48,611 bases of DNA from assembly GCF_946885885.1 (NCBI RefSeq), contig NZ_CAMPHN010000016.1, positions 1-48,611 on the forward strand, given 5' to 3'. This DNA comes from an uncultured Pseudomonas sp. Lineage in GTDB: Bacteria > Pseudomonadota > Gammaproteobacteria > Pseudomonadales > Pseudomonadaceae. Position 1 is the first letter of the stretch. Each line of letters begins with the position of its first letter. Shown here piece after piece: positions 1-48,611 of the stretch. The notes beneath the pieces are model-generated. The model made no database searches, was not told the DNA's origin, and saw only the letters and a list, made by a program, of their open reading frames with translations. The translations under genes and the position numbers were made by a program.

Positions 1-104
1 GACCGAACCAGAGCCAGAGACGTTTGAGCATTGAGACAAGTCCTTGTGTATGGTTGTTTTTGGATAAGCCACTGCTTTATTTCGGTTATGGGTGCGCCGC
101 TCGG

Positions 105-1976
105 CTAATCGCATGCGGGGCCTGGGTTCCAAGGCTTGGCTTCGATGAGCTCCAATTGCGCTTCAAACTTCGCATTGCCCAGTACTTTCAAGTACTCGAC
201 CAGCGCCCAGCGTTCGTGGGGCTGTAGTGCTCGCCCGATTACTCCATCTTGGCGGCAGCCCGCGCGGAATTCATGGCCGCGATTACCATTTCCGGTGATC
301 GAGGTGTCGAAAAGGAAGCCGCCGGGAAATTCTGCGTTTTCAAAACCGACCTGTTTCGGGTTGAACTCGAAGCTACCAACCCAGAATTGACTCTGGCGCT
401 CCGACACCGGAGAGAGCAGTTGGAACAGCGTGGGTACCGAGCCGTTGTGCAAAAAGGGTGGGGTAGCCCAGATGCCGTCCAATGGACGGGCTTTGTAGCC
501 GCGCTTCTCCTGAACACCTATCGGAAGGTCGAAGCCATTCATGTGCGTGCGCTCATGAGGTGGGATGCCGGCGTCCTGGTAGGCGCGGTCCTCTACATAG
601 GCGGTGATATAGGCAAGTCCCTTGGCACTGGAAATATTCTGCAAGTCCAGATCGTTTGGCGTCGCCCCGTAGAGGCGAACATCCAATCTACTCAGCTCGG
701 CTTTAGTCCAGCCCAATTTGCTGATGTCGAAGCGGTGGTCGGCGATATTATCGGCGGTTGTGGAGTCGGTGCCGATAATGCTGGTCGGCACGATGCGCAT
801 GCGCCATTCGGGATCGCGCGTGGGAGCAAAGCGCTTATCGGGTGCCTTGGGGTCAGGGGCATGGCAGTATGCGCAGTTCTCGTTGAACAGAGCGCGACCT
901 TGGCTGGCCAATTCAAGGTCTATCTGGCCCAGCACGGCCTCGGGCCAGCTCGGCGGTTTCAGTCGTTTGAGGGTTTCTTCGAGGGTATACAGGTCGCGGA
1001 TACGAACACCGGAGGCATAGCGCTCGGCTTCGGCGACAGGGCTTCCATTGGTTTGCAATAACTGCAGAGGAGCGCCTACGCCAAGGGCTTCGCCGATATT
1101 GCGCGCCATCGGCTGCATGGCGGATCCATTCCATTGCACCCAATCGAATTTCCAGATATCCCAGACATGGGGGTAACTTACGGGAGCGTTGGCGATGCGG
1201 TAGTTTTTCGCGTCAATAACGTCACCGAACACGGTATTGGCAATACGCCCGAAAGCATCGGTGCGTCCAGGGCCTTCCTCGGTCGGATATAGGCCGCGGT
1301 GCCAATCGTTGAATGCGGTACCGAGCAGGCGATCAAGCACCGCTTTGAAGTCTTTGCGTAATTGCGCACGGCCATCCTCATACTGCTCGCCTAGCACTTC
1401 TTTAGCGAAACGTCTGAATTTGAGCGGGTTGTAATAGGTGAACGCCATGCTCATGCCAAGTGCCTGGCCAAAACTGCCGCCTTTCACGGTAGGTACGGTC
1501 GAGGCGAGGGAGTGCAGAGCTGCTCCCCCATCGATACGTATCGCTTGGCCTTTATAGCGCAACTGTCCGGTGTGACACGCCGCGCAACTTATATCTAGGT
1601 AGTCGAGCCCCGTCTCGCTATCCTCGTGTCGAGTAAAACCAACGGGTAGATTCGCCGGATTGAGCGCAGTTGCTTGTTGTTGCGGGTCGACTAGAAAGCC
1701 GAAGCGCGCAAGGTAAGCCGGGTCGGCGAATTTACTCGAGCCAAGCGGCATTTCCAGTGCGCCGAACCAGGTATAGCGCAGGCCTTTAACTTGAGTGCCT
1801 TGGGGGGTGTAGTAGAAGGTCTCACGGTCTTCTTTGCTCCATTGATCGAGATAATGGAGCTTTTCCGGTTGTTGGTAGGCGGGGAGATTTGGATAGGCCA
1901 CAAAGTACAAGCCAATACCTAATCCGATAACCACTAACAGCAGAAGCCCATAAAGGGCGCGGCGTAGCTTATGCAT
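105..1976 (-). CDS. RoxA/MauG-superfamily di-heme cytochrome c
   Basis: This 623-residue protein has one N-terminal hydrophobic anchor (about residues 7-27) and two heme-binding CXXCH motifs, CAACH at 131-135 and CAYCH at 368-372. Near the C-terminus GIWATPPFLHNGSVPTL (501-517) is typical of di-heme cytochrome c peroxidase/MauG proteins. Its length and the wide spacing of the two hemes resemble the rubber oxygenase (RoxA/RoxB) branch rather than the ~330-residue CcpA peroxidases. It probably works in the periplasm, anchored to the inner membrane. Substrate is unknown; polyisoprene or other lipid oxidation and peroxidase activity are all possible. It is divergent from the next gene across 176 bp. 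Confidence 0.75.
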   Translation of the reverse strand: MHKLRRALYGLLLLVVIGLGIGLYFVAYPNLPAYQQPEKLHYLDQWSKEDRETFYYTPQGTQVKGLRYTWFGALEMPLGSSKFADPAYLARFGFLVDPQQQATALNPANLPVGFTRHEDSETGLDYLDISCAACHTGQLRYKGQAIRIDGGAALHSLASTVPTVKGGSFGQALGMSMAFTYYNPLKFRRFAKEVLGEQYEDGRAQLRKDFKAVLDRLLGTAFNDWHRGLYPTEEGPGRTDAFGRIANTVFGDVIDAKNYRIANAPVSYPHVWDIWKFDWVQWNGSAMQPMARNIGEALGVGAPLQLLQTNGSPVAEAERYASGVRIRDLYTLEETLKRLKPPSWPEAVLGQIDLELASQGRALFNENCAYCHAPDPKAPDKRFAPTRDPEWRMRIVPTSIIGTDSTTADNIADHRFDISKLGWTKAELSRLDVRLYGATPNDLDLQNISSAKGLAYITAYVEDRAYQDAGIPPHERTHMNGFDLPIGVQEKRGYKARPLDGIWATPPFLHNGSVPTLFQLLSPVSERQSQFWVGSFEFNPKQVGFENAEFPGGFLFDTSITGNGNRGHEFRAGCRQDGVIGRALQPHERWALVEYLKVLGNAKFEAQLELIEAKPWNPGPACD

Positions 1977-2152
1977 CAGGTACTTCCCTGTGGCGTTTTT
2001 ATTTGTATGTATTTATGCCAAGCAGATCGTGTAATAGCAAGATGCCAGCTGCATTTGTATGCTGAAGCAAGCTTATCGTTGCAATCGTTTGCGCATCATT
2101 TCAGATAGGTATAGATGAAAAATGGACATCCACTGGAACTAAGGAGTGAAAA

Positions 2153-2620
2153 ATGCATCCGTTCGACGCTGAAAAGCCGCCACGGCTAGCCATTCTGCTG
2201 GGGTATGCGGGACTCACGCCTTTTGTCGGCGGCGCTTTGGGAATATGGGTGATTCCGCTGGGGTGGCGGGAATTCGTGCTTTCGGCGCTGCTGGATTATG
2301 CCGCGGTGATTTTGGCTTTTATGGGAGCCATCCATTGGGGACTGGCGATGCGTGCCGAAGAGAGGGATGAGCGCGCTCAGATACAGCTCGCGTTATCGGT
2401 CATTGCGCCTTTGCTCGGTTGGCTGGCGATTGCCGGAGGTATGCCGATCGGTTTGGCATTGCCCATTCTTCTATTTGCGTTTGTCGGGCTGTATCTCGCC
2501 GATTTGCGAGCGGTGCATCTAGGGTTGGCGCCGCTTTGGTACTCGAGCCTACGCACGCCGCTAACGTCGGTAGTGGTTTTGTGCATGCTGTTGGCTTGGA
2601 CCAGCGTCATGACTGCGTAG
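2153..2620 (+). CDS. DUF3429 family inner-membrane protein
   Basis: A 155-residue, very hydrophobic protein with about five membrane segments. The FMGAIHWGLAM stretch (about residues 62-72) and overall size match the DUF3429 family, whose function is unknown. The start is supported by AAGGAG at about 2141-2146, 6-7 bases before the ATG. It stands alone on the plus strand and converges with the next gene, with only five bases between stop codons, so the pair may share termination signals. Confidence 0.75.
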   Translation: MHPFDAEKPPRLAILLGYAGLTPFVGGALGIWVIPLGWREFVLSALLDYAAVILAFMGAIHWGLAMRAEERDERAQIQLALSVIAPLLGWLAIAGGMPIGLALPILLFAFVGLYLADLRAVHLGLAPLWYSSLRTPLTSVVVLCMLLAWTSVMTA

Positions 2621-2625
2621 GCCCG

Positions 2626-3240
2626 CTAGCAGTTCAGGCTATCGGCTTGGCGATACAGCATCAGTAGCTTGTGGGTGATGCTCTGTTGGATGTCGTCGCG
2701 CTCGAAGCTGGATAGGCGGGTGAGGCTGTTCACCTGCAGGCGATGAAGGTGGATGTAGGGCATCTGTTGATCGAACTCGCGCAAGTCGCCTTTCATCATG
2801 ATCGGCAGGAAAACATCGCCGGCTTTTTTCTGGCTGCTGATTATTTGCGCCAGCGCCGCCTTGAACGGCATGGTTTTCGGGCCCGGGCCACCGCTCTTGA
2901 GCTGTGTGGTCAGCAGTAGGCCGGGTTTGCCCAAGACGGCGCCGGGGAGCACGCAAAGCCCGGTTTTGCGTATGGCCTGCATATCGATGCCATGCAGGGT
3001 GTCGTGGAACGCATAAGGATTGGGTAGCACTACCATCTTGCGGCCCATATCGCTGGGGAAGTGCAGGTTGTAGTTGGTATAGAGCTGGCGGACGGATTCC
3101 GAATAGACGCACAAGCGATTCTCGAACAGTTTGATAAACCGCTCTGCCAGTTCGCGTCGGGCTATGTTGTCCATATCCCAAATCAGATCCTGGTTTTGCG
3201 GTTTAGTGAGATCGACTTCTTGGTGTTCCATGGTGCTCAT
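2626..3240 (-). CDS. conserved hypothetical protein
   Basis: A 204-residue soluble protein without signal peptide or membrane segment. I do not recognise a characterised domain. It is moderately charged with no Cys-rich or nucleotide-binding motifs. The start has a good ribosome-binding site (AAGGAA ten bases upstream), and this site overlaps the end of the chemoreceptor gene upstream on the same strand (stop at 3249), so the two are probably co-transcribed. A signalling or accessory role is only suggested by that neighbour. Confidence 0.6.
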   Translation of the reverse strand: MSTMEHQEVDLTKPQNQDLIWDMDNIARRELAERFIKLFENRLCVYSESVRQLYTNYNLHFPSDMGRKMVVLPNPYAFHDTLHGIDMQAIRKTGLCVLPGAVLGKPGLLLTTQLKSGGPGPKTMPFKAALAQIISSQKKAGDVFLPIMMKGDLREFDQQMPYIHLHRLQVNSLTRLSSFERDDIQQSITHKLLMLYRQADSLNC

Positions 3241-3248
3241 GCTTTTCC

Positions 3249-4883
3249 TTAGACGCGAAACTGGCCTAATAACCGGTTGAGCTGATCCGCCAGTTGCCCC
3301 AATCGCTGGCCGGCGGCACTGGATTGCTCGGCGGCCAAGGCATTGTTATGGGCCAGGCCGGCCGCCTGAGTAACATTCTGGTTGATGTCTTCGACTACGT
3401 GGGTCTGCTGTAGGGTGGCACTTGCAATTGAAGCATTCAAGCTCGTTAAGTTACGCAGTGATTGAGCGATCTGGGTCAGGCTTTCCCCGGCCTGGCTGGC
3501 TTGCTCGACAGTCAGCTGCGAAGCGCTACTGCTCTCGTTGATGACTTTTACTGCCGCTTCGGAGTGACCCTGCAGGCGCTCGATCATACCTTGGATTTCC
3601 GCGGTCGATTGCTGCGTTCGTTGGGCCAGCAGGCGCACTTCGTCGGCCACCACGGCGAAACCGCGACCCTGTTCGCCTGCGCGTGCCGCTTCGATGGCCG
3701 CATTCAGGGCGAGTAAGTTGGTTTGTTCGGCAATCGAGCGGATGACCTCCAGAACACTACCGATCTGCGTACTTTCCTGTGCCAGGGTCTTGATCACCTC
3801 GACCGCTTGTTCGATGGTGCCGGACAGCTGGCTGATTTGTCGCAGGCTGGTGTCGATATTGCGCTGGCCCTGAGCGGCCTGCGCTTCGGCAGTATGGACT
3901 TCGGCAGAGGCATGTTCGGCGTTTTTTGCCACATCTTGCACGCCATAGGTGACTTCGTTGATCGCCGTTGCCACCATTTCCATTTGTTGGGATTGCTGCT
4001 GGCTGTATTGCTGGGCTTCGCCTGCAAGAGAGCCCAACGAGCGTGCTGCCTGATCCAGGGTGCCGGCGGATTCGAGCGATTGCTGAATGACCTGGCGCAG
4101 TTTTCCGGTAAATGCATTGAAGTGTTTGGCCAAGCTGGCGAGCTCATCGTTGCCGGCGGTGTCCAGGCTGCAGGTCAGATCGCCATCGCCGCTGGCGATA
4201 TTGGCCATGGCGTCGACCGACGCTTGCAGGGGAACAGTGATGCTGCGGGCGATCAACGTAACCAGCGCTCCCATCAGCAGGGTGATGACAAAGCCAATAG
4301 CGAGGGCGCGCAACGCTTGCGATTGGAACTCCTCCTGAACGTCGTCGATATAGACCCCGGAACCGATTATCCAACCCCAGGGTTGAAACAGTTCTATGTA
4401 GGAAACCTTCGGCACCGGCTCGCTGGCACCTGGTTTGGGCCAGCGGTAATCGACCTGGCCGGCTCCCTTGTCCTTGCTGATCCGCACCATTTCGTTAAAG
4501 AGCGCTTTGCCATCCGGATCTTTAAAGCCCGAGAGGTTTTGGCCTTCGAGTTTTGCATTGATCGGATGCATGACCATCACTGGCGTCTGGTCATTGATCC
4601 AGAAATACTCCTTGTCGTCGTAGCGCAGGCCACGGACCACTTCCTTTGCCTGCGCCTGAGCCTCCTCGCGGCTCAGCGTGCCGGCTGTCTCCAGGCTGTG
4701 GTAATGCTTGAGAATACCGGCCGCGCTTTGCACGACATGCCGGGTTTTTTCGCCTTTCGCGGCAAATAAATCTTCATGAATCTGCAGCAGCAATACTGTG
4801 CCAAGGCTTGCTAGCATCAGCACGGCGACGCCGAGTATCAGCAACAGACGGCGGCTGATGGCGAAGTTACGTAGGCTGTTCAT
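3249..4883 (-). CDS. methyl-accepting chemotaxis protein with single Cache sensor
   Basis: The protein (544 residues from the chosen start) has a transmembrane helix at about 12-34, a periplasmic single-Cache (sCache_2) region containing the family-typical [15 protein letters not shown], a second transmembrane helix, a HAMP linker, and the coiled-coil signalling domain with its conserved hairpin tip ([20 protein letters not shown] from about residue 389). It would sense a small ligand in the periplasm and control CheA. I chose the ATG at 4883 because a GGGG-type ribosome site lies about nine bases upstream and the anchor follows directly; an in-frame ATG at 4964 would add 27 hydrophilic residues unlike the family. 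Ligand unknown. Confidence 0.85.
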
Positions 4884-5198
4884 CAATTGGTACCCCATTT
4901 TTATTAGCGATATACAGGGCTGGCATTGAGTGAAGGCATTTCTGCGGTTCCAGTCGTTCACCAATGCGGATAAGCTTTGCAGCGATTAGCGCTTGCGGTT
5001 ATGCAAGACCTTGTTAGGTATGCAATAACGACAAGCCTTGAGAGTATTTCGGCATCTGGGCGGCAATCCTTGAGGTTGGTCTGCTTCCACTTGTCCGGGA
5101 CCCCTGGGCCATTTCGAGCCCGTCGATCAATTGGCAATATTTCTCTTTCCATAGAGTAGTAGCTCACGCGCTTGGCGCTGGGCGTTATAGGAGCATTG
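4884..5198. promoter_or_regulatory. divergent intergenic region between chemoreceptor and uppP
   Basis: 315 bases without a convincing gene. It must hold the promoters of both flanking genes. A small stem-loop (CTTGC/GCAAG, 4992-5007) and a poor uppP promoter candidate (TTGGCA 5131-5136, TAGAGT 5152-5157, 15-base spacer) are visible. The short open frames here have no ribosome sites and no recognisable protein, so I treat them as chance. Confidence 0.35.
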
Positions 5199-6029
5199 AT
5201 GGATTTTTGGACGGCCATGCAGGCTCTGATACTGGGCGTTGTAGAGGGCTTTACCGAGTTTTTACCGATTTCGAGTACGGGCCACCAAATCATCGTCGCC
5301 GATCTCATCGGCTTTGGCGGCGAGCGTGCGATGGCCTTCAATATCATTATTCAGTTGGGCGCCATCCTGGCGGTCATCTGGGAATACCGGCAGAAGATTT
5401 TGCATACCCTGTTCAGCCTTCCCAGAGAGCGGCAGGCACAGCGCTTTAGCGGCAATCTGCTGATCGCTTTTATGCCGGCTGTTGTTCTCGGAGTGATTTT
5501 TGCCGATGCCATCCACCGCTATCTGTTCAACCCGATTACCGTGGCAGCCGCCTTGGTGGTCGGTGGGATGGTCATGTTGTGGGCCGAGCGACGTACGCAT
5601 AGCGTTCACGCCGAGACCGTGGATGAGATGCGCTGGAGCGATGCCTTGAAGATCGGCTTTGCCCAGTGCCTGGCGATGATTCCGGGTACCTCGCGATCCG
5701 GCGCGACCATCATCGGCGGCTTGCTCTTCGGCTTGTCGCGTAAAGCCGCCACCGAGTTCTCGTTCTTTCTGGCGATGCCGACGATGGTCGGGGCGGCGGT
5801 GTATTCCGCTTACAAATACCGGGAGATGTTCGAACCCGCGGACCTGCCGGTATTCGCCATCGGCTTCATCGCCTCGTTCATCTTCGCCATGATCGCTGTG
5901 CGTGCCTTGCTCAAGTTCATTGGCAACCACAGCTATGCAATGTTCGCCTGGTACCGAATCGGTTTCGGCTTGCTGATATTGGCCACTTGGCAATTCGATC
6001 TGATCGATTGGAGCAGCGCGCAGATTTGA
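5199..6029 (+). CDS. uppP: undecaprenyl-diphosphatase UppP (BacA)
   Basis: An integral membrane enzyme of 276 residues that dephosphorylates undecaprenyl diphosphate to recycle the lipid carrier for peptidoglycan and O-antigen synthesis; extra copies raise bacitracin tolerance. Both family motifs are present: [14 protein letters not shown] (16-29), with the catalytic glutamates, and PGTSRSG (162-168). Length is normal for the family. The ATG at 5199 is preferred to an in-frame ATG at 5172 because AGGAG lies 5-6 bases upstream and the protein then begins [13 protein letters not shown] as expected. Transcribed alone or with the following hydrolase (82-base gap). Confidence 0.93.
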
Positions 6030-6111
6030 GGTGTAGCGGCATTCGCGAGATGAATTCAGCACTCGCCTCAAGCGCGCCTTTGTCATAGTGGGTTCACCCA
6101 AGGAGAACCCG

Positions 6112-7080
6112 ATGAAGCGCCTCGACCATCAGTTACTCGACGTTAACGGAATTACCCTGAGCCTTTACAGCGCCGGCGCCGCAGAGGCTCGGCCGCTATG
6201 GCTGTTGCACGGCTTTCCCGAGTGCTGGCATTCCTGGCGCCAGCAGATCGCGCCGCTGGTCGCTGCCGGTTATCGCGTACTGATTCCGGAAATGCGCGGT
6301 TATGGCCAAAGCAGTGCGCCGCGTGATCCCGATGCCTATGACCTGATCACCATTTGCGACGATATCCGTGCTGCTATGGATGCGCTGGGCCAGCACCAGG
6401 CCTGCATCGTCGGCCATGATTGGGGCGCGCCTATCGCCTGGCACCTGGCATTATTGGAGCCGCAGCGCGTGCGCGCCGTGGTGGGGATGGCGGTACCTTT
6501 TGCCGGTCGCCCCAAACAACCGGCCATCGATATCATGCGCCCGCTCTACGCCGGGCGTTTCCACTACATCTTGCATTTCCAGGAGGCGGGCGTTGCCGAG
6601 CGGGAAATGGACGCCGACATTGCGCGAACCCTGCGCATGATGATGCATAACACCTCGGCCGCCGTGGCCAAGGATTTTTTCCTGCAAGAGAAACCGGCTG
6701 GCGCCAGCCTGTTCGACGGCATGCAGGATCCCGGCAGGCTACCAGCCTGGTGTGATGAGCAGGCGTTCGCCGAATATGAGCGCACCTTCGCCGAACGAGG
6801 CTTTTACGGCGCGCTTAATTGGTACCGGAATTTCCAGCGCAACTGGCAGCGTACCGAGGCCTTGGCGGATAAAAAGATCGAGCAGCCCGCGTTATTTCTG
6901 CTGGGCGACAAGGATCCGGTCGGGACCTTGGAGGCCTACACTCTCAAACAGATGCCCACGCGTGTGCCGCTGCTCGAGCAGCACCTGTTGAAAGACTGCG
7001 GGCACTGGATTCAGAACGAACAGGCCAAACAGGTCAATCGGCTGCTGTTGGCGTTTCTACAGCGTCATTACCCCACCTAA
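6112..7080 (+). CDS. alpha/beta hydrolase, epoxide-hydrolase-like
   Basis: A 322-residue alpha/beta-hydrolase. The oxyanion-hole motif HGFPE (33-37), nucleophile elbow GHDWG with Asp103 as nucleophile, acid at Asp266/268 (LLGDKDP) and catalytic His298 (DCGHW) are all visible. The cap contains tyrosines (Y152 in HYILHFQE; Y232/Y238 in FYGALNWYRN) placed like those that activate the epoxide ring, so a soluble epoxide hydrolase is more likely than a haloalkane dehalogenase. The ATG at 6112 follows AGGAGA at 6101-6106; an upstream in-frame ATG at 6088 has no such site. Substrate unknown. Confidence 0.82.
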   Translation: MKRLDHQLLDVNGITLSLYSAGAAEARPLWLLHGFPECWHSWRQQIAPLVAAGYRVLIPEMRGYGQSSAPRDPDAYDLITICDDIRAAMDALGQHQACIVGHDWGAPIAWHLALLEPQRVRAVVGMAVPFAGRPKQPAIDIMRPLYAGRFHYILHFQEAGVAEREMDADIARTLRMMMHNTSAAVAKDFFLQEKPAGASLFDGMQDPGRLPAWCDEQAFAEYERTFAERGFYGALNWYRNFQRNWQRTEALADKKIEQPALFLLGDKDPVGTLEAYTLKQMPTRVPLLEQHLLKDCGHWIQNEQAKQVNRLLLAFLQRHYPT

Positions 7081-7096
7081 GCCGTGGAACACGCCA

Positions 7097-7489
7097 TTGC
7101 GTAACCCCATCATCAAGCTTCTGGCGCTGGCTGTGCTCTGTTTTTTACCGCTATTTGGCGCTACGCAGCTTCAAACGGGATTCGTCTGGGTGCTGCTGGC
7201 CTACCCATTGGCCAGTCTGATCAGTTTCATGCAGCACTGGCAGGACAAGGCAAACGCACTGCGCGGCCGTCGGCGAACCCCGGAAAAGGCCCTGCATTTG
7301 CTCGAACTGCTCGGCGGTTGGCCTGGCGCCCTGGTGGCGCAGCAGTGTTTTCGCCACAAGACCCGCAAAGTGTTTTATCAGCTAGTGTTCTGGGCGATTG
7401 TCGCGGCGCACCAGGCCGCGTGGGTTGCCTGGTTGTTGCTCGACGGCGCTTTTCTGGGCGAGGCATTAGGCCGATATCTGCTGCTCTGA
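7097..7489 (+). CDS. DUF1294 family membrane protein
   Basis: A 130-residue protein with about three membrane segments and the DUF1294 core ELLGGWPGALVAQQ followed by FRHKTRKVFYQ (about residues 69-95). In longer relatives this domain is fused to a cold-shock domain; here it is the stand-alone form. Function unknown. The apparent start is TTG, 16 bases after the hydrolase stop, which suggests one transcript with that gene. The 3' end lies close to the broken LysR gene on the other strand. Confidence 0.72.
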   Translation: MRNPIIKLLALAVLCFLPLFGATQLQTGFVWVLLAYPLASLISFMQHWQDKANALRGRRRTPEKALHLLELLGGWPGALVAQQCFRHKTRKVFYQLVFWAIVAAHQAAWVAWLLLDGAFLGEALGRYLLL

Positions 7490-7531
7490 ACTCGATGGTG
7501 CGATTCTTCAAGCGCCGCAATGGCGCTCGAG

Positions 7532-8450
7532 TCAAACCGGCTGTTCCCAGTCCTTGAACCCCCGGTCGATATGCTCGATCCAGGCGCGCACCGCAGGCAG
7601 CATGCCGCGCCTGTGGGTATACACGGCTTGCAGGTGGCCCGGTGGCAGCGTCCAGTCCGGCAGCAGGCGGACCAGGCGACCGTCCTGCAACTCTTCGTGG
7701 CAGTAAGGCGCGGGCAGCATGCTGAAGCCCAGGCCGGCCAGTGCGGCGCGCTTGCGTACGGCGAAGTCCTCGATAGCCAGGCGTGGCTTCGATAGCCAGG
7801 CGTGGCTGCAAAATGGCTTCGCGCACCTGTCCGCTGCTGTCCTGGAAACGCAGGTGAATTTTCCGGTCGGCTTCCAGTGCGCCCATCGCCGGTAATTTAT
7901 GCAGATACTCGAGGGTGTTGACAGTCAGTCCCTCGAGCAGCGCCGGGGCCGCCACCAGATAGGCCTGGGCCGGCAGCAGGCGGCGGCTGATCAGGCTCGG
8001 ATCTTCGTCCTCGGCACTGCGCACGCGCAAGGCCACGTCGATACCCTCGTTGAGCAAATCGACCCGCCGGTTGGTCTGGATCAGTTCCAGCTGCACCTTG
8101 GGGTAGGCCGCGAGAAAACTGACCACCAGCTCCGGGAGCAGGGCGATGCCGCCCGGCGCACTCACGCGCAAACGCCCGCGTGGCTCGCTGGTCAGGCTGG
8201 CGACGGTTTCTTCGGCTTGTTCGGCTTCCAGCAGCATGGCCTGGCAATGGCGTAGGTAGCGCTCGCCGATATCGGTGAGCGCCAGCTTGCGCGTGGTGCG
8301 TTGCAGCAGGCGCGCACCCAGGCGGTTTTCCAGCTCGGCGATGCGTCGCGACAGGCGTGATTTGGGAATCCCGAGCAGACGGCCGGCCGCCGCGAAGCCG
8401 CCGGCTTCCACCACTTTGGCGAAGTAGAACAGGTCGTTGAGGTCATGCAT
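7532..8450 (-). pseudogene. LysR-type regulator broken by 19-bp tandem duplication
   Basis: The gene starts at 8450 with MHDLNDLFYFAKVVEAGGF and keeps a normal LysR helix-turn-helix and most of the co-inducer domain to about LQPRLAIE. The frame is then lost: positions 7770-7788 and 7789-7807 are identical 19-base copies. Removing one copy rejoins the reading frame to a normal C-terminal end (SMLPAPYCHEELQDGRL ... DWEQPV, stop at 7532-7534) and gives exactly 299 residues, the usual LysR length. As it stands, translation runs on in the wrong frame to a stop at 7227, inside the opposite-strand DUF1294 gene (407 residues). Divergent from azoR, so it was presumably that gene's regulator. A sequencing or assembly artefact is possible. 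Confidence 0.85.
7770..7807. repeat. 19-bp perfect tandem duplication inside LysR gene
   Basis: Two adjacent identical 19-base units (TCGATAGCCAGGCGTGGCT). Because 19 is not a multiple of three, the second copy shifts the LysR reading frame. Slippage between the two copies could revert the mutation. Confidence 0.92.
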
Positions 8451-8561
8451 GGTTTTCGTCCTATCAGTGGGACGAACTATCGCATTTATGCCGACTAATC
8501 GGTTATTGGTTTCATAGGTAGCATCTCCAGCATCTTGATCGCCCTTATCCCGGAGAAGGTT
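8451..8561. promoter_or_regulatory. LysR/azoR divergent control region
   Basis: The 111 bases between the divergent LysR and azoR genes hold two small dyads: GTCC-N8-GGAC at 8458-8473 and CCGACTAATCGG (imperfect centre) at 8491-8502. LysR regulators usually bind such dyads between themselves and a divergent target. Which one is the operator cannot be decided here. Confidence 0.4.
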
Positions 8562-9170
8562 ATGAACGTACTGCACCTCGATTCCAGCATTCTTGGCGAC
8601 TCGTCCGCCTCCCGCCAACTCAGCCGCGCCGTGGTCGATGCCTGGCAGGCCGCCTCGCCTGCTATCAAGGTGAGCTACCGTGACCTCGCCAGCGATGCGC
8701 TGAGCCATCTGTCCGCCGCCAGTCTGGTCGCCGGCGGTACACCGGCCGAATTGCGCGATGCGGCGCAAAAGCACGAAGTCGAGCTGGCCGAAGCCACCCT
8801 CAATCAATTCCTGGCGGCCGATGCCATCGTTATAGGCGCGCCCATGTACAACTTCACCGTGCCGACTCAGCTCAAGGCCTGGATCGACCGTATCGCCGTC
8901 GCCGGCAAAACCTTCGCCTACGACGAAAACGGCCCGAAAGGTCTGGCTGGCGGCAAGAAAGTGGTGATCGTCTCCACCGCCGGCGGCATTCACGCCGGTC
9001 AGGCCAGCGGTCAGGCTCACGAGGCTTATCTGGAACTGGTACTGCGTTTTCTCGGCATCACCGACATCGAAATCGTCCGTGCCGAAGGCCTGGCCTATGG
9101 TGAAGAACCGCGCGCCAATGCACTCAAAGGTGCCCAGGCGCAGATCGACGAGTTGTTCGCCGCAGCCTGA
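8562..9170 (+). CDS. azoR: FMN-dependent NADH azoreductase / quinone reductase
   Basis: A 202-residue flavodoxin-fold enzyme that reduces quinones and azo compounds with NAD(P)H. The FMN phosphate loop [15 protein letters not shown] (7-21) and the flavin/active-site segment [18 protein letters not shown] (93-110) are typical of AzoR. The ATG at 8562 follows GGAGAAGG (8552-8559). Divergent from the LysR gene that presumably controls it. Since that regulator is frameshifted, expression of azoR may be altered in this strain. A strong terminator follows at 9186-9216. Confidence 0.9.
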
Positions 9171-9185
9171 CCGCACAGCGCAAAA

Positions 9186-9216
9186 AACAAAGCCCGCTGA
9201 GTCAGCGGGCTTTGTT
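9186..9216. terminator. bidirectional Rho-independent terminator between azoR and ybiT
   Basis: Stem AACAAAGCCCGC / GCGGGCTTTGTT with a seven-base loop. On the minus strand it is followed by a run of T residues, so it ends ybiT; on the plus strand TTTGTTCGTT follows and can end azoR. Confidence 0.85.
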
Positions 9217-9233
9217 CGTTACGCGGTGGCGTT

Positions 9234-10820
9234 TCAGACGAAAATGCCCTGGCTGCGCAGGTAGTCGTCGTAGGTGCCGCTGAAGTCGGTCACGCCGTTC
9301 TCGGAGAGTTCGATGATGCGCGTGGCCAGGGAGCCGACGAACTCGCGGTCGTGGCTGACGAAGATCAGCGTACCCGGGTAGTTTTCCAGGGCCAGGTTAA
9401 GGGCCTCGATGGATTCCATGTCCAGGTGGTTGGTCGGTTCGTCCATCACCAGTACGTTGGGCTTCTGGCAGGCCAGCTTGCCGAACAGCATGCGGCCCTG
9501 TTCACCACCGGACAGCACCTTGACCGACTTCTGAATCTCATCGGAAGAGAACAGCATACGGCCCAGCGCGGCGCGGATGTTCTGTTCGCCCTGGGTCCAT
9601 TGGCCCATCCACTCGAACAGGGTGTCATCGGCCTCGAAGTCGTGGGCATGGTCCTGGGCGTAGTAGCCCACTTCGGCGCTGTCGGTCCACTTGACGCTGC
9701 CGGCATCCGGGGTCATTTCACCGACCAGGGTACGCAGCAAAGTGGTTTTGCCGATGCCGTTGGGGCCGATAATAGCCACGCGCTCGCCGGCCTCCACGGT
9801 GACGCTGAAATTCTTGAACAGCACCTTGTCATCGAAGGCCTTGGACAGCTTGTCGAGGGTCACGGCCTGGCGGTGCAGCTTCTTGTTCTGGTCAAAGCGG
9901 ATGAAGGGGCTGACCCGGCTGGACGGCTTGACCTCGGCCAGCTGGATCTTGTCGATCTGCTTGGCGCGCGACGTGGCCTGCTTGGCTTTCGAGGCGTTGG
10001 CCGAGAAGCGGCTGACGAAGGTTTGCAGCTCGGCGATCTGCGCCTTCTTCTTGGCGTTATCGGCCAGCAACTGCTCGCGGGACTGGGTGGCGGCGGTCAT
10101 GTACTCGTCGTAGTTGCCGGGGAACAGACGCAGCTCGCCGTAATCCAGGTCCGCCATGTGCGTGCACACGCTGTTGAGGAAGTGGCGGTCGTGGGAAATG
10201 ATGATCATGGTGCTGTTACGCGCCGTGAGGATGTTTTCCAGCCAGCGGATGGTGTTGATATCCAAGTGGTTGGTCGGTTCGTCCAGCAATAGCACGTCGG
10301 GATCGGAGAACAGCGCCTGGGCCAGCAACACGCGCAGTTTCCAGCCGGGCGCCACTTCGCTCATCGGGCCGAAGTGCTGCTCCAGCGGAATGCCCAGGCC
10401 AAGCAGCAACTCGCCGGCACGGGACTCGGCGGTATAACCGTCCATCTCGGCGAACTCACCTTCCAGCTCGCCCACCTTCATGCCGTCTTCTTCGCTCATT
10501 TCCGCCAGCGAATAGATGCGGTCGCGCTCGGCCTTGACCTTCCACAGCTCCTCATGACCCATGATCACGGTGTCGATCACGTTGAAGTCTTCGTAGGCGA
10601 ACTGATCCTGGCGCAGCTTACCCAGGCGCACGTTCGGCTCCAGCATCACCTGGCCACCGGACGGCTCCAGATCACCACCGAGAATTTTCATAAAGGTCGA
10701 CTTACCGCAGCCATTGGCTCCGATCAAACCGTAACGGTTGCCGTTGTTGAACTTAACGGAAACGTTCTCGAACAGGGGCTTGGCCCCGAATTGCATGGTG
10801 ATATTTGCGGTGGAGATCAA
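9234..10820 (-). CDS. ybiT: ABC-F family ATPase YbiT
   Basis: A 528-residue protein with two ABC ATPase domains and no membrane segments. First domain: Walker [10 protein letters not shown] (about 34-42) and Walker [12 protein letters not shown]; second: Walker [10 protein letters not shown], signature LSGGEQ and [10 protein letters not shown]. The N-terminus ([18 protein letters not shown]) and length match E. coli YbiT (530 residues). ABC-F proteins bind the ribosomal E site and help translation of difficult sequences. The start is TTG at 10820 with only a weak AGG upstream. The prophage int gene ends 20 bases before this start, so the natural promoter has been displaced; transcription may now come from the phage. 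Confidence 0.9.
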
Positions 10821-10840
10821 AGGGCTTACCTATCAATAAC

Positions 10841-12034
10841 TTAGGGCTTGCTGGATTCTGCTGATACCGATTTGATACCAATATTCAGCTTTTCAAGCTC
10901 GCTCCAATCGGAGTTTGAGTTGATCCAGCGGGCATACGTTGACAGCAGCATCTGCACGCTATGGCCGAGCTGCTGGGAAATAAATGCGGGGTTCATGCCA
11001 GACATTAAGCATATTGTCGCATAGGTATGGCGGCAGTTGTATGGCGGCCGGTAGCGGATAGCCAGTGCCTTCAGGGTTGGACGCCACTGGTGGTGGATGT
11101 TGGAGGTCTCCTTGATGTATTCCTGCCCTTTAGAGGGCGGGAACACATACGGCGTGTGCTTCACTTTGCCAACTCCCAACAGGCGCCGCTCTGCGTAGGC
11201 TTTTGCTATCCAGAGCGCCCGCAGTGCCCGGTTGTTGAGCAGAACGAATCGATCCTTCCCGGTCTTCGTCCGTTCCTCAATTTCGCCCAGGGCGACAGTT
11301 CGGCAGATGTGGGCCTGTTTTCTTCCCCAGTCGATCGCGTCCCAGCGCAGCGCTAGTGCTTCCGAGATTCGAAGCCCGGAAAAGAACAGGAATTCGAAGA
11401 GCGCGGCGTATATCAGACTGGGCCAGTGGCTCGTTTCGTAAAGCCTGTCGATGATCCGCTCAGCCTCGGCCTGCGTGAACGGATCAATTTCCTTTTTGGC
11501 GCGACGCGGCAGCTCGATTGGCTCGGCCGGGTTCTTGGCGATAAGCCCATCGGCAACGGCTGCCTGCATTATCGTCGACAGCTTCACCAGGGCGTTGCGC
11601 TTCACTCCGGGGGATGTCCACTCGATCGCCGCAATGATCCGGCGTAGTGCGGTGGTGGTGATCAGGTCGACCCTGGTCAGAGCCAGGTGCGGCATCCAGT
11701 AGAGATTGAGGGTGCTCTTGTAGTTGAGGCGCGTCCCTGCGGTGATTTCGCGACTGTCCAGCCAGAGCTGGGCATGTTCTCCAAAGCAGGGGATGCCGCC
11801 GGCCGGGATTGCTGAGCCAGGGAAAAGCTCAACGTACTTGGTGTCGTCGAGCAGTCCCATCTTCGCCAGGCGGGTTACCTGATCTCTAAGCTTGGATGCA
11901 GCCGCGATGCCCGTTTGCGTGGTGGGGTACGGGAGCGTTTCGCTGCAGCGTCGTCCGTTCCAGGTGAAGCGGATGCGCAGGGAGTTGCGGAAGAGTTCCA
12001 CCCCGGTGGGTAGACCCATAGACTTTCGAGCCAC
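10841..12034 (-). CDS. int: tyrosine-recombinase integrase
   Basis: A 397-residue phage integrase. The N-terminal arm-binding part (GVELFRNSLRIRFTWNGRRC) is of the DUF3596 type, followed by a SAM-like core-binding domain (about 85-175) and the catalytic domain. Catalytic residues: Arg222 (SGLRISEALAL), probable Lys in ERTKTGKDR (256-262), Arg335 in YNCRHTYAT, His358 (QQLGHS) and nucleophile Tyr367 (STYARW). The first box-II histidine is tyrosine, as often in this subgroup. It lies at the prophage edge next to ybiT. It overlaps xis by 160 bases, so excision and integration are translationally linked. Confidence 0.93.
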   Translation of the reverse strand: MARKSMGLPTGVELFRNSLRIRFTWNGRRCSETLPYPTTQTGIAAASKLRDQVTRLAKMGLLDDTKYVELFPGSAIPAGGIPCFGEHAQLWLDSREITAGTRLNYKSTLNLYWMPHLALTRVDLITTTALRRIIAAIEWTSPGVKRNALVKLSTIMQAAVADGLIAKNPAEPIELPRRAKKEIDPFTQAEAERIIDRLYETSHWPSLIYAALFEFLFFSGLRISEALALRWDAIDWGRKQAHICRTVALGEIEERTKTGKDRFVLLNNRALRALWIAKAYAERRLLGVGKVKHTPYVFPPSKGQEYIKETSNIHHQWRPTLKALAIRYRPPYNCRHTYATICLMSGMNPAFISQQLGHSVQMLLSTYARWINSNSDWSELEKLNIGIKSVSAESSKP

Positions 12035-12198
12035 TCGTCATATCTCCGTTTGCTGTAGATCGTTTTCTTGCCCTGCTTGATCCAGACCCCTGCGGGAATC
12101 TGATTGCGCGCGCGCCGCGCCTGCAGCGCTCGCACTGTGGTGCCTAGTTCCTTGGCCATCTCTTCTTCGCTGAGCTTGTCCTTAGATTCGTTGCTCAT
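11875..12198 (-). CDS. xis: excisionase-like winged-helix protein
   Basis: A 107-residue protein whose first ~60 residues (EEEMAKELGTTVRALQARRARNQIPAGVW then YSKRRYDEWLESLW) form a MerR/excisionase-like helix-turn-helix used to bend att DNA and drive excision. The C-terminal ~50 residues overlap the start of int in another frame and look like low-complexity read-through, so the functional part is probably the N-terminal half. The ATG at 12198 has GAGAGG upstream. Confidence 0.7.
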   Translation of the reverse strand: MSNESKDKLSEEEMAKELGTTVRALQARRARNQIPAGVWIKQGKKTIYSKRRYDEWLESLWVYPPGWNSSATPCASASPGTDDAAAKRSRTPPRKRASRLHPSLEIR

Positions 12199-12276
12199 GG
12201 GGCGATACCTCTCTGCCCCCGCGCGTGGCGCAGGGAGTGGATGTTGGCGGTAGGACGGTTGAACTGCGAGGCCCAG

Positions 12277-12369
12277 TTAGGGCCCCGGAGTAGGTGGTGA
12301 TGTGGACCGCAGGCAGGTGCAGCGGTCGATGCGCTCACCATTGATGCGGTAGTAGGTCGGAGCGTTCAT
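12277..12369 (-). CDS. small phage protein (30 aa)
   Basis: Begins MNAPTYYRINGERIDRC. Its ATG overlaps the stop of the preceding 56-residue gene in an ATGA arrangement, typical of translational coupling in compact phage operons. Two cysteines lie close together (CTC). Function unknown, and it is so short that it could be chance. Confidence 0.4.
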   Translation of the reverse strand: MNAPTYYRINGERIDRCTCLRSTSPPTPGP

Positions 12370-12536
12370 TGGGCACTTCGCCTGGGGAAGAACAGCCAGC
12401 CTCTGGTATAGGCAGCGCGGGCCCAGAGCGGCCAGCGCAGTTGCCCGCTGCGGTCGTTGAGGATTGGGCGTCCGGCCTGTGCGTCCATCCACCCGAGCCG
12501 GGCGAAGTAGCGTTTACCTCTGAGCGGCCTAGTCAT
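12366..12536 (-). CDS. small basic phage protein (56 aa)
   Basis: Begins MTRPLRGKRYFARLGW and is rich in Arg and Trp, suggesting nucleic-acid contact or simply a short structural role. Its start overlaps the stop of the 171-residue gene by eight bases, and its stop overlaps the next start (ATGA). I do not recognise a family. Confidence 0.5.
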   Translation of the reverse strand: MTRPLRGKRYFARLGWMDAQAGRPILNDRSGQLRWPLWARAAYTRGWLFFPRRSAQ

Positions 12537-13044
12537 GGCTGCCACCTTCGCTGTCGATGCCGACGGGCAGGTCTTGGCGCGCCTCCAGGACAAACGGCCG
12601 TGCCGGAATTTCCACGTCCTCGTTATCGCTAGCTGCCATGTGGATGGCCATGCAGTACTCTTCGACGGCTTGGCACTCGGCGTCGCTCCAGCTTGCAATG
12701 CGCTCGGGCGTGATAGCTCCGTCGAAGCTGTCTTCGCTGATCAGCAGCGTGCAGGCAAGGGTGCGCTCGTTGTCGCGCGGCAGTTCCGCTGGCGGATTTT
12801 CTGCGCGGTGGCGGCAGCTGATGCAGCCGTTACCGCAACAACCGCAGAACTTACGGCCGGCGGCCATGCCCTGTTGCTTGGCGAACTGCTCGAGCATCTG
12901 TCGCAGGTCGGTTTTCTCCTGATCGGCCTGGTGGAGTTGGTTGCCATTGTCGAAGCGGCCACCGACCAGCGACCAGCTGCTGGCGAAAACCTGGGCCTGC
13001 TTCATGAGGCTGTCGATGGTTATTGGTTGGTTTTCTGTGGGCAC
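12529..13044 (-). CDS. hypothetical phage protein with Cys cluster
   Basis: A 171-residue soluble protein. A short cysteine cluster FCGCCGNGCISCRH (about residues 66-79) could bind a metal. The C-terminal part is acidic and resembles hypothetical proteins of Pseudomonas phages. It is the last left-arm gene before xis/int apart from two very small coupled genes. Function unknown. Confidence 0.6.
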   Translation of the reverse strand: MPTENQPITIDSLMKQAQVFASSWSLVGGRFDNGNQLHQADQEKTDLRQMLEQFAKQQGMAAGRKFCGCCGNGCISCRHRAENPPAELPRDNERTLACTLLISEDSFDGAITPERIASWSDAECQAVEEYCMAIHMAASDNEDVEIPARPFVLEARQDLPVGIDSEGGSHD

Positions 13045-13110
13045 GTGAATACCTCGCGGCCGAATGCAACTTTCTGCATAATCGGCTGGACTATGTTATG
13101 GAGTTAAGTG

Positions 13111-13746
13111 ATGAAACTGGATTTGATGTATTGGCTGGTTGCTTTGTTTCTTTTTTGTAGTGGTGCTGTGTTTGGGGCCTTTATTCCTAGTGAGGATTTC
13201 TGGGAGCTAGGTCTTTTAGGATATTTCGAAGTTGCAGCCTCTCTGGCTACAGTTGCCGGCGTCTTCGTCGCGATACCTGCGTTGAATACCTGGCGAGTTC
13301 AGTTTAAACATACAGAAAGACACAATAGGGTTGGTGGCTTGTATGGAATAGAGAAAAGCTTTATTGAACTGTATCGTTTGGCTGATGCAGTCAGTGATTA
13401 CGGGTTTAAACGCATGCGCGAGGAGGCTGTAGAAGCTGCAGTTTTAGAGATTGACAATGTTAGGCGGCAGTACTTTCAAGAAAGCTACGAGTATGAAAAG
13501 GCCTGGCGTAATGCTTCTTTATATATGTCTAAGGCCGAGCGAGAGTCCTTTAATTGGTCCCCTAAAAAGCTTGAAAATTTTTATATGAGTACTGTGGTTT
13601 CCCTTCAGCGGAAAGCGATGGAGAAAATGACTAGTGAAAATGTTCTTGAGTTTCACGAAGAGTGTTCGAAGTGTAAGCAGGAGCTAGGAAGTGCGCTGAA
13701 TGAAGTTCGAGAAGAGATTGATAAACTGATTGTGAATGCGCTCTAA
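13111..13746 (+). CDS. two-helix membrane protein, cargo (moron) gene
   Basis: A 211-residue protein with two N-terminal membrane helices (about 5-24 and 35-56) and a long cytosolic, helical C-terminal part rich in Glu and Lys. The gene is AT-rich compared with its neighbours and lies on the strand opposite to the surrounding early operon, both signs of an independently acquired cargo gene with its own promoter. The ATG at 13111 is preferred over the adjacent GTG because GGAG (13100-13103) is seven bases away. No family recognised; phage exclusion or other lysogenic conversion is a guess from position. Confidence 0.65.
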   Translation: MKLDLMYWLVALFLFCSGAVFGAFIPSEDFWELGLLGYFEVAASLATVAGVFVAIPALNTWRVQFKHTERHNRVGGLYGIEKSFIELYRLADAVSDYGFKRMREEAVEAAVLEIDNVRRQYFQESYEYEKAWRNASLYMSKAERESFNWSPKKLENFYMSTVVSLQRKAMEKMTSENVLEFHEECSKCKQELGSALNEVREEIDKLIVNAL

Positions 13747-13859
13747 GTTATTGGCTCTTCAGGAAAAGGCGTATGGCGTCTCCCTCACCAGGGTGGCGTA
13801 AAAGGTGGTTGTGGGCTATTGGGTGAAGGCCGGTATTAGATCGGAGTGAGGAGGCTTAG

Positions 13860-14072
13860 GTGATCAGCAGGCTGAAGGGATTCGCCCGTCAAGCGGCGGT
13901 GATTGCGTTGCTGATCACGCTTGCCGTCTGTTTCTTTTGGATGCTGGCCTGTGTCATGACGCTTTTCTCCGTGAGCAAGTACTTTACGGTTGGCCACTTC
14001 ATCTTGGCGGCCATAGTCGCGTGCATCGCTGGGCAGTGGCTGAATGATCTCGGCGACAAACCAGAACCGTAG
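13860..14072 (+). CDS. small membrane protein (70 aa)
   Basis: GTG start with a strong GAGGAGG (13848-13854) five bases before it. Two hydrophobic segments (about 11-36 and 44-60). It sits between two cargo genes on the same strand. Function unknown. Confidence 0.55.
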   Translation: MISRLKGFARQAAVIALLITLAVCFFWMLACVMTLFSVSKYFTVGHFILAAIVACIAGQWLNDLGDKPEP

Positions 14073-14136
14073 TGGCGCTGTGGTAGGGTGTGAGATAGGT
14101 TCATGGCCCGGCATGGGGCCGGTCAGGGGGAGATGA

Positions 14137-15033
14137 ATGGCAAGCGTGGAGTGCAAGCTTTGTGGCAATCAGGCTGAGTTGCGGCTCAGCCATCTAATCC
14201 CGAAGTTCATAGGAAAATGGTTGAAGGAGACTTCCGCCACCGGCTACTTAAGGGACTCTAGGAATATAAATAAACGCTCACAGGATATATTGAAAGAGAA
14301 ATGGCTATGCCATGACTGCGAGCAGCTATTCTCTGGATGGGAGAAATCCTTTGCAGAAATTATATTTAAGCCCCACATGAACAACCCCAGTACGCGCTGC
14401 AACTATTCGTCGTGGATGAGCAAGTTCTGTACCTCGATGAGCTGGCGCAGCTTGTCATACATGACTTGGGGTAACGATGAGGAACCAGTGGTTAAGGCGC
14501 ACAAGGCCGAGTGGGCTGCTACTGAAGCTGCGCTGAAGGATTATTTGCTGGGAAGAACTAAGACCCTAGGCCATTACGAGCAACACGTTATTCCCGTTGA
14601 GGGCGTTGCAGAGGTTAAGGGGAACGCCTCGCCTAGGTTGAGTCGCTATCTTATGAGGTCTATCCATACGGATTTGATTGCGTCTAAGTCCACTCGAATG
14701 ATTTACACGAAAATTCCCGGCTTCATAATTCTTGGCTTTGTTACTGTTCCATATTCAGGGGCAATGCGGTCAAGCAGGATAGCGCTTGGCGATGGGTATA
14801 TTTCTCCGCGCAAGTATCACGCTGATGTGAAACTGTTCAATTACATTAATGAAAAGGCTGACGAGATAGGCCGGAGCTACGACGGCATGAGCGAAAAGCA
14901 AAAGGCTGGCATCGAGCAATTGATTAAGGATAATCCAGAAAAGGTATTAAACTCCGGAACCTTTAAAGCGTTCATGCAAGATCACGCTATATTCGGTGAT
15001 AAGTCCTTCTCAAAGTCGAAGAGCAGTGATTGA
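14137..15033 (+). CDS. HNH-like zinc-motif protein, cargo gene
   Basis: A 298-residue protein starting MASVECKLCG. Cys6, Cys9, His19 (LSHLIPKF), Cys58 and Cys61 (LCHDCEQLFSGWE) make a CxxC-SH-CxxC pattern like the treble-clef zinc site of HNH-type nucleases, but a clear catalytic HNH triad is not evident. The rest is helical with no recognised domain. The gene is AT-rich and plus-strand in a minus-strand arm. A nucleolytic phage-defence role fits this setting but is inference. Confidence 0.6.
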   Translation: MASVECKLCGNQAELRLSHLIPKFIGKWLKETSATGYLRDSRNINKRSQDILKEKWLCHDCEQLFSGWEKSFAEIIFKPHMNNPSTRCNYSSWMSKFCTSMSWRSLSYMTWGNDEEPVVKAHKAEWAATEAALKDYLLGRTKTLGHYEQHVIPVEGVAEVKGNASPRLSRYLMRSIHTDLIASKSTRMIYTKIPGFIILGFVTVPYSGAMRSSRIALGDGYISPRKYHADVKLFNYINEKADEIGRSYDGMSEKQKAGIEQLIKDNPEKVLNSGTFKAFMQDHAIFGDKSFSKSKSSD

Positions 15034-15057
15034 GCCGGCTCTGAGTTATGCGGCGGG

Positions 15058-15579
15058 CTACTTGGAGTCGATGAAGATGTCGAGCCGCGGTATCAGCACA
15101 CCGAGGTCAGCGAGCTGAGCAAGGGCTGTGGCGCACTCATTGCCGAAAGCGAACATGGCTGATCCAGCACCTGATCGTCCTTTCTTGTGGCTGTTCTCGT
15201 GGCCGGGGATGAACTCGATACGGCCGGCTACCAAGAGCGTCGCGGTTGCAGCGCGTATCGCCTCTTGAAACCAGGCGGCGTCTGTTCGGCTGAATACCAA
15301 GGCAATGCCGTCGCCGTGGTCAATCAGGCGACGCATCCAAAAGCCCGTGTCAGGCCCGTAGGGTGGGTTCATCCAGACCCGCCCAAACCAGGGCTGCGCT
15401 AGACCGTTGTCGAACAGCGTGTACTTCAACTTGGCGGGCACCGGCGTTTCATAGTCGTGCGGACTGGATGGGTCAGTGTCGAACTGCAGGTTGAGACGAT
15501 CGAAGACCCAGCCTGGTGTGTACCACTCGACGCTTTTACGCTTCGGCTGTGCCTCCCGGGCGCCGATCATTCCTGACAT
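15058..15579 (-). CDS. phage N6-adenine DNA methyltransferase (Dam type)
   Basis: A 173-residue protein of the phage Dam (DNA N-6-adenine methyltransferase) family. It has WYTPGWVFDRLN near the start, a SAM-site-like DTDPSSPHDYE (about 34-44) and the catalytic NPPYG at 71-75. It methylates adenine in phage DNA, probably to resist host restriction. Eight bases separate it from the second methyltransferase-like gene upstream on the same strand. Confidence 0.8.
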   Translation of the reverse strand: MSGMIGAREAQPKRKSVEWYTPGWVFDRLNLQFDTDPSSPHDYETPVPAKLKYTLFDNGLAQPWFGRVWMNPPYGPDTGFWMRRLIDHGDGIALVFSRTDAAWFQEAIRAATATLLVAGRIEFIPGHENSHKKGRSGAGSAMFAFGNECATALAQLADLGVLIPRLDIFIDSK

Positions 15580-15587
15580 GGGTTACC

Positions 15588-16409
15588 TCAGAACAAGGCC
15601 ATCTGCTCGCCCAGGGCGGCCGACGGCGAAGGGATGAAAATCGGGGATGGCGTCGGCTCCGCTTCGGTCGGGCGCTCGTCCATGGCACTACCCCGTGCGT
15701 AACCGCGGCGCAGCTTCTGGGGCCACATGCCCAGGAAGTGGGCCGGCGTGTACCAGTGCTCGCGTTCTTCCAGGGCCAGGGTGTTGCCGAGGATCACCAC
15801 GGCGGGGATGTGCAGCAGGCTGAACTGCAGATAGGCCATGTGCACGGCGCGCGAGTCGACGTCCTGGGCAGTGACGTGCAGGTGCTGTTGGTAGTTGATA
15901 CCGACGTTGCTCATGGCTTCGGCCAGGGCGATCACCATGGCGCCGGCGCCGGCCGCTGGCTCGTTCACCCGGATAAAGCCGCGCTCGGCAATGCGCTGGC
16001 GAACCTCGGAGCCGTCGCCGATGTTCAGTCGCGCCATCAGGGAGCAAACCTCGTAGGGCGTGAAGAACTGGCCGCGGGCACTGTTGCCCAGGTCCAGCTC
16101 GCCGAACACTTGGCCGAGCACGTCGTCTGGCCCGTACTCCAGGGCCATGGTCAGCTCGCCGAGCATCTTGGGGAACAGCTGCTGCTCGTCGGGCTCGTAG
16201 CGCTTGATGATCGCCAGGTAGCGTTGCTCGCGCTCGTCGAACTGCGTCAGGTCGATCGAGTTGGCTACGGCCAGTGCCGCCAGCTCGACGAAGTCGCCGA
16301 ACACCTCCCAGAGGTGCCGGCGTCGGCTGGCTGCCTGGAGCAGCTTCACAATGTTTTTGCGGTGCGCACCCGGGACTTGGCCGGGCAGCAGCTTGGCTGC
16401 GGCAGTCAT
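15588..16409 (-). CDS. HsdM-like N6 DNA methylase domain protein, lacking NPPY/F
   Basis: A 273-residue protein with the HsdM-type FFTPYEVCSLMARL (115-128) and SAM-binding motif I NEPAAGAGAM (149-158), as in type I/IIG N6-adenine methylases. The expected catalytic (N/D)PP(Y/F) motif is not seen; the corresponding region reads VILGNTLALE, and the protein ends soon after. It may be a catalytically altered SAM-binding protein or a partner of the neighbouring Dam. The ATG at 16409 begins the recognisable domain; upstream in-frame sequence is the antisense of another gene. Confidence 0.72.
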   Translation of the reverse strand: MTAAAKLLPGQVPGAHRKNIVKLLQAASRRRHLWEVFGDFVELAALAVANSIDLTQFDEREQRYLAIIKRYEPDEQQLFPKMLGELTMALEYGPDDVLGQVFGELDLGNSARGQFFTPYEVCSLMARLNIGDGSEVRQRIAERGFIRVNEPAAGAGAMVIALAEAMSNVGINYQQHLHVTAQDVDSRAVHMAYLQFSLLHIPAVVILGNTLALEEREHWYTPAHFLGMWPQKLRRGYARGSAMDERPTEAEPTPSPIFIPSPSAALGEQMALF

Positions 16410-16500
16410 AGGATTGATCCAAACGAGAATGGGCGCCCGTGGGCGTAAAAATGGGGAGCGAAGAGGTGTAGATTGGTGGGCCGATAACCAGGAGATTGAT

Positions 16501-16818
16501 ATGCCAACACTCACCAAGGACCAGCTCGATAACGCCAACCTAGCTCTGATCCACCAGGTGTTTGTGCAGGAAGGGCGTTTACAGGATGGACAGGAAATAC
16601 TGTTGTGGGAGCTGCACTTCGCTTCTATGCCGATTGCTGTGAAGCAGGGTAGGAAGGCAGATCTACAACTCTTTGTGGTAGCGGATCGAGTCGACGATGG
16701 TCTGCTCGACGAGATCAAGCAGAAGCTCCTGACAAACTCGACTTTAGCGGAGAGTCATCAGCAGATCCTGGCGGCCACATGGCGTAAGCGCCCGATGATG
16801 GCCGCACAGATCCCATAG
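16501..16818 (+). CDS. hypothetical phage protein (105 aa)
   Basis: A soluble, helical protein beginning MPTLTKDQLDNANLAL. AGGAG (16489-16493) lies seven bases before its ATG. It is a single plus-strand gene inserted in the minus-strand left arm and divergent from the HsdM-like gene, so it probably has its own promoter. No family recognised. Confidence 0.6.
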   Translation: MPTLTKDQLDNANLALIHQVFVQEGRLQDGQEILLWELHFASMPIAVKQGRKADLQLFVVADRVDDGLLDEIKQKLLTNSTLAESHQQILAATWRKRPMMAAQIP

Positions 16819-16821
16819 CTG

Positions 16822-17430
16822 TTAGGCAGCGCTCAGCAGGTTCTGCAGGGCAAAGTAGATACGGGCGCAGGCCTCGGTATCGACGCGGGCGCGGTGGCCG
16901 CCGACCAGTTCCTCACCGGTGAGGTGCAACAGTGCTTCGGCCAGGTTGGGGGTCTTGAAGCTGTTGCGGAAGTTGGTTGCCTTCATCTTCTCGGTCGGCG
17001 GCAACTGGCAGATCGGCTTTGTTGTCCGCGCCGTGCAGAAGCTGGGGCCGGCCTTGAAAGCGTTGGCCGCCCCTTCGCCACGGTAACGCATCAGGGCGAT
17101 ACGCAGGATGCGATCGTCGAAGCTGCAGTTGTGGGCCACGCGCAGGCTGGCGCGTTCGTGGATGGCCATGAAACCGTCCAACGCCTCTGCTTCGGGGACA
17201 CCCAGGTCCATGGCCATCTCGGTGGTGATGCCGTGGATGGCGGCCACTTCGTCGGGGATGATCCAGCCGTTGGGCCGGATGATCGCCTCGAAGCTGTCGA
17301 CCAGTTCGCCGTCCTGGTTGTAGAGCAGGGCGGCGATGTCGACCAAGTGCGGTTGGCAGGGATCGCCGCTCGAGGTGCTGTAGGCCGGAAGGCCGGTGGT
17401 TTCGGTATCGAAGAAGTTGATCAGGCTCAT
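16822..17430 (-). CDS. DnaQ-like 3'-5' exonuclease (DEDDh)
   Basis: A 202-residue exonuclease of the DnaQ superfamily. Exo I FDTETTGLP carries the metal ligands Asp8 and Glu10; Exo II is VAHNCSFDDRIL; Exo III is HRARVDTEACARIYFAL with the histidine and aspartate of the DEDDh type. It would trim or proofread DNA ends during phage recombination or replication. Its start overlaps the preceding stop in an ATGA arrangement. Confidence 0.85.
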   Translation of the reverse strand: MSLINFFDTETTGLPAYSTSSGDPCQPHLVDIAALLYNQDGELVDSFEAIIRPNGWIIPDEVAAIHGITTEMAMDLGVPEAEALDGFMAIHERASLRVAHNCSFDDRILRIALMRYRGEGAANAFKAGPSFCTARTTKPICQLPPTEKMKATNFRNSFKTPNLAEALLHLTGEELVGGHRARVDTEACARIYFALQNLLSAA

Positions 17431-17798
17431 GATTTGCTCCGTGGTCGCGGCAGGCGGATGCTGTGCCGCGCGATGAATTGCTCGAAGGTGATCGGGCCGA
17501 AGCCCAGCTTTTTGCGGATGCGGTCGCCGGCAAGGCCTGTAGCGGCCAGAGCCCTGGCGCGTTTCGCCAGCTCCTGGTCGCGCTTTTCCAGCTCGCGGCG
17601 GCTGCAGTCGTTGATGCGCATTACCGTGCGAGGCCGGTCGCGCAGGTTGCCTTTGGGCTCGGGGGTGCGTGCGGTGATGTCCAACTGCTGGACATCGCCA
17701 CCGTCGGTGAGGAACTGGGCGATCTGGGCAGAGAGCTGCCGGCGAGCATTCTCCCGGGTATGCACGCCCGGGAGGTTCAGGGTTGTGAGGTGTTCCAT
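17427..17798 (-). CDS. hypothetical phage protein (123 aa)
   Basis: A basic, helical protein; its C-terminal half (RELEKRDQELAKRARAL...FEQFIARHSIRLPRPRSKS) is rich in Arg/Lys. The ATG at 17798 has GAGG five bases upstream; an in-frame GTG two codons earlier is possible. It lies between the SMC-like ATPase and the DnaQ-like exonuclease, with four-base overlap to the latter, which suggests a DNA-metabolism role. Confidence 0.6.
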   Translation of the reverse strand: MEHLTTLNLPGVHTRENARRQLSAQIAQFLTDGGDVQQLDITARTPEPKGNLRDRPRTVMRINDCSRRELEKRDQELAKRARALAATGLAGDRIRKKLGFGPITFEQFIARHSIRLPRPRSKS

Positions 17799-17805
17799 TG
17801 CCACC

Positions 17806-19629
17806 TCACGCCGCCGCGCTGACCGGCTCGCTGCCGATCACGCCGCTTTCAATCCAGACCGACTGGATACCTGCCGGCACTTTGGCCATGGGCTCCTTCA
17901 TGGTTCCGGCCAGGATGGCGCTATTCAGATCACCGCCCTGGGTCAGGGTACGCAGCAGGCCGAGAACCTGCGGGCGTGCCGAGGGCTGCAGCACATCGAA
18001 ACGATCCAAGGTGACGAGACCGATACCGGATAGGCGAGCGATTGCGATGGCCAGTAGGGCGTCGCAGCGCCATTTCTCGGACTCGCTCAGCAGCCCGTAG
18101 ACGCGGCCGCCGTAGGTCACTTCGATGCTTGAGCTGATCTGTACCGGGTTCCACTTCGCGGCAGCGGATTGGATGGCCAGCAGGCTGTTGATCGGCTCCA
18201 GCGCGCCGGCCAGAATCTCGCCCGGGATGCCGGCTGGGGCCAGTGCCTCGGCAATCAGTACCCAGGATTTCACCGCGGCATGGTGCTTCGCTGCCTTGGC
18301 AATCTGCAGCTCCCGGTCGGCAGTGGCGTTGAAGGCGTCTTGCAGGGCGCTCTGCTTGGCACGCTTCTGATCCAGCTGCTGGCGCATGCTGTTGATGAGC
18401 TGCTCGGCGTTGGCAATTGCCTCGGCACTGGGCACCGCGGCCGGCTGGGCCTGCAGCTCTGCCAACTGCACCGCAGCATCCTGTGCGGCGCGAAGGTCGC
18501 GCTGGCTATTTTCAACGGTGCGGGTGAGGTTGGTGACGTAGGTTTGGAACTCTGGCGCGCGCTTCGCCAGCTCAGCGGGCACATCGCCGTCGCCAACAGG
18601 ACCATGCTCTGCGACATAGCGCTGCAAGACCAGATCCATGCGGTCGACTTCCTGCATGGTGAACCAAGGGGTCAGTAGGCCATTTTCTGCCTCTATGCCC
18701 CTGGTGCTCTTCGACATCCCCTGAAATGCAGCCAGACAGCGGGCCAGGTCGTGGATCAGGCCTTGCTTGCCGCCTTGGGAGGATGCCAGTTGCTCTTTCC
18801 AGTGGGCGAGATCGGCGCTGTCGTTGTCCAGCTTGATCTGCCGGCGACCGACCAGGCCTGCCAGTTCGGTCAGCTCGGCGATGCGTGCACGCTTGCCTGC
18901 TTCGGCCTGGGCAGCAGCCTTATGGGCGCCAAGGGTCTGGTTGGCCTCGTCGAGATCGGTCTGCAGGGTGGTGACCTCCTGCGCCGCAGCATTGATTTCA
19001 GCCTGGGTGACCTCCACCTGCAGGGCCTCCGGCTGCCAGTCTTCGGCTTTGTCGCTGCCGTAGGCCTCGCCGGTCACTGTCTTCCAGGAACCGCGCTCTT
19101 CGCTGGCGTACTCCTTGGCCTGGTCGGCGGCGGCCGGGAAACCGGCGCGCAGCATAGGTTTGATTTTCTCGACCAGGGCTGCGTCGGCGCCGCGCTCGAT
19201 CAGACGCTTGGCCGCTTCGTTGGGGCTGGAGCTGGCGCCGGTCAACTCGAACAGCATCTTGCGGCGCTCTTTACCGTCTAAGGCTGCGAATTTCGCGGCA
19301 TCCAGCACGAACGGCAGGAACGGCATATCCACCAGCGGCGCACCCTTGCCCGAAGGCAGGGCGACTGCGGCCGATTCTTCCTCGCCGTCGGCGCCGAGCC
19401 AGGAGACGACGGCCTCGCCCTTCTTCGCGCCCTCGGTAACCAGCTGGCCGATGTCCTTTTTCAGGCTCACACGGCGCGGCTGGCCGGTGAACGCCATACT
19501 GATGGCGTCGAGGAGCGAGGATTTGCCGGCGCCGTTGTTGCCGGATACCAGCAGTAGGGGCTCAGAAACAACAAGGGCTGCATGATGCAGCCCCTGGAAG
19601 TTGTTGATTTGGAGATTGGTGATGCGCAT
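17806..19629 (-). CDS. RecF/SMC-like AAA ATPase
   Basis: A 607-residue protein of the RecF/SbcC/SMC type. Walker A GNNGAGKSS is at 30-38 after a typical RITNLQINNFQG beginning. A long Ala/Gln/Glu-rich coiled-coil region follows, then a degenerate signature LLSESEKWR (from about 513) and Walker B IGLVTLDRFD (about 536-545). It probably handles DNA ends with the nearby exonucleases and RecT-like protein. It is short for SbcC (~1000 residues) and shows no zinc hook. Confidence 0.8.
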   Translation of the reverse strand: MRITNLQINNFQGLHHAALVVSEPLLLVSGNNGAGKSSLLDAISMAFTGQPRRVSLKKDIGQLVTEGAKKGEAVVSWLGADGEEESAAVALPSGKGAPLVDMPFLPFVLDAAKFAALDGKERRKMLFELTGASSSPNEAAKRLIERGADAALVEKIKPMLRAGFPAAADQAKEYASEERGSWKTVTGEAYGSDKAEDWQPEALQVEVTQAEINAAAQEVTTLQTDLDEANQTLGAHKAAAQAEAGKRARIAELTELAGLVGRRQIKLDNDSADLAHWKEQLASSQGGKQGLIHDLARCLAAFQGMSKSTRGIEAENGLLTPWFTMQEVDRMDLVLQRYVAEHGPVGDGDVPAELAKRAPEFQTYVTNLTRTVENSQRDLRAAQDAAVQLAELQAQPAAVPSAEAIANAEQLINSMRQQLDQKRAKQSALQDAFNATADRELQIAKAAKHHAAVKSWVLIAEALAPAGIPGEILAGALEPINSLLAIQSAAAKWNPVQISSSIEVTYGGRVYGLLSESEKWRCDALLAIAIARLSGIGLVTLDRFDVLQPSARPQVLGLLRTLTQGGDLNSAILAGTMKEPMAKVPAGIQSVWIESGVIGSEPVSAAA

Positions 19630-19635
19630 GGCTGA

Positions 19636-20625
19636 TCACTCCATGTTGAGGGCCAGGTCGTCGAGGGAAATGGCGACCCGGTAGGTGTTGTTGGTGGGAA
19701 TCTCGGCCTCGCTCTGCAGAGCGATCACGCTGTCGTCGAGCAGGCGCAGCAGTAGGCCTTGGGCAACATCGCTGCCGATGGCTAGGCGGCTCTGCAGGTA
19801 GGCGATGCTCACCTCCGGCGAGGCCTTGGCCAGCAGCGCCTTCACGTCGCCGTAGCTGTAGTTGCCATAGCTGCTCGGCGGCTCAGCGGCCGGGGCGGAT
19901 TCAGCGCGAGCAATCACCTCGCGCTCGCCCTTGCTGTTCGGCGTGCTCACGACACCCGCCGTTTCCATCGCCTCCAGCATTCGGGCTGCGCGGTTGTAAC
20001 CGACCTTCAGCTCGCGTTGGATCGCAGAGATAGCGGGACGGCGGGAGCTGATCACGTAGCTGACTGCTTCCAGATAGAGCGGATCCTGGTCGCCCGGGCC
20101 GGTTTCAGCTTCGGCCTGCGCAACCTCATCGTCGAATTCGCCACCGCTATCAAAGTCTAGAGGCGGCTGGTCGGGATCCGGTACCACGTCATCAATGCCC
20201 CCCAGGTGATCTTCGGCACTGGCCACCACCAACAGGCAGACCTTGCCTTGGCTGTCGATTAGGTCGTGGCGCATCGGATCGAACTGGCTGACCTTGAAGG
20301 TGGCCTTGATGCCTTCCTTGATCGCGACGGACTCGAGGATGCCACTGATGGTGGGGCGGCCGCCGGCGGCCAGGATTTTCACGGTGCGCTTCGTGGTGTC
20401 TTCCACCACCTGGCGTAGGCGTTCGATCACGTTGGCCTGGCGCTTTTCGGTGAGCTTGTTCCATACGTCCGGCAGGGCGCGCACTTCTTGCAGGAGTACC
20501 TGCAGCAGGTCGCGGCCCAGCGTTTCGCTAGCCATTTCAATCGGCGTGGGTTTGGGGCGCTCGGCGGCCACTTCCAGGCCGTCGACTACTTCTTCAACAA
20601 TTTGCTGCGCTGCTTGTGCGGTCAT
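19636..20625 (-). CDS. phage protein with FtsK-gamma winged-helix domain
   Basis: A 329-residue protein. Residues 181-240 ([36 protein letters not shown]) form a clear FtsK-gamma winged helix, the domain by which FtsK reads KOPS sequences and activates XerD. The FtsK motor and membrane domains are missing. The N-terminal 110 residues are helical and charged, and a second alpha-helical region follows the wing. Located directly upstream of the SMC-like ATPase in the recombination arm. It might let the phage use host KOPS/dif polarity or simply bind DNA. Confidence 0.78.
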
Positions 20626-20634
20626 CGTTGTTTC

Positions 20635-20835
20635 TCACTGGTTGGTGATGCGTTCGAGTTGGTCAAGTTGGGAGTCGCTGAGGTACATGTCGCCGTGGAA
20701 GCGCTCGTAGTTGGCTTCCAGGTCCGCGGTGAAGCGCTCTTCCCAGTCGGTGCTGGCGTTAAGTCCTGCTGATGCGAGGAGTTCGACGAACTCCCCGAGT
20801 CGGCTGAACCGTTCCGCTACGGTGCGGGACGGCAT
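20635..20835 (-). CDS. hypothetical phage protein (66 aa)
   Basis: A small acidic helical protein beginning MPSRTVAERFSRLGEF. Lies between the RecT-like and FtsK-gamma genes with gaps of 5 and 9 bases, so it is part of the same transcript. No family recognised. Confidence 0.55.
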   Translation of the reverse strand: MPSRTVAERFSRLGEFVELLASAGLNASTDWEERFTADLEANYERFHGDMYLSDSQLDQLERITNQ

Positions 20836-20840
20836 TGGGC

Positions 20841-21704
20841 TTACTCCATGCTCAGGTCGTCGGCCAGATCGGCCTGTTGCTGGGATTGCTGCTGTGCCTG
20901 GGGTTTCGCGCGGGTGGCACGTTCACGCTGCTGAACCGGCTCAGGCTCGGCTTCCTGGGCGCGGATAATCTCGCCGGTGAGCGTGTTGATGTGTTCATCA
21001 GGGTTGTGGGCGAGGGTGGCCGACTCCTGCTCGGAGACATGCTCGCTAGGAGGTTGGCGAAGTGTGTCGAGGTCGACCGAGTAGCTGCCGGAGGCGTCGC
21101 GCTTGGCGTCGAAGGTGTCGCGCAGCTCCTCTTCAGTCTGGAGGCCCATGCCCAGATCAGGCGCGTAGGCGCGCTGCCAGAAGGCAGCTGAGCGATAGAT
21201 GAACATTTGGTCAGGCATTGTTTTCCATTTACTGCCGCTCTTCGCCGCCCATCCTTCAGCGTTGACCATCTTCCAATCGACCCAAATGCCTTCAAGCCGC
21301 TCGTTGGTATCCTTCTCGATCGCCCAGGCCCGACAGCCGTAGTTATCGTCGCCTGGCTTACCACGCCATTCGTAACGCAGCGTGCTGTAACGGCCGCAGG
21401 TGTTCACGGTGGCTATGAGGAACTTGCTCGACCAGCCCGGCGTACCATGCACCACATAAAGGTTTTGCATGACCATGAGCGGGTTGGCGCCGATGCGCTG
21501 GGCCATGTCCAGGGCGATCATGCAGTTCGGCAGGTTGCCCTGGTATTGCTTGGGAACCAGGTCGGAGGTGCTGAACGCCTTGGCGATGCGCTGCATTAGC
21601 TCGAAGCCCTGCAGGTCGAAGAAACTCATGGCGACTGGGTGGTTGGGCTTTTGCTGCGCCTGGGGGATGGCCTGCATTTGTTGGAGCGTGGTGGTTTGAT
21701 TCAT
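20841..21704 (-). CDS. recT: RecT-like single-strand annealing protein
   Basis: A 287-residue protein matching the phage RecT/Red-beta-type annealing family: a core from IALDMAQRIGANPLMVMQN through VDWKMVNAEGWAAKSGSKW to YRSAAFWQRAYAPDLGMG, then a Gln-rich tail. It would anneal single strands made by the neighbouring exonuclease. The ATG at 21704 has GAGG about eight bases upstream; an in-frame start at 21764 lies inside the exonuclease gene. Subfamily assignment is less sure than the general role. Confidence 0.78.
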   Translation of the reverse strand: MNQTTTLQQMQAIPQAQQKPNHPVAMSFFDLQGFELMQRIAKAFSTSDLVPKQYQGNLPNCMIALDMAQRIGANPLMVMQNLYVVHGTPGWSSKFLIATVNTCGRYSTLRYEWRGKPGDDNYGCRAWAIEKDTNERLEGIWVDWKMVNAEGWAAKSGSKWKTMPDQMFIYRSAAFWQRAYAPDLGMGLQTEEELRDTFDAKRDASGSYSVDLDTLRQPPSEHVSEQESATLAHNPDEHINTLTGEIIRAQEAEPEPVQQRERATRAKPQAQQQSQQQADLADDLSME

Positions 21705-21712
21705 GGTTGACC

Positions 21713-22516
21713 TCAATCGTGGTAGGGGCAGGTCTTCCAGCGCGGGCAGTACCGGGCGCTGCAAAGGGGACTCTGCGAGTTCGGGGGGAAAAGGCCGGTG
21801 CGGAACATGTCCGCGGCGTACTGGATCAGCCCGGGGTAGTCTTCGGTGCCGACCATCAGCTCGCGGGCGCCGATGATTTCGCCGGTTGCCGCTTCGGGCT
21901 TGCCCTTGGTCTTGAGGCCGATGATCTCGGCCGGCGCGGTACAGGGGTCACCCGTGGTGTGCTCGTAGAGCAGCTCGTAGGTGCCGATCTGTGGCTTGTG
22001 GCCTTTGGTCTTGGCCACACCATCCGCTACCGCGGCGACGCCGGTTTTCACGTCAGCGATGCCAATGCCATCGGCGTCCTGCTTGATGCGTGCCCGATCG
22101 AGCGTACCGGTCAGGCGGACAATGACGCCGCCACCGCAGTCGATTTCCAGGGGCTTGGTTTCCAGTTCGACAGCAACGAACTGGTATTGCGGGCTGATGT
22201 CGGTGCAGTAGCGCGTGTGCAGGGCCAGGCCGGTTGCTTCGACCTCGCGGGGCGTGATGTCGGCGCCGCGCCAGTCCACATCAAACTCGGGATGCCGCAG
22301 CGTTTGCACCAGGTGCTCGGCAGCGTCGAACGCCGACAGATCCTGGCCGTTGACTCGCGCAATATCGAAGGCAGCCGTGCTGGCGTGAATAGCAGTCCCC
22401 AGTAGGGCCCGGGGGCTGCTTGTCGAGCGGATGCCCAGCAAGTGCACCCCTTGCCATTTGTACGCACAATCGAACAGCGAGCCCCATGACGAGGCCCGAA
22501 CGGTGGTGACTGACAT
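21713..22516 (-). CDS. RecB/Cas4-like PD-(D/E)XK exonuclease with predicted Fe-S cluster
   Basis: A 267-residue nuclease. GTAIH (40-44), GTLDRARI with Asp140, IADVKTG with Asp155/Lys157 and QIGTYELLY with Gln176 form the RecB-type PD-(D/E)XK active site. Cys17 plus Cys252, Cys257 and Cys263 (CSARYCPRWKTCPYHD) match the one-plus-three cysteine arrangement that holds a 4Fe-4S cluster in AddB and Cas4. Paired with the RecT-like gene, it supplies resection for annealing recombination. The ATG at 22516 is preceded by GAGGT. Confidence 0.82.
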   Translation of the reverse strand: MSVTTVRASSWGSLFDCAYKWQGVHLLGIRSTSSPRALLGTAIHASTAAFDIARVNGQDLSAFDAAEHLVQTLRHPEFDVDWRGADITPREVEATGLALHTRYCTDISPQYQFVAVELETKPLEIDCGGGVIVRLTGTLDRARIKQDADGIGIADVKTGVAAVADGVAKTKGHKPQIGTYELLYEHTTGDPCTAPAEIIGLKTKGKPEAATGEIIGARELMVGTEDYPGLIQYAADMFRTGLFPPNSQSPLCSARYCPRWKTCPYHD

Positions 22517-22518
22517 GG

Positions 22519-22668
22519 TTACCTCGATGTGATTGGCGCTGTGGCCGGCTGTTCGGCGGTGATGTGGCCGCCGATGGCTGGCAGGATCAGCAATAGGCTG
22601 TAGAACAGGGCAGCGATGCCGGCAGAAATCCAAGTAGCGCGGCGCTTGGCGCGCTGGTATCGAGTCAT
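22519..22668 (-). CDS. small single-pass membrane protein (49 aa)
   Basis: Begins MTRYQRAKRRATW, a basic head followed by one hydrophobic helix (about 14-33). Its ATG overlaps the previous stop (ATGA) and its stop lies three bases before the exonuclease start, so it fits the operon exactly. Function unknown. Confidence 0.5.
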   Translation of the reverse strand: MTRYQRAKRRATWISAGIAALFYSLLLILPAIGGHITAEQPATAPITSR

Positions 22669-22838
22669 GGCCTGAACTCCACGACTTGCGCTTGCCGAAC
22701 CACCTTCACGTGCCGCGGTAAATCGGCGACCAGAAAAAAGCCCTCGGCGGTGAGGGCTTGGATCAACTTCTGGCGGGTTTCTGCCTTGATCTCGTCGAGC
22801 TGCTCGTCGATCAGGGATTTAACTGGCTCGGTGCTCAC
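22665..22838 (-). CDS. hypothetical phage protein (57 aa)
   Basis: From a GTG at 22838 that overlaps the upstream stop (GTGA), with GGAGGG seven bases before it; an ATG at 22853 is an alternative. The protein is charged (TEPVKSLIDEQLDEIKAE) and soluble. Coupled on both sides to neighbouring genes. Confidence 0.5.
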   Translation of the reverse strand: MSTEPVKSLIDEQLDEIKAETRQKLIQALTAEGFFLVADLPRHVKVVRQAQVVEFRP

Positions 22839-23203
22839 TCCTGGTCCCTCCATGGCTGTTCCTGGGATAGGTTGATGTCGCGCTCAATCTCGCGGTCCAC
22901 TCGTTCGGCGATGCCAATGGCGATCGCCTCCTGCAGCGGCGCTGCCAGCCTGGCCAGCGGGCCGCGCATCAAGTCCGCCCCCTTGGGCGCCAAGTGATGC
23001 AAGGCCTGCGTCCAGAATTCGCGGCGCTGCGCCTCGGGGGCGTTGCACACCAGCTCTTCCAGATATGCCCAGTCGCCGGCGTCCAGTTCGTCGCGTACGG
23101 CGTCTTGCCGACGATCATGCTCGGCGTGGCGCGACTCCCGCGCATCAACGGCCGCAAGATGGCGAGCCGTGTCGGCGGCCACCGGGCTGATTGCGTGTTG
23201 CAT
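22835..23203 (-). CDS. hypothetical phage protein (122 aa)
   Basis: A soluble, Ala/Glu/Arg-rich helical protein beginning MQHAISPVAADTARHL. GAGAGG lies about seven bases before the ATG. It is the first gene after the branched RNA at 23226-23294, so that RNA is placed to affect its translation. No family recognised. Confidence 0.6.
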   Translation of the reverse strand: MQHAISPVAADTARHLAAVDARESRHAEHDRRQDAVRDELDAGDWAYLEELVCNAPEAQRREFWTQALHHLAPKGADLMRGPLARLAAPLQEAIAIGIAERVDREIERDINLSQEQPWRDQE

Positions 23204-23225
23204 GGTGGTTACCTCTCAATGTGGG

Positions 23226-23294
23226 CCGCATTAGTCAGGCACCCTGCGGGTGACCAAACCCAGCCGTGAAGCTGCCGGGTGCCTGCTGATGCGG
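23226..23294 (-). ncRNA. branched C4-like antisense RNA candidate
   Basis: Read on the minus strand the region folds into an outer stem CCGCAT/ATGCGG and a second stem CAGGCACCC/GGGTGCCTG that enclose two hairpins, CAGC-TTCACG-GCTG and GGGT-TTGGTC-ACCC. A closing stem around two loop-bearing hairpins is the architecture of the C4 antisense RNA of phages P1/P7 and P4 relatives. It lies in the 197-base gap between csrA and the 122-aa gene, in the sense direction of the left operon. A 37-codon open frame also crosses it. No matching target was found by eye, so the C4 assignment is tentative. Confidence 0.42.
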
Positions 23295-23400
23295 TCTAGG
23301 GGCGGGGGTGGCCGAACTGCCCAGGTGGCCAGCCTGCTCATTGCCGCGCTCGGCGTCGTGCGTTGCGCGGTGGCTTCCCGGTCGTGGTTACGGGAATTCT

Positions 23401-23586
23401 TCAGCTGGCGGCCTTGTGGGGCACGCCGTCCTTGATGCGCTGGTAGACCTCTTCGCGGTGAACTTCGATGCTCTTCGGCGCTTTGACGCCCAGCTTGACC
23501 TGGCCGTACTGGATGCCCAGGACGGTTACGGTGATGTCGTCATTGATGCGAATGGTTTCGCCGATGCGGCGGGTGAGGATCAGCAT
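23401..23586 (-). CDS. csrA: phage-encoded CsrA/RsmA translational regulator
   Basis: A 61-residue CsrA-family protein, normal in length. [14 protein letters not shown] starts the first RNA-binding strand and [11 protein letters not shown] contains Arg44, the key RNA contact. It dimerises and binds GGA motifs near ribosome sites. The ATG at 23586 has AAGGAG ten bases upstream, itself a possible CsrA target for autoregulation. First recognisable gene after the left early promoter, so it is made early in lytic growth and could rewire host or phage translation. A second CsrA-like domain is encoded at 26976-27179. Confidence 0.93.
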
Positions 23587-23953
23587 GGTGTTTCTCCTTG
23601 GTGGGTTGCTTCCCAAAGCGCCCTCTATGCGAAGGCGCTTCAGTGAAGCGTTCGTTTTTGGCCGCGGTTATTCGCCACCTGCGGCTGGGCTGCCTTTCGG
23701 CGATCTCCGTTGCGCGTTGTGCCGGATTCGTATCTCTGCCCGCTGCCGCAACTGGCGTCGCATCAGGTGGCTTGCGCAACTTCGCGTGCTGGCATGTGGC
23801 AGCACGGCAGGGTCCAGAGCCTGCATGGGGCGGAAAGTTTGTTACTCGCGCTGTGCCGGACAAAACCGGGGTTCCGCCGCGAGGGTTCTAAGCTGTTAAA
23901 GAACTGTGGCGGCTGTAGCTGCCTGTCACTACCGTTTTGGTGGTGACGGCCAA
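23587..23953 (-). promoter_or_regulatory. long csrA leader with boxA-like nut site
   Basis: About 360 bases between the left early promoter and csrA hold no convincing gene. Shortly after the expected transcript start, the minus strand carries GTTCTTTAACAG (23904 down to 23893), which matches the TCTTTAACA core of rrn/nut boxA sites that load NusB/NusE for antitermination. GC-rich dyads (for example CCGG-TTTTGT-CCGG near 23860-23875) follow and could serve as boxB. A TTG-initiated 107-codon frame here overlaps csrA and has no ribosome site. Confidence 0.5.
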
Positions 23954-23995
23954 ACAATACAAAACGTATTCAAGCCAGTCAATACAAAATGTATT
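23954..23995 (-). promoter_or_regulatory. left early promoter with two repressor operators
   Basis: On the minus strand TTGACT (23977-23982) and TATTGT (23954-23959) are 17 bases apart, a good sigma-70 promoter reading towards csrA. Two copies of a 15-base palindrome overlap it: AATACAAAACGTATT at 23956-23970 covers the -10 and AATACAAAATGTATT at 23981-23995 abuts the -35. The second is identical to the operator beside the repressor gene (28579-28593), so both are almost certainly repressor/Cro sites. Confidence 0.8.
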
Positions 23996-24011
23996 TGTCA
24001 TGCGCAGGCAC

Positions 24012-24037
24012 AAAAAAACCCGCTCAAGGCGGGTTTC
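24012..24037 (-). terminator. Rho-independent terminator of DUF1654 transcript
   Basis: On the minus strand, stem AAACCCGC/GCGGGTTT with a five-base loop is followed by seven T residues. It ends the DUF1654 gene transcript just before the left early promoter. Confidence 0.85.
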
Positions 24038-24059
24038 GTCATCGGGAGGGGTTTGGCGG

Positions 24060-24308
24060 TCAGAGTTCGTTGCGGACGAACCAGGCCAAATGGACGGTAC
24101 CGTCGGTACGCCTGGTTACTGTGACGCCTTCTGCGTCACGCAGCTCCTCGAGCAGGTATTCCCAGTCCTGGTCGGACTCATATGGCTCTTTTGCTATGTT
24201 GACCTGGTGCTCGATCTGGGCGAGCGGTCTGTGGATGGCGGCCTGGATTCGGCGCGCCAGGGCGGTATAGGTATCGATGGGTTGGAGTTGAAGGGACTGC
24301 GCAGCCAT
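24060..24308 (-). CDS. DUF1654 family protein under SOS control
   Basis: An 82-residue protein with the DUF1654 pattern found in Pseudomonas and its phages: ALARRIQAAIHRP near the start, DWEYLLEELRDAEGV in the middle and VHLAWFV at the end. Function unknown. A perfect LexA box overlaps its promoter (24327-24342), AAAGGAGG precedes its start, and a terminator follows, so it is a single-gene SOS unit. Induction on DNA damage, when the prophage is also released, suggests a role in induction or early lytic growth. Confidence 0.75.
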   Translation of the reverse strand: MAAQSLQLQPIDTYTALARRIQAAIHRPLAQIEHQVNIAKEPYESDQDWEYLLEELRDAEGVTVTRRTDGTVHLAWFVRNEL

Positions 24309-24326
24309 GTAGTAATGCCTCCTTTG

Positions 24327-24367
24327 CTGTATATATATACAGTATTTGTGAGGGCTTTCTCAGTCAA
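24327..24367 (-). promoter_or_regulatory. LexA-box-controlled promoter
   Basis: CTGTATATATATACAG at 24327-24342 is a perfect 16-base LexA operator. On the minus strand TTGACT (24362-24367) and TACTGT (24339-24344) are 17 bases apart, so the box covers the -10 element. This drives the DUF1654 gene 18 bases further on. Confidence 0.88.
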
Positions 24368-24471
24368 GAGGGAAAGGGGCAAAATGATGGCAGATAGCCC
24401 TGTTTAGAGCAGTCTGGACGGTGTGCTTGCCCGTGGCAGGCACTACACTGAGTGGTAAAAGGAGGCGGCTG

Positions 24472-24738
24472 ATGGGGCATAACATCGGGGATTTGTCGGC
24501 TGAGGAACGGGCTGCTATCGCGGAGCAACGGAGGCAGGCGCTGGAGCGGCACACCCATCAGAAGGTTCTGGAGGCGAATGTCGAGCGGGAGTTCAATCGC
24601 CTGCTGGCGGGCAAGTCGACCCACAAGGGGCAATGGCGCGCCTGGATTCGGGATGAGCTGATGATGATCAGGGACGAAGCAGTCCTGAAGGGCGTTCGGA
24701 AGAAACTCAACGACTGGATGGATTCGATTGGAGGGTAG
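24472..24738 (+). CDS. hypothetical phage protein (88 aa)
   Basis: Begins MGHNIGDLSAEERAAIAEQ; highly charged and helical with a basic middle. The ATG at 24472 follows AAAAGGAGG (24457-24465). An in-frame start at 24421 has no such site. It is divergent from the SOS-controlled DUF1654 gene and converges with the four-helix membrane protein gene. Function unknown. Confidence 0.55.
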   Translation: MGHNIGDLSAEERAAIAEQRRQALERHTHQKVLEANVEREFNRLLAGKSTHKGQWRAWIRDELMMIRDEAVLKGVRKKLNDWMDSIGG

Positions 24739-24769
24739 GGTGGAAAAAAGTCTCGCACGTGGGTGATGG

Positions 24770-25270
24770 TTATTCGTCGTTATTTTTTATTCCTTCAACT
24801 CTACGTCTTTCTTCAATTTCTTGTTCAATTCTCTCATGTTGTAACTGCATTAAGGTTGATGGCAGTTTCAGTGAGTAAATAAAACAGAATACCGCAAGAA
24901 ATAGATATGCATACTCTACATAGTCATTCGCTTTCCCGTAGTCCTTTTTAAGCAAAAATGAAATGAATATAAGGGCAATTGTTACCAGGTAAGCAGTAAA
25001 CAAAAAGCGATGTCTCTTTAATCGTGCATAAACCGTTGTGCTCCCCAGTCTGGCAACTTGCCAGCTGCCTGCCGGTAAGGACTTAGGGTCGCCAATCATT
25101 GTTATAATCCCCACCAAAAAGCCTGCCAATATCGAATAGGCGGTAACGATTACGTTCAATGCTTCAGCATTAGAGACCATCAGCGGCTTGGCAAAGAAAG
25201 CCCCCAAGGCGCTAATCACTAACGCCAAGAGGAAAAATCTGATCTTTGACCAATCCAATGATTTTTTCAC
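24770..25270 (-). CDS. four-helix membrane protein, RexB-like position and topology
   Basis: A 166-residue membrane protein with four predicted helices (about 10-31, 38-59, 89-107, 118-136) and a charged, probably coiled C-terminus (LQHERIEQEIEERRR). Its ATG overlaps the stop of the 333-residue gene (ATGA), so the two are made together. AT-rich. Size and topology resemble lambda RexB (144 residues, four helices), the membrane channel of the Rex exclusion system, but no sequence similarity is claimed. Likely a toxic or depolarising effector triggered by its partner. Confidence 0.65.
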   Translation of the reverse strand: MKKSLDWSKIRFFLLALVISALGAFFAKPLMVSNAEALNVIVTAYSILAGFLVGIITMIGDPKSLPAGSWQVARLGSTTVYARLKRHRFLFTAYLVTIALIFISFLLKKDYGKANDYVEYAYLFLAVFCFIYSLKLPSTLMQLQHERIEQEIEERRRVEGIKNNDE

Positions 25271-26268
25271 TGTGCTAATACACCGCTGCCTTTCAATTTT
25301 TCGTAGTAATCTTTGAGTTTATCAAAAGCGTCGCTCTTATCAATAGACTTGCCAAATGTTTTTATGTGATAAAAATCCGATACTCTAATCTCCGTTGGCG
25401 TAATAACATTGCCTTGGCCTGTCACAATTTTGAAGCCTTCATCATCATTGGTATCTTCAAATTCTTTAATGATTTCCTCGGACGTTTTCTTTAGTCGCGA
25501 CCGTCCCAGCTCTCCAAATCCAACAGGCTGTCCTTTTTTTCTAGCTGCGCGTCCATCGAAATTCAAAGAAATTTTTATATCTAAATTCTCTTGGTCTTTT
25601 ATTTCGCTTAGCTCTGGATCTTTGGCAAACATTTCTTCAAAGAGTTCAGAGGCCTTCTTTAATAGTTCATCTATCTTCTTCTGCGAGGCTGTGTTTTTAT
25701 TGGATTGTATTTGAGTCATGCTTGCGTCGTATAATGAAGAGTTCAATTCTATGGACTTGACCCCTTCGTTGGCAATCATTGCCATTTTGCTAGCCTTGGC
25801 GATCTTTTCCAGTTCAAAAGAAGCCAGCATCTTGCTGTGACCACACTTCTTGAGAATTTGATAAATATATGAGTGAACAACAGTTTCGCGAACGCCAGAA
25901 GGACATAAAATCAAGTGGTTGTCACGAACCAATACAAAAATATCTCCTCCAAGAAAATCGCGCCCCTCTGACGCTGTTTCCGCATGCAGCTTAGAGCGCT
26001 TAACTCGTTTACTTTTTTCAATGGTCGTTGTCTGTTCGTTTGGTACGTAGCTAGCAATATGTAGGAACAGGCCTTCGCCTGGCCTGGCTTCTACGTCGGC
26101 CCCTCTAAGTTCGCCTTCTCTCGCTATAAAAGTCCGATCTCCGACAGTGGGTAGGCTTTCATGGCAGCTTTCTAGTAAAGCCTGCAAGGTTTTGCTTTTT
26201 TTAAGTTCATCCCATTTTGCACGGCGATAGTAAAATGGGCGTTTTTTAGTTTTCTTATCTGTTGGCAT
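25267..26268 (-). CDS. soluble partner of membrane effector, RexA-like position
   Basis: A 333-residue soluble, Lys/Glu-rich protein beginning MPTDKKTKKRPFYYRRAKWDELKK. No recognised domain or nucleotide-binding motif; the middle (KIDELLKKASELFEEMF) is helical. The gene is AT-rich, has AAAGGGG before its ATG and an AT-rich upstream stretch that could be its own promoter. It is coupled to the four-helix membrane protein and lies in the same-strand block downstream of the repressor, the position of lambda rexA-rexB. A phage-sensing role is inference. Confidence 0.6.
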   Translation of the reverse strand: MPTDKKTKKRPFYYRRAKWDELKKSKTLQALLESCHESLPTVGDRTFIAREGELRGADVEARPGEGLFLHIASYVPNEQTTTIEKSKRVKRSKLHAETASEGRDFLGGDIFVLVRDNHLILCPSGVRETVVHSYIYQILKKCGHSKMLASFELEKIAKASKMAMIANEGVKSIELNSSLYDASMTQIQSNKNTASQKKIDELLKKASELFEEMFAKDPELSEIKDQENLDIKISLNFDGRAARKKGQPVGFGELGRSRLKKTSEEIIKEFEDTNDDEGFKIVTGQGNVITPTEIRVSDFYHIKTFGKSIDKSDAFDKLKDYYEKLKGSGVLAQ

Positions 26269-26319
26269 AATGTTCCCCTTTCAGCAAATATATAACTTTA
26301 ATTTATTGGTGATTTTTGC

Positions 26320-26976
26320 TCACTTACACACGCCCTCGCATGGCTTACCATCTTTATCCCGGTCCAGCCCGTTCATCCCGCACTGCTCAAGGAAAAATAT
26401 GGCCTCCTCGCAGCTATTCATTTGCTTGCAGTATCGCTTGGCGCCGCACTGGTAAGCGCTGGAGCTGGCACTGCTAACCTTGCTGTTAGCCACCTGCTGG
26501 TTGAGCTGTCGCCCGGCCTTACGCCATTCCCACGGCGGAACGATATCGGCCTCGGGAAGCGCCCACAGGCCGCGGCGGGCGGATTTCGCTGCGGACTCGA
26601 CTTGCAGTAGTGACTTGTCGTGGTTGTACTGGCGGTAGACCCAGGCGGCACCGAGGCGAACCATTTCTCGGTTAACGTCTTGGCCGGCCACACTGACGCG
26701 CGCAACCGTCCGGCCGTAGCGGTCGCGATCCTGTACTTGGAGCGTGATGGTCTTTTTGAAGGCGAGATCCGACAGCGCTTGCTTGGCCTTCTGGCCATAT
26801 GGCTGGGCCTTCTCTGGAGTGTCGATTTCGGCTAGGCGAACCTTGAGCTGATTTCGCTCGGCGGTCAGGCAGGTGAGGGTGTCGCCATCGCTGATGCCTA
26901 CCACTTTGCAGCTGATGTCCCCGGCCGCTAGCGATGCTTGGGCTACCAGGCACAAGATAAGTGCTGGCCACCTCAT
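26320..26976 (-). CDS. secreted thermonuclease (SNase) with Excalibur domain
   Basis: A 218-residue exported nuclease. Signal peptide about 1-18; SNase domain about 20-140 with catalytic Arg47 (VRLAE), Glu55 (IDTPE) and Arg89 (RYGR), the same three as in staphylococcal nuclease. The C-terminal Excalibur domain has the calcium-binding LDRDKDGKPCEGVC with paired cysteines. It degrades DNA or RNA outside the cytoplasm. Its ATG overlaps the stop of the CsrA-like gene (TAATG), so the two are co-translated. It lies in the lysogenic block behind the repressor. Confidence 0.85.
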   Translation of the reverse strand: MRWPALILCLVAQASLAAGDISCKVVGISDGDTLTCLTAERNQLKVRLAEIDTPEKAQPYGQKAKQALSDLAFKKTITLQVQDRDRYGRTVARVSVAGQDVNREMVRLGAAWVYRQYNHDKSLLQVESAAKSARRGLWALPEADIVPPWEWRKAGRQLNQQVANSKVSSASSSAYQCGAKRYCKQMNSCEEAIFFLEQCGMNGLDRDKDGKPCEGVCK

Positions 26977-27179
26977 TACGTAACCAGCTCGTCCCTAAGG
27001 ATCAATACCTCTTTAGGTGCTTCAACACCAATGCGAACCTTGTCGCCATGCAGTTCGCCAATATGTAGGGTGATGCCGTCGCGCAGTAGGTGTTGGAGTA
27101 GGGCGTCGGTATTTACGCCTGGGTCGATGGTCATGCGGATCTTTTCGCCTTCACGGCGAGTGAGGGTGAGAAAACCCAT
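26976..27179 (-). CDS. CsrA-like protein from internal start (67 aa)
   Basis: AAGGAGG lies eight bases before an ATG at 27179, inside the longer membrane-protein frame, where the same bases encode Lys-Glu. Translation from here gives a 67-residue CsrA-like protein with family features TLTRREGE and VRIGVEAPKEV plus an insertion absent from ordinary CsrA. The internal site contains GGA, the CsrA recognition core, so the protein could regulate its own synthesis. The gene overlaps the secreted nuclease by one base. Confidence 0.65.
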   Translation of the reverse strand: MGFLTLTRREGEKIRMTIDPGVNTDALLQHLLRDGITLHIGELHGDKVRIGVEAPKEVLILRDELVT

Positions 27180-27569
27180 AGGTAGCGCCTCCTTGCGTTT
27201 AGGTTTAACGAGCACCAGAAACATTGCCAATGCTGCACCAGCGTAGACCAAAGCGTTCATGCTGTTGAGTAACAGCATGAAAACTTCCTTTCTCTGCAGT
27301 GGCTCGGTGCTGCTGGTGAATGCGTATATATCCTTGGTCGATCCGATCGCCACTGCCGCCGCGCCTATGCAGGCGGTGAAGAAAAACAGGAATCGACAGG
27401 CTTTTTTGAATGCAGGGGCTAGGCCTGCGAACCAGGCGGAAACGATCGCTTTAAATCGGGCGCGATGTTCATCTTCTTTTCCGGCATAGCTGAGCACAAA
27501 GCCGAGAATGGTGAAGATCGCCACGATGCCACTAAAGAGGGCCGCAGCCATTGCTGCAAAGGTGCTCAT
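26976..27569 (-). CDS. three-helix membrane protein fused in frame to CsrA-like domain
   Basis: A 197-residue open frame without interruption. Residues 5-29, 59-77 and 96-121 are hydrophobic helices; residues 131-197 are a CsrA-like domain (MGFLTLTRREGEKIRM ... VRIGVEAPKEVLILRDELV) with about 15 extra residues (around DPGVNTDALLQHLLRDG) between the first two strands. The arginine equivalent to CsrA Arg44 is kept (LILRDEL). As a full-length product this would tether an RNA-binding CsrA domain to the inner membrane. A strong internal ribosome site before residue 131 suggests a second, free product. The upstream start has only a distant AAGGAA. Confidence 0.6.
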   Translation of the reverse strand: MSTFAAMAAALFSGIVAIFTILGFVLSYAGKEDEHRARFKAIVSAWFAGLAPAFKKACRFLFFFTACIGAAAVAIGSTKDIYAFTSSTEPLQRKEVFMLLLNSMNALVYAGAALAMFLVLVKPKRKEALPMGFLTLTRREGEKIRMTIDPGVNTDALLQHLLRDGITLHIGELHGDKVRIGVEAPKEVLILRDELVT

Positions 27570-27621
27570 GTTGTTCTCATGCTTCCTTGCGTCAGGTAAG
27601 TTTCACTGCGGCCCTTGGGGC

Positions 27622-27816
27622 CTACTCTGCTCGCCTCGGGTAGGGCCGGCAGTAGAGCTTAAGAACATAGAGGGCGTCGCGTGATTTCGCTTTGTCCAGA
27701 TTCTGGAACATGCATTCTTCCCAGGTGTCTGGGGCGCGCCAGGACTGCCAGCCCAGGACGATGGCCATGCCGATCAAGGCTCCGGCTATGCCGGCAGATA
27801 GCATTTTCTCTTTCAA
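27622..27816 (-). CDS. small membrane-anchored protein (64 aa)
   Basis: One N-terminal hydrophobic helix (about 5-24), then a short domain with two cysteines (EECMFQ, LYCRPYP) that could form a disulfide outside the membrane. The start is TTG at 27816 with AAGGCGG upstream, or ATG at 27804. Second in the block that begins with the repressor. Function unknown. Confidence 0.55.
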   Translation of the reverse strand: MKEKMLSAGIAGALIGMAIVLGWQSWRAPDTWEECMFQNLDKAKSRDALYVLKLYCRPYPRRAE

Positions 27817-27868
27817 AGGAACCGCCTTTCCATACTCACTACTTATGCTTTCCTTGCTGCCGTCGTTG

Positions 27869-28510
27869 TCAGAGCTTCATCTTGGCTTCTTTCACGACCC
27901 CGATAAATCGGCAGTTGCCGTTGATCGGGATCATCCGGTATGCGGGGTTGAGCGGCTTCAGGTAGAACTGACCGGCATCGTTAACCAGCTTCTTGAAGGT
28001 GGCTTTTTCCTCGCTGTCCAGCTTGGCGACCACCAGGTGGCCAGGCTGCGCCTCTACGCCGGTATCCACCAGGATCAGCATGCCTTCTGGGATGCTTTGG
28101 CCGGATGGCGCGGTCATCGAGTCGCCGTCGACCTCGAGCCAGAAGGCCGGCCCCTTTGCTTTGTAGTCGCTCAGTTCTGAACGATCTTCGGCGCCGGGTT
28201 CGTAAGGCTGCACTGCATCGCCCCAGCCGCCGGCGACCACGCTACTGATCACCGGATAACGGAAGTATCGATCAGGTTGGGATGCGAGGGTGACGTTGCT
28301 GCCGACGTCTTCTTGCGAGGCAGGAACACTCAGCGGCGGCATGCCTACAACCTCAAGCATTCGGTTGATATCGGCAAGCTTCGGTTCGCGCCGGCCGCCC
28401 AGCCAGTGACCGACGGCACCCTGGGTCACGTCGACCCTTTCGGCCATCTGCTCTTGGGTAATGCCCAGCACTTCCATGCGGGCCTTCACTATCGAAATCC
28501 AGTCATTCAT
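27869..28510 (-). CDS. CI-like prophage repressor (S24 autoprotease)
   Basis: A 213-residue repressor. The N-terminal helix-turn-helix is about 15-55 (GITQEQMAERVDVTQGAVGHW). The C-terminal LexA/S24 domain has the Ala93-Gly94 cleavage site (SVVAGGWG), nucleophile Ser131 (VDGDSM) and probable general base Lys173/174 (ATFKKLV). RecA-stimulated self-cleavage would link prophage induction to DNA damage. The ATG at 28510 is chosen because the domain begins there; upstream codons lie in the operator. It faces cro across 113 bases. Confidence 0.9.
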   Translation of the reverse strand: MNDWISIVKARMEVLGITQEQMAERVDVTQGAVGHWLGGRREPKLADINRMLEVVGMPPLSVPASQEDVGSNVTLASQPDRYFRYPVISSVVAGGWGDAVQPYEPGAEDRSELSDYKAKGPAFWLEVDGDSMTAPSGQSIPEGMLILVDTGVEAQPGHLVVAKLDSEEKATFKKLVNDAGQFYLKPLNPAYRMIPINGNCRFIGVVKEAKMKL

Positions 28511-28526
28511 GGCTGGAATCCTACAG

Positions 28527-28593
28527 ATCGTATTAATCCCTTCAATGCACATATCGTATTGATTGCTTGCCTGTTTCAAATACAAAATGTATT
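28527..28593. promoter_or_regulatory. right operator/promoter region between repressor and cro
   Basis: A perfect 15-base operator AATACAAAATGTATT (28579-28593) is identical to one at the left promoter. Two ATCGTATT half-sites (28527-28534 and 28553-28560) could be weaker operators. Rightward promoter candidates are TTGATT (28559-28564) with TACAAA (28581-28586), or TTGCCT (28567-28572) with TATTTT (28590-28595); both overlap the operator. The repressor promoter is not resolved. Confidence 0.65.
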
Positions 28594-28623
28594 TTTGTGG
28601 AGTGAGTAATTTGGAGTGCTGTC

Positions 28624-28842
28624 ATGAACGCCCTGAAAGCCACCCGCAAGAAAGTGGGTGTAACCCAGACCCAGCTCGCCGAGCGCGTCGGCCTTACTCA
28701 GGCCGCGATTGGTCATTACGAAACTGGTCGACGCACGCCTGGCCTCAGTGAGTGCCGCCGGATCGTCGCCGCGCTCAATGAGTTGGGCGCCGAATGCAAT
28801 CTGGCTGACGTTTTTCCTGAGCCAGAAGAGCGAGCAGCCTGA
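28624..28842 (+). CDS. cro: Cro-like helix-turn-helix protein
   Basis: A 72-residue XRE-family DNA-binding protein; helix-turn-helix about 13-38 (GVTQTQLAERVGLTQAAIGHYETG). Divergent from the repressor and first gene of the right early operon, the position of Cro. GGAG lies nine bases before the ATG. It should compete for the shared 15-base operators and block repressor synthesis during lytic growth. Confidence 0.85.
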   Translation: MNALKATRKKVGVTQTQLAERVGLTQAAIGHYETGRRTPGLSECRRIVAALNELGAECNLADVFPEPEERAA

Positions 28843-28870
28843 GCGATTTCCCCACAGCTGAGTAACCCCT

Positions 28871-29152
28871 ATGACCCCACGTGAAAAAGAGATCGCCTTG
28901 GAGGCGGCTGGGCGCAGCGTCGACCCGGTAGCACATGCCAAGAAGCTGATCGAGGCTGCGGCCTTTCTGCGCGGCGAGCGACCGCCGTTCGTTTGCTGGC
29001 CGAAGCGGAAGAGTGAGCACTCCGGTGACTTCATTTCGGCTCTTGACCTTCATGAAATGGCCGCCTGGCTTGAAGCCCAGGCGGCTGAGTTGCGTGAGCG
29101 CGCGGTGCATGCATCCGAGTTTATGCAGCGGGGGAGTCAAGGTGGTCTTTGA
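28871..29152 (+). CDS. hypothetical phage protein (93 aa)
   Basis: A helical, Ala/Glu-rich protein beginning MTPREKEIALEAAGRSV. Follows cro by 28 bases. Its 3' end overlaps, by 32 bases, the end of a convergent gene on the other strand. No family recognised. Confidence 0.55.
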   Translation: MTPREKEIALEAAGRSVDPVAHAKKLIEAAAFLRGERPPFVCWPKRKSEHSGDFISALDLHEMAAWLEAQAAELRERAVHASEFMQRGSQGGL

Positions 29153-29531
29153 GTTCACCCCAAAGGCCGTGATTGCTTGCCCAACCTCTTGCGGCGAGGC
29201 GTGCCTCTTCCGGCAGTTGGAGGGAGTGAAGCTCCTCGGCCAGCGCAAACATCAGGTCATCACGGGAAATTCCGCGGGCATATTCAATAGTCCAGCCGTA
29301 TTTCTTCATGGCCAGGTACTGGGCGGCCTCGAGCTTTTCCAGCGGCTCCCATGGAGTGCCGTGGCGCTGACGAATCTCTCGGCAAAGCGCCTCGAGCTTG
29401 AGTCGTCCAATGCCAATCCTGACGGCTTGCCTGTCTTTCTCGTGTCGCGAGCTGGTATCCCCCTTCGCATCCACTTCTTGAGCTGCTTCCTGAAGCAATT
29501 GGCCAAGCAGCGATTGGTAGCTCTGTTCCAT
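29121..29531 (-). CDS. hypothetical phage protein (136 aa), opposite strand in right operon
   Basis: Starts at 29531 with GGAGG nine bases upstream. The protein is helical and charged (MEQSYQSLLGQLLQEAAQEV; LEKLEAAQYLAMKKYGW) and soluble. It is the only minus-strand gene inside the rightward early operon, so it needs its own promoter and its transcript would be antisense to the operon. Upstream in-frame codons to 29777 lack a ribosome site and are antisense to the next gene. Function unknown. Confidence 0.6.
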   Translation of the reverse strand: MEQSYQSLLGQLLQEAAQEVDAKGDTSSRHEKDRQAVRIGIGRLKLEALCREIRQRHGTPWEPLEKLEAAQYLAMKKYGWTIEYARGISRDDLMFALAEELHSLQLPEEARLAARGWASNHGLWGELKDHLDSPAA

Positions 29532-29640
29532 AAGTCGGGCCTCCGTGGCCTTCGTTGTGTGTGGAAGCAAAACGATAGCACGCCGCGCCCGGCACCTATT
29601 TCGCGGCATTGCCGCATCCACCAGCAGATGGAATCGCCCC

Positions 29641-29994
29641 ATGACCAAGCTCCGTGATGATCGGCGCCGCAAAGCGCCCGGTACCCACCTGACCGAAGAA
29701 ATCAAACTGCGCGTGTGCGTTGAGGACCACCGCGAGCTGATTGAGGCATCGCGCCTTTCGCATTCCGAAAACCTCACCGGCTACGCCCGGGACTGCATGT
29801 TCATTGGCCACCGCCTGCAGCAGGGCGGCCAGCAGGAACAGATCCTGGCCGCGATGTTGTTGCAGCAGCGGGCACACGCCCTGGCTGCGCTGTTCCGCGG
29901 TGAACCAGTCGGCCAGGAGCAGCTGAGCAGTCTGCTGGCCGACTTGGCCAAGCAATCGTTGACCGACAGTGTCGGCAATCAGAAAACCGCCTGA
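29641..29994 (+). CDS. ribbon-helix-helix-like DNA-binding protein (117 aa)
   Basis: The segment THLTEEIKLRVCVEDHRELIEASRLSHSENLTGYARD (about residues 15-52) has the strand-helix-helix look of Arc/MobC-type ribbon-helix-helix proteins; the rest is a Gln/Leu-rich helix that may oligomerise. A DNA-binding role near the replication genes is plausible. The start at 29641 is chosen because the family-like part begins there; the ribosome site is weak. Confidence 0.5.
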   Translation: MTKLRDDRRRKAPGTHLTEEIKLRVCVEDHRELIEASRLSHSENLTGYARDCMFIGHRLQQGGQQEQILAAMLLQQRAHALAALFRGEPVGQEQLSSLLADLAKQSLTDSVGNQKTA

Positions 29995-30019
29995 AAGGCC
30001 CTAGTAGGAGGGAGCACCG

Positions 30020-30214
30020 ATGTTCTCGAAGCAAGTGTGCAATGCCGCCCGCGCTCAGTTGAGCCCCGCGGAGCAGCAAGCGCTGCAGCAGGAAGCCGCG
30101 CGACGTGGCTGTGGGGTCAATGACGCTCTGGTGGCGGTTGCCCTGGAAAGTCTGCAACAGCAGCTGTACGCGCTGGCCCAGGGCGGGCGGCGTCTGGAGT
30201 TGGTGAAGGGGTAG
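30020..30214 (+). CDS. hypothetical phage protein (64 aa)
   Basis: Helical, beginning MFSKQVCNAARAQLSPAEQ, with AGGAGGGAG before the ATG. Ala/Gln-rich; may be a small DNA-binding or regulatory protein. The 145 bases that follow hold no gene but include an AT tract (30246-30265) flanked by GC-rich imperfect inverted repeats. Confidence 0.5.
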   Translation: MFSKQVCNAARAQLSPAEQQALQQEAARRGCGVNDALVAVALESLQQQLYALAQGGRRLELVKG

Positions 30215-30359
30215 CCAGGCAGGTTAGCACGGGGCCGGTCGGCGAAATTTTTAAAGCAGTTTAAAAGCCAGCCGGCCGGCAACCGATCAAAAGTTTCTGC
30301 ATGCGGAAACCGGCTTTGGCCGTATTTGGCGACACCTCTCCCACTATTCCAGGGAGAGC

Positions 30360-31304
30360 ATGAATTTACAGGCCCTATTAGGCCAGTTTGGGGGAAGGGT
30401 AGTGCCCGCTGTCCTAATCAATGATGTCGAGTGGGAGCTGCTGGCCGGGGAGCCGGCCGAGCTGCTCAAGCTCTATGTGGCGCTGAAACGCCGCATGGAC
30501 TTCGCTACGGGTATCGCCGGGCGTAAGACGCTGCTCAACGAGATTGTGCTGCGCGAGGGATTCACTATTGACCCCATACCTGGGCGCCCCAAGCCCAAGC
30601 CGGTCACTCGTGAACAATACCGATCGGCCGTGCGCAGGTTGGAGAAGTTGGGGGCGATAAACGTGATCGGCCCGCTTGTTTTCGAGTTCCCGCACGCTCG
30701 CCGGGATCAGTCCGCCCACAACAGCTACAACCGAGCTACAACCAAGCTACAACCAGAACAACAACCAGCCGAGAAATCGCCAGAGTCCAGCAATGACGCG
30801 GCTTTTAGTGATGTAAAGGATGGAGCTACAACCGGGTTATTTCTTGAGCAGGTGCCGAGCAACAACCTACTTCCGGTATCCGGTAACTATACCGTACCTC
30901 TCCCGCGCGAGAGCGACACGGCTCCCGCCACCGCCGGACAGTGGTGCCAGTTCTTCATCCGAGAGCGCCGTTTCCAACTCCATGTCGTCCAGACGCCCAA
31001 GACCATGCCGCTGTTCGCCTCCTGGGTAGAGCGCGGCATTACCACCAGCCAGATGCTCGCTGCCATGGAGATCGCCGAAGCGAAGCTCGGCAGCGCGCCT
31101 GATAGCCCTCTGTACTACCGCAACTTTCTCGACCAAATGCTGCTGGAGACCCAGCGGCTGGCCAGCCAACAGGAGTGCCGCCATGAGCGCGACCATCGAC
31201 CAGGAAAACCAGGCCAGGGCGGGCCATATAGCGAGCCAGGTGGCCTCGCAGCTGAGCTGCTCGACACCAGCTGGGCAGACTGCCTCAACATCCCAGCCGA
31301 CTGA
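30360..31304 (+). CDS. phage replication initiator, O-like
   Basis: A 314-residue protein whose N-terminal ~115 residues look like a winged-helix DNA-binding domain (LLKLYVALKRRMDFATGIAG; YRSAVRRLEKLGAINVIG). A low-complexity linker about 118-165 is encoded over the 11-base-spaced iterons. A C-terminal DnaT/initiator-like part (WCQFFIRERRFQLHVVQ; SPLYYRNFLDQML) follows. It overlaps the P-like helicase-loader gene by 122 bases. Initiator with origin inside the gene, followed by loader, is the lambda O-P plan. Family assignment is by structure and context. Confidence 0.65.
   Translation: MNLQALLGQFGGRVVPAVLINDVEWELLAGEPAELLKLYVALKRRMDFATGIAGRKTLLNEIVLREGFTIDPIPGRPKPKPVTREQYRSAVRRLEKLGAINVIGPLVFEFPHARRDQSAHNSYNRATTKLQPEQQPAEKSPESSNDAAFSDVKDGATTGLFLEQVPSNNLLPVSGNYTVPLPRESDTAPATAGQWCQFFIRERRFQLHVVQTPKTMPLFASWVERGITTSQMLAAMEIAEAKLGSAPDSPLYYRNFLDQMLLETQRLASQQECRHERDHRPGKPGQGGPYSEPGGLAAELLDTSWADCLNIPAD
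30723..30833. other. candidate phage replication origin with iterons
   Basis: The 10-mer AGCTACAACC occurs at 30723-30732, 30734-30743 and 30745-30754, exactly 11 bases apart, and again at 30824-30833. Eleven is not a multiple of three, so the repeat is kept at DNA level rather than as a protein repeat. It lies inside the O-like gene, as lambda ori does, and one repeat per helical turn suits initiator binding. Confidence 0.65.
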
Positions 31305-31983
31305 GGTGCAGCTGCAGCGAAAGCGCCTGCTCAGCGAGCGAGCGAACGTCCTCTTCGCCGAGATGCACTCGCTCAAGCCGTTCGCCTTTCGCAAAGCGTG
31401 GCCGACCGAGGAGCGGGTCAGGACGGCAAAAGCTCAGTACCTGGCTGTCCGCGAGTTCCGCCAGCTCAGCGACGCACAGTTCCGGTTCGGCCTGGATCGC
31501 CTACGTGCAACGATGGTCTGGCCGGCAGCACCATCGGAGTTCCTCGAGCTATGCCGCAACCCGGACCCGGAGGCCATTGGCGCCCCGTCATTGGACGAGG
31601 CCTATGCCCAGGTGTTGCGATACGAGACAGCGCCGGCCGATCTGCGCGACCTGTCGGTGATGCACCCGGCCACCTACTGGGCCTGGCGCCAAATGAACCA
31701 CCCGGTGTGGCGGAAGCTATCAGCTGATCGGCACGAAAAGAAATTCGCCGCGGCCTACCGTAGCGCGATGAAGGCGGCACTGTCCGGTGAGCAATTCCCG
31801 GCGGCACCGAAGCTGCTGGTAGGGAAGGGAGGCGGAATGTGCGCTGAGGTGACAGCCGTCGACGCTGCGCAGGAACAGCGCCTGCAGGCTCGTATGGTGC
31901 AGCAGGGTATCCCAGCTGGCGCTGCTGCTCGCCAGCAGCTGCTTGCGTCGCTCGGGATCAAGCGTGGTGATCGCCATGCATGA
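31183..31983 (+). CDS. phage replication protein P-like helicase loader
   Basis: A 266-residue protein resembling lambda P: LFAEMHSLKPFAFRKAWPTE and AKAQYLAVREFRQLSDAQF, then MVWPAAPSEFLELCRNPDP and a C-terminal helical part. P-type proteins take DnaB from the host and place it at the phage origin. It begins 122 bases inside the O-like gene in another frame, and overlaps rusA by eight bases. Confidence 0.72.
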   Translation: MSATIDQENQARAGHIASQVASQLSCSTPAGQTASTSQPTEVQLQRKRLLSERANVLFAEMHSLKPFAFRKAWPTEERVRTAKAQYLAVREFRQLSDAQFRFGLDRLRATMVWPAAPSEFLELCRNPDPEAIGAPSLDEAYAQVLRYETAPADLRDLSVMHPATYWAWRQMNHPVWRKLSADRHEKKFAAAYRSAMKAALSGEQFPAAPKLLVGKGGGMCAEVTAVDAAQEQRLQARMVQQGIPAGAAARQQLLASLGIKRGDRHA

Positions 31984-32416
31984 CTTCCGTCCCGTCGAAT
32001 TCACCGTGCCCGGGGAGCCGCAAGGGAAAGGGCGCCCGCGCATCGGCCGTGTCGGCAATCACGCCAGGATGTTCACGCCAGCCAAGACCGTGGCCTATGA
32101 GGGACTTGTAGCGCTAGCTGCCCAGGAGGCTATGGCCGGGCGCGAGCTACTCACCGGCCCGGTGATGATCGAACTGGAGATATTCCACGGCGTGCCGCAA
32201 TCCATGTCGAAAAAGCGGAAGGCGCTCGCTCTGGCCGGCGAGATCAAGCCGATGAAGAAGCCCGACACCGACAACGTGCTCAAGGCCATCTGTGACGGCT
32301 GCAACGGTGTGGTCTGGCGCGATGACGTGCAGAACACCGACGGCCTGTATCGGCGCCGCTATGCCGAAACGCCTTGCGTGCGGGTTCGTCTCATTCCCCT
32401 GATCGAGGAGGCCTGA
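31976..32416 (+). CDS. rusA: RusA-family Holliday junction resolvase
   Basis: A 146-residue endonuclease. FTVPGEPQGKGRPRIGRVG near the start and the acidic site KKPDTDNVLKAICDGCNGVVWRDDVQ-type region (shown in part: KKPDTDNVLKAICDG, WRDDVQ) are diagnostic for RusA, which cuts four-way junctions made by recombination or replication. The ATG at 31976 lies within the end of the P-like gene; an in-frame start at 31943 lacks the family N-terminus. Confidence 0.9.
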   Translation: MHDFRPVEFTVPGEPQGKGRPRIGRVGNHARMFTPAKTVAYEGLVALAAQEAMAGRELLTGPVMIELEIFHGVPQSMSKKRKALALAGEIKPMKKPDTDNVLKAICDGCNGVVWRDDVQNTDGLYRRRYAETPCVRVRLIPLIEEA

Positions 32417-32531
32417 GTGCGCAGTTGCGTAGTACGCCCCTGCGAACGCCGACAAACCGGCGTGGCAGTAAGAGGGCGAGCAGATTCGAATTTCAGGAGT
32501 TGCGCGTTCTGCGCGCAGTTTGGGGGTGGAT

Positions 32532-33134
32532 GTGAGACTAATTAGTGCGCGACAGGCCTGGCATGACTGCATGTACCAGGGTGGCACGACCATGCTGGAG
32601 AACCTGGTGGATCGTTCTGTCTGGGGACAGGTGCAATTCAGTGTGGTGGACAATTCGCTGCACCACATCGCGCACCAAGCGTTGGCCGGCCGGTTCCAAC
32701 ATGCGATTGCGTCGCTGCCGCTCGAGCTGCAGCACTTCGGCCACAACCTCTACGCGCCGGAGATCAGCACCCGACAGTCGAACCAATGGCTGGAGGTTGC
32801 GCATGCTCTGGTGTGGGAGAGCTGGGCGAAGCGCGACGAGCTGTCCGAGGAGAAGCGCGTCCAGGCGTACTGGGTCGCCGCCGGCGTGCTGCACCGCTAT
32901 CGGCGGATGGTTCAGGGTGGCATGGGCAATCTGGATCCGCTCGAGCAACCGCGGCTGTTCCGCAGTTGGCTACAGGATTGCCATGGCGTAATCCTCGATC
33001 GCCGGAACTGGAGTCGTGAGTGGGGCTGGATTGTGCAGGAGCTGTTCCGGGTGTGCGACAGGTTGGATCGGCAGGCGTTGCGGCCGCTGGCGATGGTGCT
33101 GGAGGAGGAAAGGGGCGTGGCGGTGGCGGCGTGA
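32532..33134 (+). CDS. hypothetical phage protein in the Q (late regulator) position
   Basis: From a GTG at 32532 with GGGGGTGG upstream, 200 residues beginning MRLISARQAWHDCMYQGG. The protein is helical with many Trp and His residues (WLEVAHALVWESWAKR; RRNWSREWGWIVQELFRV). I do not recognise a family. It lies directly after rusA at the end of the early operon and upstream of the lysis genes, where lambda-like phages encode the late antiterminator Q, so a late regulator is plausible but only by position. Confidence 0.5.
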   Translation: MRLISARQAWHDCMYQGGTTMLENLVDRSVWGQVQFSVVDNSLHHIAHQALAGRFQHAIASLPLELQHFGHNLYAPEISTRQSNQWLEVAHALVWESWAKRDELSEEKRVQAYWVAAGVLHRYRRMVQGGMGNLDPLEQPRLFRSWLQDCHGVILDRRNWSREWGWIVQELFRVCDRLDRQALRPLAMVLEEERGVAVAA

Positions 33135-33208
33135 AGTTGCTTGTGAGAGTTTGGATTTATGCCAAAATGATGGCTAGCAGACCAATGTTTCTAAGGAAGG
33201 GGTAGTTG

Positions 33209-33520
33209 ATGCCAAATACAACCCGTGTTTACCTTATTCATCGCACAGATGGTAATGGCAAGATGGAGCCTGTCGTAACCGCTGGCCCCAGCAGAGCTGA
33301 GGTTGAGCGCGACATGAGGCAACCCCATGTGAGGATCGATAGTATTGAGCATCTCGGTCAGTTGCCCGTCACCGTAGACGTTGATGAGCGCTACGGGCCT
33401 TACTACGACACTCCGCAGAAAACTTTTATGCGGGGTGACGCTGGTTATGATTATTTGTCTCAGCGCTTTCGGCTTGCAACTGATAAGGCTGTTGAGCCTT
33501 TTCTTGACGAGAATGAATGA
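33209..33520 (+). CDS. hypothetical phage protein (103 aa)
   Basis: A small acidic soluble protein beginning MPNTTRVYLIHRTDG. AAGGAAGGGG lies shortly before the ATG at 33209. It is followed at once by the CRISPR-like repeat pair. No family recognised; an accessory or anti-host function cannot be judged from sequence. Confidence 0.55.
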   Translation: MPNTTRVYLIHRTDGNGKMEPVVTAGPSRAEVERDMRQPHVRIDSIEHLGQLPVTVDVDERYGPYYDTPQKTFMRGDAGYDYLSQRFRLATDKAVEPFLDENE

Positions 33521-33581
33521 GTTGACACCTTTGTGCCGCTTCCGGCACGATATTTACAAGGTGTGAAGTTGCGCACCATGA

Positions 33582-33671
33582 GTGTTCCCCGGTAGCGGGG
33601 GTGAGCGTTGATCTTGGCTTAAGCCAAAAAAACCGTCTTATGTGTTCCCCGATTTATCGGGGGTAAAAAAA
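33582..33671 (+). repeat. pair of type I-E-CRISPR-like repeats (solitary mini-array candidate)
   Basis: GTGTTCCCCGGTAGCGGGGGTGAGC (from 33582) and GTGTTCCCCGATTTATCGGGG (from 33642) begin exactly 60 bases apart. Both have the GTGTTCCCC...GGGG hairpin form of type I-E repeats of gammaproteobacteria, and 60 equals a 28-base repeat plus 32-base spacer. The putative spacer is 33610-33641. The repeats are degenerate (loops of different length, 3' ends differ), and no cas genes are present. A perfect hairpin GTGCCG-CTTC-CGGCAC (33533-33548) precedes and a terminator follows. An ordinary structured small RNA is the main alternative. Confidence 0.35.
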
Positions 33672-33694
33672 CCCGGCCAGCGTGCCGGGTTTTT
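33665..33694. terminator. strong bidirectional Rho-independent terminator
   Basis: Stem AAAAAACCCGGC / GCCGGGTTTTTT with a six-base loop directly after the second CRISPR-like repeat. It would end the early operon or a small RNA covering the repeats. Confidence 0.9.
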
Positions 33695-33746
33695 TGTTGT
33701 GGTGGCAGCCTGCTACTATCTGCCGCCCGGACATATAGGAGGTGGC

Positions 33747-34091
33747 ATGGATTCTTTGCAACAGGTGCTCGGTCAATTCACTGGAAGCACTGCAGCGGCT
33801 GCGATTTGGACGTTCCTGATTCTCTGGGGGATGAAGAATCGGGAGTATCACTGGCCTGATACATGGTTCAAGGTTGCGCTTGTGGTTGTCCTTGGACTCC
33901 TAGCACTGCTGCCAAATGGCTGGAACTGGTTGCTTGCAGAGCCCGTGCAAACTGGAGTGGCCTACTTTTCAAGCGATCAGAATGAGAGCCGTCCACCGTA
34001 TAAGGCGCTCTTTTGGGCGGATGTTATCGGTACGTTTGTTGGTGCGGCGATCGGAGCGTTCATTGCCGGTAAGACGCCTGGAAAATTCTGA
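33747..34091 (+). CDS. small membrane protein (114 aa)
   Basis: Three hydrophobic segments (about 15-30, 42-62 and 90-107). AGGAGG (33738-33743) is four bases before the ATG. It stands between two terminators, so it is a single-gene unit near the lysis region. It could be a holin-like or exclusion protein, but no family is recognised. Upstream in-frame codons run through the repeat/terminator and are not used. Confidence 0.6.
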   Translation: MDSLQQVLGQFTGSTAAAAIWTFLILWGMKNREYHWPDTWFKVALVVVLGLLALLPNGWNWLLAEPVQTGVAYFSSDQNESRPPYKALFWADVIGTFVGAAIGAFIAGKTPGKF

Positions 34092-34110
34092 TCCTGCATG
34101 TGATTTCCCC

Positions 34111-34134
34111 AACCCGGCCAAGTGCCGGGTTTTT
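34111..34134 (+). terminator. Rho-independent terminator
   Basis: Stem AACCCGGC / GCCGGGTT with loop CAAGT, then T residues. Ends the small membrane protein gene. Confidence 0.85.
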
Positions 34135-34565
34135 CATATCTGAGTTTTGATACCCGTAGCCAGGGCGGCCCTACGGGAGAGCCTGGACGCCCCCAGCCAG
34201 CGGTGGGGCGCTCACGGAAAACACTGGCAGCCCGCACAGGCTAGATTCCTCGGGTCACTCCGGGCCGGGTGCGAGGTGGATTAGGCGAGACCGGTACAGC
34301 AGGGCGCCGGCGCCGATGAAGCCTGTGGCGGACAGGCTGGAAAGACAGCCATCGATTTTCTTTCACATACACCTTGACCCACTTCTATACGTATAGAAGG
34401 GGCTGTCGGTGTATGTGCTGCAGAGTTTGGTCCCGCCGAGAGGCGCTGCCAGGGTCACGTCGGGAGACGTTGCCACATCCGCCCGGCTTCGAGCTGGGCA
34501 TCCTTTCTATGAGGCCTGCAAAGCAGGCTCATCACCAGGGCCTAGTAGACCCAGGAGATGCCCCT
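34135..34565 (+). promoter_or_regulatory. structured non-coding region before the late operon
   Basis: About 430 bases with no convincing gene but many dyads: CCCGTAG/CTACGGG (34153-34177), CGCCCC/GGGGCG (34188-34210), and two overlapping, mutually exclusive hairpins GCCTGT/ACAGGC (34321-34337) and GGCTG/CAGCC (34335-34350), the second followed by ATCGATTTTCTTTC. This looks like a late leader with an attenuator or terminator acted on by a late regulator, like the lambda pR'-tR' region. The late promoter itself was not identified. Confidence 0.45.
34382..34399. promoter_or_regulatory. 18-bp perfect palindrome before lysis genes
   Basis: CTTCTATACGTATAGAAG is a perfect 18-base palindrome about 170 bases before the holin start. 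It differs from the repressor operators and from the LexA box, so it may be the site of a separate late-gene regulator. TTGACC at 34374-34379 lies beside it but no well-spaced -10 element follows. Confidence 0.5.
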
Positions 34566-34952
34566 ATGAGGATTTCCACTATGACCGAGCCCGCCTCAAG
34601 CGCGATCGGCGGCGTTGCTTTGGCCAAACTGCTGGCCATGGTGCTCGGCGTACCGCTTGCTGTTGCCGTCGTGATGATCATGACTTGCCCGCGCAGTCGT
34701 CGTGAGTGGACCGTCGCCCTCATTAGCACCGTGATCGCCTCGATCTGCGGCGGTGCCGGCATCGTTCAGTGGTTTTCCCTGCAAGCCTGGTCCGCCACCT
34801 TCGAGGGGGCCGCGGCAATAGCTGGTCTGCACTTCGTCTGCGGGCTACCTGCCTGGGTCATCGTACGGGCCTGGTTCATCTGGAGCGAGTCGCGCAAGGG
34901 TGTTGGCTTGCCTGAGCTGGCCAAGGAATTCCGCGAGGGTACTGGGTTGTGA
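34566..34952 (+). CDS. phage holin with dual start
   Basis: A 128-residue membrane protein with about three hydrophobic segments (SAIGGVALAKLLAMVLGVPLAVAV, TVALISTVIASICGGAGIV, GLHFVCGLPAWVIVRAWFIW) and a charged tail (RKGVGLPELAKEFREG), like putative holins of Pseudomonas phages. Two in-frame starts have ribosome sites: ATG 34566 (AGGAGATG five bases before) and ATG 34581 (GAGG nine bases before), differing by MRIST. A longer form with an extra N-terminal Arg recalls the lambda S107/S105 antiholin-holin pair. The Rz-like gene overlaps its stop. Confidence 0.7.
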   Translation: MRISTMTEPASSAIGGVALAKLLAMVLGVPLAVAVVMIMTCPRSRREWTVALISTVIASICGGAGIVQWFSLQAWSATFEGAAAIAGLHFVCGLPAWVIVRAWFIWSESRKGVGLPELAKEFREGTGL

Positions 34953-35311
34953 GTGTTTTCGGGCTTGATGCAATTCGCGCTGCGGTGCTTCTCGGCCTGG
35001 CCGCTATCTGCTTCGGCTTCGGCTGGCAGGTGCACGCTTGGAAAGAAGGTTACGACGCCGCAGCACGCCTGGAGGCTCAGCAAGCGCAAGAACGACTGGC
35101 GCGCGAGCTGGTCGCCCAGGTGGCGGAGCAAACCGGCAAGGCGATCGCCGGCATCCGGGTCACCAACACCACCATCTACCAGCGAACCCGGCAGGAGATC
35201 ATCCGTGAGCCGATGGACCCTAATTGCCGCATTCCTGCTAGCTGGATGCGCAACGTCAACGCCGCCAGAGCCGGCGAGTTACGACCAGAGTCTGCTGGAG
35301 CGCTGCCCTGA
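34949..35311 (+). CDS. Rz-like inner-membrane spanin
   Basis: A 120-residue protein with one N-terminal helix (about 10-30) and a periplasmic coiled region (ARLEAQQAQERLARELVAQV), typical of i-spanins. GTG start overlapping the holin stop. The Rz1 lipoprotein gene begins inside it in another frame, the standard nested Rz/Rz1 arrangement. Together they fuse inner and outer membranes at the end of lysis. Confidence 0.75.
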   Translation: MSVFGLDAIRAAVLLGLAAICFGFGWQVHAWKEGYDAAARLEAQQAQERLARELVAQVAEQTGKAIAGIRVTNTTIYQRTRQEIIREPMDPNCRIPASWMRNVNAARAGELRPESAGALP

Positions 35312-35483
35312 CCTGCAGCAGGTGCCGGTGGCCGAGGATGGCACTGGCGATCCGGCCGAGCTGACGTTGGCAGATGTGGCGACCGCTGGCATGTACTTGG
35401 AATGCCAGCGGCGCCACAAGGGGCTGGTCGATGCAATCCGGCAGGCTACTGGCAGATCAGCCGGTAATCGGGGCAGCCAGTAA
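35205..35483 (+). CDS. Rz1-like outer-membrane spanin lipoprotein
   Basis: From a GTG at 35205, with AGGAG seven bases upstream, the protein begins MSRWTLIAAFLLAGCATSTP: a short signal peptide and lipobox LAGC, so Cys is lipidated. A Pro-containing stretch follows as in o-spanins. The first 107 bases overlap Rz out of frame. At 92 residues it is longer than lambda Rz1. Confidence 0.75.
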   Translation: MSRWTLIAAFLLAGCATSTPPEPASYDQSLLERCPDLQQVPVAEDGTGDPAELTLADVATAGMYLECQRRHKGLVDAIRQATGRSAGNRGSQ

Positions 35484-35580
35484 CGAGCTGCATTACGTGC
35501 TCGAGCAGCCACGGGAAGCCGCCTGCCGCAGTGATCAAGATCAGTGCAATGGAAGCGGAGAGAAGTATCTTTTTGCTCAT
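35446..35580 (-). CDS. small hydrophobic protein antisense to Rz1 end (44 aa)
   Basis: Begins MSKKILLSASIALILITAAGG, one hydrophobic helix, then two cysteines. The ATG at 35580 has GGAG about nine bases upstream. It is minus-strand in the late operon and overlaps the 3' end of the Rz1 gene by 38 bases. Could be a small regulatory or lysis-timing membrane peptide, or chance. Confidence 0.4.
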   Translation of the reverse strand: MSKKILLSASIALILITAAGGFPWLLEHVMQLVTGCPDYRLICQ

Positions 35581-35704
35581 GGGTGTTGCTCCGTTGTGTG
35601 TTATGAGCAATCCATTTTTCACATATCAAGCCGAAAAGGTGGCCTATTCAACCCACTTTACGGCCTGAATAAGGCGCGCCGGGAGGCGCCCCACGGAGAA
35701 ACAC

Positions 35705-36274
35705 ATGGCTGCCACCCCAGGGCAGCGCTACGACTGGGCTGCGGTCGAGCGCGACTACCGCACCGGCCAATACAGCAACCGCGAACTGAGCCGCCTGCAC
35801 GGGCCATCCGAGGCCGCAATCCGCAAGCGCGCCGCCGATGGCAGCTGGAGCCGCGACCTGTCGGAGCAGATTCGTCAGCGCGTCCGCGAGAAGACGAACC
35901 GCGCAGCAGCCCAGGAGATCGTCAAGGCCGAGACGGATGCCGAGATCGTCGAGCAGGCGGCCGAGGTGGGCGCCTCGATCGTTAAGAGCCACCAGCAGAT
36001 TATTCGGCGCGCCAAGGGGCTGACCGAGAAGCTGATGGACCTGCTGGAGCGCCAGTTGGAAACCGGCAAGATGACGGTGCAGGTACGCGGCGGAGCCGTT
36101 GCCGAGATCGACTTGCCACTGGACTACGTGGGCAAGTCCCTCGGTAGCGCCACCCAGGCCATGGAGCGCGCCATCCGCCTGGAGCGCCAGGCCTATGGGC
36201 TGGATGAAGAGGGCAGCGAGAAGGTCGGCAAGTCCCTGGACGAGCTGTTGGCCGAGGTGGCCGCCGAGTGCTGA
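35705..36274 (+). CDS. terminase small subunit
   Basis: A 189-residue protein with an N-terminal helix-turn-helix (YDWAAVERDYRTGQYSNREL, then HGPSEAAIRKRAADGSW) that recognises packaging DNA, and a helical oligomerisation region. It precedes the large subunit and overlaps its start. GGAGAAACAC precedes the ATG. Confidence 0.85.
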   Translation: MAATPGQRYDWAAVERDYRTGQYSNRELSRLHGPSEAAIRKRAADGSWSRDLSEQIRQRVREKTNRAAAQEIVKAETDAEIVEQAAEVGASIVKSHQQIIRRAKGLTEKLMDLLERQLETGKMTVQVRGGAVAEIDLPLDYVGKSLGSATQAMERAIRLERQAYGLDEEGSEKVGKSLDELLAEVAAEC

Positions 36275-37929
36275 CCCGCGCCGATCGCCAGGAGATCCTG
36301 CGCAAGGGCGACGGGCTGCTGGAGATGCACCGGGCCGGCACGCTCAAGGGCAAGCCCCTGCTGGTCACCGCTCTGGCGAACAAGTGGTACCGGCTCAACG
36401 CGCTGTACAAGATCAAGGACAAGGACGGCAAGGTCCGCCGGTTCCGGCCGAACGCCCAGCAGCGGCAGCGCTTCTTGGACGGGCATTGCCGGGACATCAT
36501 CCTGAAGGCCAGGCAGCTGGGGTTCACGACGTTCGAGATGATCGACGCGCTGGACGACTGCCTGTTCATCGCCGACTACAGCGCCGGTTGCATCGCCGAC
36601 ACGCTGCCGAACGCGAAGGACATCTACCGCAACAAGATCCGCTACGCCTACGAGAAGCTGATGCAGGACGCGGCCTGGCAGGCGATCTTCCAGTTGATCG
36701 GCTTGCGCATCCCGAAGCCCAAGAGCGACAAAGACCAGGGCTACATCTTCGACAACGGCTCGAGCATCCAGGTATCGACCAGCTACCGCGGCGGCACCCT
36801 GCAGCGCTTGCATGTGTCGGAGTTCGGCAAGATTTGCAGGAAGTACCCGGATAAGGCCAAGGAGATCGTCACCGGCGCCTTCGAGGCGGTCGGCATGGGC
36901 AACCAGCTGACACTAGAGAGCACGGCCGAGGGGCGCGAAGGGTACTTCTTCGATTACTGCCAGGATGCCCAGAAGCTGCTGGCAGCGAGGAAGACGCCGA
37001 CGCTCATGGATTGGCGGTTCCACTTCTTCCCCTGGTGGCAGGAGCCGGCCTACCAGTTGGATCCGGCAGGCGTTTCGGTACCGCAGTGGATGCTGGTGTA
37101 TTTCGCTGAGCTGGCAGCCAAGTTCGGGATCCGCACGACGCCAGCGCAGCAAGCCTGGTACGCGAAGAAGGCCGAGACGCTCAAGGACGACATGAAACGC
37201 GAGTATCCGGCTACTCCGGATGAAGCCTTCGCGCAGAGTGTCGAGGGCGCCTACTACATGACGCAGATGCGCTGGCTGCGGCAGAACGGGCGGATCACCA
37301 CCAAGTGCAAGCTCAACCCGAGCCTGCCAGTGGTAACCGCCTGGGACTTAGGCATGAGCGACGCGATGTCGATCACCTTTGCCCAGGTCGTTGGCCGCGA
37401 GGTGCATATCGTCGATTACCTGGAGGGTAGTGGGGAGGGCATCGAGTTCTACGCCGACCAGTTGGTGAAAAAGGGCTACAGCTACGGCGGTCACTTCGGC
37501 CCGCATGACCTGGCAGTGCGCGAGATCGGCACCGGCAAGGCTCGGATCGATGTGGCCGCGCAGTACGGCATTCGCTTCGAGATCGTGCCGCGAATCAGCA
37601 ATCACGCCGAAGGCATCCAGGCGGTTCGCCAATTTCTGCCGCTGTGCTGGTTCGCCGAGACGACCCTGGACGACGCCGAGGGCAGTACAGAGCGCGCCGG
37701 CGTAGACCGATTGATCGACTGCCTCGACAACTACCGCAAGGAATGGGATGAGCGGCTGGGCTGCTACCGAGACCAGCCGCGGCATGACTGGGCCTCGCAT
37801 GGCTCCAAGTCCTTCGAGACGCTGGCCCGCTGCGGCATTTTCGAGCGTGCCATGGGCATGCCCGCGCCGGCTCCATACAGCACCACCAACAGCCAACAAG
37901 GCCAGCAACGCTGGAACGCCTACACATGA
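36268..37929 (+). CDS. terminase large subunit
   Basis: A 553-residue packaging motor and nuclease. ATPase: Walker A-like KARQLGFTT (80-88) and Walker B LHVSEFG (181-187). RNase-H-like nuclease: TAWDLGMSD with Asp360 and Asp365, Asp414 in GPHDLAVRE, and HDWASHGSKSFET near the end. GTG start overlapping the small-subunit stop. It cuts concatemers and pumps DNA through the portal. Confidence 0.92.
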   Translation: MLTRADRQEILRKGDGLLEMHRAGTLKGKPLLVTALANKWYRLNALYKIKDKDGKVRRFRPNAQQRQRFLDGHCRDIILKARQLGFTTFEMIDALDDCLFIADYSAGCIADTLPNAKDIYRNKIRYAYEKLMQDAAWQAIFQLIGLRIPKPKSDKDQGYIFDNGSSIQVSTSYRGGTLQRLHVSEFGKICRKYPDKAKEIVTGAFEAVGMGNQLTLESTAEGREGYFFDYCQDAQKLLAARKTPTLMDWRFHFFPWWQEPAYQLDPAGVSVPQWMLVYFAELAAKFGIRTTPAQQAWYAKKAETLKDDMKREYPATPDEAFAQSVEGAYYMTQMRWLRQNGRITTKCKLNPSLPVVTAWDLGMSDAMSITFAQVVGREVHIVDYLEGSGEGIEFYADQLVKKGYSYGGHFGPHDLAVREIGTGKARIDVAAQYGIRFEIVPRISNHAEGIQAVRQFLPLCWFAETTLDDAEGSTERAGVDRLIDCLDNYRKEWDERLGCYRDQPRHDWASHGSKSFETLARCGIFERAMGMPAPAPYSTTNSQQGQQRWNAYT

Positions 37930-38279
37930 GCCAGATCATCATCGACGCCAACCAGGTTGCCGACTTCATTGCCCGCAAGGTGGGCGTGTTCGCCGTGCCG
38001 TCGCAGCGCCTGCGTGCCGACATCGGCCACGTCCAGGTGGAAAAGGTCGTTGTGCGGGAGCCCGCCGGTCCGCAGCCAGCCCTGCGCCTGTCATTCGACA
38101 TGCCCGAGGCGTTTGGCGTCGAGCTGCTGGTGAAGCTGCAGGAGTTCGCCGCCGACCCGGCCGGCTACATGGTCGACCTGTTCGAGAACCTGCAAGGCAT
38201 CCGGCATGCCGCCTGGATGCGCCGAAACGGCCGCCAGGCGGAAATCGCCGCGGTATATGAGGGCATGCGCAATGGCTGA
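37926..38279 (+). CDS. hypothetical protein between terminase and portal (117 aa)
   Basis: A soluble protein beginning MSQIIIDANQVADFIARKVG. It overlaps terL by four bases (ATGA) and the portal gene by eight, so it is translationally coupled to both. Probably a small head-assembly or packaging accessory protein. No family recognised. Confidence 0.6.
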   Translation: MSQIIIDANQVADFIARKVGVFAVPSQRLRADIGHVQVEKVVVREPAGPQPALRLSFDMPEAFGVELLVKLQEFAADPAGYMVDLFENLQGIRHAAWMRRNGRQAEIAAVYEGMRNG

Positions 38280-40458
38280 TATGGGACTGCTGGGTTTTAC
38301 CCCTGCCAGCACGTTGGTCGCGCAACAGCACGCCGAACAGCAGCGTCAGGACGAGCAGCGCCGCCGCGAGGCGGTGGAAAGCTCCTTGGCCGGACATATT
38401 CGCCGTGGCTTCGAGGCCGCCAAGACAGCCAAGCAGGAGATTGAGCGCCGGCTGATCGACTGCGCGCAACGGCAAAAGGGTATCTATCCGGCCGACAAGC
38501 TGGCTGCGATTAAGGCTCAGGGCGGCAGTGAGCTGTACCCCAAGCTCAGTACCACGAAATGTCGCGCCGCTGCTGCCTGGATTCGCGACATCCTGATTCC
38601 GACCAGTGGCCGCCCGTGGGGGCTGGACCCGACGCCGGTTTCCGACATCCCGCCGGAGTACCTGCAGCAGTTCAAGCAGACCCTGATGCAGCGTCTGCAG
38701 GCGGATCCAGAGGCAGCCCAGAAGCTGACCCGTGAAACCCTGGAAACGATGCTACTACAGGAGATCGACAAGCGTGCCCGCGCTGCAGCCGACAATCATG
38801 AGAACCTGATTGCCGACCAACTGGCCGAGGGCGGCTGGGATGATGCGCTGGAGCTGTTTATTGACGACTTTGCGACCTATCCGGCCGCGATTATGAAAGG
38901 GCCGCTGCTGGAGCGGACGCCGGATCTGGTGTGGGGCGATGGCTGGGAACTGATGGAAACCCAGACCATCAAGCCGCAGTTTGCTCGCGTCAGTCCCTAT
39001 GACATCTACCCATCGCCGGATTCAGCCGATGTCGACGATGGTGCGTTCATCATCGAGCGCGAGCGCTATACCCGCACCAAGCTCAACCGCTTGCGCGGCG
39101 TGCCTGGCTACTCCGAGGAAGCCGTGCGCATGGTGCTGCTCGAGCACGGCCGCGGCGGCCTGCGCGATTGGCTGGCGGTCGATAGTCAGCGAGCTGTGAT
39201 CGAGGACCGCAGCGGTGATTGGCTGAACAACCACGGCGAGACAATCGAGGGGTTGCACTATTGGGGCAGCGCCCAGGGCCTGATGCTTCTGCAGTGGGGC
39301 ATGCAGCCCGAGCAGATTCCCGATCCGCTGGACGAGTACGAGATCGATGCCATCCTGATCGGCCGGCATGTGATCCGCTGCGTGATCAATCGCAACCCGA
39401 TGGGGGCTCGCCCGTACCACAAGGCCAGCTTCCAGCTGGTGCCAGGCTCGTTCTGGGGTATGGCGATTCCCGAGCTGATGAGCGACGTGCAGGACATGTG
39501 TTGCGCCACCGCCAGGGCACAGGCCAATAACATGGCGTTCTCCAGCGGCCCGCAAGTCGAAGTCGACGAGTCACGCCTGATGCCAGGCGAGAACCCCAAT
39601 GAGATGTTCCCGCTCAAGCGCTGGCGTACCAAGTCGAATATCGGTCAGGCCTCGCCGTCGCCGGCGATTCGCTTCTTTCAGCCAGCCAGCATGGCCGGTG
39701 AGCTGATGACCGTATATAGCGAGTGGGAGCGCCGCGCCGACGATGCCACCAATATCCCGCGCTATATCTACGGCAGCGAGAAAATCGGTGGCGCCGGCAA
39801 CACAGCCAGCGGCTTGTCGATGCTGATGGAGTCGGCGAACAAGGGCATCAAGGACGCGATTCGCCACATCGACCGAGGCCTGGTGCGCCGCGCAATCCAC
39901 GCGCTGTGGCTGTTCAACATGCGCTACTCGCAGAACCAGACGATCAAGGGCGACTGCCGCGTCGTTGCCCGTGGCGCCAGTGCCATGTTGCAACGCGAGC
40001 AGACCCAGGCCCTGCGGCAGCAGTTCCTGCAAGTCACGGCCAATCCCGTGGATATGCAGATTCTCGGCGTTGAAGGGCGGGCGAAGCTGCTGCGCGCTGT
40101 CGCCGAACTGCTGGATATGCCTGGCCTGATCCCAAGCGACGAGGAAATTACAGCCCGGACGAACCAGCAGAATCAGCAGCAGGCCCAGCAGATCGAGCAG
40201 GTGGCGAAGCTGGAGCAGGCCCAGGTCGAGGCAGATGTCAGCGTCAAGCAGGCAGAAGCCCAGAAGACTGAGGCGGAAACGCAGGAAATTCTGTTCGAAC
40301 TCGGCGCCACCGCCGCGCTACTGAAAGGGGCAACCGATGCAGCTGGACGAGCAACAGGTCAAGGCGCTGGCGCGCCTGCAAACGGAAAACAGCCCGGACT
40401 GGAAGGCGTTCCTGGCCATGATCCGCGCATACAGGGAGTCGGTACGTTCGGACCTTGA
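38272..40458 (+). CDS. portal protein
   Basis: A 728-residue protein directly after terminase, close in length to the P22 portal (725). The core contains KLSTTKCRAAAAWIRDILIP, DIYPSPDSADVDDGAFIIERE and IPRYIYGSEKIGGAGNTASG; the C-terminal part (about 640-700) is Gln/Glu-rich and probably a coiled barrel as in P22. The ATG at 38272 lies in the end of the previous gene; an earlier in-frame ATG at 38206 is antisense-like sequence of that gene. It forms the ring through which DNA enters the head. Confidence 0.85.
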   Translation: MADMGLLGFTPASTLVAQQHAEQQRQDEQRRREAVESSLAGHIRRGFEAAKTAKQEIERRLIDCAQRQKGIYPADKLAAIKAQGGSELYPKLSTTKCRAAAAWIRDILIPTSGRPWGLDPTPVSDIPPEYLQQFKQTLMQRLQADPEAAQKLTRETLETMLLQEIDKRARAAADNHENLIADQLAEGGWDDALELFIDDFATYPAAIMKGPLLERTPDLVWGDGWELMETQTIKPQFARVSPYDIYPSPDSADVDDGAFIIERERYTRTKLNRLRGVPGYSEEAVRMVLLEHGRGGLRDWLAVDSQRAVIEDRSGDWLNNHGETIEGLHYWGSAQGLMLLQWGMQPEQIPDPLDEYEIDAILIGRHVIRCVINRNPMGARPYHKASFQLVPGSFWGMAIPELMSDVQDMCCATARAQANNMAFSSGPQVEVDESRLMPGENPNEMFPLKRWRTKSNIGQASPSPAIRFFQPASMAGELMTVYSEWERRADDATNIPRYIYGSEKIGGAGNTASGLSMLMESANKGIKDAIRHIDRGLVRRAIHALWLFNMRYSQNQTIKGDCRVVARGASAMLQREQTQALRQQFLQVTANPVDMQILGVEGRAKLLRAVAELLDMPGLIPSDEEITARTNQQNQQQAQQIEQVAKLEQAQVEADVSVKQAEAQKTEAETQEILFELGATAALLKGATDAAGRATGQGAGAPANGKQPGLEGVPGHDPRIQGVGTFGP

Positions 40459-40570
40459 GATGTCCACCGGACTGGAGCAAACCGCAAAGCTGCAGGGGCG
40501 CGCGCAGATGCTCAGTGAGTTGATCAGCGACATCGAGCAGGCGCCGGCTCTGGTCCGTCAGCACTACTAA
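40337..40570 (+). CDS. small protein nested in portal 3' end (77 aa)
   Basis: Begins MQLDEQQVKALARLQTENSPDW, with AGGGG before the ATG. It starts 122 bases inside the portal gene in another frame. Helical and charged. Small genes like this often follow portals in Pseudomonas podophages. Function unknown. A terminator follows. Confidence 0.6.
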   Translation: MQLDEQQVKALARLQTENSPDWKAFLAMIRAYRESVRSDLEMSTGLEQTAKLQGRAQMLSELISDIEQAPALVRQHY

Positions 40571-40587
40571 ACCTTCGCCCTCACAAC

Positions 40588-40620
40588 AAAGCCCCTTGGA
40601 TTCGTCCCGGGGGCTTTTTT
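40588..40620 (+). terminator. Rho-independent terminator between portal and scaffold
   Basis: Stem AAAGCCCC / GGGGGCTTT with a loop of about a dozen bases, ending in six T residues. It would partly separate the portal transcript from the abundant scaffold/coat transcript. Confidence 0.75.
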
Positions 40621-40717
40621 GTGGGTGCGCTCGCCAGCCCTGGCCATGGTTGGAGAACCCGCAAACCCACGGCCTGTGAACCCCGGCAGATGCCGGCTCA
40701 CCCCATCGGAGAAACGC

Positions 40718-41683
40718 ATGAACAGCAGCACGCTACCCCGCAGCATCCAAGCCCAGGCAGACGCCGCCAACACGGCGATCGCAGAACTGAACCATTCTCC
40801 GCAGACCGAGAATCCCGCCGATGCGGCTCCCGCTCAGCCGGCTGAACCTGCACAACCATCGCCGGCCACCGCTGCCCCGCAAGAACCTGCCCAGCAACCA
40901 GTTGAAACCCGGGACGCCAGCTACTGGCAGCACCGCTTCAACGTGATGAAGGGCAAGTACGACGCGGAAGTACCCCAGCTCAACTCCAGGATCAACGAGC
41001 TTACCCGCCAGCTGCAGGAGGCACAGCGCGCAGCTCCGGTTGCCAGTGCTCCCCAGCGCGCCCAGGAAGCGCTCGCCGATCTTTCCCAGGAAGAGCTGGA
41101 CCAGTTCGGCCCCGATCTGGTCGCCCTCGTCCAACGCATCGCCAGCAAGGTTGCGGCGCCGGCATCGCCGGCCAGCACCGCCGAACTGGAGACGCTGCGT
41201 AGCGAAGTCGGTCAGTTGAAGGATGAGCGGCAGCAGGACGCTACCGCGCGATTTTGGACGGACTTAGAGCGGGCGGTGCCGAGCTTCCGTGAGATCAACG
41301 GCGACCAGCGTTTCCACGCCTGGCTTGCCGAAGTCGATGCGGTAACCGGCCTGCCGCGGCAGCAGCTGCTTGCCAATGCACAGCAGGACCTCAGCGCGTA
41401 CCGCGTGGCGGCTCTGTTCAACCAATTCACGCAATTCAATCCCGCTGCCGCTCAGCCGGCCGTGAAGCCCACTCCCCAGGTTCCGGAAGATCAGATTCAG
41501 CCTGGCCAGAGCCGCGCTGGTGGCGATGTCGTACAGCCATCGTCCCAGCTGCGCACCTGGTCGTCGGCTGAAATCTCGGCCTTCTACAAGGACAAGGCGG
41601 CGGGCAAGTACAGCCAGGCAGATGCGACAGCACTCGAAGCCGACATCTTTGCCGCCCAGAAACAGGGTCGCATCACCGCATAA
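40718..41683 (+). CDS. scaffolding protein
   Basis: A 321-residue, highly helical protein rich in Ala, Gln, Pro and Glu, with a coiled-coil (PQLNSRINELTRQLQEAQRA) and a short C-terminal helix of mixed charge. Size and position between portal and coat match scaffolds of P22-like phages (303 residues in P22). The ATG at 40718 follows GGAGAAACG. It directs coat assembly and leaves the mature head. Confidence 0.72.
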   Translation: MNSSTLPRSIQAQADAANTAIAELNHSPQTENPADAAPAQPAEPAQPSPATAAPQEPAQQPVETRDASYWQHRFNVMKGKYDAEVPQLNSRINELTRQLQEAQRAAPVASAPQRAQEALADLSQEELDQFGPDLVALVQRIASKVAAPASPASTAELETLRSEVGQLKDERQQDATARFWTDLERAVPSFREINGDQRFHAWLAEVDAVTGLPRQQLLANAQQDLSAYRVAALFNQFTQFNPAAAQPAVKPTPQVPEDQIQPGQSRAGGDVVQPSSQLRTWSSAEISAFYKDKAAGKYSQADATALEADIFAAQKQGRITA

Positions 41684-41727
41684 CCGCGGCCCAGTAACGC
41701 CGGGAGGCGTAACACAGGAGAAACACC

Positions 41728-42669
41728 ATGGCCGGTCCAACCCGTGCTGCATTACACCCCGACGTCAGCTCGACTTCGAGCGCCGGATTCATTCCGGCGA
41801 TCTGGTCGGGCAAGTTGGTCGAAAAGCTCTACGCTGCCACCGTATTCGGCGAGATCGCCAATACCGACTACGAAGGCGAGATCAAACAGAAGGGCGATAC
41901 GGTTGAGATCCGTACTGTTCCGACCATCGTCATCAAGGACTATCAGGTCGGTGGCGGACTTCAATACGAGAAGCCGACTTCCGACAAGGTGTCGCTGCAG
42001 ATCGATCAGGCGAAATACTTCGCCTTCGAAGTGAACGATGTCGACGCCTACCAGGCCGATATCAAGCTCATGGATGAGTTTTCCAACGACGGCGGCGAGC
42101 AGATGAAGATCGCCATCGACACCGTCCTGCTGGCCAAGCACTACGCCGATGCGGCAGCTGCCAACTCCGGCGATGACGCCGGGGTGAAGTCCGGCGGCAT
42201 CAACCTCGGTAAGGCCGGCGCCCCGGCGCTGATCACCAAGGACAACGTGCTTGACCTGCTGGTCGACTGCGGCACCGTCCTCGATGAGCAGAACGTGCCG
42301 GAAACCGGCCGCTGGATCGTCCTGCCGGCCTGGATGACCGGCATGCTGAAGAAGTCCGACCTGCGCGATGCCGGCATCATGGGCGACGCTCAGTCGGTGA
42401 TCCGCAACGGCAAGCTGGGCGTGCTGGATCGCTTCACCGTCTATGCCAGCAACAACCTGTCCGTGGTGGATGACGTTGCCGCCAGCAAGAAGTGCACCCA
42501 CGTCCAGTTCGGCCACAAGAAGGCGCTGACCTTCGCCAGCCAGATGACCCAGATGGAGACCCTGCCCAACCCGAGCGACTTCGGGAAGCTGGTGCGCGGC
42601 CTCAACGTTTTCGGTTCGAAGTGCATCGACCCGAATGCCATGGGACACCTCTACGCCGCTCGCGGCTAA
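41728..42669 (+). CDS. major capsid (coat) protein
   Basis: A 313-residue protein with features of phage coat proteins: FIPAIWSGKLVEKLYAATVF, AKYFAFEVNDVDAYQADIKL and GRWIVLPAWMTGMLKKSDLR. GGAGAAACACC precedes the ATG. Follows the scaffold and is expected to be the most abundant product. Likely HK97 fold. Confidence 0.85.
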   Translation: MAGPTRAALHPDVSSTSSAGFIPAIWSGKLVEKLYAATVFGEIANTDYEGEIKQKGDTVEIRTVPTIVIKDYQVGGGLQYEKPTSDKVSLQIDQAKYFAFEVNDVDAYQADIKLMDEFSNDGGEQMKIAIDTVLLAKHYADAAAANSGDDAGVKSGGINLGKAGAPALITKDNVLDLLVDCGTVLDEQNVPETGRWIVLPAWMTGMLKKSDLRDAGIMGDAQSVIRNGKLGVLDRFTVYASNNLSVVDDVAASKKCTHVQFGHKKALTFASQMTQMETLPNPSDFGKLVRGLNVFGSKCIDPNAMGHLYAARG

Positions 42670-42722
42670 ACCACCACGGGAGCCGTCCGCCAGGACGGCT
42701 TTCGTTCATCTGGAGAAACTCC

Positions 42723-43202
42723 ATGAATGAGCAAGAGCTGATTGCCGCGGTGAAAGCCGCGAAGACCAAGGAAGAGCTGGAAGCGCTGGTGAAGGGTGAG
42801 CTGGGCATTGACCTGGACAAGCGTCGTGGTCTGGATACCCTGCGCACGGACATTCTGGCCGGCCTGGGCGCCACTGATGATGCGCAAGAGCAGGGTGGTG
42901 ATACTGGCCAGGCGGACGTTGGCCTGGAGGGGCAGCAGGCTGCCGGCGAACCGGTGGCCGTGCAGCCGCCTGTCGAGGCGCTGGTGGTCGACACTGCCCC
43001 GTCGGCCTCAGCGATCGTCAGCACTCCGACCGAAAGCACTGGCCTGCAACTGGCGCCGGAGCTGCCGGAACTGGACGACGGAGACAACCTGGTATTGGTC
43101 GAGCCTGCGCCGCAGAACCGCCTACTGCGCAACCGTGAGAATGGCCGCGAATTCGTCTGGACTCCCGAACTGGCCAAGCTGCCGCACATGGAAGAGGTGT
43201 AA
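42723..43202 (+). CDS. hypothetical head-region protein (159 aa)
   Basis: Begins MNEQELIAAVKAAKTKEELEAL, a short helical LEM/HeH-like N-terminus, then a Pro/Glu-rich acidic middle and FVWTPELAKLPHMEEV at the end. GGAGAAACTCC precedes the ATG. Placed between coat and adaptor; possibly a minor head protein. Confidence 0.55.
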   Translation: MNEQELIAAVKAAKTKEELEALVKGELGIDLDKRRGLDTLRTDILAGLGATDDAQEQGGDTGQADVGLEGQQAAGEPVAVQPPVEALVVDTAPSASAIVSTPTESTGLQLAPELPELDDGDNLVLVEPAPQNRLLRNRENGREFVWTPELAKLPHMEEV

Positions 43203-43205
43203 CGG

Positions 43206-43880
43206 ATGTCGGTTTCGGTCGGCGACGTGCTCCGGCGTGCACGGACGATCCTGCAGGAGACCACCTCGAACGGTACTCGCTGGACAAACATGGAGCTGCT
43301 GGACTGGCTCAACGAGGCCTATGCGGTGGTGCTGGGCATTCGCCCTGGTGCGAATGTGGTTACGGCGGAAATGACCTGCGTTGCGGGTACCCGGCAGGCT
43401 ATTCCGGCCGCCGGTGAGCGGCTGATAGATGTGATCAGGAATACCGCAGGCAGCGCCAAGGGCCTGGCGGTGACTCCGATCCTGCGCAGCCAACTGAATG
43501 CGGCCCGACCGCGCTGGCATGGCGAGGCGAATACTGACGCGATCGAGCATTTCCTGTTCGAGGCTGACGATCCGCGCGCCTTCTACGTTTACCCGCCGGC
43601 AACGGCTACCGCCAAGCTGGAGGTAGCCTTTTCGGTTGTGCCGGCGCCTCACGGTATGGCTGAAGCCAAGCCGGATTCGACCCAGGCGCTGCGCCTGCCT
43701 GACACCTACGCGCCGATTCTGGTCGACCTGGTGCTGTCCAGGGCGTTCACCAAGGACGCAGAAGGCGGTGCCAACCAGGCCAGGGCATCCATGCACCTGC
43801 AAGCCGCCCAGGGCGCGCTGGGCCTGAAAATCCAAGGCGAAACAACCTCAAGTCCGAACGCTGACGCGGGGGCTCAATGA
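43206..43880 (+). CDS. phage adaptor / head-completion protein
   Basis: A 224-residue protein with an N-terminal helical part typical of head-tail adaptors (VGDVLRRARTILQETT; WTNMELLDWLNEAYAVVLGIRPG) and a C-terminal helical hairpin (LPDTYAPILVDLVLSRAFTKD). It resembles adaptors listed as DUF6682 in Pseudomonas phages. It would bind below the portal. Overlaps the next gene by four bases. Confidence 0.65.
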   Translation: MSVSVGDVLRRARTILQETTSNGTRWTNMELLDWLNEAYAVVLGIRPGANVVTAEMTCVAGTRQAIPAAGERLIDVIRNTAGSAKGLAVTPILRSQLNAARPRWHGEANTDAIEHFLFEADDPRAFYVYPPATATAKLEVAFSVVPAPHGMAEAKPDSTQALRLPDTYAPILVDLVLSRAFTKDAEGGANQARASMHLQAAQGALGLKIQGETTSSPNADAGAQ

Positions 43881-44437
43881 ATCTCAACGAGCTGATCGAC
43901 TTGCTGGCAGTCGATTTTCCGGGCTGCCCGCGCGCCACCCTGCGCGACATGCTGCGCTGGGCTCAGCGTGAGCTGTGCGCCGAGGGCAACGCATGGATCG
44001 TCAACGATGGCCCGGCAGTGGTTGCTGCGCAGTCCGATACACCTGAAATCGAGGTGCCGCCAGGTGCCGAGGTCCTACGCATCTTTTGGCTAAAAGACGA
44101 TGGCCGGACGCTGACCCCGGGCGATGCCTACTGGCAGCCCAGCGCAAGCGCCGTGGCTTTCCGGTACATGCCATCCAGTGATGAGCTGGAAGGTGCCCTG
44201 GTCTGCCGTCCGGTAGCAGGTCGAGATATGCCGGCCGACCTAATTAGCCGCTGGTCTGGGGCATTGGAGCACGGCGCCAAGTACAAGCTGTTCGCCATGC
44301 CGCAGCCCTGGCGTGATCTGTCCTTGAGCGAGTACCACAACCACCATTTCCAGGGTGCTCAGGCCGAGTCCAAGCACCTGGCTTCCGCTGGCCACCAGCA
44401 CGGCAGCGTGCGCATGCAAGTGCCGAATTTCGTCTGA
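43877..44437 (+). CDS. hypothetical virion protein (186 aa)
   Basis: Helical N-terminus (MNLNELIDLLAVDFPGCPRATL, RWAQRELCAEGN) followed by beta-rich sequence and HNHHFQGAQAESK. The arrangement resembles a second connector or tail-tube component. Overlaps the adaptor gene by ATGA. No certain family. Confidence 0.55.
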   Translation: MNLNELIDLLAVDFPGCPRATLRDMLRWAQRELCAEGNAWIVNDGPAVVAAQSDTPEIEVPPGAEVLRIFWLKDDGRTLTPGDAYWQPSASAVAFRYMPSSDELEGALVCRPVAGRDMPADLISRWSGALEHGAKYKLFAMPQPWRDLSLSEYHNHHFQGAQAESKHLASAGHQHGSVRMQVPNFV

Positions 44438-44479
44438 CCGCTCCACCCTTAACCTATATCCAGCCCGGGAGGGCCGATC

Positions 44480-44908
44480 ATGTCTGCAGCATCCAATTTT
44501 CTCGAATCCGCTCTGCTTGAGCACTTCCGCGGCACTCAGTTGCCACTGCCTTCAAACTTCTTCGTGGCACTGCACACTGCCGACCCGACCGATGCTGCGA
44601 ATGCCACCGAAGTGGCTCTGGCGTCCTGGCCGTCCTACGTTCGCCAGACCGTTGGCACGCCACTCTCTTCGGCCTGGACCGCCTCTGCTGATGAGGCGGG
44701 TGGCGGCAAGCAAATCACCAATGCCAATACCTTGAACTTCCCCGCCAATAACGGCGCGGCGTCCGTTCAGGTTACCCACTTCTCGATCTGGGACTCGGGG
44801 AACGGCGGCAACATGTGGGCTCACGCGCCGCTGACCGCACCGAAGACCATTGACCCTACCGACATCTTCTCGGCGATTCCTGGCGCGTTGCGCCTGATCT
44901 CCCGCTAA
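44480..44908 (+). CDS. phage tail fibre-like protein (142 aa)
   Basis: FLESALLEHFRGTQLPLPSN and FFVALHTADPTDAANATEV, then VRQTVGTPLSSAW and VTHFSIWDSGNGGNMW: the pattern of a widespread small tail protein family whose sequence begins with a helix and then reads like a short fibre module. GGGAGGG precedes the ATG. Confidence 0.65.
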   Translation: MSAASNFLESALLEHFRGTQLPLPSNFFVALHTADPTDAANATEVALASWPSYVRQTVGTPLSSAWTASADEAGGGKQITNANTLNFPANNGAASVQVTHFSIWDSGNGGNMWAHAPLTAPKTIDPTDIFSAIPGALRLISR

Positions 44909-44918
44909 GGGGTAGACC

Positions 44919-46064
44919 GTGCGCCTGAACGGTTCAACGCTCAATCGACGCCGGCTCAACGGGGGCAGGCGCTTGCCTGTCTACGGAACTGGCCAGGCCG
45001 TGGCCATGGTCACGGCCGATCTCGCAGCGACCCGAATCGTCCATGGCGCAGGCGATGCAGTGCAGCACCTGGTCGGCGGCTTCCTCGCGAGCGCCATTCG
45101 TAAGGCCGGAGGGGTCTGGTTGTGCACGGTGGATGCCGAGCTGGCCCAGACCGTCGCTCGAAATGGAACGGGCCAGGCCGTGCTCGAGGTGGCGGCTGAT
45201 CTGTTCTACTCGAGGACGGTGCTCGGCTTCGGTTCAGCCGTTCTTGGGCTGGGGCTACAGGGCCACGTCGGTGTGGTGTTCATCGACGGGCAGGCCGCCA
45301 TTCACCCGATACAAGTGGAGCTGGATGCGGCGAAGTTGGTGATGGGGCAGGGAGTCGCAGCAGTAAGCCTGGGCGGCTCCCTCGACCCTTCGGCTATTCG
45401 CCGGCTTGCTGCTGAGCTTGTGCCACTGGAGATGGGCGGAACTCTGGAGGCCTCCCATATCGATGCGGGTGGTGTGCGGCACATCGGCTTCGCCGGCACG
45501 GCCCCGCTTCACCTGGAAGCTCAGGATGCCGGGATGCTGCGGCAGGCCTTTATCGGCTCGCTGGACTTCGATCTGCAGGGCGTCGGCAGCGGCTCGCTGA
45601 TCAAGCCCACGCTCGCCGGCGAGGCGGTGCTGGGGCTGGGGATGTTCGGTGCCTTCCATGCCGTCCGGAAGATTCAGGGCCGCGCGCTGCTGCAGACCCA
45701 TACCGAAGGCGATGGCGCTGTGACCGTCCGAGGAGAGGGCGAGATGGTGCTGGCGCTATTCGCCCAGGCCACCGGTTACAAGCGGACTTATCCGCAGCTC
45801 GACGCGGCACTTACCCGCATCGACAGCCAGTTGGATGGCACGCGCGAGGCCCGCGGCGGCGGCTCTGTCGAGATCGGCCTGGAGATGTCGGCCACCGGCA
45901 TTCGGCGCCGGTTTGGCAAAGGCGTCGCCATCATCGAGGTCCTCGGCGAATCCGATAGTTACCTCAACCCCAATGCCGAAGACCCCACCGAAGAAACCTT
46001 CTCTCGGCTGGCGGTGCTGCGCGACTTCTCGCGTCCGGCCACAGCTCGCGAATGGAGACGATGA
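44919..46064 (+). CDS. beta-rich structural protein with internal repeats (381 aa)
   Basis: GTG start with AAGGGG upstream. The protein starts MRLNGSTLNRRRLNGG and then has several imperfect ~50-residue units, rich in Gly/Ala/Val with a recurring GxGxAVxxLxxxxxG-like core (GTGQAVAMVTADL, GTGQAVLEVAADL, GFGSAVLGLGLQG, GQGVAAVSLGG). This suggests a repetitive beta fold in the virion tail. No family recognised. Confidence 0.6.
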   Translation: MRLNGSTLNRRRLNGGRRLPVYGTGQAVAMVTADLAATRIVHGAGDAVQHLVGGFLASAIRKAGGVWLCTVDAELAQTVARNGTGQAVLEVAADLFYSRTVLGFGSAVLGLGLQGHVGVVFIDGQAAIHPIQVELDAAKLVMGQGVAAVSLGGSLDPSAIRRLAAELVPLEMGGTLEASHIDAGGVRHIGFAGTAPLHLEAQDAGMLRQAFIGSLDFDLQGVGSGSLIKPTLAGEAVLGLGMFGAFHAVRKIQGRALLQTHTEGDGAVTVRGEGEMVLALFAQATGYKRTYPQLDAALTRIDSQLDGTREARGGGSVEIGLEMSATGIRRRFGKGVAIIEVLGESDSYLNPNAEDPTEETFSRLAVLRDFSRPATAREWRR

Positions 46065-46346
46065 ATGAAGCTGGGAACCTTTCCCAAGCAGCCCTCTGAG
46101 CGGCTGAGCAAGTCGGTCCTCTACGTCGATGCCTTGGACGATGGCGACGAGATCGCCGTGGTGATGTCCTGCACGGCCGAACCGGCTGGCCTGACGGTGG
46201 TGCCGACGCTAGTTGACGCCAATCGTGTCCGCCTCTGGGTCAGTGATGGTGCTGACGGCGTGGCCTACAAGATCACCGTCAGGGTACAGACCGCCGGCGG
46301 TGAAATTTTCGAAGATGAATTGACCTGTCGGGTGCGCGAAGTATGA
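46065..46346 (+). CDS. fibre-tail adaptor-like protein (93 aa)
   Basis: Begins MKLGTFPKQPSERLSKSVLY and ends with an Ig-like beta pattern (VRLWVSDGADGVAYKITVRVQ; FEDELTCRVREV) found in small proteins listed as phage fibre-tail adaptors. It is four bases into the tail fibre gene (ATGA overlap), supporting a role in attaching that fibre. Confidence 0.65.
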   Translation: MKLGTFPKQPSERLSKSVLYVDALDDGDEIAVVMSCTAEPAGLTVVPTLVDANRVRLWVSDGADGVAYKITVRVQTAGGEIFEDELTCRVREV

Positions 46347-48100
46347 AACAACTCTTTGTGAACAACGTCGTCACCGCCTTACTCGGCGAGGTAGCGGCTG
46401 GCGACGGCATTCTTGTTGTAGCCAGTGCTGCAGGACTCCCCACACCGGTGGGCGGACAATTCTTCCTGCTGACCCTGATCGGGCTGGACACCAACGGCAA
46501 CGAGGTACTCTGGGAAGTCGTCAAGGTGACGGCCAGGACCGGCAACACGCTCACCGTTGCACGCGGTCAAGACAATACCGCAGCACATGCCTGGCCGGAT
46601 GGCACGCTGGTCGAGGCCCGCCTGACCGCCGGCTCCATGGATGGCAAGGAAGACGTCATTGCTGCAGGGACGGCAGCGCAGTTCTGGCGCGGCGACAAGA
46701 CCTGGCAGGATCTGGCGACGTCTGTTCGCGCGGCTGTGCTGACCGGCCTGTCCACGGCGACCGCCACAGCGGTGATCGCCGCTGACTCGGTGCTGGCCGC
46801 TATCGGCAAGCTGCAAGGGCAAATCAACTCGCTGAGCACCGGTAAGTTGGACGCCAACGCCAACGCCGTGTCGGCCACCAAGCTGGCGACGGCCCGCACC
46901 GTCGCATTGACCGGCGACGTGACCGGCTCGGGCAGCTTCGACGGCACGGGTAACCTAACCATCACTGCGACCGTGGGTGACGACTCGCACAGCCACATCA
47001 TCGCCAATGTGGACGGCCTGCAGGCGGCGCTGGACGCGAAACTGGCGGTGGGCGGTGGGCGAGTGACCGGCAACCTGACCGTGGATACCGGCATCGATGG
47101 CGGTTACGGCAATGGCAATGGCGGCAGTTCGGCCTGGGCTGCTTGTATCTGGGGCATGGGGCAGTCGTACGATGGTGTAGGAGTGAACGAGTCGTTTGCG
47201 CCCACCAGCATGTACGGCATGGCCTGGATACGTGGCCTGCACGCAAGTCATGACACTCAGATCGGTGAGGGTGTGTACGTCTATCAGGCCGGCAACCTGA
47301 AGGGCGGCATTGGTTCTGCAGGTATCAAGACCACCGGCGTCTTCTACGGATCCGGCGCTGGCCTTACCTCGCTCAATGCGGCCAATCTGTCCTCCGGCAT
47401 TGTGCCCGACGCTCGCCTGTCAGGTACCTATACCGGGGTGAGCATCACCGGCAACGCGGCGACTGCCACCACTTTGGGCGGGCTGACGGCAACCATAGCC
47501 GAGCTGAACTACATGGACGGAGTGACTGCCAGCGTCCAGACCCAGCTCAATGCTAAGGCGGCCAGCTCGCACACCCATGACTACTGGACGCCGGACACCC
47601 CCATTTCTGGCTGGTATCGCAGCACCGGCGCAGTGGGTTGGTACAACAACACCTACGGTGGTGGCATTCACATGAGCGACACCACTTGGGTACGGGTGTA
47701 TGGCTCTAAAGCGTTCTATGTCGCCAACAGCATCGCCGCGACAGGCAACATCACAGCCTACTACTCGGACGAGCGCCTCAAGGAGAACATCCGGCCAATC
47801 GTCAACGCCCTTGGGGCGGTCGGCTCGCTGCGCGGGGTGCGCTACAACGCGAATGCCTTAGCCCAGACCTTCGGCTACGACCGCAATAAGGCAGAGGTGG
47901 GCCTGCTGGCTCAGGACGTTCAGCGAGTTATGCCGGAAGCGGTTGAGCGCGCGCCGTTTGACATTGACGGCAAAACGGGCGGTTCGGTGACCGGCGAGGA
48001 CTACCTGACCCTGAAGTACGAGCGCTTGGTACCGCTACTGGTTGAGGCAATAAAGGAGCTGGGCGCTGAAGTGGAGGCACTCAAACATGGCGCTGCCTAG
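46343..48100 (+). CDS. tail fibre with S74 intramolecular chaperone
   Basis: A 585-residue fibre. N-terminal attachment part, then repeats of the phage-fibre type (VSATKLATARTVALTGDVTG; ANLSSGIVPDARLSGTYTG) and a receptor-facing region. The C-terminal domain has SDERLKENI (475-483), the hallmark of peptidase_S74 chaperones: it trimerises the fibre and then cuts itself off using the Ser475-Asp pair and Lys480. The last coiled part is LLVEAIKELGAEVEAL. Overlaps the next gene by 14 bases. Confidence 0.88.
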   Translation: MKQLFVNNVVTALLGEVAAGDGILVVASAAGLPTPVGGQFFLLTLIGLDTNGNEVLWEVVKVTARTGNTLTVARGQDNTAAHAWPDGTLVEARLTAGSMDGKEDVIAAGTAAQFWRGDKTWQDLATSVRAAVLTGLSTATATAVIAADSVLAAIGKLQGQINSLSTGKLDANANAVSATKLATARTVALTGDVTGSGSFDGTGNLTITATVGDDSHSHIIANVDGLQAALDAKLAVGGGRVTGNLTVDTGIDGGYGNGNGGSSAWAACIWGMGQSYDGVGVNESFAPTSMYGMAWIRGLHASHDTQIGEGVYVYQAGNLKGGIGSAGIKTTGVFYGSGAGLTSLNAANLSSGIVPDARLSGTYTGVSITGNAATATTLGGLTATIAELNYMDGVTASVQTQLNAKAASSHTHDYWTPDTPISGWYRSTGAVGWYNNTYGGGIHMSDTTWVRVYGSKAFYVANSIAATGNITAYYSDERLKENIRPIVNALGAVGSLRGVRYNANALAQTFGYDRNKAEVGLLAQDVQRVMPEAVERAPFDIDGKTGGSVTGEDYLTLKYERLVPLLVEAIKELGAEVEALKHGAA

Positions 48101-48611
48101 TTCCGGCGCAATCAGTTTTAGCCAACTCAATACGGAGAGAGGGCAGAGCGCTACTGCCACGGTCAGCCTCAATGATGCCGATGCGCGCACCCTGGCCGGA
48201 AAGCCGAGCGGACTGATCTCGATGAGCGACCTGCTCGGCAAGAGCTGGATCAAGGCATACACCATCAGCACCGCCCAGGTGAACGCCAACCTGCGCATTC
48301 TGGCAAATGCAGCTGGCTATGCGGGTGAGGTTGCTCGAGTGCAAATCACCGTCAACGCGGCAGTCACATCCAATTCGACGGCTACTCCAGCGATGGATCT
48401 TGGCACCTGGCCAGCTGGGGTCGATCTGGAGGTGATCGTCAATTCGACGGTGATCGCTTATGCAGGTGCCGGTGGCGCTGGCGGATACCAGCGTTCGGGC
48501 TATCCCGGTGCGGCTGGTGGTCCGGCGATGAGAGCCAACGCCATTACCGGTGGCTCTATCTCCATCACTCTGGGTGCATCTGGCGCGGTGCGCGGTGGCG
48601 GTGGCGGTGGT
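48087..48611 (+). CDS. glycine-rich tail/adhesin-like protein, cut by window end
   Basis: An ATG at 48087 opens a frame that stays open to the last base (175 codons). MALPSSGAISFSQLN is the N-terminus of a common family of small phage tail proteins; from about residue 130 the sequence becomes Gly/Ala-rich (AGAGGAGGYQRSGYPGAAGG; RGGGGGG), as in glycine-rich receptor-binding adhesins placed after tail fibres. It probably determines host range together with the S74 fibre. C-terminus is missing. Confidence 0.7.
   Translation, partial: MALPSSGAISFSQLNTERGQSATATVSLNDADARTLAGKPSGLISMSDLLGKSWIKAYTISTAQVNANLRILANAAGYAGEVARVQITVNAAVTSNSTATPAMDLGTWPAGVDLEVIVNSTVIAYAGAGGAGGYQRSGYPGAAGGPAMRANAITGGSISITLGASGAVRGGGGGG

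Follow-up and report, generated by a model that had tools for sequence, protein, structure and literature searches.

An in-frame fusion of a membrane domain to an RsmN-type CsrA domain in a Pseudomonas temperate phage, with a candidate internal start for the free domain

CsrA/Rsm proteins are known to be small free dimers that are antagonised mainly by sRNAs. A stretch of 48,611 nucleotides from an uncultured Pseudomonas sp. (hereafter the window, meaning the whole stretch that was analysed) was described in a first-pass annotation, made from the letters alone, as containing one frame that joins membrane helices to a CsrA-like domain, with a second start inside that frame. This raises the questions of whether the two parts are truly one protein and whether the CsrA part would be made tethered to a membrane, free, or in both forms. 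Matches to integrase, RecT, terminase, portal and tail-fibre proteins identified the window as a temperate phage.

One frame for a membrane domain and an RsmN-type domain

The gene lies on the minus strand, a point on which the annotation was silent, and runs as a single open frame from an ATG at 27569 to a TAA at 26976 (26976..27569), encoding 197 amino acids; the same stretch contains several stops in frame 1 of the plus strand. Residues 1–130 (27180..27569, minus strand) form a membrane domain that matched no Pfam, PHROG or NCBIfam family, and they are followed by a CsrA-type domain (26976..27179, minus strand), which would be a free protein of 67 amino acids if started at ATG 27179. The observation of a membrane/CsrA fusion with an internal start was confirmed.

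Proteins of the RsmN/RsmF type are free and single-domain, and act as dimers with ANGGA RNA as ligand; the full-length product of the window departs from the single-domain layout, and its free form would start at ATG 27179. Residues 131–197 matched Pfam CsrA (PF02599) with 45.3 bits for the domain and 40.7 for the full-length protein (cut-off 27), and fell short of the equivalog cut-offs that NCBIfam sets for CsrA proper (37.3 and 36.1 for the domain versus 73 and 70.1 bits). They aligned ungapped, over positions 1–67, with the sequences of solved P. aeruginosa RsmF (4k59) and RsmN (4kji), with E values of about 2e-12. By this alignment the domain is of the RsmN/RsmF type, with a helix between strands 2 and 3 and without a C-terminal helix. 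The insertion of about 15 residues, which had been placed between strands 1 and 2, falls instead between strands 2 and 3 and, because the domain matches the RsmF/RsmN sequences end to end, corresponds to the known beta2–beta3 helix of RsmN described in the available part of PMC3791407 (domain residues 20–34, 27078..27122, minus strand), followed by a Gly35-Ile36 motif.

According to the same part of PMC3791407, this helix alters the path of the chain, the Gly-Ile motif and an Arg8-Glu64 pair are typical of RsmN, the RNA surface is formed by Arg9, Arg49, Arg56 and Arg62, and RsmN functions as a dimer. The window keeps R8, R9, G35, I36, R49, R62 and E64, with K at 56. The RNA-contact arginine said to be retained is thus present as Arg62 (fusion residue 192; codon at 26994..26996, minus strand; role from the part of PMC3791407 available). 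A set of 27 standalone RsmN loci, P. aeruginosa PA7 RsmN being one of them, was hand-picked from a larger set; near-copies were left out, as were a number of copies that were weaker or unusual (L094, L099, L101, L111, L123, L127, L128, L139, L143 and L146 included). Arg8, Arg62 and Glu64 were each found in all 27, and the Gly-Ile motif in 26. In L101, the first strand of an RsmN-like frame is followed by a series of Gly-Glu repeats, and its genome also has a normal copy, L099. RsmN/RsmF of P. aeruginosa (PA7 locus L004; 4k59, 4kji, 4krw) shares with the window the whole 67-amino acid domain, the strand 2–3 helix, the Gly-Ile motif, the Arg8-Glu64 pair, Arg9, Arg49 and Arg62, and the lack of a C-terminal helix. 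The two are 43% identical and differ in that the window's domain is fused behind a membrane domain, is carried by a phage and has an internal start.

Three membrane helices had been claimed for the first part of the protein, and Kyte-Doolittle hydropathy likewise predicted three segments: residues 8–26 (27492..27548), 57–75 (27345..27401) and 103–121 (27207..27263, followed by KPKRK), all on the minus strand. A conserved loop, SSTEPLQRKEVF (residues 86–97, 27279..27314, minus strand), precedes the third segment and is recognisable by alignment in membrane-only relatives too. By this simple measure three segments were found in only 3 of the 15 rows of the family alignment and two in the remaining 12, in which helix 1 fell below the same threshold. 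The first loop of the window's protein carries six Lys/Arg and three Asp/Glu; because of this positive loop and of KPKRK after helix 3, simple hydropathy fits an N-out, C-in topology with a cytoplasmic RsmN domain. Given the same positive loops, the 12 two-segment rows would have both of their ends inside. PHROGs contained no family for the membrane part of the window, for P0006 or P0002, two of the fusion clusters described below, or for four membrane-only relatives.

A conserved family with intact and degenerate domains

The cluster to which the window's protein belongs, P0001 (five members, 39 contigs), is 92% identical over the whole length, with about equal identity in the two halves (93% and 93%). 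More distant in-frame fusions, of 31–34% identity, were found in 3 of 398 Pseudomonadaceae genomes (G008, G386 and G318), any match at all being found in 81 of the 398. A profile built from five fusions (A3), with which the best 7997 candidates by shared words were scored, retrieved 15 protein clusters. Twelve of them (P0001–P0012) are full-length fusions of 179–198 amino acids, P0013 is a shorter piece, and P0014 and P0015 open with an RsmN-type stretch with no membrane domain ahead. Named sources of fusions are Pseudomonas multiresinivorans (P0002), Pseudomonas sp. G34 (P0009) and P. nicosulfuronedens (P0010). The search for homologues with both parts in one frame, proposed as a check in the first-pass annotation, thus returned 12 full-length clusters in addition to the distant fusions of three genomes, and the two parts are not always split among homologues. 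Since full-length fusions are conserved across diverged relatives, the fusion is not a chance read-through; judged from these sequences, it is real and conserved, and the protein family is old.

Alignment of 15 rows (A4) resolved three clades: clade A, with the window and P0001, in which the RsmN domain is intact; clade B, with P0002, P0005 and P0010; and clade C, with the other ten. All 13 rows that make up clades B and C lack Arg8, Arg9 and Arg62; two of these rows have Lys at column 62, where the clade C alignment is uncertain. Comparison of the C-terminal domains of clades B and C with RsmN by hhalign gave 56.5 and 45.3, respectively, the best of 100 column shuffles each reaching 18.0 and 24.2, and by this profile comparison both domains are RsmN-derived; direct hhalign of the clade B against the clade C domain was weak (probability 14). 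Because Arg62 is missing from all 13 rows, tethered RNA binding would not be a conserved property of the family.

Alignable membrane domains also occur alone. Five such genes (L153–L157) encode proteins of 112–130 amino acids with an SSEPxxRxEVF-like loop, recalling that of the window, and differ from the window in lacking the RsmN domain; inspection by eye of three frames over the next 300 bases revealed no RsmN part after any of the five. In a tree of membrane domains with 21 rows, from which the near-copy P0003 and the long frame L138 were left out, 14 fusions grouped apart from seven membrane-only rows with support of 87/83, and the fusion grouping was recovered in 86% of 200 bootstrap trees. 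This separation favours a single origin, and the simplest reading, tentative given the long branches, is one fusion event, after which clades B and C lost the RNA-contact residues. Regarding the settings of these genes, P0002 (L151) is part of an island that also encodes an MvaT homologue and an integrase-repeat protein, and the membrane-only L153 (6413–6805, plus strand) lies near an Avs4 homologue (7965–13061, minus strand) and a gene that is MvaT-like by eye.

Other searches delimited the known range of the family. With A4, no full-length fusion beyond those of G386 and G318 was found in 398 and 298 genomes of one genus, two overlapping draws in which the best 8–11 first-look candidates were scored per genome, and samples of 390 genomes from the order and 369 from the class yielded matches to the RsmN part only, in four genomes and one genome, respectively. 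Eight genomes of the genus of G110 contained RsmN copies in three cases and no fusion. No relatives were found in IMG/VR with the full-length protein, the membrane part or A4, nor in phage records with the window's fusion, one membrane-only relative or one clade C fusion; the only phage match of the RsmN part, vsMR, was set aside as a different CsrA variant by eye. Two Curtobacterium CsrA proteins (38–39%) were matched by the RsmN part in a plasmid search. A scan of genome contigs with the full protein returned no relatives. With the RsmN alignment, many of the best 80 of 360 loci came from planctomycete MAGs, and these matches probably lack the helix, as they are about 16 codons shorter; among the loci of the RsmN-alignment scans, L002–L004 were the ones read in detail. 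Weak matches to the membrane part in frames of about 500 amino acids were discarded as hydrophobic chance; the two that were read are sodium/solute-symporter-like and, by eye, presumably PutP-like.

The internal start and the neighbourhood of the gene

Within the frame, AAGGAGG is located 8 bases ahead of ATG 27179 (27188..27194, minus strand). This had been singled out as a very strong ribosome site, and its duplex energy with the 16S tail, −11.4 kcal/mol, agrees with that description; the full-length start reached −5.4 kcal/mol, so that tethered protein could be made in the lesser amount. Among 25 gene starts chosen by hand, 24 had a weaker site than the internal one, none of 132 internal in-frame ATGs within those 25 genes had one as strong, and an equal or better site preceded 4 of 1402 ATGs on both strands, ATG 27179 counted in. 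As the heptamer occurs three times in the window against 5.07 expected, a chance level, it is uninformative alone, and the informative part is its placement. ATG 27179 moreover coincides with the start of RsmN proteins. Taken on this evidence, the internal start of the window looks genuine.

It is not conserved across the family. Of three distant fusions available as DNA, L109 has GTT at the corresponding position, L091 has no methionine, and L107 has an ATG without a ribosome site; the P0001 protein retains the Lys-Glu-Ala and Met residues. Dual products may therefore be peculiar to the window's clade: a free product is likely only there, and the tethered form would be general to the family. 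Feedback through the GGA of the internal site, suggested in the first annotation, gained no specific support. The GGA lies in a stem, the lowest-energy fold at the site was no stabler than shuffles (z = 0.4), and, because every AAGGA ribosome site contains ANGGA, its presence is not specific evidence of feedback. Two further features were noted in the leader of the full-length start: the stretch CGCAAGGAAGCA (within 27550–27620, minus strand), identical to one in the leader of the standalone RsmN of L002, and an ORF of only four codons (ATG to TGA) overlapping ATG 27569.

The order of genes on the minus strand is repressor, small ORF, fusion and nuclease. The repressor (27869..28585, start codon uncertain) combines HTH and Peptidase S24 domains according to Pfam and PHROG. 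The small ORF (27622..27816) encodes 64 amino acids, or 48 from an inner ATG, with one hydrophobic stretch by eye, and belongs to no Pfam, PHROG or NCBIfam family. The nuclease (26320..26976) has SNase and Excalibur domains by Pfam and a start resembling a signal peptide by eye, and its ATG overlaps the stop of the fusion in TAATG. The same phage carries a second, canonical CsrA of 61 amino acids (23401..23586, minus strand), recognised by Pfam, PHROG and NCBIfam. A promoter scan gave 4 sites where 3.5 were expected and placed none in the interval from repressor to fusion; the number of terminator-like sites, 9 with 6.8 expected, was likewise close to chance. Elsewhere in the window, an overlapping two-gene unit (24770–25270 and 25267–26268, minus strand) encodes a hydrophobic protein and a PHROG 26543 protein, with weak matches to the PADLOC candidates PDC-M67B and PDC-S11.

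Comparable arrangements were seen in related loci, whose gene order was derived with a crude gene caller. L149, in G318, has the order repressor, fusion, SNase-Excalibur gene, with one or two small ORFs between the first two. Standalone RsmN genes adjoin an S24-type repressor in L002, L102, L115, L116, L117 and L118 and lie one gene away from it in L128/L148 and L170; they have the same domain as the window (68% identical in L002) in a similar place, and differ in having no membrane domain in the frames read. L148 combines a repressor of the window's type, an SNase-Excalibur gene and three RsmN-type genes without membrane domain; L170 has such a repressor, an Excalibur-like frame and two such RsmN-type genes; L169 has SNase and RsmN; and both L169 and L170 also have a canonical CsrA like that at 23586–23401 of the window. 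Repressors were tested with Pfam in L002, L102, L148 and L159 (which covers L116), and the others were assigned by similarity. RsmN-type genes recur beside phage-type repressors, in a set of loci that is no unbiased sample because they were found with window-like queries. Two of the three RsmN-type copies of L148 (5573–5878 and 5280–5543, minus strand) have tails that by eye resemble Excalibur calcium-binding motifs, Excalibur not being reported there by Pfam and the SNase-Excalibur gene lying nearby. In L149, where a clade C fusion is located, a frame some 0.6 kb beyond the SNase gene (10057–10500, plus strand) consists by eye of tandem RsmN-like halves, with the arginine kept in the second half only and a Pfam CsrA match under the cut-off.

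Tethered, free or both: readings of the locus

Phage-borne CsrA/Rsm homologues have reportedly been surveyed by Sobrero and Valverde in 2020. In the part of PMC7366521 available, CsrA-family genes are carried by Pseudomonas phages, all eight P. aeruginosa phages of the survey have an rsmM-type allele and one rsmN lies in a possible genomic island; the terms 'fusion' and 'transmembrane' have no occurrence in the text of that survey. No membrane-fused CsrA/Rsm protein was found in the open-access literature, as represented by titles and abstract openings of part of the matching papers. As the comparisons above indicate, the type of domain is already known, namely RsmN/RsmF of the CsrA family, and what appears new is that its fusion to a membrane domain is conserved, that one clade has an internal start, and that other clades lack the RNA-contact arginine.

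The explanation that we prefer, at slightly better than even confidence, is that of a lysogeny-operon gene giving tethered and free RsmN that pair through dimers. The family would consist of membrane proteins of Pseudomonadaceae mobile elements, with an RsmN-type domain on the probably cytoplasmic end of a small membrane domain. Being downstream of the S24 repressor, the fusion would probably be expressed in the lysogen, as gene order suggests. Initiation at ATG 27569 would yield membrane-tethered RsmN, and initiation at the strong site before ATG 27179 would yield free RsmN from the same frame. Since RsmN works as a dimer, mixed free/tethered dimers are possible; through such pairs, part of the phage or host RNA bound by RsmN could be held at the inner membrane, or else the tethered subunit could set or buffer the amount of free RsmN. 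This explanation builds on what the sequences show: a single frame, a domain of the RsmN type that keeps RNA-contact residues, a fusion that is conserved, a strong site for internal initiation and the order of the genes. From these we infer that both products are translated, that the C-terminus faces the cytoplasm, that fusion and repressor are transcribed together, that dimers exchange subunits and that RNA is tethered, as well as any influence on lysogeny or superinfection.

The main rival, which overlaps with the explanation just given and which we hold to be somewhat unlikely, makes the membrane domain the working part, for instance in superinfection exclusion or anti-phage defence, and the RsmN domain a dimerising or structural module whose RNA binding persists as a relic in the clade of the window. 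We know of no exclusion function for the membrane domain, and PADLOC contained no match for the window's fusion; still, membrane-only relatives of 112–130 amino acids exist, one of them near an Avs4 homologue, and the missing Arg8, Arg9 and Arg62 in 13 of 13 rows favour this rival for clades B and C. According to the available part of PMC3791407, RsmN R62A suffers a >1,000-fold drop in RNA affinity and retains the dimer, which points the same way. The window and P0001, however, retain the RNA-contact residues, position 56 being Lys instead of Arg, and in the window the free domain has a strong start of its own. A combined scheme, which we regard as doubtful, would have this mobile-element family couple post-transcriptional control to the membrane, with different roles for the clades: in that of the window, free and membrane-bound RsmN would pair and keep bound mRNA at the inner membrane; in the others, a tethered RsmN dead in RNA binding would trap Rsm proteins of host or phage by dimerising with them, making it a protein with which prophages antagonise the Rsm pathway.

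The imbalance between the two starts could also mean that two genes are stacked, with free RsmN from 27179 as the working product and a membrane frame joined to it by loss of a stop, the fusion protein being incidental. Besides the far stronger internal site, RsmN proteins of 68% identity that stand alone in L002 and L003, preceded by stops, and an L002 leader, CGCAAGGAAGCACCA-ATG, that resembles the window's CGCAAGGAGGCGCTACCT-ATG, would agree with this. It is nonetheless distinctly unlikely when set against both parts sharing one frame across three diverged clades, three distant members that as DNA have no working-looking internal start, and the lack of any RsmN part by eye in three frames over 300 bases after five membrane-only genes. 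Conversely, only the full-length protein might be made, the internal site being a side effect of Lys-Glu-Ala codons that precede a methionine. The chance-level count of the heptamer in the window and the three distant fusions that do without an internal start speak for this, which we consider improbable because such a site was found at none of the 132 internal in-frame ATGs of the 25 hand-chosen genes and at 4 of 1402 ATGs overall, 27179 included, and because the internal start coincides with that of RsmN.

A conserved membrane-tethered RsmN in prophages would represent a new layout of translation control, and could reveal a membrane-based route by which lysogens retune the Rsm networks of their hosts. 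The family, with its intact and degenerate domains, would moreover offer a natural series for separating tethering, dimerisation and RNA binding.
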